DNA of 51,013 nt from Methyloversatilis sp. GTDB taxonomy: Bacteria; Pseudomonadota; Gammaproteobacteria; Burkholderiales; Rhodocyclaceae. Made by a program: the position numbers and the translations under genes. Shown piece by piece: positions 1 through 51,013 of the stretch (positions within the stretch are counted from its first letter, which is position 1; the number at the start of each line of letters is the position of its first letter). The notes below the pieces were generated by a model. The model worked only from the letters and a program-made list of their open reading frames with translations, was not told the origin of the DNA and ran no database searches. The stretch spans positions 1 to 51,013 of the forward strand of contig JAEUNO010000041.1 of assembly GCA_016791045.1 (NCBI GenBank). The letters run 5' to 3'.

Positions 1-2763
1 ATGCAGGGCGTGTCGGCCGATGCGCCGGCCAGCGCAGTCAGTGCACCGCTGGTGATCGCGATCGACGAGGCCAGCCTGAAGGCGCTCGGCGCATGGCCCT
101 GGCCGCGTTCGCGCCATGCCGATCTGATCGACACCCTGAACCGGGGCGGTGTCGCAGGCATCGGCTATCCGGTCATGTTTGCCGAACCGTCGTCCGACCC
201 CGGCGAAGACGGTCGTCTGGCCGAAGCGATCGCACGTGCCGGCAATGTGGTGCTGCCGGTTGCACCGGTGGCGCGGCCGGGCGGCGGCATCGACACGCTG
301 CAGCCGCTACCGGCGCTGGCCGCGGCGGCGGCGCGGCTCGGTCATGTCGATGTCGAACTCGACGCCGATGCACTGGCACGACGCCTCTTTCTGGAAGCCG
401 GCGAACACCGTCCGCAATGGCCGGCGTTTGCGTGGGCGCTGATGGACGTTTCACAGCCGCCGCGCCCGCTGGCCGGTCTGGGCCGGCAGCATGATGCCGG
501 CGCTGCGACCGCAGGGCGGTGGGTGCGCGACCATGAGGTCATGGTGCTGCCGTCGTCGCATGACTGGCCGCTGCGTCACATTCCTGCGGTCGATCTGCTG
601 ACGGGGCGCGTGCCGCCGGAGACCCTGCGCGGGCGCACCGTGCTGGTCGGCGTCACGGCGGCAGGGCTGGGCGCACCCCTGGCAACACCGATGTCCGGCC
701 ATGGCGCCCCGATGACATCGGTGGATTTCCATGCGCGTGCCTACATGGCACTCAACGATGGGGCCGTCGTGACACCGCTGTCGCCGCGGTGGAGCCTGCT
801 CGCCGGCCTGCTGCTGCTCGGTGCCGTGACCTGGGTCGGGCCGAAGCGCCGCATGCGAGATGTCGCGCTGGTCGCAGTGGCCGTGCTGCTGCCCTGGCTG
901 GGCACCTTCGCACTGCTCGATGGTCTGTCCCGCTGGCTGGGAACGAGCGGTGTCGCGATCGCCGTCACGCTGGGTGCGCTCGGCTGGCTGGCCACCCAGT
1001 CGCTGCGGCTCGGATTGCGCCTGAACCGTGCCAACGCCCGCGCCGATGCCACGCTGCAGGCGATTTCCGATGCGGTGTTCCGGCTCGACATGCAGCTGAA
1101 CGTTCGCTATCTGAACCGACAGGCACTGGTGCTGGTCGGTTCGACGATCGATCAGGTGCAGGGGCGTGCGTTCGGCGAACTGGTGGTGCTCGGTCGCGAC
1201 CTGCTGATCGAAACAACGGCGCTGGCAGAGCGCTGCCGCGATACCGCGCGATCGGTGACGCGGCCGGGTCACGTGAGCATGCCGGCGGGCCGCGAAGGCC
1301 CCGCGCGCGCGCTGCGCCTGTCGGCCAGCCCGCTGTTCGATGCATCGGGCCGCATCGAAGGCGTCGTGCTGGTGCTCAACGATGTCAGCGACACCGTGGA
1401 CGCGGCCGAACGTCTGGCGCATCAGGCGACGCACGACGCGCTGACCGGTCTTCCGAACCGCCTTCTGCTGCGCGACCGGCTGCGCCAGGTGCTGGCGCAG
1501 CGTGACGCGGGCGTAGTGGCCGTGATGTTCGTCGACCTCGATCGTTTCAAGCGCATCAACGACAGTCTTGGCCATCAGCAGGGCGACGCCGTGCTGACCA
1601 CGCTGGCCAGCCGGCTGCGCGCGGTCTGCCGCGCCAGCGACACGGTGGCGCGCTGGGGCGGCGACGAGTTCATGATCATCCTGCAGGGCCTCGGCGATCG
1701 CGAAGCCGTGTCGCGCGTGGCAGCCAAGGTGATGCATGCGGTCGGCCAGACGATCACGCTCGACGGCGTCGATTTCCGCTTCTCGTGCAGCATCGGCGTG
1801 GCCATCGCGCATGAAGACAGCAGCGATCCGGACGTGCTGTTCGCCATGGCCGATACGGCGATGTACCGCAGCAAGTCACAGGCCGGTGCGGCCATACACT
1901 TCTACGCGCATGACATGAGTGCCGGCACGCGCGACTGGATCGAACTCGAATCGGATCTGCGGCGGGGACTGGAACAGAATCGGTTCGAGGTGCATTACCA
2001 GCCGCAGTACGAACTGGCGACCGGTCGTCTGTCGGCGCTGGAGGCACTTCTGCGCTTCCGGCGCGAGGGGGGGGCAGGAGGCGCACCGGGCGAGTTGCTC
2101 CAGCCGGTCGATTTCATCGCCGTCGCCGAAGAATCCGGCCTGATCGAGGAAATCGGCGACTGGGTGCTGCAGGCCGTCACCCGGCAGATCGCGGAGTGGT
2201 CGCGCCAGGGGTTGAACGTGGTACCGGTCGCGGTGAATGTGTCGGCGCGCCAGTGCCTCGGGCGCTCGCTGGTGCGTCGCGTGTCGGATGCGCTGAACCG
2301 CTCCGGCATCGAGCCTTCGCTGCTTCGGCTGGAACTGACGGAAACCACCGCGATGAGCGACGTCGATCACGTCGCGGCGCTGCTGGCCGACATCCATGCG
2401 CTCGGCGTGTCGCTGTCGGTCGACGACTTCGGCACCGGCTATTCGTCGCTGTCCTATCTGAAGCGTTTTCCGATCGACGAACTGAAGGTGGATCGCTCCT
2501 TCGTGCGCGACCTGGTGCGCGACGCCGACGACGAAGCCATCGTGCGCGCGACGATCGCGCTGGCACATGGTCTGGGCATGCGGGTCGTGGCGGAGGGCGT
2601 CGAGAACGACGAGCAGCTTTCGCGGCTGTCGGCGCAGGGCTGCGATGTCGTGCAGGGCTATCTGTTTTCGCGTCCGCTCAGTTCGGTCGACCTGCTGGCC
2701 AACAACATCCTGGGCAGCAAGCAGCGCAGCGAACCGCGCGCATTGAGGTTGATCAAGTCCTGA
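1..2763 (+). CDS. CHASE2-PAS-GGDEF-EAL cyclic-di-GMP enzyme, probably 5'-truncated by the window
   Basis: Membrane sensor predicted to make and/or degrade cyclic-di-GMP. A CHASE2 sensor domain covers about residues 10-250, followed by three hydrophobic segments near 265-280, 289-310 and 317-333. A PAS-like region lies at 345-460. The GGDEF domain has the intact signature G553-G-D-E-F557 and an allosteric I-site R544-A-S-D547 exactly five residues upstream. The EAL domain begins near L679-E-A-L and keeps E778, D808-D809, K829 and E865-G-V-E868, so both halves look catalytically competent. CHASE2 proteins normally have an N-terminal membrane helix before the sensor; here the reading frame is open from base 1 and no such helix is seen, so the true start is probably upstream. 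No ribosome binding site can be assessed. Confidence 0.9.
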   Translation: MQGVSADAPASAVSAPLVIAIDEASLKALGAWPWPRSRHADLIDTLNRGGVAGIGYPVMFAEPSSDPGEDGRLAEAIARAGNVVLPVAPVARPGGGIDTLQPLPALAAAAARLGHVDVELDADALARRLFLEAGEHRPQWPAFAWALMDVSQPPRPLAGLGRQHDAGAATAGRWVRDHEVMVLPSSHDWPLRHIPAVDLLTGRVPPETLRGRTVLVGVTAAGLGAPLATPMSGHGAPMTSVDFHARAYMALNDGAVVTPLSPRWSLLAGLLLLGAVTWVGPKRRMRDVALVAVAVLLPWLGTFALLDGLSRWLGTSGVAIAVTLGALGWLATQSLRLGLRLNRANARADATLQAISDAVFRLDMQLNVRYLNRQALVLVGSTIDQVQGRAFGELVVLGRDLLIETTALAERCRDTARSVTRPGHVSMPAGREGPARALRLSASPLFDASGRIEGVVLVLNDVSDTVDAAERLAHQATHDALTGLPNRLLLRDRLRQVLAQRDAGVVAVMFVDLDRFKRINDSLGHQQGDAVLTTLASRLRAVCRASDTVARWGGDEFMIILQGLGDREAVSRVAAKVMHAVGQTITLDGVDFRFSCSIGVAIAHEDSSDPDVLFAMADTAMYRSKSQAGAAIHFYAHDMSAGTRDWIELESDLRRGLEQNRFEVHYQPQYELATGRLSALEALLRFRREGGAGGAPGELLQPVDFIAVAEESGLIEEIGDWVLQAVTRQIAEWSRQGLNVVPVAVNVSARQCLGRSLVRRVSDALNRSGIEPSLLRLELTETTAMSDVDHVAALLADIHALGVSLSVDDFGTGYSSLSYLKRFPIDELKVDRSFVRDLVRDADDEAIVRATIALAHGLGMRVVAEGVENDEQLSRLSAQGCDVVQGYLFSRPLSSVDLLANNILGSKQRSEPRALRLIKS

Positions 2764-2807
2764 GCCGGATGGATTCCGCGCGGACGAGGGAAGGTGCCAG
2801 AAAGTGA

Positions 2808-2835
2808 TTGACATCCGGACCGGAAGGGGTAATCT
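2808..2835 (+). promoter_or_regulatory. sigma-70 type promoter of phasin gene
   Basis: TTGACA at 2808-2813 is a perfect -35 box. A 16-bp spacer follows, then TAATCT at 2830-2835 as a -10 box. The predicted start is near 2842, about 36 bases before the phasin ATG, directly at the left edge of a perfect palindrome. Confidence 0.65.
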
Positions 2836-2843
2836 GTGCTCAT

Positions 2844-2858
2844 TGTTGCACTGCAACA
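2844..2858. promoter_or_regulatory. perfect 7-1-7 palindrome, candidate PhaR operator
   Basis: TGTTGCA C TGCAACA is a perfect inverted repeat lying on the predicted transcription start of the phasin gene. PhaR repressors of PHA metabolism are known to bind TGC/GCA-type palindromes in front of phasin genes in several proteobacteria. Assignment to PhaR is inference, as no phaR gene lies in the window. Confidence 0.5.
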
Positions 2859-2877
2859 TAACCAAAGGAGACACACC

Positions 2878-3183
2878 ATGACGACAAAACCCGATTTTCA
2901 GAAGCCGATGGAAGCTGTTCAGACACTGATGGCAATCCAGGCGCAGACCATTGCCAAGTCGATCGAACTGCAGAAGAAATCCGGCGAAGAACTGATGGCG
3001 TTCTTCCAGTCCGAAGCGCAGAAGGCCGCCAGCCTGAAGACCCCGGAAGAGCTGATCCGCTTCAATGTGGAAGCCAACACCGCGCTGTTCAAGCTGCTGC
3101 AGGCGCAGGGTCAGACATTCACCGCATTCGCGACCGAAGCCGGTCAGGCCGCGATGGCATCGTTCAAGGGCTTGGGCAAGTAG
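2878..3183 (+). CDS. phasin family protein (PHA granule-associated)
   Basis: Small helical protein of 101 residues, rich in Ala, Gln, Lys and Glu with no signal peptide. It has the amphipathic helix pattern of the phasin family, which coats polyhydroxyalkanoate granules in the cytoplasm. The start at 2878 is chosen because AAGGAG at 2865-2870 lies seven bases upstream. A longer in-frame ATG at 2836 would precede the palindromic operator region and is unlikely. It has its own promoter and a strong terminator, so it is probably a single-gene unit. A second, longer phasin and a CoA-transferase lie convergently downstream, which supports a PHA role. Confidence 0.8.
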   Translation: MTTKPDFQKPMEAVQTLMAIQAQTIAKSIELQKKSGEELMAFFQSEAQKAASLKTPEELIRFNVEANTALFKLLQAQGQTFTAFATEAGQAAMASFKGLGK

Positions 3184-3224
3184 TTCCGCCGGACCGGTTT
3201 CCGGTCAGCAGCCTTCGAAAACAA

Positions 3225-3263
3225 AACGACCCGGGTGGCCTGAGCCACCCGGGTCGTTTTTTT
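3225..3263. terminator. intrinsic terminator between convergent phasin genes
   Basis: A stem of about 14 bp (AACGACCCGGGTGGC pairing with GCCACCCGGGTCGTT) has a short loop and is followed by seven T. The other strand also ends in a T-rich stretch, so it can serve both the phasin at 2878-3183 and the one at 3290-4156. Confidence 0.85.
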
Positions 3264-3289
3264 GTCCACTGACGGCGCTGCAGGGGCGA

Positions 3290-4156
3290 TCAGTCCGCCT
3301 TCTTTCTGCGCGTCGCCGTGGGCTTCGCAGGCGCCGACTTCGCGGGCGCCGGCTTGGCCGGTGAAATCTTCGCGGGTGCGGTTCTGGTCGGTGCCGTTTT
3401 CGCAGGTGCCGCCTTCGTCGTCGTTGCCTTGACCGCTGCAGCGGGTTTCGCTGCAGGCTTCAGCGCAGGCGTGGCGGCCCTGGCAGCGGGTTTGCCTGCC
3501 GCAGGCTTCGCGACGGCGGGCTTGCTGACCGATTTCGCCGCCGGGCGGGAGGCCGGTTTTGCTGCGGGCGCGACCGGTGCGGCGGATCTTTGCGGTGTCG
3601 CAACTTTCCCGGCTGTGGCGGGTTCTGCAGCGGGCGCTGCGCGCCCCCTGTGCTGCGCCGATTCAGCCGTGGTCCGCCCGGCAAACTGCTCGAAGGCGTT
3701 GCGCGTCAGCGTGCTGATCTGTTCGAACGCACCGCGTGCCTTGTCGATGGCTTCCTGCATCGAACCCATCGACTGCGTGCTGGTGATCGGCATGCCGGCC
3801 AGAAGCTTGCGCAGGCTGTCCATCAGGTCGGAGCCGCCGCTGTTGAGCTGTTCGCCGACCAGCCGACCGAATTCCGCCTGGGTTTCGGACGTGATTTCCG
3901 CAATCTGTCGCGCGCAGCCGAGCATCCTTTCGGTGGTCGAGCGGGCCAGCTGCGACCGCAGTTCGACCTGATTCGCCGGTTCGCGAACATCGGCCAGCGC
4001 TCGGGCGTTGGCCACACTTTCTTCGAACAGGGCACGGGCAGTCGCCACCTGCAGCTGCATGATGCGCTGCGAATTTTCCATCGACAGCTGCGCCAGACGC
4101 ATCGCCGCCTCGATGTTCTTCTTCTGCAGTTCCGACATCTGCTCGGGATTGCTCAT
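3290..4156 (-). CDS. phasin with histone-like Ala/Lys/Pro-rich tail (PhaF-like)
   Basis: A 288-residue protein in two parts. Residues 1 to about 150 form a helical phasin domain (Phasin_2 type) expected to bind the PHA granule surface. Residues from about 165 to 288 are almost only Ala, Lys, Pro, Thr and Arg, with many AAKPA/PAK-type repeats, and end in a basic stretch. This resembles the histone H1-like tail of Pseudomonas PhaF, which ties granules to the nucleoid; DNA binding here is inferred from composition. GGAG precedes the ATG at a good distance. The gene starts 24 bp after the CoA-transferase stop, so the two are probably co-transcribed. Confidence 0.82.
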   Translation of the reverse strand: MSNPEQMSELQKKNIEAAMRLAQLSMENSQRIMQLQVATARALFEESVANARALADVREPANQVELRSQLARSTTERMLGCARQIAEITSETQAEFGRLVGEQLNSGGSDLMDSLRKLLAGMPITSTQSMGSMQEAIDKARGAFEQISTLTRNAFEQFAGRTTAESAQHRGRAAPAAEPATAGKVATPQRSAAPVAPAAKPASRPAAKSVSKPAVAKPAAGKPAARAATPALKPAAKPAAAVKATTTKAAPAKTAPTRTAPAKISPAKPAPAKSAPAKPTATRRKKAD

Positions 4157-4180
4157 GGCACGACTCCTAGTAGGTGAATG

Positions 4181-5767
4181 TCAGGGATTCTGCCGCCACT
4201 GCGCGTCGAGCGCCATGACGCTGTCGGCAAAGATGCACGGGTCCATCGTTCGCAACGACGATGAAATGACGGGCAGAAATGCCATGCGGGCCAGCACATC
4301 GCGCTCGAGGTCGATGCCCGGTGCGATCTCGATCAGTTCGAGTCCGCCGTCGATCAGGCGGAACACGCAGCGTTCGGTGACGTAGAGCACCTGCTGGCCA
4401 CGGCGCAGCGCCTCGCGGCCACTGAACGTGCGGTGCTCGACCGCCTGTACGAACTTCATCCGGTCGCCATCGCGCCGGATGCGCAGCGCGCCGCGTTCGA
4501 CTGAAATGTTGCTTTCACCGGTCGTGAAACTGCCCGCGAACACCAGTCTGCGCGCGTTCTGCGAAATGTTGATGAAGCCGCCGGCACCGGCGAGGCGTGA
4601 GCCGAAGCGGGACACGTTCAGATTGCCTTCGGTGTCCGCCTGCGCCAGCCCGAGGACCGCGATGTCCAGTCCGCCGCCGTCATAGAAGTCGAACTGATAG
4701 GGCTGGTCGATCACCGCCTGGGTGTTCACCGCCGCCCCGAAGTCCAGCCCGCCGGCCGGAATGCCGCCGATGACGCCCGGTTCGGCGGTCAGCGTGACGA
4801 CATCGCCCAGGCCTTCTTCGGCCACCACCGATGCCACGCCTTCAGGCATGCCGATGCCCAGATTCGCCACGTCGCCCGGCCGCAGTTCGAGCGCGGCACG
4901 GCGCGCGATCACCTTGCGGACGTCCAGCGGCATGGGGGCGAGCGCGCCCGGTGGCAGCCGTACTTCGCCGGAATACGCCGGGTTGTAGTGCGAGGCAAAG
5001 GTCTGCATGTGGTGCTCGGCGGGCGCAACGACCACGCAGTCGACCAGCACGCCGGGTATCTTCACCTGGCGCGGATGCAGCGAGCCGCGCGCCGCGACGC
5101 GTTCGACCTGCACGATGACCAGACCGCCCGAGTTGTGCGCCGCCATCGCGACCGCCAGCGCTTCCTGCGTCAGCGCCTCGCGCTCCATCGTCACGTTGCC
5201 GTCGGTGTCCGCCGTGGTGCCGCGCACCAGCGCCACCGTCACCGGAAAGGCCTTGTAGAAGAGGAAGTCCTCTTCGCCGATGCGCATGCGGGTGACCATG
5301 TCTTCGGTCGTGATCGCATTGATCCGGCCACCGCCGTGTATCGGGTCGACGAAGGTATCGAGTCCGACGCGCGTCAGCTGACCGGGGCGATGCGCGGCGA
5401 TGTCGCGGAACAGCTGCGAAATCACGCCCTGCGGGAGATTCCAGGCTTCGATGCGGTTGGCGACGGCGAGTGCCTGCAGCCGCGGCACCAGTCCCCAGTG
5501 GCCGCCGATCACCCGCTTCACCAGACCTTCATGGCCGAAGTGGTTCAGGCCGCGCGAGTGGCCGTCGCCCTGACCTGCCGCATAGACCAGCGTGAGGTCG
5601 CGCGGGTGCTGCGTATCGATGAAGCGCTGTTCGATGGCGATCGCCACATGTTCGGCGAAGCCGATGCCGACGAAACCGGTGGTGGCCACGGTCGCGCCAT
5701 CGGGAATGCGGGCAACCGCCTCGGCGGCGGTCATGATCTTGCTGGCGTTCCTGGGCGTTGCGTTCAT
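4181..5767 (-). CDS. acyl-CoA:acetate/propionate CoA-transferase
   Basis: Family I CoA-transferase of 528 residues (propionate CoA-transferase/YdiF type, both halves fused in one chain). It is expected to move CoA between short-chain acyl-CoAs and free acids in the cytoplasm. The catalytic glutamate is predicted at E329 in the stretch TAEPGVIGG, which matches the family ExGxxGG signature. The glycine-rich [13 protein letters not shown] near the N-terminus is the CoA-site loop. The start at 5767 is preferred over an upstream ATG at 5896 because homologues begin shortly before this loop and the upstream stretch overlaps the clpB promoter. It precedes the PhaF-like phasin in the same unit, which suggests supply of monomers for PHA or propionate activation. 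The exact substrate cannot be read from sequence. Confidence 0.85.
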
Positions 5768-5855
5768 CGTGAATGGCGCGTATCGGACCGGCGCACTGTA
5801 CCGGAGCCGTCGCGGCCTGTGCGTCGCGAATTGATCCGCATCAAGTTCCGCCCGA

Positions 5856-5882
5856 TTGAAAAGCGCAGTGTCTGCCCCAGAT
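5856..5882 (+). promoter_or_regulatory. heat-shock (sigma-32) promoter of clpB
   Basis: TTGAAA at 5856-5861, a 13-bp spacer, and CCCCAGAT at 5875-5882 match the sigma-32 consensus (CTTGAAA, 13-15 bp, CCCCATNT) with very few differences. The predicted start lies about 20-25 bases before the clpB ATG, which is preceded by AGGGAG. Confidence 0.8.
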
Positions 5883-5913
5883 AGCGTGCAGACCATGATT
5901 AGGGAGACCCCCG

Positions 5914-8499
<2,586 letters not shown>

Positions 8500-8540
8500 G
8501 GCTGCGACGGGCCGCTCCCGCAGGAGCGCTTCACGCCCAC

Positions 8541-8580
8541 GGGCCGCGGCTCCCACGAGGGAGCCGCGGCCTTGTTGTGT
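8541..8580 (+). terminator. intrinsic terminator after clpB
   Basis: GGCCGCGGCTCCC (8542-8554) pairs perfectly with GGGAGCCGCGGCC (8559-8571) around an ACGA loop and is followed by a T/G-rich tail. The rest of 8500-8728 holds a second weaker hairpin around 8674-8701, in the leader of the lipoprotein gene, and no coding frame I would support. Confidence 0.75.
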
Positions 8581-8728
8581 CTGAGGCCTCACTGCGTGTC
8601 GGACGGCGCCGACACGCGCCTGCGCTGCCCGCCGACACCCGGGTCCCTGCCGCTTTTCTAGACTCGTTTCGAAGCCCCGTGCCGCATCGGCATGACGGGG
8701 CGGACATTCCCGAACCTGGAGACCTGCG

Positions 8729-8956
8729 ATGACGACCCCGAACCGATCCCTGAAAACCCTGGCTGTCGTGTCTGCGATGGCGGTGCTGATGACCGGCTGT
8801 GCCGGCATGAGCAAGAGCGAAAGCAATGCGCTGATCGGCGCGGCTGCCGGCGGCGTCGCCGGATCGGTGCTGACCGGCGGCAGCACCATCGGTACCGTGG
8901 GCGGTGCGATTGCCGGCGGCGCCATCGGCAACGAAATGGGCAAGAAGAAGCGCTGA
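8729..8956 (+). CDS. small glycine-zipper lipoprotein (OsmB-like)
   Basis: A 75-residue precursor with a lipoprotein signal peptide: basic start, hydrophobic core and lipobox LMTGC. After lipidation the mature part is mostly Gly/Ala-rich (GAAAGGVAGSVLTGG and GGAIAGGAIGNEMG), the glycine-zipper pattern of OsmB/YMGG-type envelope lipoproteins, ending in KKKR. It probably sits in the outer or inner membrane. GGAG lies upstream of the ATG. Function in this family is mostly unknown (stress-linked envelope proteins). It stands alone between clpB and tatD. Confidence 0.82.
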   Translation: MTTPNRSLKTLAVVSAMAVLMTGCAGMSKSESNALIGAAAGGVAGSVLTGGSTIGTVGGAIAGGAIGNEMGKKKR

Positions 8957-9018
8957 TCGCCGCATCGCCGTCGGTGAACCGGCGGCACATCGGGGCACGG
9001 GCCGCTATGCTTGTGTCC

Positions 9019-9810
9019 ATGCTGATCGACACGCACTGCCATCTGGACGCATCCGAATTCGACACGGACCGCGCGGGCATCATTGAACGGGCCCGCGCGG
9101 TCGGCGTCGGCGCCATCGTGCTGCCGGCGGTCGATCGTGCCGGCTTCGGCCGCGTCAGGGCGGTATGCGCCGGCCAGCCCGACCTGCGCTTTGCGCTGGG
9201 CATCCATCCGCTTTACCTGCCCGCTGCACAGCTGTCCGACATCGACGCGCTTGCGCTCGAACTCGACGACCCCGACGTCATTGCCGTCGGCGAAATCGGC
9301 CTCGACTTCTTCGTCGCCCACATCGACCCGACGCTGCAGGAAGACTATTTCGTGCGCCAGCTCGGACTGGCGCGTGATGTCGGCCTGCCGGTGCTGCTGC
9401 ATGTGCGGCGCAGTCAGGACCGCATCCTGAAGCATCTGCGTGCGGTATTCGGCCGCACCGGTCCCGGCGGCATCGCGCACGCCTTCAACGGCAGCCGCCA
9501 GCAGGCGGACGAATTCATCAAGCTCGGTTTCGCGCTGGGCTTCGGCGGCGCGGTGACCTGGGCACGCGCGCTGAACCTGCGCCGGCTGGTGACCGAACTG
9601 CCGCTCGACGCGCTGGTGCTCGAAACCGACTCGCCCGACATTCCGCCCGAATTTGCCGCCGGTGAACGCAACGAGCCGGCCAACCTCCCGCGCATCGCGC
9701 AGGTGATTGCCGGCATCCGTGGTATCAGCGAGGAGGCGCTGGTGCAGGCCACCGGGGCGAACGCGCTGCGCGTGCTGCCCCGGCTCGCCGCGAGGGCTTA
9801 CAGCGCGTAG
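9019..9810 (+). CDS. TatD family metal-dependent hydrolase
   Basis: TatD-type deoxyribonuclease/hydrolase of 263 residues with a TIM-barrel metal site. It shows the N-terminal metal motif DTHCHLD, the GEIGLDFF strand with the metal-binding Glu, LLHVRRS, and the C-terminal ETDSPDIPPE with the conserved Asp. TatD proteins are 3'-5' exonucleases or related phosphohydrolases of the cytoplasm. I chose the ATG at 9019 because homologues begin MLIDTHCHLD; an in-frame ATG at 9007 with CGGGGC upstream is a fair alternative (four residues longer). The last 13 bp overlap the 3' end of the convergent TonB-receptor gene. Confidence 0.92.
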   Translation: MLIDTHCHLDASEFDTDRAGIIERARAVGVGAIVLPAVDRAGFGRVRAVCAGQPDLRFALGIHPLYLPAAQLSDIDALALELDDPDVIAVGEIGLDFFVAHIDPTLQEDYFVRQLGLARDVGLPVLLHVRRSQDRILKHLRAVFGRTGPGGIAHAFNGSRQQADEFIKLGFALGFGGAVTWARALNLRRLVTELPLDALVLETDSPDIPPEFAAGERNEPANLPRIAQVIAGIRGISEEALVQATGANALRVLPRLAARAYSA

Positions 9811-12032
9811 CTGGCGGACACGCCGATCAGCCAGGTGCGTTCCGACGCCGGCGCGAAATAACGCCCCGCAGAAGCTGTACCCGCATTGATGTAGACCGAG
9901 CCCACGTATTCCTTGTCGAACAGGTTGTCGATGCGTGCGAATTCGTTCAGCTTCCAGCCACCAACCGTCTGCGTGAAGCCGCCGCGGATCGCTGCCACGC
10001 CGTAGCCGCCAACCCTCACGTCGTTCGTGTCATCCGCAAACATTCGGCCGCTCGCCCGATACTCGATCGCGCCCGAGAAACCGATGCCGGTGTTGCGATA
10101 AGTCAGTTCGCCGTAAAACGACTTGTTCGCGACACCGGCGATCTTGTTGCCACTATCGACCACACTGGAATTGAGGGTCTGTTGTGAACACTGGGCGACC
10201 AGGCAGGTACGGAAGCTGTCTTCGAACTTCGCGTCGATCAGTGTGATGGCCGCATAAGCGGCAAAGGCACTGCTGATGCGCGAATCGACCGACAGCTCGA
10301 AGCCGCGTCGCGATGTGTCTCCCGCGTTCTGATAGACGGCGCGACCGTTCTCGTTGCTCTGGGTAACGATCTCCTTTTCCGAGTCGATGTAGAAGAACGC
10401 CGCATCCATTCGTGTCACGTCGTTCAGGAAGGTCTTTACACCCAGTTCGTATTGCTTGCTGGTAGAGGGCTTCAGGTCGAAGTTCAGGCCGCTCTGGTCA
10501 TTGGGGCGATAGGCAAGCTCGATCAAGGTCGGTGCTTCGAAGCTCTGACCGGCGTTTGCATAAAGGTTGGTCGTTTCGGTCAGCTTCCAGACGGCGCCTG
10601 CGGTCGAAGTCCAGTCGCTGAAGTCCGCCGAACCGCTGTCGTCGGGATTCAGACGGTTGAGCCCGAGGTTGACCGGAAGCGTCGAGCCGCTGCATGTCGC
10701 ACCGTCGGTCGTGCAGATAAATCGGTCCTTCGATTTGAACTCCACCTTCGAGTAGCGGATACCGGCTGATAGGAGCAGCTTCTCGGTTGCCGACCACTCG
10801 CCCTGCATGAAGACGCCTGACTGCTCGGCAACATTGCGTTCGTTGCGCTTGAGGTCGCCCTGGGTGCCGTAGTTCGCGTTAAACGAATCATTGGCGACGG
10901 TGGAGCCGTTGCGGTACCCCTTGCGGTCTTCGTCGGCGCGCTCGTACTCGGCACCTACGCTGATCGTTGCCCTGTCGTAACGGTGCGTCCAGCGCACGTT
11001 CGTGCCCCAGTAATCGCGGTCGAAGGTCGAAAGGCCGCCTGCGGCGCGGATGTTGTTCTGGATGAGCGAGTTGATGGCCAGATACTGCGCATTGTTGCGG
11101 TTTCCGACAAACACCATTGCACGCAACGTATCGCGTTCGCTCAGCGCGGTTTCGAACACCAGACCGCCCTGCGAATTCTCAAGCGTGCGACGGGTGCCGA
11201 AGAACTCGGCGGTACGAATGCCGTTCGCGCCGGACAGCGCGCTCGTGCCCTGCTGGCGGCGATCGCCGCGTAGCTGGTCAATGTTAAGACCGAGCGGATC
11301 GTCGCCGTGTTGATTCAGGTAGTTACCCACTACGGTGATCGAAGTCTTGTCCCCCAACATCCAGCGAGCCTTTAGATTCGCCTGCTGTTTCTCCGATTTG
11401 CTGTAGTCGCGGTAGCCGTCGGTGCGGAAATCCGACACGCTGGCCGTGTAGTTGAAATTGCCGACGGTGTCGCCGAACTTCACGCCGGAGCGCTGCGTGC
11501 CGTAGCTGCCGAACTGGAAGCTGGGCGTGATCGTGAAGCGGTCCGGGCCGTCTTCGGTGAAGATCTGGACGACGCCGCCCGAGTGGTTGCCGTACAGCGC
11601 CGAGAACGGACCGCGCAGCACTTCGATGCGGCTGGCCGATGCCAGATCGAACAGACCGGTGCCGCCCTGACCGTCCGGCGTGCTGGCCGGAATGCCGTCT
11701 GCAATCAGTTTGACGCCACGTACGCCGAACGCCGACCGTGCGCCGAAGCCGCGGATCGTCAGCGATTGCTCCTGCGTGTAGTTCTCCTTGCCGGCCGACG
11801 CCACGCCCGGCACACGATTGATCACTTCCGACAGGTTCACCGTGCCGCGCTGTTCCTGGATCGTCGTCTTGTCGATCGAATCGATGGCCATCGGCAGATC
11901 GAAGGAATTCTGTTCGACCCGGGTACCGGTGATGACCACGGTGGGGGCGATCTTCAGTTCTTCGGCGCTGGCGCACTGGCCAATCAGCGCAAGGGCGAGC
12001 GCAAGCGGGGTGTGACGGAGCGCGGGGGTCAT
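9798..12032 (-). CDS. TonB-dependent outer membrane receptor, PqqU/YncD-like
   Basis: A 744-residue outer membrane receptor with a signal peptide (about 1-23, ending near CASAEE) and a TonB-box-like VVITGTR. The plug domain holds SLTIRGFGARSAFGVRGVK, DGIPASTPDGQG and RIEVLRGPFSALYGN, followed by a 22-strand barrel. The plug wording is very close to that of E. coli YncD, now PqqU, which imports the cofactor PQQ. Ligand specificity here is inference, and siderophore receptors share part of the pattern. The start at 12032 is preferred because it begins the signal peptide and has AGAGAGG upstream; an open frame extends to 12164. The terminal residue is Leu instead of the usual aromatic. The 3' end overlaps tatD by 13 bp. 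Confidence 0.87.
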   Translation of the reverse strand: MTPALRHTPLALALALIGQCASAEELKIAPTVVITGTRVEQNSFDLPMAIDSIDKTTIQEQRGTVNLSEVINRVPGVASAGKENYTQEQSLTIRGFGARSAFGVRGVKLIADGIPASTPDGQGGTGLFDLASASRIEVLRGPFSALYGNHSGGVVQIFTEDGPDRFTITPSFQFGSYGTQRSGVKFGDTVGNFNYTASVSDFRTDGYRDYSKSEKQQANLKARWMLGDKTSITVVGNYLNQHGDDPLGLNIDQLRGDRRQQGTSALSGANGIRTAEFFGTRRTLENSQGGLVFETALSERDTLRAMVFVGNRNNAQYLAINSLIQNNIRAAGGLSTFDRDYWGTNVRWTHRYDRATISVGAEYERADEDRKGYRNGSTVANDSFNANYGTQGDLKRNERNVAEQSGVFMQGEWSATEKLLLSAGIRYSKVEFKSKDRFICTTDGATCSGSTLPVNLGLNRLNPDDSGSADFSDWTSTAGAVWKLTETTNLYANAGQSFEAPTLIELAYRPNDQSGLNFDLKPSTSKQYELGVKTFLNDVTRMDAAFFYIDSEKEIVTQSNENGRAVYQNAGDTSRRGFELSVDSRISSAFAAYAAITLIDAKFEDSFRTCLVAQCSQQTLNSSVVDSGNKIAGVANKSFYGELTYRNTGIGFSGAIEYRASGRMFADDTNDVRVGGYGVAAIRGGFTQTVGGWKLNEFARIDNLFDKEYVGSVYINAGTASAGRYFAPASERTWLIGVSASYAL

Positions 12033-12203
12033 GCGGGGCCTCTCTCTGGATATCTGCAGGCAAGACGCGCGGGGCTGCGCGTTGCGAAGTGGGTTGGGCG
12101 ACGTGTCTGCGCACGTCTGTTGAAGCGGCCGGAGTATAGGCAGGGCCGACTTACAAAACCTCACGAAAAGCTTGAATCTGCGACCCGCAGCGGACGCCGG
12201 GAA

Positions 12204-12644
12204 TTACTCACCGCGTGCCGCGGCGAACAAGGTCTGGATGGCGGGGGGGGCGAGGATGCGCAAGCTCGGTGGGCACAGACGATGTCGCCCCAGACGCAGC
12301 AAGGCGCGGTCGCGCGTCACCAGCAGGTCGGCGCCGGCGCGCACTGCGAGATCGAAGAATTTCTGGTCTTCACGGTCGCGGCAGCGCGGCTGGCCGGTGT
12401 CCGGGCTTTCGGGCAGCGGCGACAGTTCCAGCTTCGTGCAATAGGCTTCGTAGAGCGCCGCCGCCTGCGCGTCGTCCAGCCCGAACTTCGGATAGCGCAG
12501 CACCGTCCGCAATTCGCGCAGGCAGGCTTCGTCGCACACCAGCTGCGCAGGGCCGGCCGCCAGCGCCTGCGCAACGCAGTCGAGTTCGGCGTTGTGCCAC
12601 AGCAGCAGGTCGAGCACGGCATTGGTGTCTAGGACGATGCGCAT
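12204..12644 (-). CDS. PIN-domain protein, orphan toxin-like RNase
   Basis: A 146-residue PIN-domain protein (COG1569-like 'putative toxin component' group). It begins MRIVLDTNAVLDLL with the first catalytic Asp, continues with conserved acidic residues in the REDQKFFDLA region, and has the last acidic site in LVTRDRALL. PIN proteins are metal-dependent RNases, often VapC-type toxins. No antitoxin-sized gene is adjacent on the same strand, so it is an orphan; such proteins can be solitary in this subfamily. The start at 12644 is chosen because the PIN fold begins there; the frame stays open to 12671. The TonB-receptor gene lies 171 bp downstream on the same strand. Confidence 0.8.
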   Translation of the reverse strand: MRIVLDTNAVLDLLLWHNAELDCVAQALAAGPAQLVCDEACLRELRTVLRYPKFGLDDAQAAALYEAYCTKLELSPLPESPDTGQPRCRDREDQKFFDLAVRAGADLLVTRDRALLRLGRHRLCPPSLRILAPPAIQTLFAAARGE

Positions 12645-12790
12645 CGGGCAGGGCAGGGTGACGGGAAGCAAGTGAGCGGAGGCCAGTGAAGGGCGGCAAG
12701 TGTAGCCGGCGAACGAACCGGTGCGCGCCGCTGTCTTTCGCTGCGCGGGCGCATGACAACCCGTCCATCGACCGACCGGAGCGCGTACTC

Positions 12791-13270
12791 ATGGTGAGCC
12801 AGGAACTGCTGTCCTTTCTGCTGACGCTGGCCGCCAAGTTGTCGGGCTATCCGGAAATTCCGCTCGCCGACCTGCCGCCGATCGAAATCATGAGCGAACA
12901 GGCGCTGGCGGATGCCGTGTGTCCGGAGACCGGCAACGGCTGCACCAATATCGTGGCCACCTTCGAAACCGAGCGTTACGTGATCTACGTGCGCGACACG
13001 CTCGATCTTGAAAATGCCGCCGACAACTCCTTCCTGCTGCACGAACTGGTGCATGTGCTGCAGCACAAGGCGCGTGGCGACGCCATCTTCGCCGACTGCC
13101 CGACCACGCTGAAGACCGAAACCGAGGCCTACCAGGCGCAGAACGCCTACCTGAAACGCGAAGGGCAGTTCCTGCGCTTCGGCGAGGCGCTCGGTTTCAT
13201 GAGCTGCGCCGGCGAGCAGAACACCTTCTTCACGCGCGACATCATGATCGATCCGCTGATCCTGAAGTGA
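12791..13270 (+). CDS. HExxH-motif protein of unknown function (putative zinc metalloprotein)
   Basis: A 159-residue protein without signal peptide or membrane helix. It carries the zinc-binding HExxH motif at H84-E-L-V-H88 within LLHELVHVLQH, and an acidic stretch about 25-30 residues on (KTETEAYQAQN) in which an E could be the third ligand. This is the geometry of gluzincin peptidases, though no known peptidase family can be named with confidence. Two cysteines (in AVCPETGNGC) may form a disulfide. The start at 12791 is chosen over an in-frame ATG at 12686 because the upstream part is low-complexity and lies across the promoter shared with the divergent PIN gene. It appears to be a single-gene unit. 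Confidence 0.65.
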   Translation: MVSQELLSFLLTLAAKLSGYPEIPLADLPPIEIMSEQALADAVCPETGNGCTNIVATFETERYVIYVRDTLDLENAADNSFLLHELVHVLQHKARGDAIFADCPTTLKTETEAYQAQNAYLKREGQFLRFGEALGFMSCAGEQNTFFTRDIMIDPLILK

Positions 13271-13294
13271 CGGTGGACGGCCGGATCACTCCGG

Positions 13295-13340
13295 CCACTC
13301 AGTCCAGCCACTCAGTTCAGCCTCTCAGTCCAGCCACTGA
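13295..13340. repeat. 13-bp tandem repeat, 3.5 copies
   Basis: CCACTCAGTCCAG at 13295-13307 is followed by near-identical copies at 13308-13320 and 13321-13333 and a partial copy at 13334-13340. It spans the stop codon of the metallophosphoesterase gene (13325-13327) and its last codons. Confidence 0.8.
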
Positions 13341-14248
13341 GGGCGTGCTTCGAAGCTGAAGGGCGGCGTCGCGGCCGGATCGACCTTCACCAATGTCCAG
13401 CCCAGCCATGGCGAACCGTGCGTTTCCAGCCGCGTCACGTTGTCGAGGACGGCGCCGCTGCGCGGGTCGTGCAGCGGCTGGTCCACCCGGTAACGGTGCG
13501 TGTCACCGTGGATCAGCAGCACCGGGTGCGCGTAGCGGGCAGCGCCAAGGGCCAGGCGGTCGAGCAGCGCCTGGTAACGCGGACGCGGCGAGCCCTTCGC
13601 GTGATCGGCGAATGCCGGGTTGGCGTGGAAGGCGATCACCAGCGCCCGTGCGCCGCCCGTCTGCGCCTGCGCGAAGGTGTCGTCCAGCCAGCGCAGCGTT
13701 GCCGCCTCGAGCTGTGCGCTGCGCGGGCCCGGCGGCAGCGCGCTGCCGGACACATTGAGCGTGGCGAACAGCACGCCCTGATGCGACCAGCGTACGTTTT
13801 CCGCGCAGCACTCCTGCCGCGTCAGCGCGAGCCGGCGCTGGCCCAAGGACTCGCCGGTGGCGAAGAAGCGCGCGCGCAGCGCGTCCAGCCGCTCGTGCGG
13901 CGCAAAGCCGCCGGCCGATGCGCGCGCGCAGTCGGTCCATTCGTTGTCGCCGGTGAGCAGGATGAGCGGGTGGGTCGAGCCATCGAGCAATGCCTGCCGG
14001 TCGGCGAACGTGGCGTCGTCGCACACGCTGCCGCCGCTCTTGATGTCGCCGATGTGGATCGAGAAGGCCAGTGGCAGCGCCGCCTGTTCGGCCAGCATGT
14101 CGAGCGCCCTGTCGCGCTCGACCCGGCTGTACGGCACGTCGCCCCAGGCGGCGAAACTGAACGGTGCGGGGTCTGCGGGCTGCCCGCTCACCGGGCCGGT
14201 CAGCATCAGCGCGAGGAGCAAGGCGATGACGCCGTCGCGCATCGTCAT
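13325..14248 (-). CDS. secreted metallophosphoesterase, last gene of the hpnCDE operon
   Basis: A 307-residue calcineurin-like phosphoesterase with an N-terminal signal peptide (about residues 1-22). Metal-site motifs are visible: AAWGDVPYS, HIGDIKSGG, LLTGDNEWTD, AFHANPAF and IHGDTHRY, in the normal order for this fold, so it is predicted to be active outside the cytoplasm. The start is set at 14248 because the signal peptide begins there; the frame is open further upstream over hpnE. It begins only seven bases after the hpnE stop, so it is almost certainly translated from the hpnCDE message. The substrate is unknown; a phosphorylated lipid or nucleotide are both possible. Confidence 0.83.
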   Translation of the reverse strand: MTMRDGVIALLLALMLTGPVSGQPADPAPFSFAAWGDVPYSRVERDRALDMLAEQAALPLAFSIHIGDIKSGGSVCDDATFADRQALLDGSTHPLILLTGDNEWTDCARASAGGFAPHERLDALRARFFATGESLGQRRLALTRQECCAENVRWSHQGVLFATLNVSGSALPPGPRSAQLEAATLRWLDDTFAQAQTGGARALVIAFHANPAFADHAKGSPRPRYQALLDRLALGAARYAHPVLLIHGDTHRYRVDQPLHDPRSGAVLDNVTRLETHGSPWLGWTLVKVDPAATPPFSFEARPQWLD

Positions 14249-14255
14249 GCCTGCC

Positions 14256-15536
14256 TCAGCCGGCCACGCGTCGGGCGGCGGCGATGCCGCTGCGCACCGC
14301 CGATTCCAGCGTCGCCGGATAAAGCGGCAGCAGGTAGTCGCCGGCCAGCGCCAGCCGCGGGTCCGCCGGCTGTGCGATCGCGGCACGGCCCGGCGTGCAG
14401 CGGAAGGTCGCACGCCGGTCGGTCAGCGTGCGCACCCGGCGCGGTTCGGGCAGCGACGGAAAGGCGCGTCGTACCGCGTCGATGACGGCGCGCTCGGTGT
14501 CGTCGCGCGCCGCGTCGGCGGCCGACACCACGCAGGCCATCAATCCGGGCGGCCCGCCCAGCGCGCCGCGGTCGAATATCCAGTGCGGCACGCCGTCGGC
14601 GAAGCCCATCATGGCTTGCGGCAGGCGCGCACCTTCGCCGAAGTCGGCGAACACGGTGGTCACCTGTTCGTAGCCGAGGGCGGCGATCTCTGCCGTGATG
14701 CGCTCGGTGCCCGGCAGGGCGCCGATCAGCGACGGCACGTGATGCGGGCTGGTGGCCACGACGACCTGTGCGAAAACCTCCGGGCTGCCGGCGACGTCGA
14801 GCGCGAAGCCGTCTGCATGCGGCGAGATCGTCCGCACCCGCTCGCCCGCGCGCACCTGGCCGCCCTGCCGTGCCAGCCAGGCGGCGGCCGGCGCCGGAAA
14901 CAGCTGGCCCAGATCGGTGCGCGGCAGCAGCACGTCGGACGCGCCGGCGCGCCCGAGCAGCGTGTCGCGCAGCACCTGGGCGAACACGCGGGCGCTCGCG
15001 TCGTCCAGACCGGTGTTCAGCGCGGCGATGCACAGGGGCGCCCACAGGTAGCGCACATTGGTGTCGGTCTGGCGGGTACGCGCAAACATCTGCGTCACCG
15101 TTTCGTCGGCGTCTGGCGACCGGCGGATCGCCGCCATCAGGCGCAGTGCAGCCAGCCGGTCACCCCAGGTCAGACCGGGACAGGTCATGAAGGCGAGCGC
15201 CTGCGCCCACGGCGAGCCGGAGCGGGCGCGCAGTTCGAAGCCGTCAGTGAAGCGCAGCGACAGTGGCAGACGGTCGAACAGCACGTCGGGGTCGGCGCCG
15301 ACGGTGCGCATCATCGCCAGCGTGTCGACATAGCCGCCGATCAGGATGTGCTGGCCGTTGTCCAGCGCCAGACCGTCGAGCTCGACCGCGCGTGCGCGGC
15401 CGCCGACCTGCGGCGCCGCCTCGAACACCACCGGGCGCACACCGCGCGCCACGCATTCCACCGCGCAGGCCAGCCCGGCCCAGCCGGCGCCGACGATGGC
15501 GACCGATGGCCGGCCGGTGTTCAACTGCGCAGCCAC
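14256..15536 (-). CDS. hpnE: hydroxysqualene dehydroxylase HpnE
   Basis: FAD-dependent amine-oxidase-type enzyme of 426 residues that reduces hydroxysqualene to squalene, the last step of the HpnCDE route from farnesyl diphosphate. The dinucleotide-binding motif is VAIVGAGWAGLACAVE near residues 9-25, followed by the acidic VFEAAPQVGGRA stretch that binds FAD. A C-terminal FAD motif lies in RLALAGDYLLP. No ATG is suitable: a GTG at 15536 starts inside the hpnD 3' end, and a TTG at 15524 overlapping the hpnD TGA is the alternative. A longer open frame runs upstream to 16169, but that part is hpnD in another frame. Confidence 0.9.
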   Translation of the reverse strand: MAAQLNTGRPSVAIVGAGWAGLACAVECVARGVRPVVFEAAPQVGGRARAVELDGLALDNGQHILIGGYVDTLAMMRTVGADPDVLFDRLPLSLRFTDGFELRARSGSPWAQALAFMTCPGLTWGDRLAALRLMAAIRRSPDADETVTQMFARTRQTDTNVRYLWAPLCIAALNTGLDDASARVFAQVLRDTLLGRAGASDVLLPRTDLGQLFPAPAAAWLARQGGQVRAGERVRTISPHADGFALDVAGSPEVFAQVVVATSPHHVPSLIGALPGTERITAEIAALGYEQVTTVFADFGEGARLPQAMMGFADGVPHWIFDRGALGGPPGLMACVVSAADAARDDTERAVIDAVRRAFPSLPEPRRVRTLTDRRATFRCTPGRAAIAQPADPRLALAGDYLLPLYPATLESAVRSGIAAARRVAG

Positions 15537-16354
15537 GTCTTCCAGGCCAGCCAGAGCTTGCGCACCGGCGTCAGCGCGATGCGCCGGTCCAGTACGCGGC
15601 AGCCGTCGCGCTCGATCTCGTCGAGCAAGGTGCGGTAGATCGCCGCCATCACCAGACCGGGCCGCTGCGATGCGCGATCGACCGCCGGCAACGCGGCCAT
15701 CGCCTGTTCGTAATAGTGCCGCGCCCGCTCGATCTGGAACTCCATCAGCTGACGGAATTCGTCGCTGTAGCGCGCATTCAGGATGTCGGCGGCGCGCACA
15801 TTGAAGCGCTGCAGCTCGTCGACCGGCAGGTAGATGCGGCCGCGCCGGGCGTCTTCGCCGACGTCGCGGATGATGTTGGTGAGCTGGAAGGCGATGCCCA
15901 GATCGTGTGCGTACTTCTGCGTTTCGCGCTGCGTGCTGCCGAAGATCTGCGCCGCCAGCAGCCCGACCACCGACGCGACGCGGTAGCAGTAGAGCTGCAG
16001 GCCCTTGAAGTCGAGATAGCGCGACTGGTCGAGATCCATTTCCATGCCGTCGATGATTTCGAGCAGCTGCTCGCGCGGCAGGCTGAATTCGCGGATGGCC
16101 GGAATCAGCGCCAGGCAGACCGGATGTTCCGGTGTGCCGTCGAAGCAGGCGGCGATCTGGGCGCGCCACCAGGCGAGCTGGGTGCGCGCGAGGCTCACAT
16201 CGGTGGTTTCGTCGACCACGTCGTCGATCTCGCGGCAGAAGGCGTACAGCGCGGTGATGGCGCGGCGGCGCGGCGGCGGCAGGAACAGGAAGCTGTAATA
16301 GAAGGACGAGCCGCTCTTTGCGGCACGGTCCTGACAGTATTCGTCGGGAGTCAT
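15521..16354 (-). CDS. hpnD: presqualene diphosphate synthase HpnD
   Basis: A 277-residue trans-isoprenyl diphosphate synthase of the squalene/phytoene synthase family. It joins two farnesyl diphosphates into presqualene diphosphate. The two Mg-binding aspartate motifs are clear: C40-REIDDVVDE49 (D44, D45, D48) and TNIIRDVGEDARRGRIYLP. The start at 16354 forms an ATGA overlap with the hpnC stop, which supports translational coupling. Cytoplasmic, probably membrane-associated. Members of this family make hopanoid precursors in bacteria, but no squalene-hopene cyclase gene lies in the window. Confidence 0.95.
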   Translation of the reverse strand: MTPDEYCQDRAAKSGSSFYYSFLFLPPPRRRAITALYAFCREIDDVVDETTDVSLARTQLAWWRAQIAACFDGTPEHPVCLALIPAIREFSLPREQLLEIIDGMEMDLDQSRYLDFKGLQLYCYRVASVVGLLAAQIFGSTQRETQKYAHDLGIAFQLTNIIRDVGEDARRGRIYLPVDELQRFNVRAADILNARYSDEFRQLMEFQIERARHYYEQAMAALPAVDRASQRPGLVMAAIYRTLLDEIERDGCRVLDRRIALTPVRKLWLAWKTWLRS

Positions 16355-17184
16355 GGGTAGTTCAGGGCTTTCCACCCGATCACGGGCCAGTCGGCACGGC
16401 CCAGTTTCGGGCGGTGGCGGAATACATCGTAATCGACCTGCTCGATGCGCTGCAAAATGCGCAGCCCGCCCTGCACGACCAGGCGCAGCTCCCAGCCGGT
16501 GCGACCCGGCAGCGTGCGGGCCAGCGGCATGCCGGCATGCATCAGCGCGCGGGCGTCATCGACCAGGTGTTTCATCAGTGCGCGGAAGGCGGCGTCGCAG
16601 TCCGACTGCGCCAGATGCGCTTCGGTCACGCCGAAGCGCGCCATCGCGTCGAGCGGGATGTAGACGCGGCCGGGCGGGATGCCGTCGGCGTTCTTGCGCC
16701 AGTCGATCGCCACGTCCTGCCAGTGGTTGATCAGCTGCAGCGCGCTGCAGATGGCATCCGACTGCATCAGGCTGGCGGCATCGTCCACCTTGTACAGGCA
16801 CAGCAGCAGGCGGCCGATCGGGTTGGCCGAGCGGCGGCAGTAGTCGAGCAGTTCGGCTTGGCTGGCGTAGCGGGTCTGCACCACGTCCTGCGCGAAGGCG
16901 TCGAGCAGGTCATGGAACAGCGGCAGCGGCAGCGACCACTGGCGCACCGCGCGCGCGAGGCGGCGGTGGATGGCGTCGTCCGGTTCGCCGTCGCGTTCGA
17001 TGATGCGCAGCTGTTCGCGGCACAGTTCGAGCGCGGCCAGCCTCGCTTCGGGCGCGGCGTCGCCTTCGTCCGCCAGATCGTCGGCATGGCGGGCGAACCA
17101 GTAGATTGCGGCGACCGGTTCGCGCAGCGCGGGCGGCATCAGCTTCGACGCGACCGGAAAGTTTTCGTAGTGTTCGACCGACAT
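16351..17184 (-). CDS. hpnC: hydroxysqualene synthase HpnC
   Basis: A 277-residue member of the squalene/phytoene synthase family that turns presqualene diphosphate into hydroxysqualene. The first aspartate motif is A34-DDLADE40 and the second is INHWQDVAIDW, the HpnC-type variants. It is the first gene of hpnC-hpnD-hpnE-phosphoesterase; the stop overlaps the hpnD ATG by four bases. A TATACT hexamer lies only about 12 bases before the ATG and could be a -10 box giving a very short leader, but I see no good -35, so this is uncertain. Confidence 0.94.
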   Translation of the reverse strand: MSVEHYENFPVASKLMPPALREPVAAIYWFARHADDLADEGDAAPEARLAALELCREQLRIIERDGEPDDAIHRRLARAVRQWSLPLPLFHDLLDAFAQDVVQTRYASQAELLDYCRRSANPIGRLLLCLYKVDDAASLMQSDAICSALQLINHWQDVAIDWRKNADGIPPGRVYIPLDAMARFGVTEAHLAQSDCDAAFRALMKHLVDDARALMHAGMPLARTLPGRTGWELRLVVQGGLRILQRIEQVDYDVFRHRPKLGRADWPVIGWKALNYP

Positions 17185-17244
17185 GGGTGGCGGAGTATAC
17201 CGGGCGCGTGCCGCCGGCCCTGCCTGATAGAATCCGTGCCGCCT

Positions 17245-17329
17245 GCCCAGGTGGCGAAATTGGTAGACGCACCAGATTTAGGTTCTGGCGCCGCGAGGCG
17301 TGGGGGTTCGAGTCCCTTCCTGGGCACCA
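17245..17329 (+). tRNA. tRNA-Leu (anticodon TAG)
   Basis: The acceptor stem GCCCAGG pairs with CCTGGGC. A Leu-type long variable arm is present. The anticodon loop ATTTAGG, in a CCAG/CTGG stem, gives anticodon TAG. The T-loop TTCGAGT is canonical. The CCA end is encoded (17327-17329). A TAGAAT -10-like hexamer lies at 17228-17233. Confidence 0.96.
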
Positions 17330-17390
17330 GCGGTGCGGACGCACGTTTGCGGCGGGCGGTCTCGCCGTCACTGCCTCAACGAGCGATATG

Positions 17391-20300
17391 TCAGGGCGGC
17401 AGGAATGGTCTGCGAGGCCGACGCATCAGGTAGTACGCGGCCGGTATCACCAGCATGGACAGCAGCGGTGCGGTGATCATGCCACCCACCATGGGTGCCG
17501 CGATGCGTCGCATGACCTCGCTGCCGGTGCCCCCGCCCCACATGATGGGGAGCAGGCCGGCCAGAATCACTGCCACGGTCATCGCCTTGGGCCGCACGCG
17601 CAGCACGGCCCCTTCGCGGATCGCATCCAGCAGATCGGCCTCGCTGGTCATGTTCCGGTCGATGCGCGCTGTCCATGCCTGCCTGAGGTAGAGCAGCATG
17701 ATCACGCCGAATTCGGCTGCTACGCCCGCGAGCGCGATGAAACCCACGACACCCGCCACCGACAGGTTGTAGCCAAGGCCGAGCAGCAGCCAGATCCCGC
17801 CGACGAGGGCAAAGGGCAGTGTCGCCATCAGCAGCAGTGCTTCGCCGAAGTGCTTGAAGGTCAGGTACAGCAGCACCAAGATGATGAGTAGCGTGAAGGG
17901 CACGACCAGTTTGAGCTTGGCGCTGGCGCGTTCGAGAAACTCGAATTGACCCGACCACGACACCGAGTAGCCCGGCGGCAGTTTCACCTGATCGACCACC
18001 GTTTGCTGCATCTCGCGCACCGCGGTGCCGAGGTCACGACCACGCAGATCGACGTACACGAACCCCGCCAGGCGAGCGTTCTCACTGCGCAGCATCGGCG
18101 GGCCATCGTCGATGCGAATGTCGGCTACGTCACCGAGCACAAGCAACTGCCCTCTCGGCGTCACGACAGGCAGGCTGCGCAAGCGGTTCAGCGAGTCCCG
18201 TAACTCGCGCGGATATCGCACGTTGATCGGGTAGCGCTGCAAGCCCTCGATGGTCTCACCGATATTCATGCCACCCACGGCGCTGGCCACCACCGACTGC
18301 ACGTCAGACATGTTGAGTCCGTAGCGCGCCGCGCGCTCGCGCTTGATATCCACATTGACATAACGTCCACCGGTCAGGCGCTCGGCAAAGGCGCTGGTGA
18401 CGCCGGGCACCTGCTTGACCGCCTGCTCGATTTCGCCCGTGAGCCGGTTGATGACGGATAGATCACTGCCGAGCACCTTTACGCCGACCGGACTCTTGAT
18501 GCCAGTGGCCAGCATGTCGAGACGGTTGCGGATCGGCGGAATCCAGATGTTCGTCAATCCGGGTACGCGCACGGTCCTGTCAAGTTCCTCGACGAGCTTC
18601 TCGGGGGTCATGCCGACCCTCCACTCGCCTTTTGGCTTGAACTGGATGATGGTTTCGAACATCACCAGCGGTGCCGGATCGGTTGCAGTCATGGCTCTGC
18701 CGGCCTTGCCGTAGACCGTGGCCACCTCGGGCACCGCCTTGATCAGCCGGTCCGTTTGCTGCAGCAATTGAGCCGCCTTGCCTGCCGACATGCCTGGCAA
18801 GGCACTTGGCATGTACAGCAGGTCGCCTTCGTCGAGCGGCGGCATGAACTCGCTGCCCAGTTGCTGCAAGGGCCACCAACTGGCCGCCATGAACACCATT
18901 GCGACGGCGATGGTCGCCTTGGGAAAACGCAGCGCAATTTCGAGCAGGGGTCTGTAGAGAGCGACAAAGAAGCGATTGATCGGGTTCTTCTGCTCGTCCG
19001 GGATGCGGCCCCGGATCAGATAACCCATCAGCACCGGAATCAGCGTCACCGCAAGCCCCGCACTTGCCGCCATGGCATAGGTTTTGGTGAAGGCCAGCGG
19101 CGAGAACAGCTTTCCTTCCTGCGCCTCCAGGGTGAAGATCGGCACGAAGGAGAGGGTGATGATGAGCAAGGAGAAAAACAGCGCCGGGCCCACCTCGGCA
19201 GCAGCGTCTCCGATCACCCGCCAGCGGGTCTCGCCCTGCAATTGCTCCCCCGGATGAGCGTGATTCCATTCCTCCAGGTGCTTGTGTGCGTTTTCGATCA
19301 TGACCACCGCCGCATCAACCATCGCGCCGATGGCGATGGCGATGCCGCCCAGTGACATGATATTGGCGTTGACTCCTTGCCAGTGCATGACGATGAAGGC
19401 CGCCAGAATGCCGAGGGGCAACGAGACGATGGCCACCAGAGCCGAACGCAGGTGAAACAGAAACAGCACACACACCACGGCCACGACAGCAAACTCCTCA
19501 AGCAGCTTGTGGCTAAGGTTCTCGATGGCCCGCACGATGAGCCCCGAGCGGTCGTAGGTGGGCACGATCTCGACGCCTTGTGGCAGGCTCGTTTTCAAGG
19601 CAGCCAGTTTGGCCTTGACTGCGTCGATGGTGGTCAACGCGTTCTCGCCAGACCGCATGACGACGATGCCGCCCACCGCTTCACCCTCGCCGTCCAGCTC
19701 ACCGATTCCGCGCCGCATCTCGGGGCCGATCTGCACGTGGGCCACATCGCCCAGCAAAACGGATACGCCTGCCTCGGTGGTCATGAGTGGAATGGCCCGG
19801 AAGTCGTCCAGGGTTTGCAGATACCCGGAGGCACGCACCATGAACTCGGCTTCACCCATTTCCAGCACCGAGCCACCCACTTCCTGATTGGCAAGGCGAA
19901 TCGCCGCGATCACCTTGCCGTGGGGAATACGGTATGCGGCCAGTTTGTCGGGATCGAGCACCACCTGGTATTGCCGCACCATGCCACCAATGGTGGCCAC
20001 CTCGGCCACGCCGGGTACGGTCTTGAGCTCGTATTTCAGGAACCAGTCCTGCAGGCTGCGCAATTGCGACAGGTCCTGCCTGCCTGATGTGTCGATCAGC
20101 GCGTACTGGTAGATCCAGCCCACCCCGGTTGCATCCGGCCCAAGCGCCGAGCTGGCTCCCGGCGGCAGGCGCGACTGCACCTGGTTGAGGTACTCCAGTA
20201 CCCTAGAGCGCGCCCAGTACAGGTCTGTTCCGTCCTTGAACAGCACGTAGACGTAGCTGTCGCCAAAGAATGAGTAGCCGCGCACGACCCGCGCGCCCGG

Positions 20301-20528
20301 CACCGACAGCATGGTGGTGGTCAGCGGATAGGTCACCTGGTTCTCGACCAGTTGCGGCGCCTGCCCCGGCCAAGAGGTGCGGATGATCACCTGGGTGTCC
20401 GACAGATCGGGCAGGGCGTCGAGCGGCGTGCGAAGCACAGATACCAAACCCCAGACCGCCAGCAATACGGTGGCGATCAGGACCAGAAAGCGGTTCGCGA
20501 TCGACCAATGGATCAGACGGGCAATCAT
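17391..20528 (-). CDS. cusA: copper/silver efflux RND transporter CusA
   Basis: Inner membrane heavy-metal-efflux RND pump of 1045 residues that exports Cu(I)/Ag(I) across the envelope with CusB and CusC using proton flux. The three periplasmic methionines that bind copper in E. coli CusA fall at exactly the same positions here: M573 (LLYMPS), M623 (VMFETI) and M672 (LDMLATG). This makes Cu/Ag specificity far more likely than Co/Zn/Cd (CzcA type). The first helix (residues 10-30) and [11 protein letters not shown] are typical of the family. The ATG overlaps the cusB stop by four bases. It is the last gene of the operon and ends 61 bp from tRNA-Leu. Confidence 0.96.
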
Positions 20529-22153
20529 CGCGCGCCTCCCGACTGGTCACCATGGCGCGTTTGCCATCTGACGATCAGCGGTGCGCCGCCATCCTGCACG
20601 CGGAACTCGATGTCGATATCGCTCCCGGCAGATGGTTTGGGTAAGGCAAGATCTGGAGCCCACGTGAATTCCATGGTCATGCCCGGCCATCGCAAGGCGG
20701 GTATTTCTGGATGCGTCAGCGTGAGGGTGTCACCGCTCACGGCCTCCACCCGCGCGATTGTCTGATAGGTCCGCTGTGCGGCGCTCATCGACCCTTGCGC
20801 TTCGCCCGAAGACAAGCGCGCCTCAACACCTTTCAGGCTGGCCTCCGAATCAATGAGGAACTGGCCGGACAGCACGATTTTCTGGCCCTGGCCAAGCCCT
20901 GCCAGAATTTCCGTCTGGCCGCCCTGTTCGTGACCGACCTGCACCTCGATCGGACGAAATGTCCCGTCCTCTTCGACTGCCATGACCAGCGTGCGCTTGC
21001 CGGTGCGAACCAGCGCTTCGGAAGGCACCAGCAGCGCAGGGCGCGCTTGACCGCCGGCGAGTTGCATCTGCATGAACATGCCGGGCACCAGCTTGCCTGC
21101 CGGATTGGTCAGGACCATGCGCGCCTTGCGCGTGCGTGTCGCCGGATCGACCTCGGGCAGCAAGGCCTGCACCCGTCCATGGAACACCTCACCCGGCAAT
21201 GCCGGGGTTTGCGCTGCCACCTGTGCGCCTTCGACAAGCTGCGCCGCCTGGCTCTCCGGCACTTCGGCCTGCACCCAGACATTGGAAAGATCGTTGATGC
21301 GCAGAAGCGGCATGCCCATCATCGCCGTACTGCCCTCACGCGTCATCAGTTCGGTGACCACGCCACTGGCGGGGGCGACCAGGGTCATGCGGGCCTGCAC
21401 CTGCCCCGTACGTTCGACCAAGGCGATCTGCGCTTCGCTCATGCCGGCTTGACGCATACGCTGACGGGCTGCTTCAGCGAGTGACTCCAATCCGCGTCCC
21501 TGCAAGCGTCTGGCGGTCAGATAGTCCTCTTGCACCGCCACCCAGTCCGGCACGTAAATATCCAGCAGCGGCTGCCCTTTGCGGACGTGATCCAGTTCCG
21601 CCCGAACATGCAGCTTCTCGATGAAGCCGGTCGCGCGCGCCTGCACCGCAACCTGGCCGCGTTCATTCCAGGCCACGGTGCCCACCGCTGAAACTCCGGG
21701 TACAAGCTGACCTGAAACGACTTCGCCCGTACGCAGCCCGAAATTCTGCTGAATGCGCGAACTGACCGTGAGCGTGCCGCTGTCGGCACCCGCGGCGCCC
21801 GCGTAGGCGGGGACCAGCATCATGTCCATGAAGGGCGACTTTGCCGGCGCGTCGAACTTCTGACCTGGAACCATTGGGTCGTGGTAGTGAAGGACTCTGC
21901 GACCGGTGACCGGATCGACATCACCCGCCTTGAGACCCGACTCGATGTGGCGCCGTGTCGCCGCTTCGCCCTCGGGTATCCCCCATGTAGCAGGGTCGAC
22001 GCCGGCACCCGCGGACGGGCTCCCGTCCCCCGCGGTCTCCGGCATCGGCGCGTGCGCCATTCCGCGCTCGATGCCCAGTCGGTAAAGGCCCAGACCGCCT
22101 GCGCCGAGTACTCCGATCGCGAGGAAGACGACCACAATGGTTCTTCTGTTCAT
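20525..22153 (-). CDS. cusB: CusB membrane fusion protein with fused CusF-like copper-binding domain
   Basis: A 542-residue periplasmic adaptor linking CusA to CusC. After a membrane anchor (about 5-27) comes a heavy-metal-binding domain (YHDPMVPG ... [12 protein letters not shown], residues about 90-120), then barrel-sandwich and alpha-hairpin parts. The C-terminus, from about residue 455, is a CusF-type domain: H481, W489, M492 and M494 (in [18 protein letters not shown]) have exactly the spacing of CusF H36, W44, M47 and M49, which bind Cu(I) with a tryptophan contact. The metallochaperone is therefore fused to the adaptor. The start at 22153 forms an ATGA overlap with cusC; an open frame to 22249 is only cusC in another frame. 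Confidence 0.94.
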
Positions 22154-23517
22154 GGCATGGGCTCCTGCGCAAGGTGGTTCGAAGGTGTCGGCGGTACGGC
22201 ATGCGCGGACAGATCCTCCGGTATCAGAAACGTCAGCTCGGCCCACCACGCGGCAGTCTGCCTCTCGATGCGCAGTCGATCGAGCGCAGTGTCAGTCACC
22301 ATGCGGCGCGCTTCGAGAACGGCGGCAAGGGACGCCTTGCCGCCCCGAAACGCGGCCGACACCGCGTCGACGCGCTCGGTCGCAAGCGGGATCAGCGTGT
22401 TGTCGTAGTCCGCCAGACGGCGGAGGCTGCTTTGCCAGTTGGCGAGCAGGCGTTGCAGCTCGAACAGATGTTCGCGCCGCATCTCTTCGCGTTCGGAGCG
22501 GACCTGTTCTACCTGTTCCAGTCGGGCCGCCAGTTCGCGGTCCTGTCGCCCGGTCTGATTCCACTGCAACGGAATGGAAACGCCCAGTGACACCATGTCG
22601 CCGAACACGCTGCCCCGCTTGCTGTACATCACCGACCAGCTCCAGTCGGCGCTTTTTTCCTGTCTTGCCACCTCGGCCGTGGCGAGCGCGACGTGTTCGC
22701 GCGCATTCATGAGCGCGATGTCTGGATGCTGATCGATTTCATGCGCCAGCGCGTGTTCTGCCAGACGGGTGCTGTCGATCCCGGGGGGGGCTCCGAGGGG
22801 CTTTGCTCCCGCATCGCCCACCCAGCGCTGCAAAAGTGCTCTCGCGTTGTCGAGGTCGGCGCGCACCTCGTGCAGTCGATCATCGATGCGTGCGATTGCC
22901 GCGCGGGCTGACAACACGTCGGCCAGCGGGCTGCGGCCGCCGCGGTAGGCCGATTCAACCCCGGCACTGATGCTGACTGTTTCCTCACGCTGACGTTGCA
23001 GCAGTTCGAGCATCTGCTCGAGGAAGTAGCGTTCGAACCAGGCGCGGGCGGTTTGCGTGCGCAGTCGGGCCAGCAGCGTGGATCGCGTCGCCAGAGCGGC
23101 GTCGGCTTCGCGTTCGTAGCGGGCGCTGCGCGCCTGACGCTTTTCAGCTCTGGTGAAGGTCTGCGCCAGTCCGACCGAGCGCATCGTCATGGGCTCATCC
23201 GTCAGGCTGTAGCGTCCCGAGCCCTCAACGGGCAGGTTGTCGACCGACAGGCGCAAGACGGGGTCAGGCAGACTCCCGCTTGCAACGGCCATTTCCCGGG
23301 CTGCCCGGGCCGCCGCATGCTGTGCCTGAAGCGTCGCGGATCTAGCCTGTGCCTCATCCAGCGCGGCCTGCAATGTCAGCGAAGGCTGTGTCATCGCAGG
23401 ATTGACGAGGCCGAGCGACAGCATGACCACCGCGAGCACTGCGAACCCGCGACGCCCGCATTGACGGGCGTGATGAACGGGTGGCCCACTGGCCTCCCGG
23501 GTGAGAAGGATATGCAT
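22150..23517 (-). CDS. cusC: outer membrane efflux protein of the TolC/CusC family
   Basis: A 455-residue outer membrane channel protein with an N-terminal hydrophobic export signal (about residues 25-45) and the TolC repeat organisation: two long helical halves beginning SLTLQAALDEAQAR and PDIALMNAREHVALA. It should form the trimeric exit duct for CusA-CusB. It belongs to the CzcC/CusC-type set without an obvious lipobox. The start at 23517 has GGAG eight bases upstream; the frame is open to 23604. The stop overlaps the cusB ATG. It follows a small Cys-rich protein by 102 bp. Confidence 0.88.
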   Translation of the reverse strand: MHILLTREASGPPVHHARQCGRRGFAVLAVVMLSLGLVNPAMTQPSLTLQAALDEAQARSATLQAQHAAARAAREMAVASGSLPDPVLRLSVDNLPVEGSGRYSLTDEPMTMRSVGLAQTFTRAEKRQARSARYEREADAALATRSTLLARLRTQTARAWFERYFLEQMLELLQRQREETVSISAGVESAYRGGRSPLADVLSARAAIARIDDRLHEVRADLDNARALLQRWVGDAGAKPLGAPPGIDSTRLAEHALAHEIDQHPDIALMNAREHVALATAEVARQEKSADWSWSVMYSKRGSVFGDMVSLGVSIPLQWNQTGRQDRELAARLEQVEQVRSEREEMRREHLFELQRLLANWQSSLRRLADYDNTLIPLATERVDAVSAAFRGGKASLAAVLEARRMVTDTALDRLRIERQTAAWWAELTFLIPEDLSAHAVPPTPSNHLAQEPMP

Positions 23518-23619
23518 CAGCGAACTCCATGCGTGATGAAGGCCTTCGCGAATGCCTGTGCGAAAGCCAGACCCTGCCGACCTCGAAAAGGTCGACAGCT
23601 GCATTTCAGTTACATGGGG

Positions 23620-23970
23620 TCAGTTGAAGGAGGGCGGTCGCCAGACTGCAGCGAGTGGATCCGACGTGACTGGTGACGTCTTCGATGGCACGCAACCGGA
23701 TGGCGGTGCGGTAGGAAGGTGGGCGTCAAACGCGGGAAGGAGGCCGATGCCCGATGCGCAGCAAGACCGTTCCATCTTGCAGGACATGCCTGTTTTGGCA
23801 GCAATCTCGGGATCGTTGCAGCAATCAGCGACGACCTGGACAAACGCCTCCGACGAGGCGGACGCCGCTGCATCGTGCTTCATGGGACACGTATCCTGAA
23901 GCCCGAGCGCACTTGCGCTGCCCTGAAAGGCAACGAAGAGCGAAAGCAGCAGGACCACCAGATGTCTCAT
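23620..23970 (-). CDS. Cys-rich exported protein heading the cus operon
   Basis: A 116-residue protein with a signal peptide (MRHLVVLLLSLFVAFQGSASA). The mature part carries CPMKHD, then VADCCNDPEIAAKTG and MSCKMERSCCASG: seven cysteines in about 50 residues (eight in the mature protein, counting one nearer the C-terminus), plus Met and His. This is typical of a periplasmic soft-metal-binding protein. I do not recognise a named family; similar small Cys-rich proteins precede heavy-metal RND operons in Betaproteobacteria. It lies 102 bp upstream of cusC on the same strand and is probably the first gene of the operon, with a suggested role in binding copper or silver in the periplasm. Confidence 0.72.
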   Translation of the reverse strand: MRHLVVLLLSLFVAFQGSASALGLQDTCPMKHDAAASASSEAFVQVVADCCNDPEIAAKTGMSCKMERSCCASGIGLLPAFDAHLPTAPPSGCVPSKTSPVTSDPLAAVWRPPSFN

Positions 23971-24065
23971 CTTCCCATTCTATCAAGCCCGACCTTTTCA
24001 ACGATAGGTGCGTGCCCATTTTCGCGAGCCGAGCCGGCGGCTCACCGGGGTCACGGTCAGTACAT

Positions 24066-24689
24066 TCAGACCTTCCGTGCGACCATCCCGATCAGTGCCG
24101 AATGCCCGCGGTGTGCGAGGCCTTCGTCCAGCTCCGATTCATATTCCTGCAGGCACTCCAGCTCGAAGTCGCCGAAGGCCTCGCTCAGCAGCGCGGCGGT
24201 GTACAGGTTTTCGACCGCCGACGGGCCGCCGGTGCCGTAGTCGAGCTGCTTGGGCGTGTAGCCCTGCAGCACGATGCAGCCGCCCGGCCTGAGCGTGCGC
24301 TTCATGTTGTCGAACAGCGCCCGACGCTCGTCCGGCGCGGCGAACTGGATGAAGATGCCGACCACCAGATCGAAGGCTTCGTCCGGATAGGTCCAGCGCA
24401 GCGCGTCGGCCAGCGCGAAATCAACGCTGACGCCGCGCGCGGCGGCGAGTGTCGCCGCCTTGTCGAGTGCGACCGGCGACAATTCGGTCGCGGTCACGTC
24501 CAGCCCCCGTTCCGCCAGCCAGACCGCGTTGCGGCCTTCGCCGTCGGCGATGCTCAGCGCGCGCTGGCCGGGCAGCAGCAGTGCGGACTGCGACTGCAGG
24601 AAGCGGTTCGGCGCGGTGCCGAACAGATAGGCCTGGCCCGCAGCGCGGTACTTGTCGGACCAGAAATCCTGTGCATCGTGATGGCTCAT
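24066..24689 (-). CDS. class I SAM-dependent methyltransferase
   Basis: A 207-residue Rossmann-fold methyltransferase. It begins with FWSDKYRAAG, then motif I as LSIADGEGRNAVWLAERGLDV (the usual GxGxG is replaced by DGEGRN, as in the TehB-like group), an acidic TELSP end of strand 2, and the motif-IV-like DLVVGIFIQF. Similar proteins are annotated as SAM methyltransferases or, loosely, as tellurite-resistance proteins. The substrate is unknown. It starts 19 bp after the ribA stop, so it is likely co-transcribed with ribA. Confidence 0.85.
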   Translation of the reverse strand: MSHHDAQDFWSDKYRAAGQAYLFGTAPNRFLQSQSALLLPGQRALSIADGEGRNAVWLAERGLDVTATELSPVALDKAATLAAARGVSVDFALADALRWTYPDEAFDLVVGIFIQFAAPDERRALFDNMKRTLRPGGCIVLQGYTPKQLDYGTGGPSAVENLYTAALLSEAFGDFELECLQEYESELDEGLAHRGHSALIGMVARKV

Positions 24690-24708
24690 GAGGGCGGGTC
24701 GGTATGCA

Positions 24709-25398
24709 TCAATCCTGCAGGTGACCCATGCGATGGGCCTTGGTCGACAGATAGCGGTGATTCAGCGGATTGGCGCCGGCGTGCAGCGGAATGCGCTCGA
24801 TCACCTCGATCTGCTGCGCCTCGAGCGCGCGCACCTTCAGCGGGTTGTTGGTCAGGAGGCGGGCCTGGCGGATGCCCAGGCTCTGCACGATGTGCGCCGC
24901 GAAACGATAGTCGCGCGCATCGTCGGCGAAGCCCAGCATGCGGTTGGCGTCCACGGTGTCGGCGCCGGTGTCCTGCAGCGCATAGGCGCGGATCTTGTTG
25001 ATCAGGCCGATGCCGCGGCCCTCCTGGCGCAGATATACAAGCGCGCCGCGTCCTTCGGCCGCGATGGCACGCAGCGACGCCTCGAGCTGCGGGCCGCAGT
25101 CGCAGCGCAGGCTGAACAGCGTGTCGCCGGTCAGGCACTCGGAGTGCAGGCGCAGCAGCACCGGTGCGCCGTCCGAAAAGTCGCCCAGCGTCAGCGCGAC
25201 ATGTTCCAGCCCGGTGGCCGGGTCGGCATAGCCATGCAGCGCGAAGTCGGCGAAGCGGGTCGGCAGGCGGCACATGGCACCGGAAACGGCGGCCGGGCCG
25301 GCCGCTGCGGGCGCATCGGGTCCGCCGTGCCCGGTTGCGTCGCCCTGCGGCAACTGGCCGATGGCGCGGTATTTCTTTTCACTGGAGTGCGAGGTCAT
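24709..25398 (-). CDS. ribA: GTP cyclohydrolase II RibA
   Basis: A 229-residue cytoplasmic zinc enzyme that opens GTP in the first step of riboflavin synthesis. The zinc cysteines are in HSECLTGD and [21 protein letters not shown] holds the catalytic Tyr/Arg region, and [10 protein letters not shown] is the conserved C-terminal motif. It is longer than the E. coli enzyme (196 residues) because of about 40 N-terminal residues rich in Gly/Ala/Pro. The start at 25398 is the first ATG with a plausible context; the frame is open to 25467, and an internal ATG in AMCRLPTRF would give the core enzyme only. It is followed by a methyltransferase gene. No FMN riboswitch was seen upstream. Confidence 0.93.
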
Positions 25399-25537
25399 CT
25401 GCTGCTTTGCTGGAAGTGGCCGGATCAACGCCGGAAACGGACAGGTCTCGTCCGTCTGCGGGGCCATAAGTATGGCGCAACTCGCGCGCTGTACGACAGC
25501 CCGCGATGCTGAAGCGCTGCCGGTTGTGCACGCCCGG

Positions 25538-26257
25538 TCAGGCTAGTCCATGCACGAGCACGGGCACCACAATCGATGTGATGACACCGTTCAATCCCAT
25601 TGCAAGCGCCGAAAAGGCGCCTGCGGTTTCACTGATCTGGAAGGCGCGTGCGGTACCGATGCCGTGTGCGCTCATGCCGATCGCGAAGCCGCGGATCGCA
25701 TCGTCCTGCGTGCCGGTCGTCTTCAGCAGCGCCGGCCCGATGACTGCGCCGACGATGCCGGTCAGCATGATGAGCACCGCGGTCAGCGACGGCAGTCCGC
25801 CGATCTTTTCCGAAATGCCCATGCCGATCGGCGAGGTGACCGACTTCGGCGCCAGCGAACGCAGCACCTGATCGCTGGCGCCGAAGGCTTCGGCGATCAG
25901 CCATACCGACACGACCGACACCACCGATCCGGTGACCAGCGCGAGCATCGACGCACCGAACAGCTTTTTCAGCCGTGGCCACTGCGCATACAGCGGCACC
26001 GCCAGCGCCACGGTGGCCGGGCCGAGCAGGAAGTGCACGAACTGCGCGCCCTCGAAATAGACCGCATAGGGTGTGCCGGTGAAGGTCAGGATGGCCACGA
26101 TGAGCGCCACCGCGATGGCAACCGGATTGGCCAGCGGATGAGAACCCAGCTTCACGTAGACCGCGTACGCCAACTGGTAGGCGAGCAGGGTGAGCGTCAG
26201 CCCGAGCAGCGGCGAAGTCGATAGATAGACCCACAGTTCGCGCAGTTCCGGGTTCAT
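25538..26257 (-). CDS. LrgB/CidB family membrane protein
   Basis: A 239-residue polytopic inner membrane protein with about seven hydrophobic segments and the conserved [20 protein letters not shown] and [14 protein letters not shown] motifs of the LrgB/YohK family. These act with small LrgA partners and have been linked to murein hydrolase control and to glycolate or pyruvate movement. Its ATG overlaps the stop of the LrgA-type gene upstream by four bases, so the two are translationally coupled. Confidence 0.9.
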
Positions 26258-26592
26258 CGCTGGCGGGCGGCGGCGCGCATGACGAAGGCGGTGACCAGCA
26301 GCGTGACGGCCGTGCTGAGCAGGATGGCGACGGTAATCGGCAGCCAGGCGGTGGCCAGCAGACCCAGGTGCGTCATGACCCCGGCGCCAGCGGGCACGAA
26401 CAGCAGCGACAGGTGCTGCAGCAGGCCGTTGGCGGTGTCGCGCAGCGCCGTGGGCACCTCTCCGCGGAGGACCAGCGCGGCAAACAGCAGCAGCATGCCG
26501 AGCACCGGTCCGGGAACCGGCAGGCGCAGCCACTGCACGACGGTTTCGCCGATCAGCTGGAACACGAGCAGGAGCGTGAGCGAGGCGAGCAT
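26254..26592 (-). CDS. LrgA/CidA family membrane protein
   Basis: A 112-residue holin-like inner membrane protein with four hydrophobic helices. The typical family stretch LPVPGPVLGMLLLF is present, as are FVPAGAGVM and the C-terminal helix. It is the first gene of the lrgAB-type pair; the stop overlaps the partner ATG. The two would form the membrane system that controls autolysis or small organic acid transport. Confidence 0.9.
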   Translation of the reverse strand: MLASLTLLLVFQLIGETVVQWLRLPVPGPVLGMLLLFAALVLRGEVPTALRDTANGLLQHLSLLFVPAGAGVMTHLGLLATAWLPITVAILLSTAVTLLVTAFVMRAAARQR

Positions 26593-26648
26593 GGGAGGCT
26601 GGGAAGGTTGTCGCCCCGGATTCTATCGATGTGCGCGTCACGCAAACG

Positions 26649-26672
26649 AAAAAGCCCCGCCAGCGGCGGGGC
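26649..26672 (-). terminator. intrinsic terminator of the ferric-iron binding protein gene
   Basis: On the minus strand GCCCCGCC pairs with GGCGGGGC around a 3-base loop and is followed by a run of T (26649-26653). It starts about 20 bases after the stop codon at 26694. Confidence 0.85.
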
Positions 26673-26693
26673 CTCTCGTCAAATGCGCGCCGC

Positions 26694-27722
26694 TCAGCGG
26701 TAGCCGGCGCGGTCGAACACCTTCTGTGCCTGGGCGGTGGTCTTCGCCAGTTCGCCGACGTTCAGCGTGTCCGGCTTGAAGCTGCCGAGCGACTTCAGTT
26801 CGGCATTCGACACCGGCACCGACGGCACCACCGGCCATTCGTTGTTGCCGTCGGCGAAGTAGGTCTGTGCGTCGTCCGACGCGAGATACTCGAGGAATTT
26901 CACTGCGGCGTCCTTGTTCGGTGCCGTCTTGAGCATGCCGCCACCCGACACGTTGATGTGCGTGCCGAACGACGACTGGTTCGGCCACACCACGCCGACC
27001 TTTTCCATCAGCGCCTGGTCTTCGCGTTTGGTCGAGCGCAGCAGCCGCACGAGGTAATAGGTATTGGACACCGCGACATCGCATTCGCCCGCCGCCACCG
27101 CCTTGATCTGATCGGTGTCGCCGCCCTTGGGCGAGCGGGCGAAGTTGGCCACCACGCCGCGCGCCCATTCTTCCGTCTTCGCCTCGCCGATGTGCTGGAT
27201 CAGCGCGGCGCCGAGCGAAATGTTGTACGGGTGGGCGCCGGAACGGGAACACACCTTGCCCTTGAGCGCAGGCTTGGCCAGGTCTTCGTAGTTGGCCACA
27301 TCGGCCGCCTTCAGCCTGAGCTTGTTGTAGACGATGACGCGCGCCCGGGTCGAAAAGGCGAACCAGTTCGACTCCGGATCGCGCAGATGCGCCGGGATGC
27401 GGCTTTCGAGCACCGCCGACTTCACCGGTGCGAACAGGCCGAAGCCGTCAGCCTGGGCGAGACGCGACGCATCGACCGTGATGAACACGTCGGCCGGGCT
27501 GTTCGCGCCTTCGTTGCGGATGCGCTCCAGCAGTTCTTCTTCCTTGCCTTCGATGCGGTTGATCTTGATGCCGGTCTGCCGCGTGAAATTTGCGTACAGC
27601 GCCTCGTCGGTCTGGTAGTGGCGGGCCGAGTAGAGGTTGAGCACCTTGTCCTGCGCGCCGGCGGGCGCAATCAGCAGGCCGGCACCGAGTGCGGCGGCCA
27701 GCCGGATCAGACGGGAAGTCAT
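26694..27722 (-). CDS. periplasmic ferric-iron binding protein (FbpA/FutA type)
   Basis: A 342-residue extracellular solute-binding protein of the ferric ABC uptake group. A signal peptide is present (MTSRLIRLAAALGAGLLIA ... AGAQ), then LNLYSARHYQTD with the early iron-site residues, and VSNTYYLVRLL with the paired tyrosines that ligate Fe(III). The start at 27722 has GGAG nine bases upstream; an ATG at 27734 is a weaker alternative. No permease or ATPase gene is adjacent, so those must be elsewhere. Its promoter region contains two direct repeats of TTCGCAATTGCA and is shared with a divergent gene carrying an iron-box palindrome, so regulation by iron through Fur is likely. Confidence 0.9.
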   Translation of the reverse strand: MTSRLIRLAAALGAGLLIAPAGAQDKVLNLYSARHYQTDEALYANFTRQTGIKINRIEGKEEELLERIRNEGANSPADVFITVDASRLAQADGFGLFAPVKSAVLESRIPAHLRDPESNWFAFSTRARVIVYNKLRLKAADVANYEDLAKPALKGKVCSRSGAHPYNISLGAALIQHIGEAKTEEWARGVVANFARSPKGGDTDQIKAVAAGECDVAVSNTYYLVRLLRSTKREDQALMEKVGVVWPNQSSFGTHINVSGGGMLKTAPNKDAAVKFLEYLASDDAQTYFADGNNEWPVVPSVPVSNAELKSLGSFKPDTLNVGELAKTTAQAQKVFDRAGYR

Positions 27723-27812
27723 CGAAAGCTCCATTGAGTACGGGTCATGCACATGCGGGCGGGGGCGGGAAATCCGTCCCGCCCGATGGCGGCGAAAACT
27801 TAACAGAAGTGA

Positions 27813-27841
27813 TTCGCAATTGCAAAGTGTTCGCAATTGCA
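27813..27841. repeat. direct repeat TTCGCAATTGCA x2, 17-bp period, between divergent promoters
   Basis: Identical 12-mers lie at 27813-27824 and 27830-27841, each containing the palindrome GCAATTGC. They fall within the spacer and -35 regions of the rightward promoter and upstream of the leftward iron-uptake gene, so they could bind a regulator of both. Confidence 0.7.
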
Positions 27842-27848
27842 CTATCTT
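27820..27848 (+). promoter_or_regulatory. candidate promoter of the DUF2325 gene
   Basis: TTGCAA at 27820-27825, a 17-bp spacer, and TATCTT at 27843-27848 give a fair sigma-70 match (4/6 each). The start would fall near 27855, inside the iron-box palindrome. Confidence 0.5.
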
Positions 27849-27850
27849 GA

Positions 27851-27867
27851 ATGAGAATTGTTCTCAT
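27851..27867. promoter_or_regulatory. Fur-box-like palindrome
   Basis: ATGAGAA TTG TTCTCAT is a perfect 7-3-7 inverted repeat resembling Fur boxes of the AATGAGAATNATTCTCATT type. It lies directly before the AAAGGA ribosome binding site of the DUF2325 gene and about 130 bases upstream of the ferric-iron binding protein start. Confidence 0.7.
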
Positions 27868-27880
27868 AAAGGATGTGCGC

Positions 27881-28216
27881 ATGGATGCCGTACTCGTGGG
27901 CGCCGACCGGCTCGGAAACATTCCGGACGTGCTGGCTGAATTCGGATTGAAGATCGGCCATCACATCACCGGGCGCGAACCCAAGCACCAGCGCTCGGCG
28001 CCGCGCCTGCCGGGCGGTACCCAACTGGTCATCCTGTTCACCGATTTTCTCGGTCACAACGTGATGAAGGCATTCCGCGAAGCGGCGCGCGAGCAGGGGG
28101 TGCCTGTCGTGGCGTGCCGGCGGTCGGTGTGCGCGCTGAAGCAGGCGCTCGAGGGATGCGGGGCCGTGCGCTGCGCGCAATGCCCGAAGGCTCAGCGGAG
28201 TGCGGTTACGCCCTGA
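27881..28216 (+). CDS. DUF2325 domain protein, probably iron-regulated
   Basis: A 111-residue cytoplasmic protein of the DUF2325 family, whose function is not established. It shows the family pattern: AVLVGADRLGNIP at the N-terminus, VILFTDFLGHNVM in the middle, VPVVACRRSVCALKQAL, and two further cysteines in CGAVRCAQC near the end. The start at 27881 is chosen for AAAGGA eight bases upstream; an in-frame ATG at 27851 lies inside the Fur-box palindrome and is unlikely. Control by iron is inferred from that box. Its last 25 bp overlap the convergent NlpC/P60 gene. Confidence 0.8.
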   Translation: MDAVLVGADRLGNIPDVLAEFGLKIGHHITGREPKHQRSAPRLPGGTQLVILFTDFLGHNVMKAFREAAREQGVPVVACRRSVCALKQALEGCGAVRCAQCPKAQRSAVTP

Positions 28217-28761
28217 CTGTCTGCGTCGATGCGACGGGCGCCGTTGAAGCGTCGTGCCCAGTAGCGACCCGTCATGTCGTCGATGCGCACGCCGCCGCCG
28301 CGCGAATTGGCATGCATGAACTTGTCGTCACCCATGTAGATGCCGACGTGGGAAAATGTACGGCTGAGCGTGTTGAAAAACACCAGATCACCCGGCTGCA
28401 GGTCTTCGCGCCCGACGCGGGCACCGACGCGCGCCATTTCAACGGCAGTGCGCGGCAGCAGTACGCCCAGTGCATCGGAAAACACGTGGCGCACGAAACC
28501 GCTGCAGTCGAAACCGGTTTGCGGGTTGTTGCCGCCGAAGCGATAGCGGATGCCGAGCAGGGCAAAACCGCTGTCGAGCAGATCGGTGACCGCGCCCGCA
28601 GCGGCGGCGGCGTGTTCCGCCACCCTGTCACCGGACAGGTCGTCCAGCGAAAAGCCGGTCGGCGTCTGTTCGTCCGGTTCGGCACGTGCGGCGAGGGGAA
28701 GTGCGGCAGCCAGAGCCAGTGCGGCACAAAGGCATATCCGGGTCAGGGGTATTCGACGCAT
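28192..28761 (-). CDS. NlpC/P60 family peptidoglycan endopeptidase
   Basis: A 189-residue exported cysteine peptidase that should cut peptide stems of peptidoglycan. A signal peptide spans about 1-27 (ending LAARAEP). The catalytic set is complete: C86 in FDCSGFV, H138 in SHVGIYMG and H150 in FMHANS. There is no LysM or SH3 domain, only a linker of about 35 residues. The start at 28761 opens the signal peptide; the frame remains open to 29052. It converges on and overlaps the DUF2325 gene. Confidence 0.92.
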   Translation of the reverse strand: MRRIPLTRICLCAALALAAALPLAARAEPDEQTPTGFSLDDLSGDRVAEHAAAAAGAVTDLLDSGFALLGIRYRFGGNNPQTGFDCSGFVRHVFSDALGVLLPRTAVEMARVGARVGREDLQPGDLVFFNTLSRTFSHVGIYMGDDKFMHANSRGGGVRIDDMTGRYWARRFNGARRIDADSQGVTALR

Positions 28762-28939
28762 GGGTCGCGAATATACGCATGCACGCCGCCGCTGCCAAGC
28801 TTTGCGGCGTGCCGGCGTCCGGTCACGGGCTTCGACCGGAGGCGGACCGGCCCACGCGTGGCGCAAAACCTCGCCGCCGCGACGCCGGCTTCCCCTACAA
28901 TCATGCGTTCGATCCCATTGCAAGCCGGTTTCAGGGCCC

Positions 28940-30133
28940 ATGAGTGACCGCAATTCGAACGCTGACGTGATGTCGCCGGTGAAGGTGCCGCTGGTCAAAG
29001 TGCTTATCGTCGATGACTCGCGCATGGTGCGGGCATCCATCATCAAGCGCATCCGCGATCGCTTCGATTTTCGCGAAGAAGCCGATGGCGAAGCCGGCTG
29101 GCAGACGCTGCTGGTGGACGATTCGATCCAGGTCGTGTTGTCCGACCTGACGATGCCGAAGCTTGATGGCTACGGCCTGCTTGAACGCGTGCGTTCGTCG
29201 CGCGTGCAGCGCATCGCCGACATTCCGGTGATCATGATTTCCGGAGACGAAGACGACGCCGCACGCGAACGTGCACGCGAACTGGGCGCGACCGACTTCA
29301 TCACCAAGGGCATCGGCACGGTCGAACTGATTGCGCGCATCGAATCGGCCAGCCGCCTCAACAGCACGCGACGTCAGCTCGCCGACAGCCGCGAAGCGCT
29401 GGCCGCAGCGTCGCCGATCGACCCCGATTCCGGCATGGCGACGCCGCAGTACATGGAAATCCACGGCGCCCAGCTGCTGTCCGCGGCGGTTCGCCAGCGT
29501 GGCGAGGTCAGCGTGCTGATCGTCGGCATCGATAATTTCGGCGACATCGTGCGCAGCTTCGGCCGGCACGTGACCGACCTGATCATGCGCAAGCTGGCCA
29601 AGGTGCTGGCGACCAAGGTGCGGCGGGAAGACACCTTTTCGCAGATCGGCGAGGGCCAGTTCGCGATCATCACGCCGGACATCAGCCTGGCCAGCGCGGA
29701 ACAGTTCGCCAATCGCATGCGCACCGTGATCGCCGCGACCGCCATGCAGTACCGCGGCCAGACGCTGCGCATCAGCCTGAACATCGGTGTGGCGAACAGC
29801 CTGTCCGACAATGCCGACTCGGTGTCGCAGATGCTCGGGCTGGCGGTGGCGCGCGCCGACATGGCGCAGCGCGAGGGCGGCAACGCGGTGCGCAGCAGTG
29901 GCGGCGAGCCGCAGAAGTTCGCCTGGACAGCCGGCATCGTGAGTATCGAGCGCGCGCTGCTGCTGATCAAGTCCGGGGCGTCCGACGAGATCGATGCCCA
30001 GCTTCCGGCGCTGATCTACCGGCTGCTGCCGCTGCTCGAATTGATTGGCGTCAAATACGATTGCGACATTCCGCTCGACTGCTTGCGCGGGCATGCAAGC
30101 GAAGCCGATACTTCGATCGTTGATAAAAAATAA
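28940..30133 (+). CDS. response regulator with receiver and degenerate GGDEF domain
   Basis: A 397-residue cytoplasmic protein. The REC domain (about 18-140) has D25-D26, phospho-acceptor D69 (LSDLTMPKLDG) and K123, so it should be phosphorylated. The GGDEF-type domain (about 165-330) has a ruined active site, G237-E-G-Q-F241 instead of GGDEF. It still carries the inhibitory c-di-GMP site R228-R-E-D231, exactly five residues ahead as in active cyclases. This suggests a phosphorylation-dependent c-di-GMP receptor without synthesis, like PopA-type proteins. A helical tail of about 60 residues follows. The start at 28940 is the first Met before the REC domain; a longer open frame upstream is not credible. 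It ends 34 bp before prpE. Confidence 0.88.
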   Translation: MSDRNSNADVMSPVKVPLVKVLIVDDSRMVRASIIKRIRDRFDFREEADGEAGWQTLLVDDSIQVVLSDLTMPKLDGYGLLERVRSSRVQRIADIPVIMISGDEDDAARERARELGATDFITKGIGTVELIARIESASRLNSTRRQLADSREALAAASPIDPDSGMATPQYMEIHGAQLLSAAVRQRGEVSVLIVGIDNFGDIVRSFGRHVTDLIMRKLAKVLATKVRREDTFSQIGEGQFAIITPDISLASAEQFANRMRTVIAATAMQYRGQTLRISLNIGVANSLSDNADSVSQMLGLAVARADMAQREGGNAVRSSGGEPQKFAWTAGIVSIERALLLIKSGASDEIDAQLPALIYRLLPLLELIGVKYDCDIPLDCLRGHASEADTSIVDKK

Positions 30134-30167
30134 TATCTGCAGGACGGCGCAGGTCAGAGGAGGAAGC

Positions 30168-32057
30168 ATGTCAGCAAGTACCGATTTTCACGCGCGTTCA
30201 ATTTCCCAACGCGACACGTTCTGGGCCGAACAGGCCCGCCTGATCGACTGGCAGGAGGCCCCGCAGCAAACCTGCGACTTTTCCCGGCCACCTTTTGCAA
30301 AGTGGTTCGTCGGCGGCAGCACCAATCTCTGTCACAACGCGGTCGACCGCCATGCCGCGACGCGGCCCGACGCGGCGGCACTCATTTTCGTCTCGACCGA
30401 AACCGGTATCGAAAAGACTTACTCGTTCGCCGAACTGCAGCGCGAGGTCGAGCGCATGGCCGCGATGCTGCTGTCGCTCGGAGTCGCGCGCGGCGACCGG
30501 GTGCTGATCTACATGCCGATGATTGCCGAAGCGGCCTTCGCCATGCTCGCCTGCGCGCGCATCGGCGCCATCCACTCGGTGGTGTTCGGCGGCTTTGCAT
30601 CCGGCTCGCTGGCCACCCGCATCGACGACGCCAAGCCGAAGGTCATCGTGTCGGCCGAAGCCGGCATGCGCGGCGGCAAGGTCGTGCCGTACAAGCACCT
30701 GCTCGACGAAGCCTGTTCGCTGGCCGAATTCCCGCCGGCACGCGTGCTGATGGTGAACCGAGGACTGGAAAAGGATTTCCCGGTGGTGGTCGGACGCGAC
30801 GTCGATTACGCCACGCTGCGCACCCACCACATGAATGCGAAAGTGCCGTGCGTGTGGCTCGAATCGAGCGAGCCGTCGTACATCCTGTACACCTCCGGCA
30901 CCACCGGCAAGCCCAAGGGCGTGCAGCGCGATACCGGCGGCTATGCGGTCGCGCTGGCGGCATCGATGCAGCATATCTACTGCGGCCATCCCGGCGAAAC
31001 GATGTTCACGACGTCGGACATCGGCTGGGTGGTCGGCCACTCGTACATCATCTACGGCCCGCTGATCGCCGGCATGGCGACGCTGATGTACGAAGGCACG
31101 CCGCTGCGCCCCGACCCGGGCATCTGGTGGAGCCTGGTCGAGAAATACAAGGTATCGGTCATGTTCTCGGCGCCGACCGCCGCGCGCGTGCTGAAGAAGC
31201 AGGACCCGGCCTATCTGAAGAAGCACGACATTTCGTCGCTGCGCCACATCTTCCTGGCCGGCGAGCCGCTGGACGAGCCGACCCACGAGTGGCTGATGAG
31301 CGCGCTCGACAAGCCGGTCATCGACAACTACTGGCAGACCGAAACCGGCTGGCCCATCCTGTGCGAACTGCCGGGTGTCGAAAAGACGGCGATCCAGCTC
31401 GGTTCGCCCGGTCATCCGGTGTACGGCTACGACCTGCGCATCTTCCGCGAGGACGGTACCGAGTGCGGGCCGAACGAGAAGGGCATTGTCGGCATCGTGC
31501 CGCCGCTGCCGCCGGGCTGCCTGTCGACCATCTGGGGCGATGACGAGCGCTTCGTGCGCACCTACTTCTCGCTGTTCAAGTCGCCGCTGGTGTATTCGTC
31601 CTTCGACTGGGGCATCCGCGACGATGCCGGCTATCACAAGATACTCGGCCGCACCGACGACGTGATCAACGTCGCCGGCCACCGGCTCGGCACGCGCGAA
31701 ATCGAGGAGGCGATCCAGGCGCATGCCGGCGTGGCCGAAGTGGCCGTGGTCGGTGTGGCGGACAACCTGAAGGGCCAGTTGCCGATGGCGTTCGCCGTGG
31801 TCAAGGATGCCAGCCGGGTGGCCACGCCTGAAGGTCGCGCATCGATGGAAAAGGAAGTGATGCAGACGGTCGACAACCTGCTCGGCGCCATCGCACGGCC
31901 CGGCCGGGTGCTGTTCGTCAATGGCCTGCCGAAGACACGCTCGGGCAAGATGCTGCGCCGCTCGATCCAGGCCATCGCCGAAGGGCGCGACCCGGGTGAC
32001 CTGACCACGCTGGACGACCCGACCACGCTCGACCAGATCCGCCAGTCGCTCGGCTGA
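30168..32057 (+). CDS. prpE: propionate--CoA ligase PrpE
   Basis: Adenylate-forming enzyme of 629 residues that activates propionate to propionyl-CoA with ATP. The AMP-binding motif is YTSGTTGKPKGVQRD. TTSDIGWVVGHSYI and NYWQTETGWP are PrpE/Acs-type motifs, and the C-terminal K594 in TRSGKMLRR is the catalytic lysine that is commonly controlled by acetylation or propionylation. An excellent GAGGAGGA site lies just before the ATG at 30168. Length and motifs favour PrpE over acetyl-CoA synthetase (about 650 residues), but acetate or butyrate activity cannot be excluded. It fits with the CoA-transferase and phasins for propionate-to-PHA metabolism. Confidence 0.93.
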   Translation: MSASTDFHARSISQRDTFWAEQARLIDWQEAPQQTCDFSRPPFAKWFVGGSTNLCHNAVDRHAATRPDAAALIFVSTETGIEKTYSFAELQREVERMAAMLLSLGVARGDRVLIYMPMIAEAAFAMLACARIGAIHSVVFGGFASGSLATRIDDAKPKVIVSAEAGMRGGKVVPYKHLLDEACSLAEFPPARVLMVNRGLEKDFPVVVGRDVDYATLRTHHMNAKVPCVWLESSEPSYILYTSGTTGKPKGVQRDTGGYAVALAASMQHIYCGHPGETMFTTSDIGWVVGHSYIIYGPLIAGMATLMYEGTPLRPDPGIWWSLVEKYKVSVMFSAPTAARVLKKQDPAYLKKHDISSLRHIFLAGEPLDEPTHEWLMSALDKPVIDNYWQTETGWPILCELPGVEKTAIQLGSPGHPVYGYDLRIFREDGTECGPNEKGIVGIVPPLPPGCLSTIWGDDERFVRTYFSLFKSPLVYSSFDWGIRDDAGYHKILGRTDDVINVAGHRLGTREIEEAIQAHAGVAEVAVVGVADNLKGQLPMAFAVVKDASRVATPEGRASMEKEVMQTVDNLLGAIARPGRVLFVNGLPKTRSGKMLRRSIQAIAEGRDPGDLTTLDDPTTLDQIRQSLG

Positions 32058-32082
32058 GCCACTGACCGCCGACGCGTACGCG

Positions 32083-32646
32083 TCAGCCCGGCATGCCGCT
32101 GATGCGGCTCATCAGCGCGGCGGCGTTATGCACGTCGTAGCGCTGCATCAGCTGGGCGCGGATCTTCTCCACGGTGCGCGGACTGATGCCCAGTTCGCGC
32201 GCGCATTCCTTCGAGGTCAGGCCGCGTGTCATCGCCGACAGCACTTCGCGCTGGCGCAGGCTCAGCGTGTCCACGGTGCCGCTGACGCGCAGCGGTTCGA
32301 ACAGCCAGCTCGCGCGCCGGTACGGGTCGCTGCGGTCGAGCGCATTGCCCAGCACGCGGAACCAGCGCAGCCCGCCGTCGCGCAGCCGCATCAGTCGCTC
32401 GTCTTCATACGTCCCCGATTCGAACAGCGCCTGCCAGCCGCGCTCGCCGACCCGCTCGAATTCGCTGGTCGTCGGGTACAGCACGGCCATGCTCTGGCCG
32501 ATCAGCGCCGTGCGCGGATAGCCGAAACTGGCGGCGAAGCGGTCGTTGCACCACTCGATGCGGCGCTGCGAGGTCAGCACCATACCCAGCGGACAGAGGT
32601 CGGCCGCCTGGTCGGTGGCGGTGGAATCGGGCATCAATGAAGACAT
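32083..32646 (-). CDS. PAS-LuxR family transcription regulator
   Basis: A 187-residue cytoplasmic regulator. An N-terminal PAS-like domain (about 18-115, with the WCNDRFAASFGYPRTALIGQS pattern) is followed by a LuxR/GerE helix-turn-helix at about 130-180 (LSLRQREVLSAMTRGLTSKE ... SPRTVEKIRAQLM). There is no receiver domain. The start is at 32646; an internal ATG at 32634 is possible. It is divergent from the thiolase/acyl-CoA-ligase pair across 150 bp, so it is the obvious candidate to control them, perhaps in response to a small ligand bound by PAS. It is convergent with prpE, only 25 bp apart, where a perfect 14-bp palindrome (GACGCGTACGCGTC, 32071-32084) covers its stop codon. Confidence 0.85.
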   Translation of the reverse strand: MSSLMPDSTATDQAADLCPLGMVLTSQRRIEWCNDRFAASFGYPRTALIGQSMAVLYPTTSEFERVGERGWQALFESGTYEDERLMRLRDGGLRWFRVLGNALDRSDPYRRASWLFEPLRVSGTVDTLSLRQREVLSAMTRGLTSKECARELGISPRTVEKIRAQLMQRYDVHNAAALMSRISGMPG

Positions 32647-32796
32647 ATCGGGCTCGGCAGGGCGTAGTTCTGCGACTGGCGGAGGTGTACGGGCGCGCCT
32701 AATGTATACCCGATCCGCCGGCCGCCCAATGGGGCCGGTTTTCGCCACCGAATTTCGCCACAGAAGGCCGCCCTGCGCGGCCGCGGGAGACAGTCC

Positions 32797-33960
32797 ATGA
32801 TCGATCTGACCGGTTTTGCCCACACGCCGTTTGCCCGGCGCCCCGACGCAGATGTCGAAACCCTGATGGCGGAAGTCGCCGCCGAGGCGATTGCCGACGC
32901 CGGTCTCGAACCGGCCGACATCGACGCCGTGGTGGTCGGCCACTTCGGCGTCGGCATGGTGAAGCAGGGTTTCGTGGCCGGTCTGTCGGCCAATCTGCTG
33001 CCCGGCCTGCGCATGACGCCGGCGGTGCGGGTCGAGAACGCCTGCGCCAGTGGCAGCGCCGCGGTGCATCAGGGCGCGCTCGCCATCCGTGCCGGCACCG
33101 CCCGGCGCGTGCTGGTGATCGGCGTCGAGGTGATGTCGCAGCTGTCCACCCGCGACGTCGGCAACGCGCTGCTGCGCGCGTCCTACTACAAGGACGAGGC
33201 TGAAACGCCGGCCGGATTCGCCGGCATGTTCGGCGTCATCGCCGACCGCTATGCCGAACGCTTCGGCGATCCGCGCGACGCGATGGCGCGCATCGCGTCG
33301 AAGAATCACGACAACGCGGCGCACAACCCGCTGGCGCAGTACCGAAATCCGCTCAGCGTCGAATTCTGCGCGACCGAATCGGAAAAGAATCCGCGTGTTG
33401 TCGGCCGCCTGCTGCGCACCGACTGTTCGCCGATTTCCGATGGCGCGGCGGCCATCGTGCTGTGCGACAGCGACGCGCACGACGGCAGCCGGCCCTTCGT
33501 GCGCCTGCGCGCCACGGCGCAGGCCAACGACATCATGCCGACGTCGCAGCGCGACATGAGCGAACTGGCCGGCGCGCGCGTCGCCTGGCAGCGCCTGCTC
33601 GATTCGGCAAAGCTCACGCTCGATGACCTCGACAGCGTGGAAGTGCATGACTGCTTCACCATCGCCGAACTGATGATGTACGAAGCCATCGGCCTGACGC
33701 CGCCCGGCGGCGGTCACCGCGCGCTGGAAGAGGGCTGGGTGCATGCCGGCGGCAAGCTGCCGGTCAATCTGTCCGGCGGCCTTAAAACCAAGGGCCACCC
33801 GATCGGCGCCACCGGCGTATCGATGCATGTCATCAGCGCGTGGATGCTGCTCGGCCGCTTCCGCGCCGACGTCTTGCCGGACGCGCGCTTCGCCGGCATC
33901 CTCAACATGGGGGGCGCCAGCGTGGCCAACTACGGTTCCATTCTCGAACGCGTGCGGTAA
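32797..33960 (+). CDS. thiolase family protein (SCP2-type acetyl-CoA acyltransferase)
   Basis: A 387-residue thiolase-fold protein. The nucleophilic cysteine is C83 in ENACASGSAA. The HDCF motif (H284) and GGLKTKGHPIGATG (H334) supply the other catalytic residues, and a late GGASVANYG replaces the CxGGG of classical biosynthetic thiolases. This layout is that of SCP2/SCP-x-like thiolases, which cleave or use branched or unusual 3-ketoacyl-CoAs. The start at 32797 has GGGAGA upstream. The acyl-CoA ligase follows 52 bp later with a strong GAGAGAG site, so the pair probably activates and then degrades an unusual carboxylic acid. Confidence 0.88.
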   Translation: MIDLTGFAHTPFARRPDADVETLMAEVAAEAIADAGLEPADIDAVVVGHFGVGMVKQGFVAGLSANLLPGLRMTPAVRVENACASGSAAVHQGALAIRAGTARRVLVIGVEVMSQLSTRDVGNALLRASYYKDEAETPAGFAGMFGVIADRYAERFGDPRDAMARIASKNHDNAAHNPLAQYRNPLSVEFCATESEKNPRVVGRLLRTDCSPISDGAAAIVLCDSDAHDGSRPFVRLRATAQANDIMPTSQRDMSELAGARVAWQRLLDSAKLTLDDLDSVEVHDCFTIAELMMYEAIGLTPPGGGHRALEEGWVHAGGKLPVNLSGGLKTKGHPIGATGVSMHVISAWMLLGRFRADVLPDARFAGILNMGGASVANYGSILERVR

Positions 33961-34012
33961 GCGGTCCGGTCGGGCAGCCCATAAAACCAAGATCAACGGA
34001 GAGAGAGCACCC

Positions 34013-35527
34013 ATGAACATCGCACTGTGGCTTCAGCGTACCGCGCAGCAATACCCCGATCGTCCCGCCATCGCCCTCGGTCGCGAGGTGCTGTGGAACT
34101 ACCGCGGATTCGCAGAGAGCGCAGCGCGCTTCGCGACCTGGCTGCGTGCGCAGGGTGTCGCGCCGGGCGACCGGGTGGCGCTGTTCATGTACAACACGCC
34201 TGACTACCTGCCGCTGATGTGGGGCGCCTGGTGGGCCGGCGTGGCCGTGGTGCCGATCAATGCCAAGCTGCATGCCAAGGAAGCCGCCTTCATCTGCAGC
34301 CACAGCGGTTCGAAGATCGTGTTCTGCGGCGCCGATGCGCGCGACGAGCTCGAGGTCGTGCTGCGCGATGGCGGCAATGCGGTGCCGGTGCTGTCGTCGT
34401 TCGGATTCCTGCGCGATGCGTCCATCGCACCGTCGGCCATCGAGCCGCGCGGCGACACCGATCCGGTGTGGCTGTTCTATACCAGCGGCACGACCGGCCG
34501 GCCCAAGGGCGTGAACCTGTCGCTGCGCCAGCTGCGCTGGACCTGCATGGGCTATCTGTCCAGCGTGCAGGCGCTGGCACCGGGCGACGTGGCGCTGCAT
34601 CCGGCGCCGATGTCCCATGGCGGCGGCCTGTTCCACCTGCCTTACGTCATGCAGGCCGGCATCAATGTGGTGCCCGAATCGGGTGGCTTCGACGCGCAGG
34701 AATGCTTCGATCTCGCCGCCCACTGGACGGAAGCGTCCTTCTTCGCCGCGCCGACCATGGTGCGCCGCCTGATCGACGTGGTGAAGAAGACCGGCCAGCG
34801 TCCGACCGGCCTGGCCACCATCTGCTACGGCGGCGGCCCGATGTATCTGGCCGACCTGGAAGAGGCACTGGAACTGATCGGCCCGCACTTCGCGCAGATC
34901 TACGGTCAGGGCGAGTGCCCGATGATGATCACCGTGATGCCGCGCGCACTGATCAACGACCCGACGCAGCCGCGCTACCGCGAGCGCCTGGCGTCGGTCG
35001 GCTTCGCGCAGTCCATGGTCGAAGTGGCGGTGGTCGATGCGCAGGGCAAGGACGTGCCGACCGGCGAAACCGGCGAGATCCGCGTGCGCGGCGAAGCGGT
35101 CATGAATGGCTACTGGGACAACCCGGAAGCGACCGCCGCCTCCATCGTCGACGGCTGGCTGTACACCGGCGACGTCGGCCGGCTCGACGAAGACGGCTTC
35201 CTGACGCTGCTTGACCGCAGCAAGGACCTGATCATCAGCGGCGGCAGCAACATCTATCCGCGCGAGGTCGAAGAAGCGCTGCTGACCCACGAATCGGTGG
35301 CCGAAGTGGCGGTGATCGGTCGCCCCGACCCGGAATGGGGTGAGGTGGTGATTGCCTTCGTCGTCACCCGCCAGCCGATGACCGCGGCCGAACTGGACGC
35401 GCACTGCCTGACCGAAATCGCGCGTTTCAAGCGGCCCAAGCACTATCGCTTCGTCGATGAACTGCCGAAGAACAACTACGGCAAGGTGCTGAAGACGGCG
35501 CTGCGCGAGATGGATGCACAGTCGTAA
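34013..35527 (+). CDS. acyl-CoA synthetase (AMP-forming, class I)
   Basis: A 504-residue adenylate-forming ligase. The P-loop-like motif is FYTSGTTGRPKGVNLS. YGQGECPMMI is the adenine-site region, GWLYTGDVGRLDEDGFL the hinge region, and the catalytic lysine lies in PKNNYGKVLK. It joins a carboxylic acid to CoA through an acyl-AMP. The substrate cannot be told from sequence; the family includes fatty, aromatic and alicyclic acid ligases. GAGAGAG precedes the ATG. It is co-directional with the thiolase gene upstream. Confidence 0.9.
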   Translation: MNIALWLQRTAQQYPDRPAIALGREVLWNYRGFAESAARFATWLRAQGVAPGDRVALFMYNTPDYLPLMWGAWWAGVAVVPINAKLHAKEAAFICSHSGSKIVFCGADARDELEVVLRDGGNAVPVLSSFGFLRDASIAPSAIEPRGDTDPVWLFYTSGTTGRPKGVNLSLRQLRWTCMGYLSSVQALAPGDVALHPAPMSHGGGLFHLPYVMQAGINVVPESGGFDAQECFDLAAHWTEASFFAAPTMVRRLIDVVKKTGQRPTGLATICYGGGPMYLADLEEALELIGPHFAQIYGQGECPMMITVMPRALINDPTQPRYRERLASVGFAQSMVEVAVVDAQGKDVPTGETGEIRVRGEAVMNGYWDNPEATAASIVDGWLYTGDVGRLDEDGFLTLLDRSKDLIISGGSNIYPREVEEALLTHESVAEVAVIGRPDPEWGEVVIAFVVTRQPMTAAELDAHCLTEIARFKRPKHYRFVDELPKNNYGKVLKTALREMDAQS

Positions 35528-35605
35528 CGGCCACCGGCAGGGACGACGCGTCGCAAGGACGCGCAGGGACGGATCGTCCGGAGCTCAGGCCGGCTGTCCG
35601 GAGTC

Positions 35606-35638
35606 CTGACGCGCCGCCCGCGCGGCGGCGTGCGTCAG
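35606..35638. terminator. GC-rich hairpin at convergent gene ends (weak terminator)
   Basis: CTGACGCGCCGCC pairs with GGCGGCGTGCGTCAG over most of its length around a short loop, at the 3' end of the lytic transglycosylase gene and 80 bp after the acyl-CoA ligase. There is no T run, so termination here is only possible. Confidence 0.4.
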
Positions 35639-36228
35639 CGCAGCGACCGGTAGTGGTCGAGCACCTTCGGCACGTAACGCAGGGTTTCCGCGAACGGCGG
35701 CACCCGGCGGCCGTGCCGCTCGACCGCGCCTTCGCCGGCGTTGTAGGCGGCCAGTGCCAGTTCGAGCTGATTGTCGAAGCGCGCCATCAGGTCGCGCAGG
35801 TAGAGCGCGCCGCCGAGCAGGTTCTGGTCCGGATCGAAGCGGTCGGTCACGCCGTAGCGGCGTGCCGTGTCCGGCATCAGCTGCATCAATCCGGCCGCAC
35901 CCTTGGGTGACACGGCCTTCGGGTTGTAGGCCGATTCGACTGCAATCACCGCATTGAGCAGCCCGGCTTCGACGCCGGTACGGCCCGCCACGCGCGCAAT
36001 GCGCTGTTGGTGCGCCGCAGCAGCCGCGGACCGCCCGACCGTCCGGCCGACGCTTGCCGGGGCACCTGCCGAACGCGACTCCAGCAGCAGTTCATAGCCG
36101 TCGCCGACCGGCGTATCGGTGAGATGCAGCGTGCCCTCACCATCTTCGCGCGCGTAAATGTCCGCCTGTGCCGGCGCGGCACTCAGCAGACAGCACAGCG
36201 AGAGGATCAGTTTGGTCGGTCGATTCAT
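35635..36228 (-). CDS. lytic transglycosylase (SLT domain)
   Basis: A 197-residue periplasmic peptidoglycan-cleaving enzyme. A signal peptide ([22 protein letters not shown]) is followed by a short DUF4124-like segment ([17 protein letters not shown]) and an SLT domain from about residue 85: catalytic Glu in [29 protein letters not shown] and the AYNAGEGAV motif. The start at 36228 opens the signal peptide. It is divergent from the gspG operon by about 120 bp; a transglycosylase next to a secretion or pilus operon could open the wall for its assembly, but this is only an inference from position. Confidence 0.92.
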
Positions 36229-36351
36229 CTGAAGGAAACACACGCCCGGTAAAGTGTCGAGTATTGCAATCTTGCTGCCGCAAGGTTTCGCTCATGTTGC
36301 ACTGCCCGCAAACGCTTGCTGCCGCATGGCCGGCACAGCTAGACTAAGTCA

Positions 36352-36837
36352 ATGATGACACGTAACGAATTCCCGGACAGACCCGTTCCCGGCTCCATGC
36401 AAGACGCGGTTCGAGGTGCCACTCCCGGCCGCGCGGTGCAACGCGGCTTCACCCTGCTCGAACTGCTGGTCGTGATGGTCATCATCGGTCTGCTGGCCGG
36501 TTATGTCGGTCCGCGCTACTTCAGCCAGATCGGCAAATCCGAAGTGAAGGCGGCGCGCGCCCAGATGGATGCGCTTGAAAAGTCGCTCGACCAGTACAGA
36601 CTGGATAACGGCCGCTACCCGACGACGGAAGAGGGCCTGAAGGCGCTGGTCGAACGCCCGGCCACGGCGCCCAAGTGGGGCGGCCCCTATCTGAAGAAGG
36701 CGGTGCCGCCGGATCCGTGGGACCGCCCGTACATCTATCGCGCGCCGGGCGAACACGGCGAATACGATCTCAGCTCGCTGGGCAAGGACGGTCAACCGGG
36801 CGGCAGCGACGAAGCCGCCGACATCACGAACTGGTGA
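36352..36837 (+). CDS. gspG: major pseudopilin GspG
   Basis: A 161-residue type IV pilin-like protein, the major pseudopilin of a type II secretion-type machine. The prepilin peptidase site is QRG-FTLLELLVVMVIIG, with Glu at +5 of the mature chain. The GspG core signatures NGRYPTTEEGLKALVERP and PPDPWDRPYIYRAPGEHGEYDLSSLG (calcium-binding loop region) are clear. The leader is long (about 32 residues) from the ATG at 36352; ATGs at 36355 and 36397 are alternatives, and none has a good ribosome binding site. First gene of an eight-gene run with minimal gaps; the next gene follows after one base. Confidence 0.93.
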   Translation: MMTRNEFPDRPVPGSMQDAVRGATPGRAVQRGFTLLELLVVMVIIGLLAGYVGPRYFSQIGKSEVKAARAQMDALEKSLDQYRLDNGRYPTTEEGLKALVERPATAPKWGGPYLKKAVPPDPWDRPYIYRAPGEHGEYDLSSLGKDGQPGGSDEAADITNW

Positions 36838-36838
36838 C

Positions 36839-38017
36839 ATGCTTTTCCGCATCCGGGCCCTCGACGTCACCAACCGCATCACGCAGCTTCAGATCGAGGC
36901 GTCGGACGAAATCTCCGCCCGCGCCCAGGTTCAGGCCGACGGCCTGACCGTTCTGTCGGCTGCGCGTGCGCGCACGCTCAGCTTCACGCGCCAGCGCTTC
37001 CCGGTGCTGCTGTTCTGTCAGGAACTGCTGGCACTGCTGCGCGCCGGCCTGTCGCTGGTCGAAGGGCTGGAGGTGATGGCGGACAAGGAAGGCCGCACGC
37101 TGTCGCGCACCGTGCTCACCGCGCTGATCGATGCGCTGCGCCAGGGCAAGACGCTGTCGATGGCGATGGCTGCGCAGACCTCGGTGTTCCCCGATCTGCT
37201 GGTGGCGATGATCCGCGCCTCGGAACGCACCAGCGACCTCGACCAGGCGCTCGAACGTTACGTCGCCTACAGCGAACAGCTCGAAAGCGTGCGCGGCAAG
37301 CTGGTTGCCGCGGCGACCTATCCGGTCATCCTGCTGGTGGTCGGCCTGCTGGTCGTCATGTTCCTGCTGGCCTTCGTCGTGCCGCAGTTTTCCAAGGTAT
37401 ATGAAGACATTTCGACCGAACTGCCGCTGGCGTCGCAGTGGCTGCTCGCCTGGGGTCACTTCGTCAAGGCCAATTCCGGTGCGCTCGGCATTGCGGTGAT
37501 CGCCGTCGTCGTCGGGCTCGGCTGGACGCTGCGCCAGCCCGCTTTCCGGCAGGGCCTGATGGCGCAGCTCGAACGCCTGCCCGGCATCGGCGACCGCATG
37601 CGCATCTTCCGGCTGGCGCGCTTCTTCCGTACGGTCGGCATGCTGCTGCGCGGCGGCATTCCGGTCGTGCAGTCGCTCGAACTGGTGCGCGAACTGCTGC
37701 CGCTGCCGATGCAGCAGAGCCTGTCGCGCGCGCTGCTGTCGATCCGCGAAGGCCGCTCGGCGTCCGATGCCTTCACCGAAGTCGGCCTGAGCACCGCCGT
37801 GGCGTCGCGCATGCTGCGTGTCGGCGAGCGGGCGGGCAACCTGGGCGACATGATGGAACGCATCGCCGCCTTCCACGACGAGGAAATGACGCGCTGGCTC
37901 GACCGCGCCACCCGCCTGTTCGGTCCGCTGCTGATGCTGGGCATCGGACTGGCGATCGGCGGCGTCGTCGTGCTGATGTACATGCCCATCTTCCAGCTCG
38001 CGGAAAGCCTGCAATGA
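36839..38017 (+). CDS. gspF: inner membrane platform protein GspF
   Basis: A 392-residue polytopic inner membrane protein that couples the ATPase to pseudopilus assembly. It shows the family layout of two cytoplasmic T2SSF domains with three helices (about 160-190, 213-232 and 360-385). Motifs include ELLALLRAGLSLVEGLEVM and RFFRTVGMLLRGGIPVVQSLELV. It begins one base after the gspG stop and overlaps gspE by four bases (ATGA), so translation is coupled. Confidence 0.92.
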   Translation: MLFRIRALDVTNRITQLQIEASDEISARAQVQADGLTVLSAARARTLSFTRQRFPVLLFCQELLALLRAGLSLVEGLEVMADKEGRTLSRTVLTALIDALRQGKTLSMAMAAQTSVFPDLLVAMIRASERTSDLDQALERYVAYSEQLESVRGKLVAAATYPVILLVVGLLVVMFLLAFVVPQFSKVYEDISTELPLASQWLLAWGHFVKANSGALGIAVIAVVVGLGWTLRQPAFRQGLMAQLERLPGIGDRMRIFRLARFFRTVGMLLRGGIPVVQSLELVRELLPLPMQQSLSRALLSIREGRSASDAFTEVGLSTAVASRMLRVGERAGNLGDMMERIAAFHDEEMTRWLDRATRLFGPLLMLGIGLAIGGVVVLMYMPIFQLAESLQ

Positions 38018-39690
38018 ACGCGCCCCTGCCAGCCGGCGCGCCGCAGGGCGTGCCCGCCGACCTGATCGCCCGTGCCCGGCTGCGTGCCGGACGCGGCTCG
38101 GTCATGCAGGCGCTGATCGACCTGTCGGGCGACACGCCCGATGCGATGTGCGCCCGCGTCGCCGTCCAGCTCGGCCTGCCGGCGATGAACAGCGCCGCGC
38201 TCAACGCGCTCACGCCGTCGCTCGAACGCATCCGCTTTTCCGAGGCGCTGGCGCGTGCCGTGCTGGTGGCCGTCGACGAATCCGGCCACCTGATCGCAGT
38301 GGTGGCCGACCCGTACGACGGCGCGCTGCAGGACTGGCTGGCCGCGACGCTGCCGGCCCGTTTCGAACTGCGCGTGGCCACGCGCGACGACATCACCGCC
38401 GCACTGGCGCGCTATGAAGACAGCCAGCGCGCCTCCACCGGCCTGCTCGACGACAGCGACCGGGTCAGCGCCAGTTCGGCCGAAGTGCTGTCGCTGGCGC
38501 GCATCGCCGACGACGCCAGCCCGGTCGTGCGGGTGGTCAATTCCACGCTGTACGACGCGCTGAAGCAGTCGGCGTCCGACATCCACCTCGAATCGGTGCC
38601 GGCCGGCATGCAGGTGAAGTACCGCATCGACGGCGTGATGGTGCGGATCGGCCAGATCGCCGGCGCCGACACCGCCGAGCAGGTGGTGTCGCGCATCAAG
38701 GTGCTGGCCGAACTCGACATCGCCGAGCGGCGCGTGCCGCAGGATGGTCGCTTCAAGGTGGCCTACGCCGGGCGCGACATCGACCTGCGCGTGTCCATCA
38801 TGCCCAGCGTGCATGGCGAAGACGCCGTGCTGCGGGTGCTCGACAAGGACCACCTGACGCAGGAGCTGCAGGCGCTGTCGCTGGAAAGCCTGGGCTTCGA
38901 CGACATCGCGCGCGCCGCCATGCGCAAGCTGGCGGCCGAGCCCTACGGCATGCTGCTGGTGACCGGCCCGACCGGTTCCGGCAAGACGACCTCGCTGTAC
39001 GCGACCATCGGCGAAATCAACCACGGGCTCGACAAGATCATCACCATCGAAGACCCGGTCGAGTACCAGCTGCCCGGCGTGCTGCAGATTCCGGTGAACG
39101 AGAAGAAGGGCCTCACCTTCGCGCGCGGCCTGCGCTCGGTGCTGCGGCACGACCCGGACAAGATCATGGTGGGCGAAATCCGCGACGGCGAAACCGCCGA
39201 AATCGCGGTGCAGGCGGCGCTGACCGGCCACCTCGTGCTGACCACGGTGCACGCCAACAACGTGTTCGACGTGATCGGCCGCTTCCTGCACATGGGCGTC
39301 GATCCGTACAACCTGGTGTCGGCGCTCAACGGCATCGTCGCCCAGCGCCTGCTGCGCCTGAACTGCCGGCACTGTTCGGTCGCCCAGCAACCCGATGCCG
39401 CACTGCTGGCCGAATCCGGTCTGGCCGACGCCGTCGGCTACGACTATCGCGCCGGCACCGGCTGCGGCCATTGCCGCGGCACCGGCTACAAGGGCCGGCG
39501 CGCCATTGCCGAGTTGCTGGTGCTCGACGACGAACTGCGCGAGCTGATCGTGACGCGCGCGCCGATGCGGCAATTGAAGGAGGCCGCGCGGGCGCGCGGC
39601 ACGCGCACGCTGCGCGAAGCGGGGCTGGTGCTGGTGGCCAGTGGTGAAACCAGTCTGACGGAATTGAATCGTGTCACTTTTGTCGTCTAG
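38014..39690 (+). CDS. gspE: secretion/pilus assembly ATPase GspE
   Basis: A 558-residue hexameric ATPase of the GspE/PilB family. An N-terminal GspE_N domain spans about 1-140. Walker A is G318-PTGSGK324-TT, the Asp box is IITIEDPVEYQ, Walker B is KIMVGEIRDGETA and the His box is TGHLVLTTVHANN. The four zinc cysteines C451, C454, C484 and C487 (CRHC and CGHC) are present. All catalytic motifs are complete. It overlaps gspF at the start and the PilM-like gene at the end (the next gene starts 20 bases before this one ends). Confidence 0.95.
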   Translation: MNAPLPAGAPQGVPADLIARARLRAGRGSVMQALIDLSGDTPDAMCARVAVQLGLPAMNSAALNALTPSLERIRFSEALARAVLVAVDESGHLIAVVADPYDGALQDWLAATLPARFELRVATRDDITAALARYEDSQRASTGLLDDSDRVSASSAEVLSLARIADDASPVVRVVNSTLYDALKQSASDIHLESVPAGMQVKYRIDGVMVRIGQIAGADTAEQVVSRIKVLAELDIAERRVPQDGRFKVAYAGRDIDLRVSIMPSVHGEDAVLRVLDKDHLTQELQALSLESLGFDDIARAAMRKLAAEPYGMLLVTGPTGSGKTTSLYATIGEINHGLDKIITIEDPVEYQLPGVLQIPVNEKKGLTFARGLRSVLRHDPDKIMVGEIRDGETAEIAVQAALTGHLVLTTVHANNVFDVIGRFLHMGVDPYNLVSALNGIVAQRLLRLNCRHCSVAQQPDAALLAESGLADAVGYDYRAGTGCGHCRGTGYKGRRAIAELLVLDDELRELIVTRAPMRQLKEAARARGTRTLREAGLVLVASGETSLTELNRVTFVV

Positions 39691-40381
39691 GGCGCTGCTG
39701 CTCGAGGTCGGTCCGCACGGCCTGTCGCTGGCGCGCGCGGGCGAACGCCTGCACGCCGACCCGCAGCCGCTGGCGCACGACACGCTGGCCGCTGCGCTGG
39801 CGCGCATTCCGGCCGCGGCCACGCCGCGTCGCGCCGCAGTCGAGGTGTCGATCGACAACGCGTGGACGCGCTGGCAGGTGATCGACCTGCCGCCCGGCGT
39901 GGCCGGGCGCGACGAGGTGCAGGCGCTGGTGCGCGCCCGCATGATGGAAGTGTTCGGCACCGCCGCGCAGGGCTGGACCGTTGCCTGGGATGCCCGGCCC
40001 GCCGAGCGCGTGCTGGCCTGCGGCATGGACACGGCACTGGTGCAGGCGCTGGTGGCCTGGGCAGCGGCGACCGGCGTGCGGCTGGTCAGCATGCAGCCGG
40101 CCTGGTTGCGCGCCTATGCGGCCTTCGGCGGCAGTGCCGCGCTGGGCGGTTTCGCGCAGCTTCAGCAGGGCTGGCTGTGCATGGGCCTGTGGTCCGACGG
40201 ACGCTGGCTGCACATGCGCGGCGAGGCACTGGACGATCCGGCCGCGCTGCCGGCGCTGCTCGAGCGTCGGCTCAGTCTGTTCGACGGTGCGCTCGATGGC
40301 GGCCAGCTGTTCGTCCAGGGCGCGCCGTCGATGAATCTGCCGCGCGGCTGGCGCTCCGTGGCCGGCGGGGTGGTTGCATGA
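39671..40381 (+). CDS. PilM/GspL-like cytoplasmic assembly protein
   Basis: A 236-residue protein in the position of PilM or the cytoplasmic part of GspL. The N-terminus LLEVGPHGLSLARAG fits the first strand-turn of the actin-like fold, and IDLPPGVAGRDEVQALVRARM resembles the PilM/GspL region, but it is shorter than PilM (about 350) and has no membrane helix. A GTG at 39671, overlapping the gspE end by 20 bp, is used as start; no ATG fits. The stop overlaps the next ATG (ATGA). It should link the ATPase to the PilN/O-like proteins. The call rests on gene order as much as on sequence. Confidence 0.68.
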   Translation: MSLLSSRALLLEVGPHGLSLARAGERLHADPQPLAHDTLAAALARIPAAATPRRAAVEVSIDNAWTRWQVIDLPPGVAGRDEVQALVRARMMEVFGTAAQGWTVAWDARPAERVLACGMDTALVQALVAWAAATGVRLVSMQPAWLRAYAAFGGSAALGGFAQLQQGWLCMGLWSDGRWLHMRGEALDDPAALPALLERRLSLFDGALDGGQLFVQGAPSMNLPRGWRSVAGGVVA

Positions 40382-40941
40382 AGCTGCCATCGATGGGCCG
40401 GCCGGGCGCACGGCCACCAACCCCCGAACTCGATTTCGTTCAGCGTCGCCACGCGCCGGGCTGGCTCGGCTGGCTGCTGCTGGCCGTCGGCGCGGTTGCC
40501 GCCTTTGCGTCGTTCGACCGCTGGCAGACCACCGAAGATGAAGTCGCCGCCTTGCGCGACGACAACCGGCGTGCCGCACGCAAGGCCGAACAGGCGCGCG
40601 TGCTGGCGCGCCGCGAACAGGATGATCCGGCGCTGCGCGCGCGCATCGACGTGGCGCGCAAGCTGTCGCTGCAGCGCGCGCGCGAATGGCAGCCGCTGTT
40701 CGCCGAACTGGAAGCGCGCGGCAAGGACGTGGCGCTGCTGTCGGTCGAGCCCGATGCGGCACGCGGTGTGCTGCGCGTGACCGGCGAGGCGCGCGACCTC
40801 AATGCGCTGTTCGCCTATGCCGAATCCTTCGCCGATGCGCAGGCGGTCGGTGCGCCGCGCATCGAGGTGTTCGAACTGAAGGAGCGCGACGGCCTGCAGG
40901 TGGTCGCGTTTTCGCTGCGTCTGCAGTGGAGGGGCGCATGA
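40378..40941 (+). CDS. PilN-like inner membrane assembly protein
   Basis: A 187-residue bitopic protein: a short cytoplasmic start, one membrane helix at about residues 29-48 (GWLGWLLLAVGAVAAF), a coiled-coil rich in Arg/Glu/Ala to about 105, and a small ferredoxin-like C-terminal domain. This is the PilN (or GspL C-terminal) layout. Sequence identity to known PilN is weak by eye; order after a PilM-like and before a PilO-like gene supports the call. It overlaps both neighbours by four bases. Confidence 0.68.
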   Translation: MKLPSMGRPGARPPTPELDFVQRRHAPGWLGWLLLAVGAVAAFASFDRWQTTEDEVAALRDDNRRAARKAEQARVLARREQDDPALRARIDVARKLSLQRAREWQPLFAELEARGKDVALLSVEPDAARGVLRVTGEARDLNALFAYAESFADAQAVGAPRIEVFELKERDGLQVVAFSLRLQWRGA

Positions 40942-41474
40942 ACATGCTGCGCGCCCGTCTGATGTATGCCGCATCGCGTGCCGGCTGGGCGGGCGCGCTC
41001 GGCGTGGCGCTGCTCGCCTTCGCGCTGGCCATCCATTTCGGCGCCACGGCGCCGCTCGAAGCCGAACTGGGTGGGCTGGAAGACGAACGCAGCGCGCTGG
41101 CCGAGCGCCTGTCGCTGGGTCGTACCGTCGAATCGCCGCGCGAACAGCTCGACCGCTTCGACGCCTCGCTGGTGCCACGGGCGCGCATGCCCTCCATCCT
41201 CGAAGCGCTGTCGCAGGCGGCCGGGCGCAACAAGCTCGTGCTGGCGCGCGTCGAAAGCCGCGAATCGCAGCCGGTCGGCGCCGGCTATGCGCGGCAGGAA
41301 TATCTCTTTCCGCTGCGCGGCAGCTATCCCGCGCTGCGCACCTGGCTGGCCGAAATCCAGCAGGTGTCGCCGGCCGTGCTGGTGGAGGAGGTCGTGCTGC
41401 GCCGCGAAGACATCGCGCGCGGCACTGTCGATGCCAGCGTGCGCGTGTCCATCCTGATGAAGGACGCGCCATGA
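40938..41474 (+). CDS. PilO/GspM-like inner membrane assembly protein
   Basis: A 178-residue bitopic protein with one membrane helix at about 17-36, a coiled coil (LEAELGGLEDERSALAERL), and a C-terminal ferredoxin-like part including PLRGSYPALRTWLAEIQQ, the pattern seen in PilO and GspM. It should pair with the PilN-like protein in the periplasm. Its ATG overlaps the upstream stop and its stop overlaps the following ATG, each by four bases. Confidence 0.68.
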   Translation: MNMLRARLMYAASRAGWAGALGVALLAFALAIHFGATAPLEAELGGLEDERSALAERLSLGRTVESPREQLDRFDASLVPRARMPSILEALSQAAGRNKLVLARVESRESQPVGAGYARQEYLFPLRGSYPALRTWLAEIQQVSPAVLVEEVVLRREDIARGTVDASVRVSILMKDAP

Positions 41475-41986
41475 ACCGCGGCCTGATTGCGGCACTTGTC
41501 GCCACGCTGGCGGCGGTGTGGTACGTCGCCGGCATGGACGATGCAGGCGATGTCGAGCCGGCGACGCCCGACAGCCGTCGCCCGTCCAGTGCCGCGCGCG
41601 CCGTGGCGGCGGCGGGCGAGGCGCCGGGTGTGCTGATCGCCGACGCACCGGTACGCGCGGCCGCCGAAGTCGGTCGCGACCTGTTTGCCTCGCACAGCTT
41701 CCTGCCGCCCGCGCCATCACCGGCGGCACTCGCGGCCGCAGCCGCGCGCAAGGGGCCGCCGCCGGCGCCGGTCGCGCCGCCGCTGCCGTTCCGCTATCAG
41801 GGCAAGCTGATGGAGGAGGGCGGCATCACCGTGTTTCTCGCCCAGGGCGACCGCATCCTGCCGGCGCGCGCCGGCGACCTGCTGAACAACCAGTACCGTG
41901 TTGAATCGGTGACGGCTGCGGCCATCACCTTCATGTTCGAACCGCTCAAGCAGCGGCAGACCCTGACCATCGGAAGCGCCCCATGA
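41471..41986 (+). CDS. PilP/GspC-like connector protein
   Basis: A 171-residue protein with an N-terminal membrane helix (about 4-21), a long Ala/Pro-rich linker, and a small beta domain from about 105 (FRYQGKLMEEGGITVFLAQG ... PARAGDLLNNQYRVESV) matching the HR domain of GspC/PilP, which contacts the N0/N1 part of the secretin. There is no lipobox, unlike classical PilP. It overlaps the PilO-like gene and the secretin gene by four bases each. Confidence 0.7.
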   Translation: MNRGLIAALVATLAAVWYVAGMDDAGDVEPATPDSRRPSSAARAVAAAGEAPGVLIADAPVRAAAEVGRDLFASHSFLPPAPSPAALAAAAARKGPPPAPVAPPLPFRYQGKLMEEGGITVFLAQGDRILPARAGDLLNNQYRVESVTAAAITFMFEPLKQRQTLTIGSAP

Positions 41987-44298
41987 CTGCATTCCAGCCG
42001 GCCCGCCTGCGCGCGCTGCTTTTCGCGTTCCTCGCCGTCACCCTTGCCGGGTGCGCCACCAATCAGGCGTTCGAGGACGGCAAGAAGGCGCTGATCAGTG
42101 GCGAACAGGAACGTGCGCTCAGCCTGTTCGAACAGGCGACCAAGGAAGCGCCCGATAACCCCGAATTCCGCGCCACCTTCTTCCGCCAGCGCGAAGTCGC
42201 CGTATCCAAGTTGCTGGCGCAGGCGGAGAACGCCCGTCTGGCCGGCCGGCGCGACGAAGCCACCGCAGCGCTCGACAAGGCGCAGACGCTCGACCCGCGC
42301 AACCAGCGCGCCCAGTTCATCCGTGACCAGATGACGCGCGGCGTGCGGCATGACGCCATGGTGCGCGAAGCGAGCACGCTGCTCGAACGCAAGGACATGG
42401 GCGGCGCCGAGGCGCGCCTGCGCAATGTGCTCGAACAGGACAACACGCACACCGCCGCGCGCGAAATGCTGCGCGAGGTCGAGCAGGCCCGCCCGAAGCA
42501 GACCTCGCCGGCCGAGCTGGGTGGCCTGTTCCAGAAGCCGGTGACGCTGGAATTCCGCGATACCTCGCTGCGCAATGTGTTCGAGGCGATCGCGCGCTCG
42601 ACCGGCATCAACTTCGTGTTCGACAAGGACGTGCGGCCCGACCTGAAGGTGACGCTGTTCGTGCGCAACACGACCGTGGCCGAGGTGATGCGGCTCATCC
42701 TGATCACCAACCAGCTCGAACGCAGCGTGCTGTCGGACAACACCGTGCTGATCTACCCGAACACCGCCGCCAAGCAGCGCGAGTACAAGGAAATGGTCAC
42801 GCGCACCTTCTTCCTCGTCAATGCCGAAGCCAAGCAGGTGCAGAACCTGATCAAGACCGTGGTGAAGACCAAGGATATCTATATAGATGAGCGCATCAAT
42901 CTCATCGTGATGAAGGACACCGCCGATGCGGTGCGTCTGGCCGAACAGCTGGTGGAATCGGTCGATGTGGCCGAACCCGAAGTGATGCTGGAAGTCGAGG
43001 TGCTCGAAGTCAGCAGCAACAAGCTGAAGGAACTGGGGCTGGATTTCCCGGACCAGATCGGCTTCGGCGCGCTGCGTTCGCAGCAGCAGGTGATCCAGCA
43101 GTCGACCGCGGCCGGCGTGACCAGCAACGTCGTGCAGCTGCCCGGCCAGGAAATCGCGCCCGGCGTCGTGCCGCTGAGCGACATCAGCGACCTCACCGGC
43201 TACATTTCCAATCCGGGTCTGATCCTGAACCTGCGCAAGCAGGACGGCTCGGCCAACCTGCTGGCCAATCCGCGCATCCGCGTGAAGAACAAGGAAAAGG
43301 CCAAGGTGCACATCGGCGAAAAGCTGCCGGTGTTCACGACCACCTCGACCGCCAACGTCGGCGTGTCGGCGTCGGTCACCTATCTCGATGTCGGTCTGAA
43401 GCTCGACGTCGAGCCGCTGATCCACCTCGAAGACGACGTCGACATCAAGATGACGCTCGAAGTGTCGAGCGTGGTGCGCGAAGTGCAGGGCCCGCAGAGC
43501 TCGCTCGCCTACCAGATCGGCACCCGGTCGACCGCGACCGCGCTGCGTCTGAAGGATGGGGAAACGCAGATTCTCGCCGGTCTGATTTCCGATGAAGAAC
43601 GGTCCAGCGCGTCGCGCCTGCCCGGGCTGGGCGATCTGCCCATCATCGGCAAGCTGTTTTCGAGCGAGCGCAACAGCACCAACAAGACCGAAATCGTGCT
43701 GCTGATCACCCCGCGCATCGTGCGCAACCTGAACCGCCCGGCGCACATCCTGCCGGCGCTGGCCGCCGGTACCGAAGCCGCCGTGGGTGCGCCGTCGCTG
43801 TCGGTGCGCAAGACCGGCAAGGATCAGGGCGTGCGGCTGTCGAGTTCGGGCGGCGGTGGTGCCGCCGTGGCCGCGCCGATCGCGCGCCCGCTGGTGCCCG
43901 AGCCGGCGGAACCGGGCCCGGGCGACGAACCGTCGAACGCCGCAGCACAGGTCGAACTGCGCATGCAATCGACCGGCGAGGCGGCCATCGGCGGCGAAGC
44001 GGGCGTGACCGTGTCGATGACGGTGCCGGTCGGCGCCCAGCCGGCAACGGTCGAGCTGGTGTATGACCCGAACGTGCTGACGGCGCAGGGCAATGTCACC
44101 GCGCCGGGCCGGACGACGGTCAGCATCGCCGGCGGCGACGGTCAGGAGGCACGCAGCGAGGTGCGCTTCCGGGTCAGCCCGACGGCACCGATCGGTAGCA
44201 CCAGCGTGCAGATCGGCAGCGTCACATTGCTCGGTGCCGACGGCAACCCGCTGCCCGTGTCGCCGCCGTCACCGGCGGATATCACGATCAAGCCCTGA
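41983..44298 (+). CDS. gspD: secretin lipoprotein with TPR-like repeats and C-terminal cohesin-like domain (GspD/MshL type)
   Basis: A 771-residue outer membrane secretin that should form the exit pore. It has a lipoprotein signal with lipid cysteine C24 (VTLAGC). Residues about 30-160 are TPR-like helices (FEDGKKALISGEQERALSLF and following). N-domains follow, from VTLEFRDTSLRNVFEAIARS (about 185) onward. The secretin core is at about 330-585, with NPRIRVKNKEKAKVHIGEKLPVF and a late LPGLGDLPIIGKLFSS, TEIVLLITPRIV motif. The last 110 residues form a beta-rich cohesin-like module (VSMTVPVGAQPATVELVYDP). This is the MshL/T2SS-variant layout with lipid anchoring, so a separate pilotin may not be needed. 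Last gene of the operon. Confidence 0.9.
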   Translation: MTAFQPARLRALLFAFLAVTLAGCATNQAFEDGKKALISGEQERALSLFEQATKEAPDNPEFRATFFRQREVAVSKLLAQAENARLAGRRDEATAALDKAQTLDPRNQRAQFIRDQMTRGVRHDAMVREASTLLERKDMGGAEARLRNVLEQDNTHTAAREMLREVEQARPKQTSPAELGGLFQKPVTLEFRDTSLRNVFEAIARSTGINFVFDKDVRPDLKVTLFVRNTTVAEVMRLILITNQLERSVLSDNTVLIYPNTAAKQREYKEMVTRTFFLVNAEAKQVQNLIKTVVKTKDIYIDERINLIVMKDTADAVRLAEQLVESVDVAEPEVMLEVEVLEVSSNKLKELGLDFPDQIGFGALRSQQQVIQQSTAAGVTSNVVQLPGQEIAPGVVPLSDISDLTGYISNPGLILNLRKQDGSANLLANPRIRVKNKEKAKVHIGEKLPVFTTTSTANVGVSASVTYLDVGLKLDVEPLIHLEDDVDIKMTLEVSSVVREVQGPQSSLAYQIGTRSTATALRLKDGETQILAGLISDEERSSASRLPGLGDLPIIGKLFSSERNSTNKTEIVLLITPRIVRNLNRPAHILPALAAGTEAAVGAPSLSVRKTGKDQGVRLSSSGGGGAAVAAPIARPLVPEPAEPGPGDEPSNAAAQVELRMQSTGEAAIGGEAGVTVSMTVPVGAQPATVELVYDPNVLTAQGNVTAPGRTTVSIAGGDGQEARSEVRFRVSPTAPIGSTSVQIGSVTLLGADGNPLPVSPPSPADITIKP

Positions 44299-44351
44299 CG
44301 TTGCGTGTGTGCTGTGAGGGACGCCGCGCTTGCTGCGATGGTCATGGCGCC

Positions 44352-45012
44352 GATCGCGACCGGGGGTCGCTCCTACAGGGGCGGCACGCTTTTGTAGGAG
44401 CGAGCCCCGCTCGCGATGCCACCCTCCGAACACGCGCAGGCGCACGATCAACGCGCGGATCGCGACCGGGGGTCGCTCCTACAGGGGCGGCGCGGTTCCC
44501 GTAGGAGCGAGCCCCGCTCGCGATTCCACCCGTCAAATACATGATGTCGCACGATCAACGCGCCGATCGCGACCGGTGGTCGCGCCTACACCGGAGGCGC
44601 GGTTCCCGAAGGAGCGAGCCCCGCTCGCGATTCCACCCGTCAAATACATGATGTCGCATGATCAACGCGCCGATCGCGACCGGGGGTCGCGCCTACAGCG
44701 GAGGCGCGGTTCCCGTAGGAGCGAGCCCCGCTCGCGATCCCACCCGTCAAATACATGGTGTCGCACGATCAACGCGCTGATCGCGACCGTGGGTCGCTCC
44801 TACAGCGTAGGCACGGTTTTGTAGGAGCGAGCCCCGCTCGCGATTCCACCCGTCAAATACATGATGTCGCATGATCGACGCGCTGATCGCGACCGGGGGT
44901 CGCTCCTACAGCGGAGGCACGTTTCCTGTAGGAGCGAGCCCTGCTCGCGATCCGGTCCGCGAACAGGTGATGGCGCGTGACTGACGCACTGATCGCGACC
45001 GAGGGTCGCGCC
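44352..45012. repeat. REPIN tandem array 1: six units plus a half unit
   Basis: Six complete units lie at 44352-44417, 44458-44524, 44565-44631, 44672-44738, 44779-44844 and 44885-44951. A left half follows at about 44991-45012. Starts are 106-107 bp apart. Each unit is a left arm (GATCGCGACCGGGGGTCGC then TCCTACA), a 16-18 bp centre, and a right arm (GTAGGAGCGAGCCCCGCTCG then CGAT). Arms are inverted REP elements, each able to fold as a hairpin (GCGACC-GGG-GGTCGC and GCGAGC-CCC-GCTCGC) with the GTAG foot known for REP elements. Most spacers are near-identical (CCACCCGTCAAATACATGAT and following). It fills the whole gap after the secretin operon; no gene is supported in 44299-45093. Confidence 0.93.
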
Positions 45013-45045
45013 TGCCGTGTTTGCGCGGTGGCGTCGCCGTGAACG

Positions 45046-45074
45046 AAAAAAGGAAGGCAGCGCCTTCCTTTTTT
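45046..45074. terminator. bidirectional intrinsic terminator of XRE regulator gene
   Basis: AAAAAAGGAAGGC pairs perfectly with GCCTTCCTTTTTT around an AGC loop, so each strand ends in six T. It lies 20 bp after the stop of the XRE regulator gene (45094) and directly beyond the end of REPIN array 1. Confidence 0.9.
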
Positions 45075-45093
45075 GCTTTCAGCCGAACAGGTA

Positions 45094-45387
45094 TCAGCCG
45101 GCCTTGCGGTGGGCGCGGGCTTCCTTCTTCAGGCGCTTGAAGGTTTCCGGATCGGTCGCGCGCAGATATTCGACGACATCCATGTCTTCGCGACGGATCT
45201 TGCTGATGTCGATCTGTTCGACATGAACCAGACGCAGCAGAGCCTGAACTGGTTTGGGCATATTGCGGCCGCTTTCGTAGCGGGAACCGCCGCTCTGCGT
45301 CACGCCGAGGCGCGACCAGAATTGCGACTGGTTCATGCCCAGCTTCTTGCGAATCTCTCGTGCGTCGATGGTGTCACTGGATTTCAT
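45094..45387 (-). CDS. XRE family transcriptional regulator
   Basis: A 97-residue DNA-binding protein with a helix-turn-helix of the Cro/CI type at about residues 8-60 (REIRKKLGMNQSQFWSRLG, TQSGGSRYESGRNMPKPVQ) and a basic C-terminal part (LRATDPETFKRLKKEARAHR). AAGGAC lies eight bases before the ATG at 45387; the frame is open upstream to 45531, but that part crosses the promoter. A well-placed leftward promoter and an inverted repeat just downstream of its start suggest autoregulation. It is a stand-alone gene with its own terminator. Confidence 0.85.
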   Translation of the reverse strand: MKSSDTIDAREIRKKLGMNQSQFWSRLGVTQSGGSRYESGRNMPKPVQALLRLVHVEQIDISKIRREDMDVVEYLRATDPETFKRLKKEARAHRKAG

Positions 45388-45483
45388 GCTCGTTGTCCTT
45401 GAAAAAAGTGGATGGCGACCCAGCCGCGCCTGCCTTGAAAGTCCGGTCCGGGCGACTTGCTGATTCGCATAAATATGCCGCTT

Positions 45484-45509
45484 TCCCCTATCACTAAAGT
45501 CATAGGAGA
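45484..45509. promoter_or_regulatory. inverted repeat, candidate XRE operator
   Basis: TCCCCTAT (45484-45491) and ATAGGAGA (45502-45509) form an 8-bp inverted repeat with one mismatch and a 10-bp centre. It overlaps and lies just downstream of the predicted start of the XRE regulator gene. Confidence 0.5.
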
Positions 45510-45514
45510 AATTC

Positions 45515-45544
45515 AGTATAAATGAACACATCGTCCTGCATCAA
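45515..45544 (-). promoter_or_regulatory. leftward promoter of XRE regulator gene
   Basis: On the minus strand TTGATG (45539-45544) is a -35-like box, followed after 18 bp by TATACT (45515-45520), a near-consensus -10. The start would fall near 45508, about 120 bases before the ATG. Confidence 0.55.
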
Positions 45545-45579
45545 ACAGATTTGCATATTTTTGCAACTCGATTTGATGC
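45538..45579. promoter_or_regulatory. nested inverted repeat between XRE regulator and aspartate kinase genes
   Basis: GCATCAAA (45538-45545) and TTTGATGC (45572-45579) are a perfect outer pair. TTGCA (45551-45555) and TGCAA (45562-45566) form an inner pair. The left arm coincides with the -35 box of the leftward promoter. The rest of the 45388-45708 gap shows no gene. Confidence 0.5.
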
Positions 45580-45708
45580 GTGAAAAGCGGGTACGTCGAC
45601 TGGTCCTCGAGCCTGTCTTCCGGTCATCCCTCGCGAGCGCAGCGCGGCATGCAGCCGTGGCGGATCGGTTACAATCGCCGGTTTTCGTACAACGTTGCGG
45701 AAGTACAG

Positions 45709-46947
45709 ATGGCCCTCATAGTCCAGAAATACGGCGGTACGTCGGTCGGCAAGCCCGACCGCATCAAGAGCGTGGCGCGCCGCGTCGCGCGCTACGTTGC
45801 ACGCGGCGATCAGGTTATCGTCGTGGTGTCGGCGATGAGCGGCGAAACCAACCGACTGCTCGGTCTTGCGAAAGAGGTGTCTCCGGCGCCTGATCCGCGG
45901 GAACTCGACGTGCTCGCGTCGACCGGCGAACAGGTCACCATCGGCCTGCTGTCGATGGCGCTGAAGGATCTCGGCCTGAAGGCGCGCAGCTACACCGGCG
46001 GCCAGGTGCGCATCCTGACCGACAGTGCCTTCACCAAGGCGCGCATCCTGTCGATCGACGAACGCAACATCCGGCGCGATCTCGACGACGGCAATGTCGT
46101 CGTGGTGGCCGGCTTCCAGGGCGTGGACGCCGACGGCAACATCACGACGCTCGGCCGCGGCGGTTCAGACACCACCGGCGTTGCGCTGGCGGCGGCCCTG
46201 AAGGCCGACGAGTGCCAGATCTTCACGGACGTCGACGGTGTGTACACCACCGACCCGCGCATCGTCCCCGAAGCGCGCCGGCTCGACCGCATCACCTTCG
46301 AGGAAATGCTCGAAATGGCGAGCCTCGGCTCCAAGGTGCTGCAGATCCGCTCGGTCGAGTTCGCAGGCAAGTACAAGGTCAAGCTGCGCGTGCTGTCCAG
46401 TTTCGAGGACGAGGGCCACGAAGGTCCGGGTACGCTGATTACTGTCGAGGAAGAAGCCAATATGGAACAACCCATCATTTCCGGCATCGCGTTCAACCGC
46501 GACGAAGCCAAGATCACCGTTCTGGGCGTGCCTGACCGCCCGGGCATCGCCTACCAGATCCTCGGCCCCATCGCCGACGCCAACATCGACGTCGACATGA
46601 TCATCCAGAACGTCGGCCACGACGGCTCGACCGATTTCTCGTTCACGGTCAATCGCGGCGAATTCACCAAGGCGATGGAAATCGTCGAAGGCGTGCGCCA
46701 GCACATCGGCGCCCGTGAAATCAAGGGTGACAACAAGATCTGCAAGGTGTCGGCGGTCGGCGTCGGCATGCGTTCGCACCCGGGTGTCGCCAGCAAGATG
46801 TTCCGCACGCTGGCCGAAGAGGGCATCAACATCCAGATGATTTCGACCTCCGAAATCAAGGTTTCGGTGGTGCTCGACGAGAAGTATCTCGAACTCGCCG
46901 TGCGCGTGCTGCACCGCGCGTTCGAACTCGACCAGCCGGCGGCGTAA
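45709..46947 (+). CDS. lysC: aspartate kinase (LysC type, with two ACT domains)
   Basis: A 412-residue cytoplasmic enzyme that phosphorylates aspartate, the first step towards lysine, threonine and methionine. The kinase core begins ALIVQKYGGTSVG and includes GRGGSDTTGVALAAAL and FTDVDGVYTTDPR. Two ACT domains follow from about residue 255 (ITVLGVPDRPGIAYQILG and the region around VGVGMRSHPGVASKMF), so feedback inhibition by lysine and/or threonine is expected. The start at 45709 is set by the conserved N-terminus; the frame is open to 45580. An internal ATG at 46462 with GAGGAAG upstream could give a separate regulatory subunit, as known in alpha2-beta2 aspartokinases. Confidence 0.95.
   Translation: MALIVQKYGGTSVGKPDRIKSVARRVARYVARGDQVIVVVSAMSGETNRLLGLAKEVSPAPDPRELDVLASTGEQVTIGLLSMALKDLGLKARSYTGGQVRILTDSAFTKARILSIDERNIRRDLDDGNVVVVAGFQGVDADGNITTLGRGGSDTTGVALAAALKADECQIFTDVDGVYTTDPRIVPEARRLDRITFEEMLEMASLGSKVLQIRSVEFAGKYKVKLRVLSSFEDEGHEGPGTLITVEEEANMEQPIISGIAFNRDEAKITVLGVPDRPGIAYQILGPIADANIDVDMIIQNVGHDGSTDFSFTVNRGEFTKAMEIVEGVRQHIGAREIKGDNKICKVSAVGVGMRSHPGVASKMFRTLAEEGINIQMISTSEIKVSVVLDEKYLELAVRVLHRAFELDQPAA
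46462..46947 (+). other. possible internal start for aspartate kinase beta subunit
   Basis: An ATG at 46462 (MEQPIISGIAF) lies at the junction between the kinase core and the ACT region and is preceded by GAGGAAGAAG. This is the position used for the beta subunit in Bacillus, Corynebacterium and Pseudomonas aspartokinases. It would encode 161 residues. Confidence 0.5.
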
Positions 46948-47022
46948 TCCGCCCGGCAGGCGCGATGCGCGTTTGACCCGGGCAGGGTCAGGCGGTATGA
47001 TTCGCGCGCTTTTGGAAGGACC

Positions 47023-47116
47023 GGAGGGGTGGCCGAGTGGTCGAAGGCACTCCCCTGCTAAGGGAGCATACGGGCCAAAACCTGTATCGAGGGTTCGAAT
47101 CCCTCCTCCTCCGCCA
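47023..47116 (+). tRNA. tRNA-Ser (anticodon GCT)
   Basis: The acceptor GGAGGGG pairs with CTCCTCC (one G-T pair). A long variable arm typical of Ser is present. The loop CTGCTAA in a CTCCC/GGGAG stem gives anticodon GCT. The T-loop is TTCGAAT. The CCA end is encoded. Confidence 0.96.
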
Positions 47117-47170
47117 GTTTCAGAGCTTGAACGGCAGTATATTTGTGCTAATATATTGCCTCTTTGCAGC

Positions 47171-47247
47171 GCGCCCGTAGCTCAGCTGGATAGAGTACTT
47201 GGCTACGAACCAAGGGGTCGGGCGTTCGAATCGCTCCGGGCGCGCCA
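47171..47247 (+). tRNA. tRNA-Arg (anticodon ACG)
   Basis: The acceptor GCGCCCG pairs with CGGGCGC. The anticodon stem CTTGG/CCAAG holds loop CTACGAA with anticodon ACG, which is read after editing to ICG. The T-loop is TTCGAAT. The CCA end is encoded. Confidence 0.96.
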
Positions 47248-47270
47248 ACAACGCAAAGACAGTCGGAAAG

Positions 47271-47298
47271 AAAAGCCAGTCGTCAGACTGGCTTTTTT
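47271..47298 (+). terminator. terminator after the tRNA-Ser/tRNA-Arg pair
   Basis: AGCCAGTC (47274-47281) pairs with GACTGGCT (47286-47293) around a GTCA loop, followed by six T. Confidence 0.88.
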
Positions 47299-47374
47299 CT
47301 TTTGTGCGGTCGGGGATGAATGGCCGGGGCTGCGAAGGGGCCAAGGAGCGGACCAAAGAGCGGACCAAGGCGTT

Positions 47375-47659
47375 TCATGCGGCGATGCGCGCGACCGGCG
47401 CGCGGCCCTTCGCCCGTTGCGCCGCTGCCCACAGATCGCGCTGTGCCTGCAGGCGCAGCCAGTAACCGGGCGTGGTTCCAAGGGCTTCCGACAGCCGTAG
47501 ATCCATGTCTGCGCTCACTGCAGCGTGCCCGTGCAGGATACGTGACAACATCACGCGACTGATTTCCAGGTGTGCAGCGAACGCCGTCACGCTCATGTTC
47601 AGGTCTTCAAGCCATCCGGCCAGAAGTTCGCCGGGCGGAGCGGGGTCATGCATGTCCAT
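47375..47659 (-). CDS. higA: HigA-type antitoxin
   Basis: A 94-residue DNA-binding antitoxin of the HigA/VapI group. It begins MDMHDPAPPGELLAGWLED, followed by an XRE helix-turn-helix (MSVTAFAAHLEISRVMLSRI and GHAAVSADMDLRLSEALG) and the typical TTPGYWLRLQAQRDLW end. GAGG lies eight bases before the ATG at 47659. It follows the toxin gene by 10 bp, the toxin-first order usual for higBA. It should neutralise HigB and repress the operon. Confidence 0.93.
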   Translation of the reverse strand: MDMHDPAPPGELLAGWLEDLNMSVTAFAAHLEISRVMLSRILHGHAAVSADMDLRLSEALGTTPGYWLRLQAQRDLWAAAQRAKGRAPVARIAA

Positions 47660-47669
47660 CGTTCAAGCC

Positions 47670-47948
47670 TCAGTGATAATCGACGTAATCCACCAGTTCG
47701 ACGTTCGGGCCATCAAAGCGAAAAACCAGTCGCCAGTTCGCTTGAACTGTCACCGCGTGAAATCCAGCCCGATTTCCCACCAGCGAGTGCAGTCGCCACG
47801 ATGGCCGCGCCAGATCGTCCGCGCTGGCCGCCGCGTTCAGCGCTGTCAGCAATTCGCGTAGTCGCTTGGCGTGCATCGGTTGAATACCGGCCTGCTTTCC
47901 ACTGCGGAAGAAGGCCTCAAGCCCCTTGTGGCGAAACGAATTGATCAT
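47670..47948 (-). CDS. higB: HigB-type toxin (RelE/ParE superfamily)
   Basis: A 92-residue RelE-fold toxin predicted to cut mRNA on the ribosome. It begins MINSFRHKGLEAFFRSG, the classical HigB start, and has LHSLVGNRAGFHAVTVQANWRLVFRF with the conserved basic and aromatic residues, ending VDYVDYH. The start at 47948 agrees with homologues; an ATG five codons upstream (47963) is the alternative. It is encoded just before higA on the same strand, about 0.7 kb beyond a tRNA-Arg gene. Confidence 0.92.
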   Translation of the reverse strand: MINSFRHKGLEAFFRSGKQAGIQPMHAKRLRELLTALNAAASADDLARPSWRLHSLVGNRAGFHAVTVQANWRLVFRFDGPNVELVDYVDYH

Positions 47949-48273
47949 AAATCGTAAATCCATGCTTTACAACAAGGCGCTCGCCATCGATCCGGTGTTC
48001 ATGGAAGAAAGCGCTTGAAGCCTTACATCGCACCCGCTCCGAAAAAACCGAAGCGAGAATCGCGACGCCTGAACGTCGTCAGGTTCATGTCTGACATCGC
48101 TGCAAGCGCTTCCAATTAAGCATGGCCCACGATTCTACCTATGCAAATGTCGTTGCAGGCGTTGTCCGATCTATGAACGCAGCGGCCTTGATCAAGCGCA
48201 AGGCGGATTCGCAGGCGGCATCCATGCTTGAAGTGTCGAAGGCACCCGCCTTCGCATCACATGGAGATGTGTC
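47949..48273. other. intergenic region without a supported gene
   Basis: This 325-bp stretch separates higB from the protein at 48274. It holds the higBA promoter region and short frames only. An 18-codon rightward frame from 47963 reads like the end of a TPR repeat (YNKALAIDP), and a 69-codon frame from 48122 has no recognisable content and runs into the next gene. It may hold remnants of older genes, but nothing firm. Confidence 0.4.
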
Positions 48274-48903
48274 ATGCCGAAGATCACCGATCTCATCAAT
48301 CCCGGACTTCATCGCCCCACCGGACCGGTAGTGCGCCCGCCGCTGGAATTCGCCAAGGCGACCGTGATCCTGTTCGACGATGTGCCCGAGGGCACCGTGA
48401 TCGACACCCAGTACAGCGCGAAGGGCGTGACCTTCGCGTCCATCACCACCAGCCCGGCCAAGCGCTGGCATGCCTACGCGCGTTCGGCCTGGGGCATGGA
48501 ATCGGCCCCCAACGGCATTTCGGTGGTCGCGCCGCCCCAGCTCTGCATGTTCGACGCGCGCCAGGGCGGCATCGAGGCCGTCTTCGCCAAGCCGCAGCGA
48601 TGGGTATCGATCGATGCCAAGCCGATGGAGGCGCCCGAAGGCATGACCGCGGCGACAGCGCAGCCTTTCCTCGAAGCCTATGACGCCGCGGGAAAGCTGC
48701 TTGGACGCGCCGAGTACCCGGTGGCGCACGGCGCTGCAGGGTGGGGTACATGGCAGATCGTGCTTTATTCGTCGACCACCGCCAATATCGCGAAGGTCAT
48801 CTTCTCGTGCTCGCGCGACGGCAACACGCCGGTCTATGCGCTGTTCGACCGCTTTGCATTTGCGCCCGAACGTTCGCTGATCGCACGTCCGCTGGGCGGC
48901 TGA
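48274..48903 (+). CDS. conserved-looking protein of unknown function, beta-rich
   Basis: A 209-residue protein with no signal peptide or membrane helix. I do not recognise a family. The stretch VILFDDVPEGTVIDTQYSAKGVTFAS resembles the start of lectin-like or PEP-CTERM-associated surface domains, in which a FDD...GT...Y...GV.F pattern is common, but there is no export signal or PEP-CTERM tail. The rest alternates short hydrophobic stretches typical of a beta sandwich and ends FDRFAFAPERSLIARPLGG. GGAG precedes the ATG by seven bases, so it is probably a real gene. Monocistronic, 72 bp upstream of a TraR/DksA-type gene. Confidence 0.6.
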   Translation: MPKITDLINPGLHRPTGPVVRPPLEFAKATVILFDDVPEGTVIDTQYSAKGVTFASITTSPAKRWHAYARSAWGMESAPNGISVVAPPQLCMFDARQGGIEAVFAKPQRWVSIDAKPMEAPEGMTAATAQPFLEAYDAAGKLLGRAEYPVAHGAAGWGTWQIVLYSSTTANIAKVIFSCSRDGNTPVYALFDRFAFAPERSLIARPLGG

Positions 48904-48976
48904 CGCGATCGTCCATCCGATCCTGGATAACCACGCCATACAGAAGGCCACCACAGGCCCTGAGGAGAAACAAGTC

Positions 48977-49366
48977 ATGAATCTGCCCCTGACCGCAGCA
49001 CAACGTCAGCGCCTCGAAGAAATCCTGCGTCAGGAACATGGCGAACTGAGCGCACGACGCAAGGCATACCTCGGCGGCCTGACGCGCGCCGAGCATGCCC
49101 GCGAAGTGCTTCTTCAGGACGGCGACGACGCGCCGCAGCGCGCTTCCGACCGGGAAATCGATCTGCAGCGTGTCGAAGAAGACGTCGCACGCCTGGCCGA
49201 CATCGACGCCGCGCTGCAGCGCATCGCCGAAGGCCGGTACGGTGTCTGCAGCGCGTGCGGCGAAGACATCCCGGCCGGACGGCTCGAAGTTGCGCCGTAC
49301 ACCCGGTACTGCGTCGCCTGCGAAGCGCAACGCGAACGCGGCCTCAAACCCGCCGCAAGCCTGTAG
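48977..49366 (+). CDS. TraR/DksA family zinc-finger protein
   Basis: A 129-residue cytoplasmic protein with a helical N-terminal part (about 1-85) and a C4 zinc finger: C91-SAC94 and C112-VAC115. The layout GRYGVCSACGEDIPAGRLEV...YTRYCVACEA is typical of the family whose members bind RNA polymerase through the secondary channel (DksA, TraR) or have unknown roles. It is shorter than DksA (about 150), so it is a paralogue. The start at 48977 follows GAGGAGAAA. The second REPIN array begins about 55 bp downstream. Confidence 0.87.
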   Translation: MNLPLTAAQRQRLEEILRQEHGELSARRKAYLGGLTRAEHAREVLLQDGDDAPQRASDREIDLQRVEEDVARLADIDAALQRIAEGRYGVCSACGEDIPAGRLEVAPYTRYCVACEAQRERGLKPAASL

Positions 49367-49422
49367 CGTCGGCGCCCGCCGTCCCGCACACCAGGCCACA
49401 CCCCAAGGTACAGCAAGGCTTT

Positions 49423-50128
49423 TGCAGGAGCGAGCCATGCTCGCGATGCGGTCTCCGATGACGTGAGGGTGCGTGATTGACGTGGTGATCGCGACCGGGG
49501 GTCGCTCCTACAGGGGCGGCGCGGTTCTTGTAGGAGCGAGCCGTGCTCGCGATGCGGGCTTCGACTACGTGAGGGTGCGTGATTGACGTGTTGATCGCGA
49601 CCGGGGGGCGCTCCTACAGGGGCGGTGCGGTTTTGTAGGAGCGAGCCCTGCTCGCGATGCGGTCTTCGAACAGGTGATGGCGCGTGATCAGCGTGTTGAT
49701 CGCGACCGGGGGTCGCTCCTACAGGGGCGGCGCGGTTTTGTAGGAGCGAGCCATGCTCGCGATGCGGTCTCCGATGACGTGAGGGTGCGTGATTGACGTG
49801 TTGATCGCGACCGGGGGTCGCTCCTACAGGGGCGGTGCGGTTTTGTAGGAGCGAGCCATGCTCGCGATGCGGTCTTCGAACAGGTGAGGGTGCGTGATCA
49901 GCGTGTTGATCGCGACCGGGGGGCGCTCCTACAGGGGCGGCGCGGTTTTTTGTAGGAGCGAGCCATGCTCGCGATGCGGTCTCCGATTACGTGAGGGTGC
50001 GTGATTGACGTGTTGATCGCGACCGGGGGTCGCTCCTACAGGGGCGGTGCGGTTTTGTAGGAGCGAGCCATGCTCGCGATCCGGTCTTCGATTACGTGAG
50101 GGTGCGTGATTGACGTAGTGATCGCGAC
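49423..50128. repeat. REPIN tandem array 2: six full units flanked by two half units
   Basis: A right half lies at 49423-49447. Six units follow at 49487-49553, 49593-49658, 49698-49763, 49803-49868, 49908-49975 and 50015-50080. A cut left half sits at 50120-50128. Spacing is 105-107 bp. The arms are as in array 1, but the right arm loop is mostly CAT (GCGAGC-CAT-GCTCGC) instead of CCC. Spacers fall into two types, one with GATGACGTGAGGGTGCGTG and one with CGAACAGGTGATGGCGCGTG, which alternate over much of the array. The array runs from about 55 bp after the TraR/DksA gene to 63 bp before the RAYT gene; no other gene fits in 49367-50190. Confidence 0.93.
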
Positions 50129-50148
50129 AAGGCGGGAGCGTCGGAATT

Positions 50149-50164
50149 ATGGATGGCAATCCAT
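50149..50164. promoter_or_regulatory. perfect palindrome upstream of RAYT gene
   Basis: ATGGAT GGCA ATCCAT is a perfect 6-bp inverted repeat with a 4-base centre, ending 26 bases before the RAYT ATG. It could be an operator or an RNA hairpin in the leader; no known protein is assigned. Confidence 0.4.
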
Positions 50165-50190
50165 ACGAACGGCATATATCCTTCCATTGA

Positions 50191-50634
50191 ATGCATACCC
50201 CTCCGCGCCAGAGCCGGTTACGTACCGGTCGTATCTCCATCCCGGGTCAGGTTTATCACCTCACCTTTGTGACGCGAAGCCGCAGGCCCTTCTTCAATGA
50301 CTTCCGGATTGCGCGTGCTGCCGTTTGTGCGCTCCGCAGGGCGGCGGATCGTGGTGATGCCGACACCTTGGCTTATGTGTTGATGCCTGATCATCTGCAC
50401 TGGCTGATGGTGTTGGGCCCCGATCGATCCCTTGGCAAGGTGGTGCAGGCATTCAAGAGCGCAAGCGCCCGGCGCGTCGGGCAGCCGATCTGGCAGTCCG
50501 GCTTTCACGACCACGCGCTTCGAACCGACGAAGACTGCCACGCGATTGCACGTTACATCGTCGCAAATCCGTTGCGCAGAGGCCTTGTCGCGCGGGTGGG
50601 CGATTATCCGCATTGGGATGCCGTGTGGCTGTAG
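50191..50634 (+). CDS. REP-associated tyrosine transposase (RAYT)
   Basis: A 147-residue member of the Y1/HUH transposase family (IS200/IS605-like TnpA_REP). It starts RISIPGQVYHLTFVTRSRRPFF, the usual RAYT opening. The HUH metal motif is H68-L-H70 in MPDHLHWLM, and the catalytic tyrosine is Y122 in ARYIVANPLRRGL. All key residues are intact, so single-strand cleavage next to GTAG-foot REP hairpins is expected. It stands alone, with no terminal repeats of its own, and is flanked on both sides by the REPIN arrays it probably generated, which is the defining arrangement of a domesticated RAYT. It is shorter than Pseudomonas RAYTs, probably a compact group. Confidence 0.93.
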   Translation: MHTPPRQSRLRTGRISIPGQVYHLTFVTRSRRPFFNDFRIARAAVCALRRAADRGDADTLAYVLMPDHLHWLMVLGPDRSLGKVVQAFKSASARRVGQPIWQSGFHDHALRTDEDCHAIARYIVANPLRRGLVARVGDYPHWDAVWL

Positions 50635-50664
50635 CGGAGAGGCCATCCTGTCGGCAAGTGGACG

Positions 50665-51013
50665 CTGGCGCGTGATCGACGTGTGGAATCGCGACCGGGG
50701 GTCGCTCCTACAGGGGGGCGGTGCGGTTTTGTAGGAGCGAGCCATGCTCGCGATGCGGGCTTCGAATGCGTGAGGGTGCGTGATCGACGTGTGGAATCGC
50801 GACCGGGGGTCGCTCCTACAGGGGCGGTGCGGTTCTTGTAGGAGCGAGCCATGCTCGCGATGCGGGCTTCGAATACGTGAGGGTGCGTGATCGACATGTG
50901 GAATCGCGACCGGGGGTCGCTCCTACAAGGGCGGCGCGGGTTCTTGTAGGAGCGAGCCATGCTCGCGATGCGGTCTTCGAATACGTGAGGGTGCGTGATC
51001 GACGTGTTGATCG
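50665..51013. repeat. REPIN tandem array 3: three units, cut by window end
   Basis: It begins with spacer-like sequence (GCGCGTGATCGACGTGTGG) at 50668-50686. Units follow at 50687-50754, 50795-50861 and 50902-50969, and a new left arm starts at 51009, cut by the window end. Spacing is 107-108 bp. Right arms all have the CAT loop. Left arms start GAATCGCGACC instead of GATCGCGACC, a variant specific to this array. The array probably goes on beyond the window. Confidence 0.92.

Follow-up and report, generated by a model that had tools for sequence, protein, structure and literature searches.

Tandem arrays of REPINs beside a RAYT gene in a Methyloversatilis-like genome

Several papers (PMC2817692, PMC3733652, PMC3116915, PMC3686654) already describe BIMEs in tandem, BIMEs on the flanks of rayt genes, and families of REPs lying mostly in regularly spaced clusters; the statement in an earlier note on the DNA analyzed here, that REPINs usually occur singly and dispersed or in small clusters, was therefore incomplete. 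In Pseudomonas fluorescens SBW25, as described by Bertels and Rainey (2011, PMC3116915), inverted hairpins tagged with GTAG or GTGG enclose a spacer of conserved length, REPs are better conserved than the spacer, and ordered tandem REPIN clusters include flanking sequence and adjoin each RAYT (REP-associated tyrosine transposase) gene; doublets make up 61% of the REPs, and the largest of the 16 ordered clusters holds four REPINs. The Methyloversatilis-like genome studied here resembles SBW25 in organization, whereas almost all of its examined REPs were in arrays, the largest with up to 12 REPINs. Thauera is a related genus. In the GTAG-1 families that Di Nocera (2013, PMC3733652) presents for Thauera sp. 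MZ1T and others, GTAG REPs are, as here, largely clustered and their dimers tandemly reiterated, and the rule given is that HH spacers (GTAG outside) are conserved and TT spacers variable; our case differs in its site sharing between species, which the relevant parts of that paper do not describe, and the likeness is one of arrangement. The BIMEs beside rayt reported by Nunvar (2010, PMC2817692) are likewise similar in their alternating REPs in tandem modules, BIME-flanked rayt, fast-evolving RAYT and compensatory REP changes, and the same account places the REPs of Xanthomonas campestris mostly in regularly spaced clusters. A literature search, judged by titles and the starts of abstracts, found no publication on REPs in Methyloversatilis or Rhodocyclaceae. 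The kind of repeat is itself already known; noteworthy are its almost exclusive occurrence in arrays and the fact that related species with other repeat versions use the same spots again.

The window, meaning the whole stretch of 51,013 nucleotides that was analyzed (contig JAEUNO010000041.1, assembly GCA_016791045.1), contained three REPIN arrays on the plus strand and 27 matches to the REP pattern with at most 2 mismatches. Array 1 (44354–45015) had 13 arms, seven L arms of the GACC type and six R arms of the GAGC type, with six complete GTAG-out REPINs (44394–44482, 44501–44589, 44608–44696, 44715–44803, 44821–44909, and 44928–45015), and lay between convergent genes for a secretin-domain protein and an RsaL-like HTH protein (names from Pfam). 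Array 2 (49424–50079) also had 13 arms and six complete GTAG-out REPINs (49424–49511, 49530–49617, 49635–49722, 49740–49827, 49845–49932, and 49952–50039), with the RAYT gene on its 3′ side and a dksA/traR zinc-finger gene on its 5′ side. Array 3 (50689–50968), with 6 arms and two complete GTAG-out REPINs (50731–50819 and 50838–50926), ran into the contig end at 51013 and was cut there. Tandem Repeats Finder gave periods of 107 for array 1 (44347–44951), 105 for array 2 (49420–50128), and 108 for the truncated array 3 (50670–51007). The earlier note had counted at least 15 inverted-REP units in three arrays with a period of 105–108 bp, and this number was reproduced in the GTAG-inside register (6 + 6 + 3 = 15); the GTAG-outside register gave 6 + 6 + 2 = 14 complete units. 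Two REP types alternated in tandem with conserved inter-REP segments, as in BIMEs of the tandem type, and the proposal of a REPIN/RAYT system in tandem arrays was borne out.

The REPIN was 89 bp long and consisted of a GTAG-tagged hairpin (R), a 43-bp spacer, and an inverted hairpin (L). In an example on the plus strand, the R arm (50731–50753) had the stem GCGAGC/GCTCGC behind the GTAG tag, the internal spacer occupied 50754–50796, the inverted L arm (50797–50819) had the stem GCGACC/GGTCGC with CTAC at its end, and a linker of 18 bp (50820–50837), a length that varied between arrays, joined the adjacent REPIN. The repeating period of REPIN plus approximately 18-bp linker was 105–109 bp in most arrays. 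Genome-wide, the start-to-start distance was 65–68 bp in 161 of 162 GTAG-outside pairs; in GTAG-inside pairs it ranged from 33 to 77 bp (n = 182) with array-specific lengths (permutation 0/10000, the odd array C6:17030 left out). In the sister genome G121, a hand count of the exact matches listed gave a GTAG-out spacing of 64–66 bp in 22/22 neighboring pairs. The rigid GTAG-out spacing agreed with the published REPIN/HH orientation, in which GTAG lies outside and the spacer is of conserved length (PMC3116915, PMC3733652). This indicated that the spacer of approximately 40 bp, which had been placed between REPINs, lies inside the REPIN, and that the 66-bp element taken for the REPIN is the junction of two neighbors. 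A GTAG-in element of 64–66 bp as the basic unit was rejected on account of the variable spacing, with the reservation that stand-alone doublets in G121 are both GTAG-out and GTAG-in (L174, L178, and L180 versus L181, L182, and L184), so that the mobile unit may be of either kind.

The RAYT gene (50191–50634, plus strand) was, as noted earlier, an intact ORF, of 147 aa, next to the arrays, with REPs on both flanks (arrays 2 and 3). Its product scored 143.8 bits against NF047646 (cut-off 80) and 44.9 bits against PF01797, and aligned to TnpArep (PDB 4er8) with an E value of 1.7e-9. Together with these profiles, the HUH motif H68-L-H70 and the catalytic-type tyrosine Y122 placed it in the Y1 transposase fold family. 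No second RAYT was found elsewhere in the genome. The tie between RAYT and REPINs is here one of association, and mobilization of the latter by the former is presumed. Six other pieces of the window had 0 matches next to the RAYT loci of 14 relatives, where flanks of up to 1.5 or 4 kb were compared (tblastn, E 1e-5; in one query piece X stood for stops and the coordinates were set by eye), and no shared RAYT neighborhood was seen within these flanks. Abundant copies of this REP in a genome lacking any RAYT, named in the earlier note as evidence against the system, occurred in none of the 121 sampled genomes of the family (G083 checked).

The suggested genome-wide motif scan gave 336 matches to the REP pattern (at most 2 mismatches) versus 1 for the reversed pattern, which speaks against a chance effect. 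Within the 34 stretches examined, 326 of the 336 matches formed 43 clusters, 42 of them with at least three arms. With genes called by a home-made caller, and ORFs half or more within an array removed before counting, none of the 43 clusters was spanned by a gene, so that the REPINs are extragenic, and convergent genes flanked 20 of the 28 scored arrays. Fixed array ends were rejected, because the phases of 38 left and 41 right ends of the 43 clusters, those cut by a stretch end excluded, were scattered over the period. That the repeats were multiplied or misjoined in a short-read draft is suggested by the 47 contigs of the assembly, by the 14 of 43 clusters that are at most 250 bp away from the end of a contig, and by Illumina-adapter-like sequence at 2 array-bearing contig ends. 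However, all 161 REPIN units were distinct, which indicates that the copies are not duplicated assembly; the contig breaks suggest rather an undercount of repeats, and M. thermotolerans has arrays of the same REP in the interior of a 4.1-Mb scaffold. An assembly artefact is extremely improbable.

Mean pairwise identity in array 1 was 0.851 for the spacer and 0.983/0.939 for the arms (10 pairs), in array 2 0.867 and 0.959/0.977 (15 pairs), and in array 3 0.953 and 1.0 (a single pair). Among the 135 of 161 units that were exactly 89 bp, spacer identity was 0.859 within arrays and 0.741 between arrays, and arm identity 0.943–0.961 and 0.931–0.934, respectively. The earlier claim that spacer and hairpins are conserved to the same degree did not hold (85–87% against 94–98% in arrays 1 and 2; 74–86% against 93–96% genome-wide), although the spacer was far above shuffled sequence (0.287) and therefore belongs to the repeat. 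Linkers of 17–20 bp (160 of 180) had identities of 0.81–0.89 within and 0.52–0.74 between arrays. This sharing of the linker by different arrays agreed with the view that the amplified unit exceeds one REPIN, and suggests that arrays were probably founded by something larger than one REPIN. In E. coli BIME-2, too, inter-REP segments are homologous between arrays. In the Stenotrophomonas BIMEs described in PMC2817692, inter-REP segments are unrelated, in contrast to the homology that spacers and linkers of different arrays show in this genome. Among exactly framed arms in the fetched stretches, all three free stem pairs were complementary in 273/280 arms of the source genome (G000), 49/52 of G121, 27/30 of G122, and 5/5 of G124, and the free bases differed (GAG/CTC, GAC/GTC, GGA/TCC, and CTG/CAG) with complementarity maintained, the pattern predicted when every arm preserves a hairpin of its own.

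We consider it likely that the REPINs of this genome were seeded by the RAYT and amplified locally, almost wholly into BIME-like tandem arrays, the arms being kept by selection or continued RAYT use. The observations themselves concern the anatomy of the repeats, their copy number, the pattern of conservation, similarity on the local scale, and the sharing of sites with other REP classes; the enzymatic steps and the amplification route of the scheme are inferred. In it, the RAYT would recognize GTAG-tagged hairpins in single-stranded DNA and found new REPINs, mainly between convergent genes; the 107-bp period of REPIN and linker would then rise in copy number at each site through unequal recombination, slippage, or RAYT-primed copying, and spacer and linker would drift and become array-specific. 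The identity of the RAYT, the rigid GTAG-out spacing, the maintained stems, and the convergent neighbors argue for this scheme, as do spacers and linkers more alike within arrays, array-specific linker lengths, the distinctness of all 161 units, the unequal REP numbers of G122 and G121 at slot 1, and slots A and B, which bear a single pair in the relatives G005 and G123 versus 16 and 8 REPs in this genome. Against the scheme stand the relatedness of linkers across arrays, both doublet types in G121, the lack of a fixed end phase, and the weak gradient between neighbors. Adjacent units had an identity of 0.867 versus 0.860 for permuted order (p 0.063), so that a neighbor gradient from slippage was rejected and one-step slippage is not favored, leaving block amplification or rolling-circle copying as candidates. 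The rolling-circle model in print (PMC2817692) would have the RAYT build the arrays, cutting at the REPs of one module so that a ready-made multi-unit BIME integrates; homologous linkers, the lack of a clear gradient, and the arrays on both sides of this RAYT fit such a route. It is nevertheless unlikely, as each array has its own linker length and spacer, and the spacers of units in the same array differ by approximately 14%, so that ready-made blocks would have to be old, and the single pairs at slots A and B also speak against it.

The convergent setting and the genome-wide conservation of the arms are also in favor of a role for the host as the main reason why the arrays persist, as RNA hairpins or terminators at convergent 3′ ends or as putative gyrase or IHF binding sites, with the RAYT merely the founder. 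Host roles of REPs appear in published accounts, and the three REPINs that were folded all did so better than the mean of their shuffles (z -3.82, -4.72, and -2.09), but the third was equaled by 6 of 200 shuffles, and slot 1 is empty in the congeners G070, G118, and G125, which indicates that arrays are dispensable there; we regard this explanation as quite improbable.

When six array sites were compared, close relatives mostly bore another REP class at the same spot and in some cases one REPIN versus an array in this genome, and in more distant relatives the sites were often empty. At slot 1, G122 had 5 REPs versus 3 in G121. Related strains with different REP classes, of which the new may partly replace the old, are known from the "orthoswitch" (Nunvar 2013, PMC3686654); as set out there, it concerns REPs flanking orthologous RAYTs, whereas here the class differences occur at six sites of arrays and the RAYTs themselves sit at different places. 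No statement on site sharing with a change of REP class was found in the parts of the REP/RAYT literature consulted, so that the turnover of REP classes at reused sites appears to be new, its mechanism being only proposed. The genome adds a case of REPs that, as far as examined, are nearly all in tandem, and its close relatives show the same sites in empty, single-REPIN, and array states, and with these named sites, RAYT-driven versus recombination-driven growth of REPIN clusters becomes directly testable by strain comparison. More tentatively, and as a reading less likely than not, a fixed set of intergenic slots in this genus, mostly convergent, may have been reused by successive RAYT/REPIN classes, each lineage rewriting them with its own arms, with relics of older classes at array edges and RAYTs in the same slots, and many slots in this lineage may have grown from one REPIN to satellite-like arrays; the arrays would then be a record of intragenomic replicators that succeeded one another. 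An exchange of arms in place, within old arrays, was not supported, because a sister array's spacer was usually not closest to its counterpart at that site: the orthologous array ranked (of 41) 25, 25, 4, 6, 2, 26, 13, 4, 4, 13, 22, 17, and 17, where the first two values belong to a single spacer present in two genomes and the last two to a single spacer present in two contigs. The ranks at sites 2 and A (4, 6, and 2) were better than most others. At the site of array 1, G005 and G123 carry arrays of the GTGG class, and a spacer-like remnant at the edge of array 1 (44332–44353, plus strand) resembled by eye the spacer of those arrays.

The window is contig C34 in its entirety (51,013 bases) of a draft assembly of 3.54 Mb in 47 contigs. 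Tandem Repeats Finder gave periods of 107, 105, and 108 bp for arrays 1, 2, and 3 of the window, and the arm scan counted 13, 13, and 6 arms, respectively. The RAYT ORF at 50191–50634 had an intact reading frame and scored 143.8 bits against the NCBIfam RAYT model (cut-off 80), its product aligned with TnpArep 4er8, and a protein search and a PF01797 search each gave it as the sole match in the genome. The locus is a true REPIN/RAYT system with BIME-like arrays, and such loci were in print between 2010 and 2013, in the portions available of PMC2817692, PMC3116915, PMC3733652, and PMC3686654. A HigB-like toxin gene (PF05015) adjoined an HTH gene on the minus strand (47375–47948), in the interval separating arrays 1 and 2; the two genes likely form a toxin–antitoxin pair.

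The arrays are built from two arm types, R with a GCGAGC/GCTCGC stem and L with a GCGACC/GGTCGC stem, and each type forms a hairpin by itself. Where R is followed by L, with the GTAG tags outside, the start distance was 65–68 bp in 161 of 162 pairs, whereas where L is followed by R, with GTAG inside, it ranged from 33 to 77 bp over 182 pairs. The GTAG-in distances were alike inside one array (permutation, 0/10000; array C6:17030 excluded). In the sister genome G121, where distances were read off exact matches, the GTAG-out distance was 64–66 bp in 22/22 neighbouring pairs and the GTAG-in distances ran from 47 bp upward. This spacing matches the rule of conserved HH and variable TT spacers in the available part of PMC3733652, and the REPIN definition in that of PMC3116915 fits the rigid GTAG-out pair. 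The repeat described in the earlier note, a GTAG-in pair spanning two neighbouring REPINs, therefore exists, but its boundaries were misplaced. Because GTAG-out and GTAG-in doublets each also occur alone in G121, the GTAG-in pair may at times be mobile as well.

Conservation was measured on the 135 of 161 units that were exactly 89 bp (R arm, 43-bp spacer, inverted L arm) and on the 160 of 180 linkers of 17–20 bp. The arms were 93–96% identical whether or not they came from the same array, whereas spacer identity was 85.9% inside arrays against 74.1% across arrays (28.7% in shuffled controls), and linker identity was 81–89% against 52–74%. The arms therefore look to be under genome-wide constraint, and the spacer and linker to be shaped by local descent; the relation of linkers across arrays suggests that the founding seed was larger than one bare REPIN. 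No two of the 161 units were identical, and inside arrays neighbouring units were not clearly more similar than distant ones. That tandem REPINs are gained and lost locally is published (PMC8049555), as are single-strand cutting and the role of GTAG (PMC8266576), in the parts available. Among exactly framed arms of the fetched stretches, with at least four stem types, all three free stem pairs were complementary in 273/280, 49/52, 27/30, and 5/5 arms of four genomes; the stem bases covary.

The pattern GTAGGAGCGAGCNNNGCTCGCGA with at most two mismatches had 336 matches in the genome (175 + 161) and its reversed control one; 326 of the 336 fell within the window and 33 fetched stretches. A lenient scan of these 34 stretches, which tolerated five mismatches per arm but required every cluster to contain an arm with no more than two, found 397 arms in 43 clusters, 42 of which had at least three arms (395 together, up to 24 in the biggest); since the stretches were picked around exact matches, the count is too low for lone degenerate REPs elsewhere. 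For 14 of the 43 clusters a contig end lay no more than 250 bp away, and two contig ends bearing clusters had adapter-like letters, so the actual arrays are probably longer than assembled. The Illumina-adapter-like sequence lay beside arrays at L046:14947–14988 (end of C27) and at the start of C17 (L038); the draft thus breaks and mis-ends at REPIN arrays. With a home-made gene caller, flank orientation could be scored for the 28 clusters having a called gene on each side (14 of the 15 others were at contig ends): 20 were convergent, 7 in the same direction, and 1 divergent, as raw counts. A similar non-REP flank of about 40–70 bp, starting GTCAATTCTC, adjoined the arrays at C15:17518, C40:32280, and C45:48337.

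The REP pattern matched in 5 of the 121 family genomes sampled, this one included, and more than once only here (336) and in G083 (24, with another stem and two mismatches), which has Y1_Tnp matches. Three same-genus genomes had 1, 0, and 0 matches, and two of the three had RAYT relatives. In M. thermotolerans (G124), a wider pattern had 54 exact matches, all those listed lying on one 4.1-Mb scaffold and some forming runs with a 124-bp step; an array of 7.6 copies of 124 bp adjoined its RAYT. A scan of 109 RAYT-relative loci found 37 with tandem repeats of a period of at least 55 bp; this number is only an upper bound for REPIN arrays because several are not REPs (by eye, L096 is CRISPR-like and L066, L134, and L171 are coding).

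Six array sites of this genome (1, 2, and A–D) were compared with their counterparts in relatives. The 3' part of the window's secretin gene was 92–93% identical in DNA to that of G121, G122, and G123, three named Methyloversatilis genomes, so the host is taken to be a Methyloversatilis-like bacterium of the family Rhodocyclaceae. REPs occurred at the same spot in 6/6 sites examined in G005, 6/6 in G121 (one a single half-element), 5/5 in G123, and 4/5 in G122, and the window's class was absent from these counterparts; G121 and G122 had GGAC/CTGC arms, with a GTGG class at two G121 sites, and G005 and G123 had GTGG. The relatives did not consistently have fewer REPs than this genome (18 in G123 vs 12 here at site 1; 10 in G122 vs 11 here at site C). 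Counterparts in the more distant G070, G118, and G125 had no REPs at 3/3, 2/4, and 1/3 sites, respectively. In 17 gaps of two syntenic stretches, taken as equal although convergent gaps are preferred and with sites entered by hand, 7 of the 8 REP-bearing gaps of G005 (after removal of one match inside an aligned coding stretch) and 6 of the 7 of G123 fell among the 7 of this genome, two of which carry only REP-like matches rather than the window's class at two mismatches (hypergeometric, 4e-4 and 4e-3; 9e-4 for G123 once an end gap outside its stretch was omitted). In the literature searched, as far as its text was available, we found no description of different REP classes apparently reusing the same intergenic sites across species, with one lineage having single REPINs where another has arrays; here the observation is based on six sites.

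Judged by eye, and with single matches to agree, sites C and D of this genome carry at the edge a relic of the GGAC class that G121 and G122 have at those sites. The RAYT of G121/G122 (71% identical) sits within site C, which in this genome is occupied by an array, and at site 1 of G124 a degenerate-looking RAYT-like frame, seen by eye and outside the PF01797 matches, adjoins an array. A single array belonging to the window's class occurs in G122, and its flanks resemble, by eye, those of array C43:33266. Arm swapping in place was unsupported by spacer comparison.

Another repeat, roughly 110 bp long and containing GGTCGGCCCTGCATGGCCGACC, occurred at L061:3665–3782 (contig C45) and, by dozens among the matches listed, beside or inside GGAC/CTGC REPs of G121/G122; it is perhaps a nested non-autonomous element. 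In G005 (L231:431–1555, L194:307–1431, and L217), the ORF of L231 encodes an IS110-family transposase (PF01548, PF02371), and the same 27-base IS end was present in REP sites 1 and 2 and, by eye, in site D, as if the element targeted REPs. Next to single REPINs in L205 and L231 of G005, part of a REP (GTGGGAGCTTGCT; CAGCCAGAGCCAGCTCCCA) is repeated in short tandem runs, which may be a further way for tandem repeats to grow.
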